IMG/VR virus record: IMGVR_UViG_3300009370_000203 | Location: 1 to 20,913 of that record | Strand: one strand, 5' to 3' | DNA: 20,913 nt | DNA from: a virus | Part shown: positions 1 to 20,913 of the stretch, piece after piece | Layout: the number at the start of each line of letters is the position of its first letter | Position numbering within the stretch: the stretch's first letter is position 1 | Program-made: the position numbers and the translations under genes | Notes under the pieces: model-generated | The model's input: the letters and a program-made list of their open reading frames with translations, nothing else | Database searches by the model: none | What the model was told of the DNA's origin: nothing

Positions 1-234
1 ATGAGCGAATCAAACACTATAACAGAGCAAGGTTACATTTGGGTATTCGATTATTCAAGTGGCGATGTATTCCGTATTGACTGTCCGCCTGAATGGGATG
101 CCTATAACGAATGGCTTCCGCAAGACGCTGTTGATGAATTGATAACGGAAAAGCTACCTGATGATGTAAGACTTAAAGACTGTCACTGGATGCACACCCA
201 TAACCCACACCACATTTCTATATTAGGAAAATAA
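1..234 (+). CDS. Small hypothetical protein, 77 aa
   Basis: The reading frame opens with ATG at the first base of the window, so its ribosome site cannot be seen and an upstream extension cannot be excluded. The protein is acidic and rich in Trp and Tyr (IWVFDYSSGDVFRI near the N-terminus) and has a His-rich segment before the end (HWMHTHNPHH, about residues 62-71). I recognise no family. It ends two bases before the ATG of the next small gene, so the two are probably co-transcribed and translationally coupled. Confidence 0.7.
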   Translation: MSESNTITEQGYIWVFDYSSGDVFRIDCPPEWDAYNEWLPQDAVDELITEKLPDDVRLKDCHWMHTHNPHHISILGK

Positions 235-236
235 CA

Positions 237-401
237 ATGCGAATTATAGCAACTGAATGTACTAAAGAAGAACAACAAAAAGATATGCCCGAACTGGTAC
301 GGTTGCACGCTCAGGCGTTAAAGACTGATATGATGTGGGAGTTCTTTGGCGGAACTATCACTCTACCAAACGGGAATAAATATCAAGTTGCCGATTATTA
401 A
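237..401 (+). CDS. Small hypothetical protein, 54 aa
   Basis: A short open frame starts with ATG two bases after the previous stop. An AGGAAAATAAC segment serves as a weak ribosome site inside the preceding gene. The product begins MRIIATECTKEEQQ and ends GNKYQVADY. It is small, soluble and mixed-charge, with no motif I can assign. The tight spacing to its neighbour is the main support for it being real. A strongly structured non-coding segment follows directly. Confidence 0.6.
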   Translation: MRIIATECTKEEQQKDMPELVRLHAQALKTDMMWEFFGGTITLPNGNKYQVADY

Positions 402-409
402 AAAGTAAT

Positions 410-546
410 GCAGCCCAGTTAAAGCCTCCTTGCCCTACTAGTGGGAGAAGGGAACGGTGGTGCCCTACCGCAGCATATGACGGTAGTGTTCCTATCCGTT
501 GGCGGTATGGCTTCCCGTCCTGCACTTTTACAAAACTGGGGGCTGC
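410..546 (+). ncRNA. Structured RNA element, about 137 nt
   Basis: Bases 410-420 pair with 534-546 as an 11-bp closing stem with a two-base bulge (541-542). Inside, CTACCG and CGGTAG form a perfect 6-bp hairpin around 465-486, AACGG and CCGTT form a 5-bp stem, and further short stems fit. No sense-strand reading frame occupies it. It lies just after two small genes and runs straight into the dispersed hairpin repeat. No family is recognised. It could be a processed RNA, a 3' end element, or a structured DNA site. Strand is assumed from its neighbours. Confidence 0.5.
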
Positions 547-601
547 CCCGCAGGCCGTAAGCCCTTTGCCCATAAGGGTTTACGTCAATTTAGAGAAAAT
601 T
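538..601 (+). repeat. Dispersed border hairpin repeat, copy 1
   Basis: A GC-rich GGGGCTGCCCC motif is followed by an 11-bp hairpin (556-584, CGTAAGCCCTT pairing with AAGGGTTTACG, one G-T pair) and then TCAATTTAGAGAAAAT. The same arrangement recurs near 2823-2878 and, inverted, near 4447-4508. This copy ends one transcription region and stands about 35 bases before a strong promoter. There is no immediate U-tract, so a classic intrinsic terminator is not certain. A bidirectional transcription boundary or a recombination site are alternatives. Confidence 0.7.
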
Positions 602-634
602 TTCCCTTTTTTCTGATTTTATCTAAAGAAACCC

Positions 635-663
635 TTGACAAATAGCCGATAATATATTATAAT
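635..663 (+). promoter_or_regulatory. Strong sigma70-type promoter, CGATA family
   Basis: TTGACA at 635-640 and TATAAT at 658-663 are separated by 17 bases. The spacer contains CCGATA and an AAAG lies six bases before the -35. Initiation would be near 670, so the first product is the long non-coding structured segment rather than a gene. Confidence 0.9.
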
Positions 664-669
664 GGGGGA

Positions 670-1110
670 AAGAAAACAAGCCGCTCCCTTTTGGTGAAGT
701 GCGAGAGATAAACGACCTCGACCGGAATCTCTCAAGCCTAACTGCCATCATTAGGGTATAAACGCGGCACAATACAATAAGCCCTGTGGGAGGTATAGTA
801 TCTCACTGGTGGCCTGTTAAACTGGTTTGATCACCAGTGAATCGACCGGCGTGAAGGTGGACGCACCCAATATCGTCGGCGTAGGTTTGATCACCGCGAC
901 AAGATTCGGACAGGATAAATCATCAGAAAAAGTCAGTGCAATTCTGACACAGGGTAGCACATTCTGATAACGGGGCGTCATAGCCGCAAGGCAAGACCAA
1001 TCACGCCCACAAACCCGTAAGGGTGGAGAGAAGTAGGGTTGGCACGTATTACCTAATCCAAAAGAATAGGGCGTTATGGGAATAGTCAGCGAAAAACCTC
1101 AGATTTATTA
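670..1110 (+). ncRNA. Large structured non-coding RNA, about 440 nt
   Basis: A strong promoter feeds about 440 bases with no credible reading frame but many perfect helices. These are GCCGC/GCGGC (680-684 with 764-768), GAGAGAT/ATCTCTC (703-709, 727-733), TCACTGGTG/CACCAGTGA (803-811, 832-840) and ATCAGAA/TTCTGAT (922-928, 962-968) enclosing GTCAG/CTGAC. GGGCGT/ACGCCC (973-978, 1003-1008) encloses a GCAA tetraloop hairpin (983-992). ACCC/GGGT carries a GTAA tetraloop (1013-1024). The 12-mer GGTTTGATCACC occurs twice (824, 884). GNRA loops and multi-helix layout resemble the ornate large phage RNAs (ROOL, GOLLD) in style, but I cannot match it to either. No terminator is seen, so it may also be the leader of the next gene. 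Confidence 0.7.
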
Positions 1111-1149
1111 AAGTTTAGGGGTTGACAACGCCGATAAATATATTATAAT
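1110..1149 (+). promoter_or_regulatory. Strong CGATA-family promoter
   Basis: AAAG (1110-1113), TTGACA (1122-1127), CCGATA in a 16-base spacer, and TATAAT (1144-1149). It drives the acidic protein gene starting at 1185. It shares its whole upstream arm (ATTAAAGTTTAGGGG) with the next promoter at 1433. Confidence 0.93.
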
Positions 1150-1184
1150 GAGAAAGTAACAACACTTCAACGAAAGGTTTTATT

Positions 1185-1424
1185 ATGTCAATCAAACAAA
1201 CTCTCAACCAAGAAGAACTCGACGCAATGGTGGCGGCTATGGAAGATTTTGATTTTGGCGAAGAACTCGATATCGAAATTCTCGAAGAAGATTTTGAGGA
1301 TATCGGTGACAACGAGTTGTACGACGAGTACGACGGGCAACCAGACGAGTATACCGAATGGCAAGACTATTACGGTGGTGACGATTGGGACCACGGGCAG
1401 TACGACCATTACGAAGAATATTAA
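1185..1424 (+). CDS. Extremely acidic small protein, possible DNA mimic
   Basis: The 79-residue product has about 30 Asp/Glu, one Lys and no Arg, so its net charge is near -29. Residues 1-20 look helical; the remainder is a run of D, E, Y and G with a DEYDG core and a YDHYEEY end. ATG follows a CGAAAGG ribosome site, and a dedicated promoter lies immediately upstream. Small phage proteins of this charge include DNA-mimic inhibitors of restriction enzymes, RNA polymerase or nucleoid proteins (the Ocr, ArdA and Arn type). That role is inference from composition and single-gene promoter use only; no sequence family is recognised. A histone-like binding or chaperone role is also possible. Confidence 0.85.
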   Translation: MSIKQTLNQEELDAMVAAMEDFDFGEELDIEILEEDFEDIGDNELYDEYDGQPDEYTEWQDYYGGDDWDHGQYDHYEEY

Positions 1425-1432
1425 TTTTTATT

Positions 1433-1472
1433 AAAGTTTAGGGGTTGACATTGACGATATATATTATATAAT
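1433..1472 (+). promoter_or_regulatory. Strong CGATA-family promoter
   Basis: AAAG (1433-1436), TTGACA (1445-1450), ACGATA in a 16-base spacer, and TATAAT (1467-1472). It drives the Gp88-like gene at 1507. Confidence 0.93.
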
Positions 1473-1506
1473 GGTATTATAAGCAACACAACACGGAGAG
1501 AAGCAA

Positions 1507-2286
1507 ATGTTAAAATTCAGTAAAGCAAACGCTAAGATTGAAGCACTAAAACAAATTGATGAATTACAACCATATTTGACGGATAAGCAAAAAGTTTATT
1601 CGTTCGACCTTCTATCGGGCTACTCTTGCCCATACGCTAACGAATGTCTATCTAAAGCCGTAGCAGATGAAAACGGCAAGCGTACAATCAAAGACGGATT
1701 GAACACGAAGTTTCGCTGTTTCTCGGCATCGCAAGAAGTACAGTATACCAACGTATACAATCTACGCAAGCACAATTTTGACACAATCCGCAAAGCCGAT
1801 AATATGGATTTGATGTTGATGGACAGTCTACCAAAAGATGCGGGAATTGTTCGGTTGCATGTTGCGGGTGATTTTTTCAGCCCGGAATATATGTGGGCAT
1901 GGTGGTTGACGGCAAGCGAAAATCCTAACACGCTATTCTATGCCTACACAAAAAGCCTACGCTATTGGCTTGACGTTGTGGAACAAATGCCTATCTTAGA
2001 TAATCTTATCTTGACGGCAAGCTATGGCGGGCGTGATGATTATATGATACCGTTGTATGGATTACGTTCTGCTAAGGTTGTATTCAGTGAAGCGGAAGCG
2101 GCAGAATTAGGACTAGAAATCGACCACGACGATTCACATGCCGCACGTCCGTCAATGCGTAACCAAGATTTTGCCCTACTGATTCACGGCACGCAACCAA
2201 AAAACACGGAAGCATCGGAAGCACTAAAAGTGCTAAAGAAAAACAATGTTCGCCACTCTTATAGTAGAAAGGTATCTCCCGTGTGA
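1507..2286 (+). CDS. Gp88-family phage protein
   Basis: The 259-residue protein has the hallmarks of the phage gene product 88 family. A Cys cluster begins FDLLSGYSCPYANECLSKAV (Cys41 and Cys47), RCFSA (Cys71) lies farther on, then VRLHVAGDFFSPEYMWAW and LFYAYTKSLRYW. The Cys41/Cys47/Cys71 pattern could hold a metal or an iron-sulfur cluster, and the family has been compared with radical-SAM-like folds. No activity is established, and I do not see a canonical CxxxCxxC. ATG follows an ACGGAGAGAAGCAA ribosome site and has its own strong promoter. Length is normal for the family. Family assignment is from recall of motifs, so it is good but not certain. Confidence 0.85.
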   Translation: MLKFSKANAKIEALKQIDELQPYLTDKQKVYSFDLLSGYSCPYANECLSKAVADENGKRTIKDGLNTKFRCFSASQEVQYTNVYNLRKHNFDTIRKADNMDLMLMDSLPKDAGIVRLHVAGDFFSPEYMWAWWLTASENPNTLFYAYTKSLRYWLDVVEQMPILDNLILTASYGGRDDYMIPLYGLRSAKVVFSEAEAAELGLEIDHDDSHAARPSMRNQDFALLIHGTQPKNTEASEALKVLKKNNVRHSYSRKVSPV

Positions 2287-2362
2287 CACAATTTATTATA
2301 CTCCTTGTAGTTTTTACAGCAATTCACACTATTACAGACAATTATACGAAAGGATATTAAAA

Positions 2363-2641
2363 ATGAAAAGTTTAGTTTTATTTAGTTACAAACAGCCGGT
2401 TGAAGGCTCAAAAGTTCGTTGGGGTGTTTTACAGTCCCGACGCAATACCAAAAAGAATCCCCTAAGTTGGGCGACTCTTAGAGGTGGCTATCGTGCAAAC
2501 GATAAAGAGTTTGAGCGTTCGCGTGATCTTGACACGGTGCAAACCCGTCAAGGAAGCAAAGCGTTCTATCGTGAGCGTCAGAACTGGGGAATCAAAATCC
2601 CGTTTGTGGGTTCATTGGTTTCGCCGTTCTTACCGGCTTAG
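2363..2641 (+). CDS. Basic hypothetical protein, 92 aa
   Basis: I place the start at the ATG preceded by GAAAGGATATTAAAA; the open frame continues upstream into the previous gene without a better ribosome site. The product is basic and Arg/Lys-rich (VRWGVLQSRRNTKKN, then FERSRDLDTV and YRERQNWG) and ends in the hydrophobic tail PFVGSLVSPFLPA. It could bind nucleic acid or a membrane, but no family is recognised. A likely terminator follows. Confidence 0.7.
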   Translation: MKSLVLFSYKQPVEGSKVRWGVLQSRRNTKKNPLSWATLRGGYRANDKEFERSRDLDTVQTRQGSKAFYRERQNWGIKIPFVGSLVSPFLPA

Positions 2642-2690
2642 TTATTCGTGTTGTGTGGAAGATTGGGGTAGCGTAGCGGTAAAGCGTTCA

Positions 2691-2727
2691 GGGATAGACT
2701 TTCGCCTATCCCGCCCCTCTCTTTTTT
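2691..2727 (+). terminator. Probable intrinsic terminator
   Basis: GGGATAG (2691-2697) pairs with CTATCCC (2706-2712) around an 8-base loop. A pyrimidine-rich stretch and six T residues (2722-2727) follow. The T-tract starts nine bases after the stem, so termination may be inefficient. Confidence 0.5.
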
Positions 2728-2742
2728 ACAATCGAGGTTAAA

Positions 2743-2820
2743 ATGTTAGAATTAAAAATTATAGTTTGGAATCTTATCGCGGTTCCGATCTTGCTCTTGG
2801 TGTGTCTGATTTTTGTGTAA
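2743..2820 (+). CDS. Micro-protein with one membrane segment, 25 aa
   Basis: ATG follows a clear GAGGTTAAA ribosome site. The peptide is MLELKI followed by one continuous hydrophobic stretch with VPILLLVCLIFV at its C-terminal end, a plausible single transmembrane helix. Its stop lies two bases before the second copy of the border hairpin repeat. The small size lowers confidence, but the ribosome site and the strongly hydrophobic, stop-bounded frame favour a real gene. Function unknown. Confidence 0.5.
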   Translation: MLELKIIVWNLIAVPILLLVCLIFV

Positions 2821-2822
2821 AT

Positions 2823-2878
2823 CGGGGCTGCCCCGCCGCCTCTAAGTCCTTTGATAGTAAGGGTTTACGTCAATTTTA
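2823..2878 (+). repeat. Dispersed border hairpin repeat, copy 2
   Basis: CGGGGCTGCCCCG is followed by a hairpin (2843-2867, TAAGTCCTT pairing with AAGGGTTTA) and CGTCAATTTTAAG. It is the same arrangement and orientation as copy 1 and again stands about 20-30 bases before a strong promoter. Confidence 0.7.
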
Positions 2879-2898
2879 AGAAAAAACCAAAAAAGATT

Positions 2899-2938
2899 AA
2901 AGAAACCCCTTGACAACGGTCGATATATATAGTATAAT
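2899..2938 (+). promoter_or_regulatory. Strong CGATA-family promoter
   Basis: AAAG (2899-2902), TTGACA (2910-2915), TCGATA in a 17-base spacer, and TATAAT (2933-2938). It drives the Cys-motif gene at 2973. Confidence 0.92.
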
Positions 2939-2972
2939 GATGGTATAACAACTTAATCGAAAGGGAAAAATT

Positions 2973-3212
2973 ATGGACAATCCAATGGTAACAAAGACCG
3001 TTACGTGCCGCTGTTGTGGCGTAGACCAAACACTCTCGGCACCCGTCACCGCGTTTATGGCGTGGGAAACTGGCGAGTATATCCAAGACGCGCTGCCAAT
3101 GCTGAGTGCAGGTCAACGCGAAATGCTGATTTCTGGCACTTGCGACGACTGCTGGAAAGAAATGTTTGGCGAGCCGGAAGACGAATTTGAAGAAAATTGG
3201 GTAAATAATTAA
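2973..3212 (+). CDS. Small Cys-motif (zinc-binding?) protein, 79 aa
   Basis: ATG follows CGAAAGGGAAAAATT. Two cysteine pairs (CRCCG near residue 11 and CDDCW near residue 58) could coordinate one zinc ion and bring the ends of the protein together; the tail is acidic (GEPEDEFEENW). The 40-odd residues between the pairs contain a hydrophobic AFMAWETGEYIQDALPML stretch. No family is recognised. The stop lies within the next promoter's AAAG element, so the unit holds one gene only. Confidence 0.8.
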   Translation: MDNPMVTKTVTCRCCGVDQTLSAPVTAFMAWETGEYIQDALPMLSAGQREMLISGTCDDCWKEMFGEPEDEFEENWVNN

Positions 3213-3250
3213 AGTTTACCTATTGACATTGACGATAAATACTGTATAAT
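3211..3250 (+). promoter_or_regulatory. Strong CGATA-family promoter
   Basis: AAAG (3211-3214), TTGACA (3223-3228), ACGATA in a 16-base spacer, and TATAAT (3245-3250). It drives the DUF932 gene and possibly tRNA-Asp. Confidence 0.93.
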
Positions 3251-3285
3251 GAGTTTTTACACTTCACACTTTGAAAGGGTTCAAC

Positions 3286-4206
3286 ATGAACACTAACATC
3301 CAATCTCAAGACCTATCCGCTTCCGTTCGTGAGGCATTTAATTTCTCTGTTGACAAGTTCCCGCTATTCGGGCCGGAAAATATGGCAACAGACCAGTACG
3401 GCTTATTCCGTGATGATACTGGTTATCTCAAGGGCGTAAAGTCCGTTTCACCTCGCTATGTCCCGCATACAACTGATGACGTTTGTGCATTAGTCGATGC
3501 CGCCGGTGAAGCGTTCGACGGGGAAATCGCTTGCAAGACGCATTTTCGTAATGGGCATTACGTTAGTATTGAGCCAACCGCTGAACAGCGTGTTGCCATT
3601 TACAACGAAACCGATAGCGACAACGTGTTCCCTCGCATTATTATCAATGCGGGCTATGATGGCAAGGCGTTTTCCGCCACGATGGGTTACTTCCGTGATG
3701 CGTGTTTGAATCTGGCGATGATGCGTAGAGTTTCCGGTACAACGGTTTCAATCCGTCATACCTCCGGCTTGCGTGGTCACATGAATGATTTGATTGCCAC
3801 GTTTAACACCCTGAAAGATTCTTGGGGAAATCTAACAACGGTTATCCGTAGTTTAGAATCTCAAGACGTGCGAATGACTGATTTTCTCAATGAGATTTAC
3901 GGCCAACCAACGCCTGAGCAACTCGCACTTGCCGCAACAGGTCAACCAGTGCGGGCGGTGACAACTCACCAAAATCGCACTGAGGCAATCTGGAAGCGTC
4001 TGAATCGTGAGCGTGTCGCCACTGGTCGCCCACAGATGACCAACACGGTTTCCGCTTGGGAAGCGTACAACGCCATTCAGGGTTTCGTGCAACATGACGC
4101 ACAGGCCAAGCAGGGCTTCAAAGGCGAGTTCGATAGAATCCTGAGAGCGTCCAACGATGCGAACGTTCGCAAGGCTGAGAAGCTGGTTCTGGATTTGGTC
4201 GCTTAA
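3286..4206 (+). CDS. DUF932 phage/plasmid-like protein, 306 aa
   Basis: I choose the ATG after GAAAGGGTTCAAC rather than the TTG that overlaps this ribosome site. The protein matches the DUF932 family found in phages and plasmids. Seen are RYVPHTTDD, HFRNGHYVSIEPT, IIINAGYDGKAFSATMGYFR, DACLNLAMMRR, SIRHTSGLRGHM and, near the end, SAWEAYNAIQGFVQHDAQ. The biochemical role of the family is not established; members often sit among plasmid and phage DNA-metabolism genes. Length is typical and no truncation is seen. It has its own promoter and is followed by a good terminator. Confidence 0.9.
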   Translation: MNTNIQSQDLSASVREAFNFSVDKFPLFGPENMATDQYGLFRDDTGYLKGVKSVSPRYVPHTTDDVCALVDAAGEAFDGEIACKTHFRNGHYVSIEPTAEQRVAIYNETDSDNVFPRIIINAGYDGKAFSATMGYFRDACLNLAMMRRVSGTTVSIRHTSGLRGHMNDLIATFNTLKDSWGNLTTVIRSLESQDVRMTDFLNEIYGQPTPEQLALAATGQPVRAVTTHQNRTEAIWKRLNRERVATGRPQMTNTVSAWEAYNAIQGFVQHDAQAKQGFKGEFDRILRASNDANVRKAEKLVLDLVA

Positions 4207-4230
4207 CCCGCACCCTTTCTGTTGTGTTAC

Positions 4231-4267
4231 CCTCGCCGGTTGGGATTCCAGCCGGTGGGGGATTTTT
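4231..4267 (+). terminator. Intrinsic terminator after the DUF932 gene
   Basis: CCTCGCCGGTTGG pairs with CCAGCCGGTGGGG (about 13 bp with wobbles) around a four-base loop, followed by GATTTTT. It is the best stem-plus-U-tract in the left part of the window. Confidence 0.8.
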
Positions 4268-4290
4268 ACTCTAACGGGATTGGTGGGGCG

Positions 4291-4365
4291 TTGACTCAAT
4301 TTATAATTCTTCTCTTAATTTTTACCATCATCCACTGGTTTGCGGAAGGGTGGCGTGATACGTGA
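4291..4365 (+). CDS. Possible 24-aa membrane micro-protein, TTG start
   Basis: A TTG codon follows GGTGGGGCG and opens a frame for a hydrophobic peptide (TQFIILLLIFTIIHWF) with a polar end (AEGWRDT). It fits a single transmembrane helix and resembles the 25-aa peptide at 2743 in size and in its place between a terminator and a border repeat. The non-ATG start and short length make this tentative. The stop lies one base before tRNA-Asp. Confidence 0.35.
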   Translation: MTQFIILLLIFTIIHWFAEGWRDT

Positions 4366-4366
4366 C

Positions 4367-4440
<74 letters not shown>

Positions 4441-4446
4441 CTTTTA

Positions 4447-4508
4447 TTTTTTTCTCTAAATCGACGTAAGTCCTTTAGCCATAAGGGTTTACGGGCGGCG
4501 GGGCCGCA
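4447..4508 (-). repeat. Dispersed border hairpin repeat, copy 3 (inverted)
   Basis: Read on the minus strand this has the same order as the other copies: GGCCCCGCCGCC, the hairpin (4465-4493, CGTAAGTCCTT with AAGGGTTTACG), then TCGATTTAGAGAAAAA. It lies immediately after tRNA-Asp and before the next promoter, so it again marks a unit border despite its opposite orientation. Confidence 0.7.
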
Positions 4509-4564
4509 ACTTTCGTGCCAAAAGCTTATATACAAGTGTTTTAAGTAAAAGAGAGAAAAAGCTA

Positions 4565-4593
4565 TTGACATTTGAGTGTGTGTGTGCTATAAT
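4565..4593 (+). promoter_or_regulatory. Sigma70-type promoter lacking the CGATA element
   Basis: TTGACA (4565-4570) and TATAAT (4588-4593) have a 17-base spacer consisting largely of GT repeats. The CGATA spacer element of the other strong promoters is absent. The transcript begins with about 200 non-coding bases. Confidence 0.75.
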
Positions 4594-4599
4594 ATATAT

Positions 4600-4800
4600 A
4601 GGAACGTGCACTTTGAATGTAGGGATGATAGAGGGAAATCTGGAACGAGTCGAGCCTTGTCGCACCTTATCTTACCAGATACGTCCAGATAGTCACAGCC
4701 AGCCAAAAAACGGCGCGGCGCTTGTCCTTTATAAACTAGGCACATCGCCAAGATAGCCATAGTCAGCCAAAATTCGCTCATAAATAGATAAATGTGTATT
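4600..4800 (+). ncRNA. Non-coding leader or small RNA between two promoters
   Basis: No credible gene occupies this stretch, although it follows a good promoter. ATCTGG (4638-4643) can pair with either of two tandem CCAGAT copies (675-680 or 685-690 within the 4600 block), which is a possible alternative fold. Two copies of an AGTCAG-type motif lie near 4689 and 4759. It could be an RNA of about 200 nt or only a long leader running into the next unit. Confidence 0.4.
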
Positions 4801-4806
4801 TTTATT

Positions 4807-4846
4807 AAAGTTACCCCTTGACATATGCCGATATATATGATATAAT
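4807..4846 (+). promoter_or_regulatory. Strong CGATA-family promoter
   Basis: AAAG (4807-4810), TTGACA (4818-4823), CCGATA in a 17-base spacer, and TATAAT (4841-4846). The leader to the gene at 4952 is about 100 bases long and contains the left direct repeat. Confidence 0.92.
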
Positions 4847-4905
4847 AGATAGTATACAAATATGGTTTATTCTATTACTCTATATTATGTATTACTTAAT
4901 CTAAC

Positions 4906-4947
4906 AAAGTCGCACGATAACGTATAGTCAGTCATTTTGGAGTATAT
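4906..4947 (+). repeat. 42-bp direct repeat, left copy
   Basis: AAAGTCGCACGATAACGTAT is followed by AGTCAGTCATTTTGGAGTAT, and the unit matches the right copy imperfectly but along its whole length. The GGAG in this copy is the ribosome site of the zinc-ribbon gene. Confidence 0.65.
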
Positions 4948-4951
4948 TTAT

Positions 4952-5407
4952 ATGATTAAAAAAAAGCGCGGTCAAAAAATATGTGAGAAGTGTAATTGCG
5001 TGAATGGGGTGCGCGCATATGAGTGTAAGGAATGTGACCATCCTTTTAAGATGAAAAAATATCGCAAAGGGAATAAAAAGAAACAAGTAGAAGATCATAA
5101 GACTCTGAATAAGGGCGACCTGATCCGTGTGGTGGGCGGAAATGGGTGTCACTACATTGACAGCAAGGGCGACAAGCATTATTTTACAGACAGAGGTAAA
5201 TATATAGTTATGAGTACAGATAATCAAGGTATACTCACACGGGGTAAACATGGATACCAATATATTTATATGGGAAAATATAGACAGTCAAAATTACTTG
5301 ACACATGTTATGATGCCCCACATAAAATTATATTATTAAAAAATGCCGACCCTAAAGTTCGCCACTCTATTTATGGATCAGCTAAACGAGTAAAGTCGCG
5401 CGCATAA
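4952..5407 (+). CDS. Zinc-ribbon protein of a flanked cassette, 151 aa
   Basis: The start is the ATG nine bases after GGAG, not the TTG overlapping the ribosome site. Residues 11-31 form a zinc ribbon (CEKCNCVNGVRAYECKECDHPF, cysteines in two CxxC pairs), followed by a Lys-rich linker. A C-terminal region of about 100 residues has regularly spaced Gly and aromatic residues (KGDLIRVVGGNGCHY, GKYIVMS, GYQYIYMGKYR), suggestive of a small beta-barrel. A nucleic-acid-binding role is plausible but unproven. The gene is bracketed by direct repeats and sits in an AT-rich stretch, so it may be a recently gained or duplicated segment. Confidence 0.8.
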   Translation: MIKKKRGQKICEKCNCVNGVRAYECKECDHPFKMKKYRKGNKKKQVEDHKTLNKGDLIRVVGGNGCHYIDSKGDKHYFTDRGKYIVMSTDNQGILTRGKHGYQYIYMGKYRQSKLLDTCYDAPHKIILLKNADPKVRHSIYGSAKRVKSRA

Positions 5408-5433
5408 GCGTAGTCAGTCAATTTGGGGCATAT
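5392..5433 (+). repeat. 42-bp direct repeat, right copy
   Basis: AAAGTCGCGCGCATAAGCGT is followed by AGTCAGTCAATTTGGGGCAT. It overlaps the last codons of the zinc-ribbon gene and aligns with the left copy; the shared core is TAGTCAGTCA, then TTTGG and a final ATAT. Confidence 0.65.
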
Positions 5434-5685
5434 AGTTTAGATAGTACATATACTAATATCTAGGTATATACACATAAGTACATAGACTTAATACATATAT
5501 ACATACATACAAAGGAGTCAAATATACACTTATTCACACTTATAAACACTAAAATATACTCTAATTCACTCAAATACTAACTTTATATAGCTTATTGTTA
5601 GGACACTTGGTTCAAAATAAAAAAATTGAGTAAGAGAATGAGTAAGTAACTTGTTTTATCTATTGTATAAATAGTTATGTTATAG

Positions 5686-5694
5686 TGTTATAAT
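5686..5694 (+). promoter_or_regulatory. Candidate extended -10 promoter
   Basis: TGTTATAAT is an exact TGnTATAAT. No good -35 lies at the normal distance (TTGTAT would need a 20-base spacer). It could drive the gene at 5848, with the TATTGGGTAC repeats in its leader. Confidence 0.4.
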
Positions 5695-5710
5695 GTAGTG
5701 TTTTGTTATA

Positions 5711-5758
5711 TATTGGGTACGCAATAACCAGTGGCAAAGTGTATAATCTATTGGGTAC
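5711..5758 (+). repeat. Paired TATTGGGTAC direct repeats, operator-like
   Basis: TATTGGGTAC occurs at 5711-5720 and 5749-5758, 38 bases apart start to start, and brackets a TATAAT (5742-5747). CAGTGG and CCACTG around the second copy can also pair. The layout fits a regulator-binding site upstream of the gene at 5848. Confidence 0.4.
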
Positions 5759-5847
5759 AATCCCCACTGTAAACAAGGTAATTTTTCATAGTTTGGGAAT
5801 AAAACCCACAAAAAAAATAAAAAAAACAAAAAGGGAGAGAAAAAAAT

Positions 5848-6096
5848 ATGTCACAACAGGAGAACCAAGAAATCAAAGATGATATGACTCCGGTTATAGA
5901 AGAATTGGAAAGACAGGGCATTAACTTTAACACACGGGAAGAAGAGTACACTGGGTTGGGCGATGTCGTGGAATCCACGCTTCAAGCATTTGGAATCACA
6001 GAGGAACGATTCAAGTCTTGGTTCAATCTGAAAGAATGTAATTGTAACAAAAGAAAAAAATGGCTTAATAACTTATTCTCATGGAGAAAAAAGTAA
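5848..6096 (+). CDS. Small phage protein with CNCNKRKxWLN motif, 82 aa
   Basis: ATG follows AGGGAGAGAAAAAAAT. The N-terminal half is acidic and helical; the C-terminal half reads GLGDVVESTLQAFGI and then ECNCNKRKKWLNNLF with a basic end (SWRKK). The C-x-C-x-x-R-K-x-x-L-N pattern recurs in many small phage proteins of unknown function. The paired cysteines may bind metal or pair with those of another chain. The basic amphipathic tail could contact a membrane or nucleic acid. The next gene starts one base after the stop. Confidence 0.8.
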   Translation: MSQQENQEIKDDMTPVIEELERQGINFNTREEEYTGLGDVVESTLQAFGITEERFKSWFNLKECNCNKRKKWLNNLFSWRKK

Positions 6097-6097
6097 C

Positions 6098-6229
6098 TTG
6101 CAGAACAGGGAAATAGTATTCATATCAGTAATGATTATGTTATCTTTTCCACTAACAGGTGTTATTTATTCTATGTTCATTTACCTCTTTTTGGAAAAAA
6201 TTTTCAAAAAGATTAAAGACCCCTCTTGA
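6098..6229 (+). CDS. Membrane micro-protein with TTG start, 43 aa
   Basis: A TTG two bases after the previous stop opens this frame, with GGAG 11 bases upstream. An internal ATG would give a shorter form. The peptide is almost wholly hydrophobic from EIVFISVMIMLSFPLTGVIY to FIYLFLEKIF, enough for one long or two short membrane segments. It ends KKIKDPS. Its stop overlaps the -35 box of the next promoter, showing how compactly units are packed. Function unknown. Confidence 0.55.
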   Translation: MQNREIVFISVMIMLSFPLTGVIYSMFIYLFLEKIFKKIKDPS

Positions 6230-6253
6230 CAATGACGATAATTAGAGTATAAT
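6215..6253 (+). promoter_or_regulatory. Strong CGATA-family promoter
   Basis: AAAG (6215-6218), TTGACA (6226-6231), ACGATA in a 16-base spacer, and TATAAT (6248-6253). It drives the three-gene unit 6291-7042. Confidence 0.93.
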
Positions 6254-6290
6254 GAAAGAAACCAAACGAGACACTAAACCGGAGATCGTT

Positions 6291-6407
6291 ATGACCAAAG
6301 AAGAAATCATTAAAAAGCTAGAAGAAATTATGCCCCATGTGGCATCCCAGACGGCAGATGATATTGCAACCATTGTTGCAGACATTGAGGACGATGTATG
6401 GGATTAA
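6291..6407 (+). CDS. Small acidic hypothetical protein, 38 aa
   Basis: ATG follows CCGGAGATCGTT, a good ribosome site 37 bases after the -10. The peptide looks like two helices (MTKEEIIKKLEEIM and TADDIATIVADIEDDVWD). No family is recognised. The next gene starts inside its last codons in another frame (10-base overlap), implying translational coupling. Confidence 0.65.
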   Translation: MTKEEIIKKLEEIMPHVASQTADDIATIVADIEDDVWD

Positions 6408-6544
6408 GATATTATTTTAGTCTCAGAGATGGTTATGATATTGGTGATGAAATCACCGTAGGCATGTATACTTATGAGATAGTTGAAATAGACCAAGCAA
6501 ACCAGATGATGACACTAGAGGAGATTGGTGATCTGGAGGATTGA
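6398..6544 (+). CDS. Small acidic hypothetical protein, 48 aa
   Basis: It starts with ATG overlapping the previous gene by 10 bases and is directly followed by the HAD gene (stop TGA abuts ATG). Content includes YYFSLRDGYDIGDEITVG and YEIVEIDQANQMMTLEEI, a pattern like a small beta-barrel domain (DGYDIGDEITV then YEIVEID). No family is assigned. The overlap at both ends is good support for translation. Confidence 0.65.
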   Translation: MGLRYYFSLRDGYDIGDEITVGMYTYEIVEIDQANQMMTLEEIGDLED

Positions 6545-7042
6545 ATGAAGAAAGCGTTTGTATTTGATTTTGACGACACGCTTGCTAAGACCAAGTGCAT
6601 GATAAACGTATACGAACGCTGTACGCCAGAGGACAAGCTCGTAGATAAAATTACACCGCAAGAATTTAACTCCTACAACTTAGGGAAATTTGAGTATTTT
6701 AACTTTGACGAATTTAGAAGTGAGGATTTTATACAGACGGCAAAACCTACAGGACTCTTGGATTTAGCCAAAGAGGTTTATAGTGAATCTCACACTGTTT
6801 ATATACTAACAGCTAGAGAGGATAATGTGTCAAACGCTATTACGGCTTGGTTACATCAATATGGTATTAAGCCAAAAACAGTTTTTTGTGTGGGAGGAGA
6901 TAAGGAAAGTATCGCAAAAAGAAAACGTAGCATTTTAATGACAATTATGCAATCATATGATAAAACATACTACTATGATGATTGCCCAAGAAACATAAAA
7001 TTAGCCCCCGCAGGAAAAAAAATAAAAAAATATAAAGTTTAG
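6545..7042 (+). CDS. HAD-superfamily phosphatase, 165 aa
   Basis: HAD motif I is clear (FVFDFDDTL, Asp8 and Asp10), motif II is VYILTAR, a Lys-rich segment (AKRKR) lies at motif III, and motif IV is YYYDDCPRN (Asp145, Asp146). Small stand-alone phage HADs like this resemble the 3'-phosphatase part of polynucleotide kinase or acid-phosphatase-like enzymes. The substrate (RNA/DNA 3'-phosphate, nucleotide or sugar phosphate) cannot be read from the sequence. It is third in a three-gene unit, and its end overlaps the upstream element of the rIIA promoter. Confidence 0.85.
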   Translation: MKKAFVFDFDDTLAKTKCMINVYERCTPEDKLVDKITPQEFNSYNLGKFEYFNFDEFRSEDFIQTAKPTGLLDLAKEVYSESHTVYILTAREDNVSNAITAWLHQYGIKPKTVFCVGGDKESIAKRKRSILMTIMQSYDKTYYYDDCPRNIKLAPAGKKIKKYKV

Positions 7043-7073
7043 GGATTGACATAGCCGATAACTATGGTATAAT
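7034..7073 (+). promoter_or_regulatory. Strong CGATA-family promoter of rIIA
   Basis: AAAG (7034-7037, inside the end of the HAD gene), TTGACA (7046-7051), CCGATA in a 16-base spacer, and TATAAT (7068-7073). The leader holds a small hairpin (GCCC-AATCGAC-GGGC then A6) before the ribosome site. Confidence 0.93.
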
Positions 7074-7125
7074 CGAAGTATCGCCCAATCGACGGGCAAA
7101 AAACCAACCACAAGGAGATTAGATT

Positions 7126-9069
7126 ATGAAGATGGATACAGGTACACAGGACGTAAACGTACACGGCGATTTTGAAACATCAGATTTCGCCATCGGTGAC
7201 ATCGCTTTTATTGTAGATATGTTTGCCGATAAGGTCTACTCGCACAAAGAACGTGCGGTTATTCGTGAGTTATCTTGTAATGCACACGACAGTCACATCA
7301 TGGCTGGAACCACAGACATCCCGTTTGAGGTACACTTACCTACACAGCTAGAGACATATTTCACTATTCGTGACTATGGAACTGGTCTGTCAGATGAGGA
7401 GATACGCAATATCTTTGCTGGTATTGGCATCAGCACCAAGCGTGACAGCAATGAAGTCATTGGATGCTTTGGTATTGGAAGCCTATCGCCATACTCTCTC
7501 ACTGATAGTTTCACTGTAAAAAGTTATATTGACGGCATCTGCCGTACCTACACATGCTATCGTGACGAAGAGCGTAAGCCAGTGGTGGCTCTGCTCACAG
7601 AGCTAGAGACTGACGAGGCTAACGGTCTAGAGGTCAGCCTGACCGTCGAGGATCGGTGTTGGGAGTTCCAGAGAGAAGCAACCAAAGTATTTAAGTTCTG
7701 GGAAGGTACTCTGCCGAAGATCAATGACAAATCTGTTGTCGAAGAATGTAAAGAACAGCGTGAACTATACGTTTTCAAAGGTGATGACTTTGGATTGACC
7801 TCTTCGTATGGCAGTATGAAAGCCATCATGGGCAACATCAGCTACGCTATTCCTGACGAGCTTGACGAGTTTGACTGCAACGGCTATCTTAAATTTAAGT
7901 TAGGAGAACTTAATTTTGATACAGCCCGTGAGAACCTCACTATGGACGATAAGACCAAAGCGGCCATCAAGAATAAGTTTGCAGAAGTAAAAGATAAGTT
8001 GGCAAACGAGGCGAGCCAGCAGATTGAACAGGAGTCAACTGCGTTCAAACGTGCTGTTATGGCAGATGGTCTGCGTGGGGGTTCCATTGGTAAGCACGTT
8101 AAGGCAGACTTGACCAAATACGACCTGCCTAAGCCCAGCAAAGAAATTACATACTTCAAGCGTCACTACAGTAGCACAGACAAGAGTACCACTGAACGTG
8201 TACCTGTAGGCAAAGACATCCATTATTACCGTCACAAAGATCGTATGCAGACTCGTATCAGAGACTACATCAAGGATCACACTAGGCTAACAATGGTTAT
8301 CCTGACGGACGAGCAGATCAAAGAGTGCTTGATTGACGACGATGTGCTGAAAGACCTAGATGACTTACCGAAAGTTGTACGCCAGAGTTATGCTACGGCG
8401 GGCTGTACGGTTAAGACGTTTAAATTTGACCGCAATCATTCTGGGTGGTCAGCAACAGACTTTTGGGATGCTTCTGACATAACTATTGATGGTGAAGAGA
8501 TAGTGTACGTCGAGATTAACCGTTGGGAACCACAGAATGGTAGGTTAGTCTTTCACGGTAATCGTGACATTCAACGAGTGCTAGGAAAACTTGAAAAGTG
8601 TGGACTCGTTGCACCCACTATTATAGGACTCAAGACGGCGTTCCTCAAGACCAAGCAGTTTGAGAAGGGTAACTTTATCAGTCTCGAAGAATACGTCAAG
8701 CGTGAGTTAGCGGCTAATGCACCTACTACTTTCTACAAGTACGATAAGGGTCAGTATGAGACAATCAGGACGCTAGACAACAACATTGACTGTCCAGATG
8801 TTACTGATATTATTAAACTGGCAGAGAGTCAAAGTAATGACGAAATCTCTCAGTGGATTGACAGCCTTAATCGCCAGCTTGATAACCCTTACATAGAAAC
8901 AGAAATGACAGAAGATTTGTACCTTCAAGAGTGCCTAGACGACTTCTTCAAGAAGTATGAGATGCTTCAGTTCGTCTCACACTGGGAAATCCGTAACGAA
9001 GATAACAATTCTACAATCGCCCGCTACATCGGCGGCACAGTAAAGGAGAACAGTAATGACGACGACTAA
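7126..9069 (+). CDS. rIIA: rIIA-like GHKL ATPase, 647 aa
   Basis: The N-terminal 130 residues carry the GHKL nucleotide-binding motifs: RELSCNAHDSH (Glu48, Asn52), IRDYGTGLS (Asp83, Gly85, Gly87) and IGCFGIGSLSPYSL (Gly113-Gly118), as in the phage RIIA family. The remainder fits the length of T4 RIIA-like proteins. In T4, RIIA and RIIB are membrane-associated and needed to overcome exclusion by lambda RexAB; their biochemistry is unresolved. ATG follows AAGGAGATTAGATT and a dedicated promoter. Unlike T4, rIIB is not adjacent: about 2.4 kb of small genes separates them. Family call is confident; the exact role in this phage is inferred. Confidence 0.92.
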   Translation: MKMDTGTQDVNVHGDFETSDFAIGDIAFIVDMFADKVYSHKERAVIRELSCNAHDSHIMAGTTDIPFEVHLPTQLETYFTIRDYGTGLSDEEIRNIFAGIGISTKRDSNEVIGCFGIGSLSPYSLTDSFTVKSYIDGICRTYTCYRDEERKPVVALLTELETDEANGLEVSLTVEDRCWEFQREATKVFKFWEGTLPKINDKSVVEECKEQRELYVFKGDDFGLTSSYGSMKAIMGNISYAIPDELDEFDCNGYLKFKLGELNFDTARENLTMDDKTKAAIKNKFAEVKDKLANEASQQIEQESTAFKRAVMADGLRGGSIGKHVKADLTKYDLPKPSKEITYFKRHYSSTDKSTTERVPVGKDIHYYRHKDRMQTRIRDYIKDHTRLTMVILTDEQIKECLIDDDVLKDLDDLPKVVRQSYATAGCTVKTFKFDRNHSGWSATDFWDASDITIDGEEIVYVEINRWEPQNGRLVFHGNRDIQRVLGKLEKCGLVAPTIIGLKTAFLKTKQFEKGNFISLEEYVKRELAANAPTTFYKYDKGQYETIRTLDNNIDCPDVTDIIKLAESQSNDEISQWIDSLNRQLDNPYIETEMTEDLYLQECLDDFFKKYEMLQFVSHWEIRNEDNNSTIARYIGGTVKENSNDDD

Positions 9070-9400
9070 ACCAAAGCCAAAACCAATGATGAAGCCGAAG
9101 GCGGTAAAGGCCAAACCTAAAAAGCCTGAGATTCCAGATAAAATACTGAAAGACTTTTTGGAAGAGAAAGTTAATCTAAGTAGCCTAAAAGATATATCAA
9201 TGATCCGAGCAGGTTACTTGTGGACGGCGGGAGATGTTCAAAGGTACAGAGTGAATGTGTGGAGGACAACATATGAAGGTGGGACATTTTGCCCCAATAC
9301 CCTAATTGTCCATTCGTTTTTTGTTCACTACTACACAGATGAGCAAATGATTGTTGACAAGACTACAGAGCCAACCGAGAAAAAAGACAAAATTTTCTAA
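9056..9400 (+). CDS. Lys/Pro-rich N-terminus hypothetical protein, 114 aa
   Basis: It starts 14 bases before the rIIA stop with an AAAGGAGAACAGTA ribosome site, so it is translationally linked to rIIA. The first 30 residues are a basic Lys-Pro tract (KPKPKPMMKPKAVKAKPKKP), probably disordered and able to bind nucleic acid or acidic surfaces. The folded part (IRAGYLWTAGDVQRYRVNVW, then FFVHYYTDEQMIV) is beta-rich with many aromatic residues. No family is recognised. Its end borders the next promoter. Confidence 0.8.
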   Translation: MTTTKPKPKPMMKPKAVKAKPKKPEIPDKILKDFLEEKVNLSSLKDISMIRAGYLWTAGDVQRYRVNVWRTTYEGGTFCPNTLIVHSFFVHYYTDEQMIVDKTTEPTEKKDKIF

Positions 9401-9438
9401 AGATTGCCACTTGACAATGCCGATAACTATGGTATAAT
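9399..9438 (+). promoter_or_regulatory. Strong CGATA-family promoter of the small-gene chain
   Basis: AAAG (9399-9402), TTGACA (9411-9416), CCGATA in a 16-base spacer, and TATAAT (9433-9438). The first ATG (9451) would lie only about 6 bases from the expected start point, so the first gene may be read from a very short leader. Confidence 0.92.
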
Positions 9439-9450
9439 GGGGTCACGGCC

Positions 9451-9528
9451 ATGAGTTTAAGGGAAATGATAGATTACTTGGTAGCTTATTTTGAGAAGCT
9501 AAAAGAAAGAGAGATTGAAAATGAGTAA
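9451..9528 (+). CDS. First micro-protein of the ATGAGTAA chain, 25 aa
   Basis: MSLREMIDYLVAYFEKLKER is followed by EIENE: one amphipathic helix. The stop is inside ATGAGTAA, where the next gene begins in another frame. The expected transcript start leaves almost no leader, so translation would be leaderless-like or start from an upstream message. The short length and lack of ribosome site keep confidence modest, but the overlap matches every later junction. Confidence 0.5.
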   Translation: MSLREMIDYLVAYFEKLKEREIENE

Positions 9529-9727
9529 AGAATATAATGACAGTTTAACACCAGACCAAGTTGATGCTATTACTCACGCATGGTTAGACCTATGTGCAAG
9601 TAACCAACATTTTGAGGGGACGATAAACTCAGTGCGGCAAGTTGAGGCAGATGAATTGGCAGTAGCTTGCAGAGATAGTGTTGAAGAATTAGAAACAGCG
9701 TTTCCATTTTTAATGGAGAGAGGTTGA
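9521..9727 (+). CDS. Small hypothetical protein, 68 aa
   Basis: I choose ATG at the ATGAGTAA junction, preceded by GAGAGATTGAAA; a TTG six bases upstream overlaps this ribosome site. The product begins MSKEYNDSLTPDQVDAITHA and has WLDLCASNQHFEGT, then an acidic end (VEELETAFPFLMERG). It is mainly helical and soluble. No family is recognised. The next ATG is three bases after its stop. Confidence 0.75.
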   Translation: MSKEYNDSLTPDQVDAITHAWLDLCASNQHFEGTINSVRQVEADELAVACRDSVEELETAFPFLMERG

Positions 9728-9729
9728 AG

Positions 9730-9843
9730 ATGAGTAGCAAAGGAATTGGTGTTGGTGAGTGTGCTGAACACGGTGAGTTTTTCTTAGATGCTTATGATAG
9801 CCCATGTCCATCATGTGAAGATAAGGAGATTGAAGATGAGTAA
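9730..9843 (+). CDS. Mini zinc-ribbon protein, 37 aa
   Basis: MSSKGIGVGECAEHGEFFLD contains C-x2-H and is followed by CPSC, giving a four-ligand Cys/His set in a very short protein, probably one zinc-binding knuckle. It has a good GAGAGGTTGAAG ribosome site and ends EIEDE with its stop in ATGAGTAA. Function unknown; similar minimal zinc ribbons are common in phages. Confidence 0.7.
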   Translation: MSSKGIGVGECAEHGEFFLDAYDSPCPSCEDKEIEDE

Positions 9844-9994
9844 TACAGTAACTTTAAGTAAGCATGAGATGGTGGTGGACAGACATCACGAAATCAATAT
9901 CGTCACATGGAGAGGTCTGGTTATTCAGGTAGACGGTCTACCAGACGACTGGGAATACACCATACATGATGTGGAGGAAGATGCAGATGAGTAA
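9836..9994 (+). CDS. Small hypothetical protein, 52 aa
   Basis: ATGAGTAATACAG follows AAGGAGATTGAAG, a strong ribosome site that fixes the start. The protein begins MSNTVTLSKHEMVVD, then INIVTWRGLVIQVDGLPDDW, and ends EEDADE: a beta-rich middle and an acidic tail. No family is recognised. Both ends lie in ATGAGTAA overlaps. Confidence 0.75.
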   Translation: MSNTVTLSKHEMVVDRHHEINIVTWRGLVIQVDGLPDDWEYTIHDVEEDADE

Positions 9995-10148
9995 ACTATA
10001 TAAGAATTGGCCGTTTCATAATTTAATTGCACATCCTGTTAGCGAATTAGTCTATTGGGTCGTTAGACCTTTTGGTAGACCGATGGCTAAAACAGCAGGC
10101 GATTGGATTCACGATTCCACTTTACCAAAGGGTTTTGAAAATGAGTAA
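9987..10148 (+). CDS. Small phage protein with NLIAHP motif, 53 aa
   Basis: MSKLYKNWPFHNLIAHPVSE, a Trp/Tyr-rich middle (LVYWVVRPFG) and DWIHDSTLPKG. The pattern NWPxHNLIAHP ... xWIHDxTxP recurs in small phage proteins of unknown function. The conserved His and Asp residues suggest a structural or metal site, but nothing is established. Start and stop lie in 8-base ATGAGTAA overlaps with neighbours. Confidence 0.8.
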   Translation: MSKLYKNWPFHNLIAHPVSELVYWVVRPFGRPMAKTAGDWIHDSTLPKGFENE

Positions 10149-10329
10149 GACTATGTATCTACATTTAGAACCACATATGATTAGCTATGAGTCTGGTGCT
10201 ACCATTCAGGTTAAACTAGACGACGAAGGAATTGTTGTTGACGCTTGGAGTTTAGATGACTGCATTGCATCTACTTGGGAAACTTACAATGAACTTGGTG
10301 TTGAAGTAAAGGAGATTAAAAATGACTAA
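10141..10329 (+). CDS. Small hypothetical protein, 62 aa
   Basis: It starts at ATGAGTAAG in the overlap with the previous gene (ribosome site AAGGGTTTTGAAA). Content: MSKTMYLHLEPHMISYESGA, IQVKLDDEGIVVDAW, SLDDCIASTWETYNELGVEV. The mix of two strands and a helix suggests a compact alpha/beta domain. No family is recognised. The stop lies in the related overlap ATGACTAA. Confidence 0.75.
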   Translation: MSKTMYLHLEPHMISYESGATIQVKLDDEGIVVDAWSLDDCIASTWETYNELGVEVKEIKND

Positions 10330-10555
10330 GTATACTGTAGACTGTGGCTGGCAAATGTATGGTCATGTAGAGATTGAAGCAAAGGATGTGGATGAGGCTA
10401 TTCATATTGCAGAACAACAAACTAAACTGTCAGATGTTAATGCTGAATATGTTATGGGGTCTTTTGAAGTTGATTATGACACTACCCATGATAACGCATA
10501 CTATGGATGCTATCCTAATAACCTACCAAGACTAATGGAGGGTCTAGATGAGTAA
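10322..10555 (+). CDS. Small hypothetical protein, 77 aa
   Basis: ATGACTAAG follows AAAGGAGATTAAAA. The N-terminal half (TKYTVDCGWQMYGHVEIEAK, then DVDEAIHIAEQQT) has the strand-strand-helix pattern with an AxxxxEAI segment seen in many small phage and plasmid proteins (DpnD/PcfM-like fold), an assignment I hold only loosely. The C-terminal part is Tyr-rich (HDNAYYGCYPNN). It ends GLDE in an ATGAGTAA overlap. Confidence 0.75.
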   Translation: MTKYTVDCGWQMYGHVEIEAKDVDEAIHIAEQQTKLSDVNAEYVMGSFEVDYDTTHDNAYYGCYPNNLPRLMEGLDE

Positions 10556-10748
10556 TATAACAACATTATTTAAAGGTAAGTTTGTGTCGGTAGATTTAGT
10601 TGATGAGACTATTGAGCTAACAGTAGAAGATAATGTATATAGCCGTTCAGAGTCATATGACCTATTAAGGGAACTACAGCACGCTTGGATGGAAGTTGAG
10701 ATGCACTCGCCGCCAACAGACTGCGCGGCATTACATCACGACAAATAA
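10548..10748 (+). CDS. Small hypothetical protein, 66 aa
   Basis: It starts in the last ATGAGTAA junction (ribosome site GGAGGGTCTAG). The product reads MSNITTLFKGKFVSVDLVDE, TIELTVEDNVYSR, then a helical ELQHAWMEVEMHSPP segment and a Cys/His end. No family is recognised. Unlike its upstream neighbours, its stop is not in the shared overlap; the next gene follows after 22 bases with a separate ribosome site. Confidence 0.75.
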   Translation: MSNITTLFKGKFVSVDLVDETIELTVEDNVYSRSESYDLLRELQHAWMEVEMHSPPTDCAALHHDK

Positions 10749-10770
10749 AAAATCTTGGGAGTTTTAAAAA

Positions 10771-10998
10771 ATGAAATACGAACTAGAAGAGTGGACAAAC
10801 AACAGGGGTAAAAAAGTTAAGCGTTACCCTAAGCTGTACGGTAAACATCGTAAGCAAGAGAAGCGTGAAGAAGCAGAAGAACGACAGGCAGAGCATGATA
10901 AGCTCTCCTTAAAAGAAAAGATGGCTAAAGCTGTGCCTAACGGCAGGGAATACAACCGATTAGAAAAAAAATTAAAAAAATCTAAAGATACCCATTGA
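10771..10998 (+). CDS. Highly charged Lys-rich protein, 75 aa
   Basis: ATG follows TTGGGAGTTTTAAAAA. The protein is almost entirely Lys, Arg and Glu (KRYPKLYGKHRKQEKREEAEE, in part), predicted to be a long charged helix, with an EYNRLEKKLKKSKDTH end. RNA or DNA binding is possible. Its C-terminal codons run through the -35 element of the next promoter, so coding and promoter sequence overlap. Confidence 0.75.
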   Translation: MKYELEEWTNNRGKKVKRYPKLYGKHRKQEKREEAEERQAEHDKLSLKEKMAKAVPNGREYNRLEKKLKKSKDTH

Positions 10999-11022
10999 CA
11001 ATGACGATAAGTATTGTATAAT
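10984..11022 (+). promoter_or_regulatory. Strong CGATA-family promoter of a structured leader
   Basis: AAAG (10984-10987), TTGACA (10995-11000), ACGATA in a 16-base spacer, and TATAAT (11017-11022). Transcription should begin at about 11029, exactly at the first base of a closing stem. Confidence 0.93.
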
Positions 11023-11028
11023 GAAAAC

Positions 11029-11114
11029 ACTGGCGAGGTCACAATTTCGGTGTGATCCAAAACCATAACCGAGTACCATCGAGTTACGCAAGTTGGATAA
11101 GCCAGTCTTTTTTT
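11029..11114 (+). ncRNA. Structured small RNA or attenuator ending in a U-tract
   Basis: ACTGGC at the expected 5' end (11029-11034) pairs with GCCAGT (11101-11106), followed by C and seven T residues. Inside, GGTCACA/TGTGATCC and TAACCGA/TCGAGTTA (one bulge) form two arms, giving a compact three-way-junction-like fold. A tRNA fold was tested and does not fit. It may be a stand-alone RNA of about 86 nt, or a leader that decides whether transcription continues into the gene at 11143. No known riboswitch class is recognised. Confidence 0.65.
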
Positions 11115-11142
11115 AACTAACCAAATTAAGGAGATTAGAAGT

Positions 11143-11418
11143 ATGGACATTTTACAGCAAGCACAAGTACAGGGAAATATGTTTAACTTTATCATGTCCG
11201 TAGCGGAGGCAGGATGTGGGTACGATGGAGAAAATCGAGTACCAGTTGATACAGTCCTTGAACACATTGACGGGACACTAGCAAACCTAGAGGGCATGGA
11301 GATGTTAGGTTTACTGAGTATTGATGCTGGTGGCGAAGTTAAAATAACCAGCGATGGCGTAGATTTGTTAAAGTCAACTTATGGTGTTGCATCACCAGAG
11401 GGGTGGAAAAACGGATAA
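11143..11418 (+). CDS. Small protein with winged-helix-like end, 91 aa
   Basis: ATG follows AAGGAGATTAGAAGT. The first half is helical (MDILQQAQVQGNMFNFIMSV). A GCGYDGENRVPVDTVLEHID segment follows, then EMLGLLSIDAGGEVKITSDG and VDLL, which resembles the recognition helix and wing of a winged-helix regulator. DNA binding is therefore possible but inferred from pattern only. It lies behind a structured leader with a terminator-like end, which would make its expression conditional, and ahead of the rIIB promoter. Confidence 0.75.
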   Translation: MDILQQAQVQGNMFNFIMSVAEAGCGYDGENRVPVDTVLEHIDGTLANLEGMEMLGLLSIDAGGEVKITSDGVDLLKSTYGVASPEGWKNG

Positions 11419-11433
11419 TTTTCAAAAAAAATT

Positions 11434-11472
11434 AAAGTTACCGCTTGACATTGACGATAATTAGGATATAAT
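11434..11472 (+). promoter_or_regulatory. Strong CGATA-family promoter of rIIB
   Basis: AAAG (11434-11437), TTGACA (11445-11450), ACGATA in a 16-base spacer, and TATAAT (11467-11472). It gives rIIB its own promoter, separate from rIIA. Confidence 0.93.
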
Positions 11473-11521
11473 AGGAAGTATCGAATAACCAATCACTTTT
11501 AGTTTAGCAAAGGAAAGAATT

Positions 11522-12358
11522 ATGCTTAGTCACATTAAATCAAATGACAATCACTGGACGGTCGTACTCGGAGGTCAGCCCCATCAGTTCGATCATACCC
11601 ACCCAGAATATAATGGGTTATGCGAGTGCGTCATGGCAGGAGATGCAGACGAGTTCGTTAATCTTATTAACACTGGTACAGTTATCGAGAACTGGTCTGA
11701 GGGTAACTTTGAGTTCCGAGATGGATTCCTCTACTACGAGGGCGAACAGGTGGCAAATCAGCCGACCGAGCGTATCCTCAACATGATAAAGAATGGATGG
11801 GATCATAAGCCAATGTTGGCGTACCTAGACCGTCTGTACCAGAACGTCAGCAATCGTGCCGTTCAAGAGTCCTACACTTGGTGTAGTCATAAGGGCTTAC
11901 CAATTACTGATGACGGAATGTTAATCGGTTATAAGGGCGTTAGCCTCTACTCTGGTGAAGATCGTACAGACCAGAACGGTCGTCCCCTCACCGAAGGCGA
12001 CCATGTGGATAAATACACTGGTCACTCGTTCCGTAACAATGTCGGAGATGAGTGCAGTATGAATCGTCGTCGAGTCAGCGACAACTGTGAACAGGGCTGT
12101 GCCGCCGGTCTGCATGTGGGTACTTATGAGTACGCTAATGACTGGGCTGGCTCTGGTGGCAAGGTTGTGCTTGTCAAGTTTGACCCCGCCGACATCGTTA
12201 GCGTCCCTACTGACTGTCAATTCTCCAAGATGCGAGTCAGTAAGTACACTGTGGTCAGCATTGCCCGTGAGCAACTCGAAGAAGAGGTGTACATGGAGTG
12301 TGAGTACGACGAGTACGACGAGTACAACGAATACGACGAAGTTAATGACACTTTCTAA
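11522..12358 (+). CDS. rIIB: rIIB-like protein, 278 aa
   Basis: The body matches the phage RIIB family. Seen are WSEGNFEFRDGFLYYEGEQV, ERILNMIKNGWDHKPMLAYL, GLPITDDGMLIGYKGVSLYS, DKYTGHSFRNNVGDECSMNR, GCAAGLHVGTYEYA and VLVKFDPADIVSVPTDC. In T4, RIIB acts with RIIA against host exclusion. Residues after about 255 form an acidic Tyr-rich tail of repeated DEY units (ECEYDEYDEYNEYDE) encoded by a near-perfect 9-base tandem repeat (GAGTACGAC). The tail resembles the acidic protein at 1185. ATG follows AAAGGAAAGAATT, and a strong terminator follows the gene. Confidence 0.92.
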   Translation: MLSHIKSNDNHWTVVLGGQPHQFDHTHPEYNGLCECVMAGDADEFVNLINTGTVIENWSEGNFEFRDGFLYYEGEQVANQPTERILNMIKNGWDHKPMLAYLDRLYQNVSNRAVQESYTWCSHKGLPITDDGMLIGYKGVSLYSGEDRTDQNGRPLTEGDHVDKYTGHSFRNNVGDECSMNRRRVSDNCEQGCAAGLHVGTYEYANDWAGSGGKVVLVKFDPADIVSVPTDCQFSKMRVSKYTVVSIAREQLEEEVYMECEYDEYDEYNEYDEVNDTF

Positions 12359-12378
12359 TCGTGGTTGGTTAGATTTCT

Positions 12379-12432
12379 AGGGGGGTACGGGAGGACGTAA
12401 AGAAATTTCGCCCTGCCCCCCTTCTTTTTTCT
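12379..12432 (+). terminator. Strong intrinsic terminator after rIIB
   Basis: AGGGGGG...CGGG pairs with CCCTG...CCCCCCT across a loop of about 20 bases, followed by TCTTTTTTC. It closes the rII region. Confidence 0.85.
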
Positions 12433-12449
12433 TTCAAGGGGGTTTTACT

Positions 12450-12623
12450 ATGGCTAAAACGGACATTGACTGGGAAATTAAACAAATCGGTGATGCGATT
12501 TCATACTACGAGGCGGATATAAAAAAGGTTTTCTCTAAAATGGAAGCTGAAAGACACGAAGCCACCATAAAGAGCTTAATAGCTCAAATGAGAGAACTTG
12601 AAAGGAAGCAAGATGTACGGTGA
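12450..12623 (+). CDS. Small coiled-coil protein, 57 aa
   Basis: ATG follows CAAGGGGGTTTTACT. The sequence is one long charged helix with heptad-like hydrophobics (DWEIKQIGDAISYYEADI, then IKSLIAQMRELERKQ), so a coiled coil is likely. Its start sits directly behind the rIIB terminator, so it depends on read-through or an unseen promoter. It overlaps the next gene by 11 bases. No family is recognised. Confidence 0.7.
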   Translation: MAKTDIDWEIKQIGDAISYYEADIKKVFSKMEAERHEATIKSLIAQMRELERKQDVR

Positions 12624-12753
12624 GGACTACCTAGACGAGATTTACGAAAGGACTAGCGAAGAATACGACCCGTATGACTACGTTTATGATCTTGATAGAG
12701 ATGTTGATGCGCATATAGAGGGTTCAACCGCCTTTAATTGGGAGCAGGGGTAA
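12613..12753 (+). CDS. Small acidic Tyr-rich protein, 46 aa
   Basis: ATG overlaps the previous gene and has an AAAGGAAGCAAG ribosome site. The peptide is rich in D, E and Y (MYGEDYLDEIYERTSEEYDP then YDYVYDLDRDVDAHIEG), echoing the acidic tail of rIIB and the protein at 1185. No family is recognised. The shared D/E-Y style may reflect common ancestry of tails or composition bias only. Confidence 0.65.
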   Translation: MYGEDYLDEIYERTSEEYDPYDYVYDLDRDVDAHIEGSTAFNWEQG

Positions 12754-12766
12754 TAAAGTGTATAAT
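12738..12766 (+). promoter_or_regulatory. Candidate sigma70 promoter, no CGATA element
   Basis: TTGGGA (12738-12743) and TATAAT (12761-12766) have a 17-base spacer. It would drive the membrane/secreted gene group beginning at 12823. It lacks the AAAG and CGATA elements. Confidence 0.5.
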
Positions 12767-12822
12767 CGTGCGAGGTGTTAGAGAGTACAGGACTCAACAG
12801 GCACAACACACGGAGTTATACA

Positions 12823-13224
12823 ATGAGCTTTTTAAAGAAAACTTGCAGCAATTTTTTTGTTCTAGCATCGTTAGTGTTTTTATCGGGTATGATCTCAGTG
12901 TATGACAACGTGATGAACGTCATATTTTACCATGATTTACCACTAAATGAAGAGAACCCATTTGCATCTTGGTTGATCGCAAAAGTGGGTGTTGCCGGTC
13001 TTGTCCAAATAAAGTCATACAGTACGATACTGGCGGTCAGCATAATGTTACTTTTAGCGAAAACAAAATACAGGGTTGTTATATTACCAGTATTTATTTT
13101 TCAACTGTTCCTTTTTTGCTACCTGACTTTTTATACGGTACAAGGTCAGACAGTATTCACGGGGGACTGGAGTAGGCCAATCAGGTTGTTTTTCGAGTTT
13201 TATCAAGGAAAGCATATGCCATGA
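12823..13224 (+). CDS. Three-helix membrane protein, 133 aa
   Basis: The ATG after ACGGAGTTATACA is chosen; an upstream GTG in frame has no ribosome site. Hydrophobic segments lie at about residues 11-32 (FFVLASLVFLSGMISVYDNV), 60-80 (SYSTILAVSIMLLLA) and 85-108 (VVILPVFIFQLFLFCYLTFY). A polar loop lies between the first two and the C-terminus is charged. No family is recognised. Its stop overlaps the next ATG (ATGA), and a single-helix protein and a secreted protein follow, so the three may work together at the host envelope, for example in lysis timing or superinfection exclusion (inference). Confidence 0.75.
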   Translation: MSFLKKTCSNFFVLASLVFLSGMISVYDNVMNVIFYHDLPLNEENPFASWLIAKVGVAGLVQIKSYSTILAVSIMLLLAKTKYRVVILPVFIFQLFLFCYLTFYTVQGQTVFTGDWSRPIRLFFEFYQGKHMP

Positions 13225-13319
13225 AGACTGTTTGGAAATTTGGAAGGATAGTAATAGGACTTATTTTACTAATTTTAATAATTGTTTTGCTTAATTGCAA
13301 CTTTTTTGTTACTTTTTGA
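13221..13319 (+). CDS. Single-helix membrane micro-protein, 32 aa
   Basis: It starts by ATGA overlap with the preceding gene. MKTVWKFGR is followed by a Leu/Ile run (IVIGLILLILIIVLL) and NCNFFVTF: one transmembrane helix with a basic N-terminus, so the N-terminus is probably cytoplasmic. No family can be named at this size. Placement between two envelope-directed genes supports it. Confidence 0.65.
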   Translation: MKTVWKFGRIVIGLILLILIIVLLNCNFFVTF

Positions 13320-13333
13320 TTTGGAGGAAAACT

Positions 13334-13795
13334 ATGAAAGGTTTTTTTGTTGCGGCGATGGTTATGGTTACGAGCCTTGCCTTCGCTAGTGAAGGATTTT
13401 CTCACGAAGGTTCTTTGGATAAGGTCTGTCGTCAGCGACAGGTTACATTCAGGGTCATTCGACCAATAGACGTTATGAGAGGCACTGTGGGGTATTGCAA
13501 GGATACTACTGGTAAGGTTGTTAGAGGTGCTAACACCATGATTAAGGGTACTATCAAGGGGGCTGGTGAAATACTATCGGCTCCGTTTAAGGCTAAGATG
13601 CGATTGCCGCAGCCCAAGTTTTATCGCTGGCATCGTGGACATTGGTACGAAGTGCCGACTAAGCCGATTAAACCGAATATCAATCTCGGTGTCCCAGTTG
13701 ATCCATCCGAATTGGATGCTGATACTCTTCAATTTTTACCCCACCCCATTCCGATGGAAGTTAAAGATATACTAGCGTATGAGTACAGATTCTAA
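13334..13795 (+). CDS. Secreted (periplasmic) protein with signal peptide, 153 aa
   Basis: ATG follows TTGGAGGAAAACT. The N-terminus is a clear Sec signal: MKG, a hydrophobic core FFVAAMVMVTSLAFA, and a probable cleavage after Ala18 (AFA/SEG). There is no lipobox Cys. The mature part has only two cysteines (VCRQRQV and GYCKDT), which could form a disulfide. It also has a Gly-rich helical segment (RGANTMIKGTIKGAGEIL) and a Pro-rich C-terminal half (PTKPIKPNINLGVPVDPSEL). Function unknown; a periplasmic role in lysis control or blocking superinfection would fit its membrane-gene neighbours but is inference. A terminator follows. Confidence 0.8.
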   Translation: MKGFFVAAMVMVTSLAFASEGFSHEGSLDKVCRQRQVTFRVIRPIDVMRGTVGYCKDTTGKVVRGANTMIKGTIKGAGEILSAPFKAKMRLPQPKFYRWHRGHWYEVPTKPIKPNINLGVPVDPSELDADTLQFLPHPIPMEVKDILAYEYRF

Positions 13796-13830
13796 ATAGC
13801 GGGGTAAATTTTATTTTATACATCCCTGCG

Positions 13831-13862
13831 AGCCAGATTCCGAGAGGTTTCTGGCTTTTTTT
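13831..13862 (+). terminator. Intrinsic terminator
   Basis: AGCCAGA pairs with TCTGGCT, followed by seven more T residues. It is a textbook stem and U-tract closing the membrane/secreted group. Confidence 0.9.
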
Positions 13863-13873
13863 ATGAATTTACT

Positions 13874-13912
13874 AAAGTACCTATTGACAAATACCGATAA
13901 GAAGGATATAAT
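13874..13912 (+). promoter_or_regulatory. CGATA-family promoter of the tRNA cluster
   Basis: AAAG (13874-13877), TTGACA (13884-13889), CCGATA in a 17-base spacer, and TATAAT (13907-13912). It is the last CGATA promoter in the window and drives tRNA-Ile and what follows. Confidence 0.92.
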
Positions 13913-13927
13913 AAACTAAAACCGAGA

Positions 13928-13999
13928 GGTACGGTGGGATTGGTTATCTCCGTGAGTCTTATATACTCGCCTCCGCAAGTTCGATTCTTGCCCGTACTA
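13928..13999 (+). tRNA. tRNA-Ile (TAT)
   Basis: Acceptor GGTACGG/CCGTACT (one G-T pair), short D stem GGA/TCC, anticodon stem TGAGT/ACTCG with loop CTTATAT giving anticodon TAT, T arm GCAAG-TTCGATT-CTTGC, discriminator A, no encoded CCA. Anticodon UAU reads the AUA codon directly. Many bacteria instead use a lysidine-modified CAU tRNA, so this is an uncommon isoacceptor. The three-pair D stem makes the fold slightly atypical. Confidence 0.8.
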
Positions 14000-14017
14000 C
14001 TTATCTAGGGGTCAGAA

Positions 14018-14188
14018 ATGGCGAAGAAGAAAAAATACATACCTCCTAAGACAAATGAGGGGGACATAGAAAAGTTTAAAGAACATTCAAAGTTAATAGA
14101 GGAAAAGATAAAGGCAATTTCCGAAACCTACAGAAGATGGTGGGATAAAGATAAGGGCGATTGGAAAAAGGGGTACAAGGACAGCTAA
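14018..14188 (+). CDS. Lys-rich small protein, 56 aa
   Basis: ATG follows TAGGGGTCAGAA, 18 bases after tRNA-Ile. The product is strongly basic at its N-terminus (MAKKKKYIPPKTNEGD), then helical (LIEEKIKAISETYRRWW), and ends DKDKGDWKKGYKDS. It lies between tRNA genes within the same transcript. No family is recognised. Confidence 0.65.
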   Translation: MAKKKKYIPPKTNEGDIEKFKEHSKLIEEKIKAISETYRRWWDKDKGDWKKGYKDS

Positions 14189-14191
14189 CTT

Positions 14192-14265
14192 GGACTGGTA
14201 GCTCAGTTGGTTAGAGCAGGGGACTCATAATCCCTTTGTCGGGGGTTCGAGTCCCTCCCAGTCTA
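14192..14265 (+). tRNA. tRNA with CAT anticodon, probably Met
   Basis: Acceptor GGACTGG/CCAGTCT, D stem GCTC/GAGC, anticodon stem GGGGA/TCCCT with loop CTCATAA (anticodon 14226-14228), T arm GGGGG-TTCGAGT-CCCTC. The same anticodon is used by the lysidine-modified Ile tRNA. With a TAT Ile tRNA encoded nearby, elongator Met is the simpler reading. Confidence 0.9.
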
Positions 14266-14270
14266 CTCAC

Positions 14271-14342
14271 GTTCCCATAGCTTAACGGATAAAGCAACGG
14301 TCTTCTAAACCGTAGATCGGGGTTCGATTCCCTGTGGGAATA
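14271..14342 (+). tRNA. tRNA-Arg (TCT)
   Basis: Acceptor GTTCCCA/TGGGAAT, anticodon stem ACGGT/ACCGT with loop CTTCTAA (anticodon TCT), T arm CGGGG-TTCGATT-CCCTG, discriminator A. It reads AGA/AGG, codons that dominate arginine in the operon downstream. Confidence 0.93.
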
Positions 14343-14365
14343 CTATTAAAATAATTAAATGACAA

Positions 14366-14660
14366 AAAGATGATAATGGTAGTAAAGTATCATCGGCTCA
14401 CAAAAATTTGTACAAAGACGTAATAGGGTGAAGTCTAGCGTTCCTTACCCATTGTGAGACAGTAAGTTACCGGAGAGTGTACGACCACTACGAGGTGTGG
14501 CAAAAAGTAAATCTTGGCTATGACTCACCACTGTCAACCAAGTCCTGTAAAGAAGCACAGTTGCAAATTAGCATTGAGAACATACAAGTAATTAAAGACC
14601 ATACTGCTTACTAGCACTACTTATACCTACAAGTTCCTTATGGTTCTTTACAGGTATAAT
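14366..14660 (+). ncRNA. Structured non-coding segment after the tRNA cluster
   Basis: About 340 bases without a gene contain several perfect helices: GATGATA/TATCATC (14369-14375, 14388-14394), CTCACAA/TTGTGAG (14397-14403, 14452-14458), CTTGG/CCAAG (14513-14517, 14538-14542), and an 11-bp long-range stem CCTGTAAAGAA/TTCTTTACAGG (14544-14554, 14644-14654). A competing 7-bp stem TATACCT/AGGTATA (14622-14628, 14652-14658) uses the same 3' bases, so two folds exclude each other just upstream of the DUF2452 gene. It is a candidate processed RNA or leader switch. No known class is recognised. Confidence 0.55.
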
Positions 14661-14683
14661 GTGGTGTCGGTACGGAAAGACTA

Positions 14684-15130
14684 ATGAAAGAAAGTAACGA
14701 GAATAAATCCGAAGACTACGAGTTGGTAGAGAACCGATCAATGCTCCCGTATGGAGACAGCACTTTGTCGCCACCATTCAGTTCGACGGAGGGTGAAGTC
14801 TCTGAGTGGAAGGATAATAAAAACAGATCAAGTGACAACTACTTCAGGAACAAGTGTGCAGAACTGCTAAAGGAGTACGAAGATTTGAAAGAGAATTACG
14901 ACATAAATGAGATGATTAGCGGCTCAGAACTACAGTTTAAGCCGGTTGTAGGGGTTCCTTACTACTTGTATGTGAGGACGAATGGAACTAGGTTTGTTTC
15001 TTTGGTGTCCCCTGACGAATTTGGAACCAAACGCATGAGCGACCTTGGGTATCTAGGCTCGTTTAAGGTGGACTCCAACGACGTGTGGAGAGAGGTCATA
15101 GAAACCCAACAAGAAAACAGAAAAAAGTAA
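14684..15130 (+). CDS. DUF2452-like protein, 148 aa
   Basis: ATG follows CGGAAAGACTA. The N-terminal 90 residues are polar and acidic, with a helical EYEDLKENYDI segment. The C-terminal part reads LQFKPVVGVPYYLYVRTNG, TRFVSLVSPDEF, YLGSFKVDSNDVW, which matches the DUF2452 signature (KPV-G--YYLY, SL-SP-E). The role of this family is unknown. The long N-terminal extension is unusual relative to the compact family domain. It is the last gene before the operon promoter at 15139. Confidence 0.8.
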   Translation: MKESNENKSEDYELVENRSMLPYGDSTLSPPFSSTEGEVSEWKDNKNRSSDNYFRNKCAELLKEYEDLKENYDINEMISGSELQFKPVVGVPYYLYVRTNGTRFVSLVSPDEFGTKRMSDLGYLGSFKVDSNDVWREVIETQQENRKK

Positions 15131-15138
15131 AATTTCTT

Positions 15139-15170
15139 TTGACAAATCAGGGCTATCTTACTACTATAAT
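15139..15170 (+). promoter_or_regulatory. Candidate promoter of the right-hand operon
   Basis: TTGACA (15139-15144) is followed by TACTAT (15162-15167) at a 17-base spacing; an overlapping perfect TATAAT (15165-15170) would be 20 bases away. It lacks the CGATA and AAAG elements, so it belongs to a different class from the left-hand promoters and is probably weaker or activator-dependent. Confidence 0.6.
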
Positions 15171-15201
15171 ATAGTAAAAATAACATCATGGAGAAATAGG
15201 T

Positions 15202-16419
15202 ATGAATTGGCGAGACGTTCACGAACAATCAGTAGTAGTAGACCTGCACAACCACGCTGTTCTCAAGAAATTTCTTTTAGATAGAGACTTGACGGGCAGC
15301 AAAACCAAGTTTTTAGCAGGTTTATTTAAGAGGGGCTTTTGGCCGCTTAGTCAACGCAACACCTTTCCACTCATTGAAAAGGGAGGTGTCGATGTTGTTC
15401 TATCCACCTGTTATGTCCCAGAGGTTGAGTGGCTTGAGGATCAGTTGCTCGCAAGAATCTTGCTTACGCTTTCTCCGAGTGTAAAAAAAAGGGTATTTGA
15501 TCCCACATATTTCGATGCCACTATCTCCATGATGGACGCAATGGAGGAAGAAGTATTTAATTACAACAGAAAACACCTAGACAACGACGCAAGAACATTA
15601 AAGTTTGTCAAGAACCCCGAAGAGTTAGCTGAATCCCTTGATCGTGGGCATGTTGCAATGATACACTCGGTTGAGGGCGCACACAGCTTACAAGGTATTG
15701 ACTGCGAAAATTCATCAGACATGGAGGTTATGGACGCAGAAGTTCTGCAAAACCTAGAGCATCTATCCGATAGGGGTGTTGCCTACCTGACGTTAGCGCA
15801 TTTTTACCCAAACAAAGTGGCTCCCCCAGTATTTCCCTACCCCAACTACGGTATCAAAAGGGGTAATTGGAAAAACCTGATGGCTGGTTGGGACATGAAT
15901 GTTGGACTATCTAAACTAGGCAAATTGGTCGTAGAGAGAATGTGTGAACTGGGCATGTTGATTGATATAGTTCACTGTACACCGAAAGCTAGGTCTGAGG
16001 TCTACGAAATAGTCGGAGAAAGAAAAAATCGGGTACTCGCCAGTCACACTGGATGCTTTGAAATAAATCGTGACCCATACAACTTAGAAGACTGGGAACT
16101 TAAATGGATAGCCGATCACGGGGGTGTCATTGGAATTATCTTTATGAACTATTGGCTAAGTCCCGTAGATACGCCTCTAGGAATGAAGTATATAGAACAA
16201 ACGATAAGCCATATCAGAGATGTGGCCGGAATCAACGCCGTAGGCATAGGTACAGACTACGATGGCTTCACAGACCCTCCAGATGAAATGGTAGATATGT
16301 CCGAGATGCCAAGATTAACAAGATACCTAGCCTCACTAAAAAGATACGATGACAACGAGATTCAAAAGATTCTTGGTGGCAACTCTCTCAGGTTACTAAT
16401 GAGTGGCTGGAAACAATAA
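15202..16419 (+). CDS. M19-type (membrane) dipeptidase homologue, 405 aa
   Basis: Metal-site motifs of peptidase family M19 are in order: VVDLHNHAVL (His16, His18), HSVEGAHSL (Glu158), TLAHFYPN (His200), DIVHCTPKA (His258), ASHTGC (His282) and GIGTDYDGF (Asp352/Asp354). The body shows the expected TIM-barrel length. The usual second ligand Asp of HxD is His here, as in a bacterial subfamily reading DLHxH. M19 enzymes hydrolyse dipeptides, often with a D-residue at the C-terminal position. There is no signal peptide, so it should act in the cytoplasm, for instance on peptidoglycan-derived dipeptides (inference). ATG is preceded by GGAGAAATAGGT. It is a very unusual enzyme for a phage. Confidence 0.9.
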   Translation: MNWRDVHEQSVVVDLHNHAVLKKFLLDRDLTGSKTKFLAGLFKRGFWPLSQRNTFPLIEKGGVDVVLSTCYVPEVEWLEDQLLARILLTLSPSVKKRVFDPTYFDATISMMDAMEEEVFNYNRKHLDNDARTLKFVKNPEELAESLDRGHVAMIHSVEGAHSLQGIDCENSSDMEVMDAEVLQNLEHLSDRGVAYLTLAHFYPNKVAPPVFPYPNYGIKRGNWKNLMAGWDMNVGLSKLGKLVVERMCELGMLIDIVHCTPKARSEVYEIVGERKNRVLASHTGCFEINRDPYNLEDWELKWIADHGGVIGIIFMNYWLSPVDTPLGMKYIEQTISHIRDVAGINAVGIGTDYDGFTDPPDEMVDMSEMPRLTRYLASLKRYDDNEIQKILGGNSLRLLMSGWKQ

Positions 16420-16460
16420 TTAAACACCTTAAAATAAAAAGGGGATAACAGAATTACTTA

Positions 16461-16658
16461 ATGCCTTTATTCAAAAAGAAAAAAGACGAAGACAAAGATA
16501 AAAAACCAAACGAAAGAAAAGAAAGCAGGAGAGACTTTAGACTCGCCAGAATACAAGAGGTAACAGCGAAGGCATACGCAGTTGCGGCCAAGAGGAAATG
16601 GCTATTCCTTATGATAGCAGCAGTAATTGTAGGCTATTTAGTATTTAAGTTTGCGTGA
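16461..16658 (+). CDS. Tail-anchored charged membrane protein, 65 aa
   Basis: The first 30 residues are a Lys/Asp/Arg-rich cytoplasmic tract (MPLFKKKKDEDKDKKPNERK). An amphipathic segment and then one C-terminal transmembrane helix (WLFLMIAAVIVGYLVFKFA) follow. Orientation would be N-in with the helix at the end. The ribosome site is weak (AGGGGATAACAGAATTACTTA, long spacing). Its stop overlaps the next ATG (TGATG). Function unknown. Confidence 0.75.
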   Translation: MPLFKKKKDEDKDKKPNERKESRRDFRLARIQEVTAKAYAVAAKRKWLFLMIAAVIVGYLVFKFA

Positions 16659-16771
16659 TGGACGCAATAAAAGCTGGCCTTCTGGCGTGGACTATTGAGG
16701 TTGCTATAGCAGTTTTAATGTTTATACTCTTGAGGCATGAGGAAAACAAAGTTATCAAGAGAAGAAAATGA
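16658..16771 (+). CDS. Single-helix membrane micro-protein, 37 aa
   Basis: ATG is in the TGATG overlap with the upstream gene and the stop is in an ATGA overlap with the phosphomannomutase-like gene, so it is locked into the operon. The peptide has a central hydrophobic stretch (LLAWTIEVAIAVLMFILL) and a basic end (RHEENKVIKRRK), suggesting one membrane helix with the C-terminus inside. No family is recognised. Confidence 0.7.
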   Translation: MDAIKAGLLAWTIEVAIAVLMFILLRHEENKVIKRRK

Positions 16772-17469
16772 TTCACTACCTATTTGATGTCGATGGAACA
16801 CTAACTCCGGCTAGAGGTACGATGGACAGGGGCTTTAAGCAATATTTTGGGAGATGGGTAAACAGGGTTAGGAGACAAGGTGGCGAAGTTTTTTTGGTAA
16901 CTGGCTCAGACAAGCCCAAGACCGTCCAACAGATAGGAACTGATTTATACAGATGTGTAAACGGCGTTTACCAGAACGGTGGAAACCAACTTTACGTTAG
17001 AAATAATGTAATAAAACAGGAAGAGTGGAGAATGGGTATACATCTACACCTAGACCTGCTACTGGTGCTGGACAAAAGCAGATGGGCTGGAACGGCGGGT
17101 GTCAACCTAGAAGAGCGAGTCGGAATGGTGAACTTCTCTACGGTGGGCAGAGACGCAACGCCAAAACAGCGTAAAACATACTACGAGTGGGACAAATCGC
17201 ACGGCGAAAGGAAAAAGATTGCAGATTGGCTCTCAAACAGATACCCAAAACTGGAGTTTGCTATCGGTGGCGAGGTCAGCATAGATATATTTCCCAAAGG
17301 AAAAGATAAAAGCCAAGCGTTAAAGGACATGACGGGGGAAACGATCTTTTTTGGCAATAACTGCAACATGGGTGGCAACGACCATTCAATAGCCATGCAA
17401 TCTGATAAATACCACCAAGTTGACAACTGGAAAGAAACTAAATATATCATAAATAGTTATTACAGGTAG
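16768..17469 (+). CDS. Eukaryotic-type phosphomannomutase-like HAD protein, 233 aa
   Basis: The layout follows eukaryotic PMM (HAD class IIB): YLFDVDGTLTPARG (Asp7, Asp9), LVTGSDKPKTVQQIG, NGVYQNGGNQLYV, RVGMVNFSTVGRDAT (human PMM2 has RNGMLNVSPIGR), FAIGGEVSIDIFPKGKDKSQ and MGGNDHSIA. These enzymes interconvert mannose 6- and 1-phosphate for GDP-mannose synthesis. At motif IV, where PMMs have FFGD, this protein has FFGN (Asn197), losing a magnesium-ligand Asp. It may be altered, weak or inactive, or act as a phosphatase. It is coupled to its neighbours by ATGA overlap. The family call is good; the reaction is uncertain. Confidence 0.85.
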   Translation: MIHYLFDVDGTLTPARGTMDRGFKQYFGRWVNRVRRQGGEVFLVTGSDKPKTVQQIGTDLYRCVNGVYQNGGNQLYVRNNVIKQEEWRMGIHLHLDLLLVLDKSRWAGTAGVNLEERVGMVNFSTVGRDATPKQRKTYYEWDKSHGERKKIADWLSNRYPKLEFAIGGEVSIDIFPKGKDKSQALKDMTGETIFFGNNCNMGGNDHSIAMQSDKYHQVDNWKETKYIINSYYR

Positions 17470-17473
17470 GAAT

Positions 17474-17752
17474 ATGTGTATTAGAGATCAGATACAAGAA
17501 GGTTTTGACCAATCGCTTTTGTTTGCAGACGGCTTTGACGACTGCATAATAGGAATTGTAGATGACTTCGGGACTATAAGAGTGGTATATTGCGTTAAAA
17601 AGATGATAAGCAATTTAATGTCCCAATCACTAGGGGTCAACGCTATGACATATGAAGACGCGATGGAGTACCTTGAGTATAACACGTTCAACGCTTGGGT
17701 TGGACAGAAAACACCTATTTATATGGAGCCTAGAGAATGTTTCACGATTTAA
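17474..17752 (+). CDS. Small phage hypothetical protein, 92 aa
   Basis: ATG follows AGGTAGGAAT. The sequence has DGFDDCIIGIVDDFGTIRVV, YCVKKMISNLM, TYEDAMEYLEYNTFNAWVG, QKTPIYM. This DGFDxaIiG ... YEDAxEYLEYN ... G-xTPI layout recurs in many phage genomes as an uncharacterised family. The 16-base overlap with the next gene supports coupled expression. No role can be assigned. Confidence 0.8.
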   Translation: MCIRDQIQEGFDQSLLFADGFDDCIIGIVDDFGTIRVVYCVKKMISNLMSQSLGVNAMTYEDAMEYLEYNTFNAWVGQKTPIYMEPRECFTI

Positions 17753-17922
17753 AAGATGCCTACGGGGAAATGCTAAAGAAGGCAACCTTTATTGCCGATG
17801 ATGGGGGTGTGCATATAACATTCCCTCAACACCTGTTTGATAGGTTCGAGCAAGAATTTAATATTTGCTTCATTGAAGAAGATGAAGATGTACACTTCAA
17901 ATTATGGCAGGACGAGGATTAG
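17737..17922 (+). CDS. Small acidic hypothetical protein, 61 aa
   Basis: It starts inside the previous gene (GGAGCCTAGAGA ribosome site, 16-base overlap) and ends one base before the next ATG. It reads MFHDLKDAYGEMLKKATFIA, DDGGVHITFPQHLFDRFEQE and an acidic tail (EEDEDVHFKLWQDED). It is probably a small alpha/beta domain. No family is recognised. Confidence 0.75.
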   Translation: MFHDLKDAYGEMLKKATFIADDGGVHITFPQHLFDRFEQEFNICFIEEDEDVHFKLWQDED

Positions 17923-17923
17923 T

Positions 17924-18337
17924 ATGGGCGACTCATCAAAAACAATTATAGTAGATTGCGATGGGGTTATCGCAGATAAAAATCATGGGGGCGATTACTC
18001 TAAGGCTGGCCCGTTACAGCATGGCATAGACCAAGTAAATCAAATGTACGACATGGGCTATACCATCACTTTGTATACCGCTAGGTACGGTGATAGGGAG
18101 TCTGGAAACATCCACAGGCAATATGAACGTGGGTACAAGGAGTGGACTGATTGGCTTGAAAAACATGGAGTTAAGTATCATCACGCATATATGGGTAAAC
18201 CAGCAGGAATCATGTACATTGACGACAAAGCGGCTAGGGTCAGCGGAGACGATGATGATGGATGGCATCAGGTTTGGGTTGAGCTTCATCAATTAAAGCA
18301 TAGAGACAAGTATGGCAATATAACGGGGGGACGATAA
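17924..18337 (+). CDS. HAD-family phosphatase, capsule/sugar type, 137 aa
   Basis: I start at ATG 17924, one base after the preceding stop; the open frame extends upstream but only through the other gene. HAD motif I is TIIVDCDGVIAD (Asp11, Asp13), motif II is ITLYTARYGDR, a Lys in YMGKPAG fits motif III, and MYIDDKAARV (Asp100, Asp101) is motif IV. The compact cap-less form resembles small HADs of capsule and sugar-nucleotide clusters. Together with the PMM-like, cupin and nucleotidyltransferase genes it suggests dephosphorylation of a sugar phosphate, but a nucleotide substrate is also possible. Confidence 0.85.
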   Translation: MGDSSKTIIVDCDGVIADKNHGGDYSKAGPLQHGIDQVNQMYDMGYTITLYTARYGDRESGNIHRQYERGYKEWTDWLEKHGVKYHHAYMGKPAGIMYIDDKAARVSGDDDDGWHQVWVELHQLKHRDKYGNITGGR

Positions 18338-18338
18338 A

Positions 18339-18539
18339 ATTAAAGTAAATTTAAGAGGCGATTCAGGCCTATCCGACAGCGGCTTCCAAAAGTCACAAAA
18401 TTTTTTCTTGGAAAGACACAAAGATGCCCTTGACAAAATCGAAAAATGTAGTAAAATAGAAATGGACAGGCGACGGTTTAACTCAAAGCCTCCAAAGAAG
18501 AGCTTATGGAGCAGGATAACGTCTTGGTTTTCAAAATGA
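18339..18539 (+). CDS. Possible 66-aa protein with a non-AUG start
   Basis: An open frame exactly fills the gap between two genes and ends in ATGA with the next ATG, as at the other junctions here. It has no usable ATG at its front. The best initiation codon is ATT at 18339, seven bases after a GGGGGG stretch, two bases after the previous stop. The product would begin IKVNLRGDSGLSDSGF and end with a basic amphipathic tail (PPKKSLWSRITSWFSK). ATT starts are rare, so a sequencing change or a later start cannot be ruled out. A promoter-like TTGACA/TAAAAT lies inside. Confidence 0.5.
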   Translation: MKVNLRGDSGLSDSGFQKSQNFFLERHKDALDKIEKCSKIEMDRRRFNSKPPKKSLWSRITSWFSK

Positions 18540-19018
18540 TAGAAATTAAAATCACAGAAGACATGAAACGGCGGGCTTGGCGTAAGGCGCGTGAAATGGG
18601 AGAGATCAATAACTCCATAACTCACGGTGAGGGTAATATTGCGGGGTTCTTGGGAGAAGAAGTCGCCAACAGCATAATTAAAGGGAAAATAAACAACACC
18701 TACGATTATGATATTACCAGAGATAGGGTCAAATACGACGTTAAAACCAAACGATGCACCTCAGAGCCAAAGGGATACTACGAATGTTCTGTAGCCGCAT
18801 TTAACACCAAACAAAAATGTGACCACTATGTTTTTGTTAGGATAGAAAATGTAGGTGGGAGATGGGGGAGGGCTTGGATTCTAGGGTCTTACAGTAAGGA
18901 AAAATACTTTAAGGACGCTAGATTTCTTAAAAAGGGCAATATTGATGGCAATAATAATTTTAAAGTTAAAGCTGATTGTTACAATATGCCGATAAGTAAG
19001 TTAGAGAGACTAAAATGA
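18536..19018 (+). CDS. PD-(D/E)XK nuclease-like protein, 160 aa
   Basis: I favour ATG 18536 (ATGA overlap) over an upstream ATG 30 bases earlier. A helical N-terminus precedes GEGNIAGFLGEEVANSII (Glu41/Glu42), then YDYDITRDRVKYDVKTKR with Asp57/Asp59 and the D-V-K triad Asp68-Lys70, a layout typical of PD-(D/E)XK nucleases. A downstream beta sheet (YYECSVAAFNTKQKCDHYVF, then VRIEN) completes the fold. It could be a small endonuclease acting on host DNA or on DNA of rival phages. Assignment rests on motifs only; specificity is unknown. Confidence 0.7.
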   Translation: MIEIKITEDMKRRAWRKAREMGEINNSITHGEGNIAGFLGEEVANSIIKGKINNTYDYDITRDRVKYDVKTKRCTSEPKGYYECSVAAFNTKQKCDHYVFVRIENVGGRWGRAWILGSYSKEKYFKDARFLKKGNIDGNNNFKVKADCYNMPISKLERLK

Positions 19019-19509
19019 GACAATTTGAACTTAGCTGCTGTGGCGTAAAAGTGAATGAGAATAAAATTCCTTATCAATGTAGAAGCTGTGGAAGCACATC
19101 GTTTCACCAACTCGAAGTAGATAAGCATGATCGAGTCATTACGGCACTTACAGGGTATTCTGGAGACTTAGAAGAAGAAGTAAGACCTTGGGGTTCTTTC
19201 AGGGTTTTACTTGATGAAAAAGGCCTCAAGGTAAAAAAGATCACCGTAAACCCCAAGAGCAGACTAAGCCTTCAGCTACATCAACATAGATGCGAGTGGT
19301 GGAAGATTATCTCGGGCGTAGGCATGATGCAGGTGGGATCAAAAGAATGGACGGTTGGACGCTGGGACACTGTAGTTATAGAAAAGTTACAGGTTCACAG
19401 AATAACAAACGAAACAGACACACCTATTGTTTTTGTCGAGATACAAACCGGAGTTTGTCAGGAAGACGACATCATAAGAATTGAAGATGATTACGAGAGG
19501 ACAGAATGA
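19015..19509 (+). CDS. Phosphomannose-isomerase-type cupin with zinc ribbon, 164 aa
   Basis: Residues 56-160 match the cupin domain of type II phosphomannose isomerases: RPWGSFRVLL, LKVKKITVNPKSRLSLQLHQ, HRCEWWKIISGVG (His89, His91, Glu94), VHRITN (His128), and VFVEIQTGVCQEDDIIRIED. The first 40 residues are different: CCGVKV and CRSCGS pairs form a zinc-ribbon-like unit instead of the GDP-mannose pyrophosphorylase domain usually fused to this cupin. The likely reaction is interconversion of mannose 6-phosphate and fructose 6-phosphate, or a related sugar. ATGA overlaps tie it to both neighbours. Confidence 0.85.
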   Translation: MRQFELSCCGVKVNENKIPYQCRSCGSTSFHQLEVDKHDRVITALTGYSGDLEEEVRPWGSFRVLLDEKGLKVKKITVNPKSRLSLQLHQHRCEWWKIISGVGMMQVGSKEWTVGRWDTVVIEKLQVHRITNETDTPIVFVEIQTGVCQEDDIIRIEDDYERTE

Positions 19510-19961
19510 GAATAGGGATTATATCAGGATACTTTAACCCTGTGCATACGGGACACTTGGATTATATTGAAGGAGCAAAAGAAAAGTGCGACCTTTTATA
19601 CGCAATCGTCAACAGCGACCATCAAGTAGGACTGAAGGGGTCTACACGTTTTATGGATCAAGAATCCAGATTAAGAATCGTTAGAGCTTTACGTGCAGTA
19701 AATCGCGCTATGATCTCCATTGACGAAGACGGCTCTGTAGTTAGGTCTATTGCAAGTATCAACAAGCAGTATTTCGATGACCCGTTCGTTGATATGATAT
19801 GCTTTATGAATGGTGGAGACAGGGGATATGAGAATACTCCGGAATCAGATTTCTGTGAACAAAACGGTATCCTTCTCTACCACAACGTGGGGGGTGAAAA
19901 AACCGAATCTTCCAGTATGCTATTGAACGGAGTCAAAACCGAAAAGGAAAATAACCGATGA
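19506..19961 (+). CDS. HxGH nucleotidyltransferase, sugar-phosphate type, 151 aa
   Basis: The N-terminus is the cytidylyltransferase-fold signature (IISGYFNPVHTGHLDYIEGA; His14 and His17). It is followed by LLYAIVNSDHQVGLKG, ESRLRIVRALRAV and a C-terminal NGGDRGYENTPE, then VGGEKTESSSMLL, which parallels the KGGD and STS parts of HldE-C and TagD-type enzymes rather than NMN adenylyltransferases. It would join a nucleotide to a sugar- or polyol-phosphate. With the PMM-like, cupin and HAD genes it points to a nucleotide-sugar route. The exact substrate is unknown. Confidence 0.85.
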   Translation: MRIGIISGYFNPVHTGHLDYIEGAKEKCDLLYAIVNSDHQVGLKGSTRFMDQESRLRIVRALRAVNRAMISIDEDGSVVRSIASINKQYFDDPFVDMICFMNGGDRGYENTPESDFCEQNGILLYHNVGGEKTESSSMLLNGVKTEKENNR

Positions 19962-20113
19962 CGGATTTTTTCAGCTGGCTACAGAAAATCTCACAGGAGG
20001 AAGATAGTGGGGTCGAGGTTTTTGTAGACGAAGATGGAGAAATAGAATTTGAAATAGACCAAGCTGTTTTGACGGAAATTATAGAAAGATATAAAGACAG
20101 CAATGATGAGTAA
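19958..20113 (+). CDS. Small acidic protein, 51 aa
   Basis: It starts by ATGA overlap with the nucleotidyltransferase gene. The product is acidic and helical: MTDFFSWLQKISQEEDSG, VEVFVDEDGEIEFEID, IIERYKDSNDE. It ends in ATGAGTAA, the same 8-base junction as the chain between rIIA and rIIB; here the second frame closes after six codons, so it looks like a broken junction. No family is recognised. Confidence 0.75.
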   Translation: MTDFFSWLQKISQEEDSGVEVFVDEDGEIEFEIDQAVLTEIIERYKDSNDE

Positions 20114-20126
20114 CGAGGAACAATAG

Positions 20127-20441
20127 ATGTACGAATATAAGGCGACGGTTGATAGAGTTGTAGACGGCGATACCGTTGATTTTATTGTAGACTTAGGGTT
20201 TGCTGTCCAAATGAAAATCAGAGGCCGTTTAGCTGGTGTTGACACACCGGAACGTGGACATCAGGACTTCATCCAAGCGACACAAATGTGCGCTCAATTA
20301 CTAAAAAGGGCAGCGGACACCTTCCCATACGAAGGGAAAGTGATAATTAGAACAGAAAAAACAGGTAAGTACGGTCGATGGATCGTACACATTCAAGGCG
20401 TAACCGATGAACTGGCCAAAGTCTGGCCGTATGGAAAATAA
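20127..20441 (+). CDS. SNase-like (thermonuclease family) nuclease, 104 aa
   Basis: The staphylococcal-nuclease motifs are present: VVDGDTVDFIVDLGF (Asp13, Asp15), RGRLAGVDTPER (Arg34, Asp39, Glu42) and KTGKYGRW (Arg83), which match the calcium-binding and catalytic residues of SNase. The protein is a minimal domain without a signal peptide, so it would act inside the cell on DNA or RNA, perhaps in host genome breakdown. ATG follows ACGAGGAACAATAG. It lies in the same operon as the PD-(D/E)XK-like gene. Confidence 0.9.
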   Translation: MYEYKATVDRVVDGDTVDFIVDLGFAVQMKIRGRLAGVDTPERGHQDFIQATQMCAQLLKRAADTFPYEGKVIIRTEKTGKYGRWIVHIQGVTDELAKVWPYGK

Positions 20442-20464
20442 CTTTACAAAAAAGGATTAAGAGG

Positions 20465-20722
20465 ATGACTAATTTTAAAAACAAAGCAGTTAGATCGTTA
20501 ATGCTGAATGCACAAAAGGATAAAGCCGAGGCGTTGGCAAGCCTATCAATTATGTTAGACCACCCCGCCGGTATCGGAGATCATAGCACGGGCGACCTGT
20601 ACAATAACCTAAATGAAGCATTGTCCAATCTGGCTGACGCTGAAGACAGAGTAGAATGTCTAGAGAGGCATTTTAAAGCATCGTTACACAGTACCGACCC
20701 GCCAGCGTACGCAAGCGTCTAA
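20465..20722 (+). CDS. Small phage hypothetical protein, 85 aa
   Basis: ATG follows AAAAGGATTAAGAGG. The sequence has AVRSLMLNAQKDKAEALASL, then HPAGIGDHSTGDLYNNLNEA and LSNLADAEDRVECLERHF. The GIGDHST-D ... EAL--L-DAEDR-E-LE--F layout recurs in small phage proteins of unknown function. It is mostly helical and probably forms a helical hairpin or dimer. It follows the nuclease gene by 23 bases. Confidence 0.8.
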   Translation: MTNFKNKAVRSLMLNAQKDKAEALASLSIMLDHPAGIGDHSTGDLYNNLNEALSNLADAEDRVECLERHFKASLHSTDPPAYASV

Positions 20723-20739
20723 AATTTGGAGGTAGTATT

Positions 20740-20913
20740 ATGAAAAGGGTATTTGCAATCGTAATGATAACTTCTAATGGATCATTGGACTACGCCTTGG
20801 AGCCTATCGGTATTTATTCAGACCTAGAGGTCGCACTTGAATACATAGGAAAATTAGAGGACAGAACGCCAGATAACGAATGTATATACGACATACTTGA
20901 GTTTAAGGTAGAC
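20740..20913 (+). CDS. Hypothetical protein, cut by the window end
   Basis: ATG follows TTTGGAGGTAGTATT, an excellent ribosome site. The 58 visible codons read MKRVFAIVMITSNGSLDYAL, EPIGIYSDLEVALEYIGKLE, then CIYDILEFKVD, with no stop before the window ends. The strand-helix-strand pattern suggests a small alpha/beta protein. No family is recognised. Confidence 0.75.
   Translation, partial: MKRVFAIVMITSNGSLDYALEPIGIYSDLEVALEYIGKLEDRTPDNECIYDILEFKVD

Follow-up and report, generated by a model that had tools for sequence, protein, structure and literature searches.

The window, meaning the whole 20.9-kb virus record analyzed here, carries homologues of rIIA and rIIB. No open reading frame of 60 or more amino acids was found on either strand between positions 574 and 1114, which ruled out a protein-coding origin of the region from 670 to 1110. 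Seven perfect promoters lie in the first 5 kb of the window. One of them, at 635 to 663, precedes this region, and a second, at 1122, lies downstream of it. Transcription is expected to begin near 670, and the strong promoter at 635 probably drives synthesis of the RNA. The features of the region are as follows.

635-663, plus strand: promoter TTGACA-17-TATAAT, 12/12 match to the consensus with a 17-nt spacer
678-772, plus strand: module 1, a clade-specific element that precedes the tRNA-like structure (13-sequence alignment A3)
781-956, plus strand: tRNA-like structure with a branched insert in the anticodon arm (helix positions match in L173, L178, and L298)
821-838, plus strand: hairpin 1, ACTGGTTTGATCACCAGT, with palindromic loop TGATCA; contains 12-mer copy 1 at 824-835
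881-897, plus strand: hairpin 3, GTAGGTTTGATCACCGC, with palindromic loop TGATCA; contains 12-mer copy 2 at 884-895
957-1042, plus strand: 3' domain, defined by covarying alignments and matched by model R3 at 938-1050 (45.9 bits, with the window included in the training set of R3)
1046-1099, plus strand: 3' element, a hairpin plus CCTAATCCAAAAG..GTCAGCGAAAAA (blastn matches in L012, L013, L020, L035, L037, and L039)

A preliminary description had read 670 to 1110 as one large, ornate, gene-free RNA behind a near-consensus promoter, with two GNRA tetraloops and the repeated 12-mer GGTTTGATCACC. The region is indeed free of genes, structured, and noncoding, and its promoter is in fact perfect. 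The GCAA and GTAA tetraloops lie at 983 to 992 and 1014 to 1023, and the two copies of the 12-mer fall within hairpins 1 and 3. The region is not one uniform RNA, however, but a chain of four parts: module 1, the tRNA-like structure, the 3' domain, and the 3' element (from approximately 1046).

Folding of 665 to 1120 gave −136 kcal/mol (z = −2.19), and 1 of 100 shuffled sequences was as stable. This thermodynamic support is modest and only suggestive; we regard the comparison of homologous sequences as the decisive evidence for a structured RNA. A search of the window RNA against Rfam 15 gave no match at curated cutoffs, and with E values of up to 10 (positions 400 to 1190) only GOLLD appeared. 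Membership in GOLLD (RF02032) was rejected, because the match reached 16.9 bits (E = 0.04) against a gathering cutoff of 150 bits; this alignment mostly covers the 3' element and a promoter. Membership in ROOL was also rejected, with no Rfam match in the whole window at the gathering cutoff or in 400 to 1190 at E values of up to 10.

Module 1 is built from the stems GCCGC/GCGGC (680-684/764-768) and CCC/GGG and one variable stem, with a conserved loop AGTG..AAGCCTAAC and a conserved TATAAA; the window and L227 have an additional hairpin (703 to 733). In the 13 aligned sequences, 10 of 21 pairs showed double-sided changes. Model R2 detected module 1 in 13 of 30 records, 12 of which had supplied its training sequences. 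A known ribozyme was ruled out for module 1, which had no Rfam match at E values of up to 10. The 3' element recurs in relatives upstream of other promoters, where it lies at the ends of other noncoding stretches, and may be a common end-processing or termination signal. L092 and L149 have a tRNA-like element after module 1 and, after that element, a domain homologous to window positions 957 to 1045. Separately, L009 (4400 to 4730), L011, L020, and L058 carry module 1 followed by a different tRNA-like RNA with a long insert, a T-loop of TGCAAAT or TGCGACA, and no class 3' domain.

The tRNA-like structure and its 3' domain

In the window, an acceptor stem (781-787/949-955), a D-arm (789-804), and a T-arm (932-948) are followed by a discriminator base at 956. 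In place of a simple anticodon arm, an anticodon-arm stem (806-811/921-926) encloses an inner stem (813-817/910-914), a middle stem (839-843/903-907), and the hairpins with palindromic loops. The tRNA-like parts of the window, L173, L178, and L298 are 174 to 177 nt long. The acceptor stem, D-arm, anticodon-arm stem, inner stem, hairpin 1, middle stem, hairpin 3, and T-arm correspond in position among these four RNAs, in helices assigned by hand and checked afterwards by script. Most of the helix strands differ in sequence: the anticodon-arm stem reads CTGGTG/CATCAG, CTAGCAG/CTGCTAG, TCGCAGT/ACTGTGA, or TAATCT/AGATTA, and the middle stem reads GAATC/GATTC, GATCC/GGGTC, or GATAC/GTATC, while TGATC is retained in the loops. 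The secondary structure of the branched domain is supported by covariation.

The bases required for a normal tRNA elbow are the T-loop TTC and the D-loop GG. Both are lost in L173 and in the window, where the acceptor, D-arm, and T-arm helices of a functional tRNA are accompanied by a T-loop of TGCAATT and a D-loop of GTATAGTAT; most relatives have a TTCRA T-loop. Neither ARAGORN nor the Rfam tRNA model called positions 781 to 956. A tmRNA likewise shares with this RNA a tRNA-like domain in which a long insert replaces the anticodon arm. It differs in that the class RNA has an extra structured domain outside, 3' of the acceptor strand; moreover, ARAGORN and Rfam made no tmRNA call at the window, and no tag frame was recognized.

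The 3' domain of the window has a short closing helix, Px (TTCT/AGAA, 962-965/1029-1032). It further contains stem A (GGGCGT/ACGCCC, 973-978/1003-1008), the GCAA-loop hairpin GCC-GCAA-GGC, the GTAA-loop hairpin CCC-GTAA-GGG, and a strong pseudoknot, stem B (CCAATC/GGTTGG, 997-1002/1037-1042). In an alignment of seven sequences, 97.7% of the cells in stem A, the two hairpins, and the pseudoknot were paired, compared to 31 to 44% when the strands were slid; six pairs changed on both sides, with 14 double-sided cells compared to 4.1 in shuffled alignments. Stem B is CTAGCC/GGCTAG in L092, and by eye CTACCA/TGGTAG is consistent with it in L178, the tail of which is misaligned in alignment A2. The strand order of the pseudoknot resembles P3-P7-P8 of group I introns. 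A group I intron was nevertheless rejected: no Rfam match was found at E values of up to 10, P4-P6 was not seen, and the pseudoknot domain is not part of the tRNA-like structure.

Across the class, the discriminator is followed by G-C and then by Px, which encloses, in order, one hairpin, the core hairpin (invariant), another hairpin, and GGAGA. The core AACGNGGCGTCA..ACGCCNACAA lies inside the covarying 3' domain of the window, at 969 to 1012. The sequence of Px varies between subfamilies, and its complementarity is kept: the score was 6.9 for a sequence's own helix and 4.4 for crossed strands, the highest of 5,000 permutations reached 5.0, and 45 of 48 sequences scored at least 5. In 24 aligned 3' domains, 95.8% of cells were paired (37 to 47% when slid), with 93 double-sided cells compared to 26 ± 4 in shuffles. 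Outside its training set, R3 matched L252 (65.7 bits), L326 (36.4 bits), Tetrasphaera phage TJE1 (26.3 bits), and, weakly, Pseudomonas phage D6 (19.2 bits). Compensatory changes in the helices are abundant among homologues.

Distribution and identity of the class

A blastn search of the window against cultured phages returned no match. Use of the gene at 1507 to 2286 as a neighbor query yielded 35 viral relatives, which on comparison revealed that module 1 and the 3' element recur. L092, L149, L173, L178, L180, and L227 to L231 were obtained by scanning for patterns of module 1 and the 3' domain, and a scan of genome collections added L204. An initial homology pattern, AAACCCGTAAGGGTGG, was dropped, as its matches resemble chance; a weak match in Bifidobacterium phage BlindBasel1, lacking stem A, was also regarded as chance. 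The relaxed core pattern AACGNGGCGTCA-N(4-32)-ACGCCNACAA, with 20 fixed bases, matched at least 120 viral stretches, compared to a chance expectation of approximately 2 estimated from those fixed bases. Since members were gathered with this pattern, core variants are undersampled and the invariance of the core is partly by construction.

Most core matches stand immediately 3' of a T-arm and acceptor strand. A scoring script placed a tRNA-like structure immediately 5' of the core in 76% of the 97 distinct loci, compared to 0.7% of random positions, and the T-loop is TTCRA in 65 of the 74 loci above the script's threshold. In the window, too, a tRNA-like structure lies directly upstream of the 3' domain, and its anticodon arm bears hairpins with palindromic loops. 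The insert-bearing relatives L276, L285 to L287, L304, and L313 were matched independently by the Rfam tRNA model. ARAGORN left most of the relatives' tRNA-like parts uncalled, with ordinary tRNA genes often close by. Within the class RNAs of the relatives, Rfam matches were limited to the tRNA model on the tRNA-like parts of some; ordinary tRNA, tmRNA, and GOLLD genes lay elsewhere. In L286, a GOLLD-like RNA, a tmRNA, and the class RNA are three separate elements; positions 5201 to 5596 and 9958 to 10424 of that record hold a sub-threshold full-length GOLLD match (92 bits, E = 1e-22) and a phage tmRNA. The earlier proposal of an undescribed class that is neither ROOL nor GOLLD held up in every comparison made here. 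The tRNA-like core, the palindromic loop pair behind the 12-mer, and the wide occurrence of the class go beyond it. No description of the class was found in the open-access literature, which was the scope of the search.

These loci bear on whether the RNA is simply an intron-containing tRNA, in which removal of the insert would leave a functional phage tRNA, with the 3' domain serving as a trailer that aids processing. The acceptor, D-arm, and T-arm, the frequency of TTCRA T-loops, the proximity of many loci to tRNA genes, and the normal-sized tRNA at the corresponding position in L258 are in keeping with such a tRNA. Against it, insert length and the anticodon-arm stem vary with no constant splice site, Rfam matched no intron, the window and L173 lack the elbow bases, and a covarying domain follows the discriminator base; we consider this explanation improbable. 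Most class members also differ from a tRNA in having a large insert where the normal anticodon arm would be. The tRNA in L258 (1824 to 1934) has a UUA (stop-reading) anticodon, and the 3' domain core follows it directly.

No constant neighbor gene and no shared downstream gene was found among 94 loci, and no neighbor gene cluster covers more than 11 of them, which makes a trans-acting RNA likelier than a leader. A cis-acting leader or antitermination element for downstream genes would fit the position of the RNA upstream of same-strand genes and the related core of an E. coli lambdoid element, which is flanked there by antiterminator Q and holin. Given that the loci have no downstream gene in common and that a separate perfect promoter stands at 1122, a cis-acting role appears very unlikely. 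Among host genomes, R1 was found in 1 of 369 from the class of G022 (a Gammaproteobacteria MAG) and R3 in 2 of 398 from its phylum, one of them weak; the class is therefore essentially viral.

The lambdoid core, AAAACGAGGCGTCGGTACACGCCTATC, lies at approximately 1495 to 1528 of L369 (NZ_CP146561.1, 15213 to 18235) and by eye is nearly identical to the core of Pseudomonas phage D6. At least 115 of 5,426 complete E. coli genomes carry at least 80% of the L369 region. The copies that were opened are unannotated at the core, and no tRNA-like part was recognized in them.

Palindromic loops and a model for self-association

Each of the two copies of the 12-mer belongs to a hairpin whose loop is the palindrome UGAUCA. 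Among 58 nonredundant inserts in minimum-energy folds, 6-nt palindromes occurred in 46 of 132 predicted hairpin loops (35%), compared to 5.5% in dinucleotide shuffles (maximum, 10.3%). At least one palindromic loop was present in 33 RNAs (expected, 6.4; maximum, 13) and none in the other 25, whereas the 3' domain hairpins of the same RNAs had palindromes in 0 of 101. One palindrome gives way to another at homologous positions: ACTAGT, GCTAGC, and GATATC in one subfamily, and in another ACTAGT, TCTAGA, CCTAGG, and ACATGT and, separately, TGATCA, TAATTA, and TAGCTA. The number of palindromes observed at homologous positions was reached by none of 5,000 shuffles, in a count over all members in which related sequences enter repeatedly. 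Perfect DNA palindromes are argued against by the off-center position of 32 of the 46 relative to the hairpin.

If the two hairpins kissed within one molecule, the RNA would be a compact monomer. That arrangement draws on the window, L256, and L340, in which both loops have the same palindrome, and on L019 (L231), with the mutually complementary TGATTA and TAATCA; for the window, pairing within the molecule is equally possible. For the class it is weakened by the independent variation of both loops in one subfamily and by the different palindromes in 10 of the 13 RNAs that have two, and we judge it unlikely. Where the palindromes within one RNA differ, each loop matches its own copy in another molecule and not the second loop of its own RNA. 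Such differing, symmetrically changing palindromes point to contacts between molecules.

These results suggest an undescribed class of phage RNAs, probably trans-acting, built on a tRNA plan with a 3' domain and self-associating through palindromic kissing loops, to which we assign a probability of roughly 60%. The existence and secondary structure of the class are well supported; its expression, oligomerization, and biological role are proposed here from the features of the sequences. The RNA would fold on the tRNA plan of acceptor stem, D-arm, and T-arm, with a branched domain replacing the anticodon arm and displaying hairpins with self-complementary loops. A conserved 3' domain, closed by its own helix, would directly follow the discriminator base, so that the acceptor end is probably capped and not aminoacylated. 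Each palindromic loop would pair with the same loop of another copy, giving homodimers or larger assemblies. Judging from the palindrome statistics, this loop-loop self-association, comparable to the quaternary kissing-loop contacts in GOLLD, ROOL, and OLE, is the most likely use of the loops. As a role, we speculate that a scaffold-like RNA particle may engage tRNA-binding or ribosome-associated machinery through its tRNA-like part. More specifically, and at somewhat below even odds, the class may self-assemble from a tRNA-fold monomer with at least two different self-pairing kissing loops into dimers, rings, or closed cages, with the capped acceptor facing tRNA-binding machinery.

Several defense systems cut tRNA. 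In this phage setting, tRNA mimicry could make the tRNA-like part a decoy that lures host tRNA-cutting or -modifying enzymes (defense nucleases) or tRNA-processing enzymes. A decoy leaves the conserved 3' domain and the palindromic loops unexplained, and we give it little weight compared to the self-associating RNA.

Relation to known phage RNAs and wider occurrence

To our knowledge, few large structured RNAs of phages have been described, and none has a known function. GOLLD, ROOL, and OLE form RNA-only multimers through quaternary kissing loops, OLE as a homodimer using a kissing loop, and GOLLD and ROOL are phage RNAs of unknown function near tRNA islands (PMC12286853). The most abundant transcript of ICP1 is also noncoding and has no known role (PMC7567579). 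The class resembles GOLLD, an ornate phage RNA that often lies close to tRNA islands and has intermolecular kissing loops, and ROOL, a phage RNA near tRNA islands that forms a kissing-loop multimer (PMC12286853). It is distinct from these RNAs in its sequence and size, in its tRNA plan, and in its 3' domain. GOLLD often exceeds 800 nt and has another architecture, ROOL has no Rfam match in the window or its relatives, and OLE has no Rfam match and is not tRNA-like. tRNAs are sometimes embedded in GOLLD.

The analysis adds an RNA class found in many viral contigs, and the palindromic loops are a concrete, mutable prediction on RNA-only self-assembly. The occurrence of giant phage RNAs in tRNA islands is so far unexplained, and the tRNA-like body is relevant to this question. 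Traces in the cultured phages TJE1 and D6 and the related core carried by lambdoid prophages of E. coli make the class testable in laboratory strains. Current annotation overlooks it or labels it a nameless tRNA, as with the D6 RNA, which is annotated as "tRNA-OTHER."

The window has two further features of note. Positions 411 to 527 are another noncoding, structured-looking stretch (GCAGCCCAGTTAAAGCC...GGCTTCCC), and stretches resembling it are found in L005, L012, L016, L024, and L092. A repeated element, GGGGCTGCCCCGC..AAGGGTTTACGTC, lies at 539 to 600 and again at 2822 to 2880, immediately 5' of perfect promoters, and is common in relatives in either orientation.
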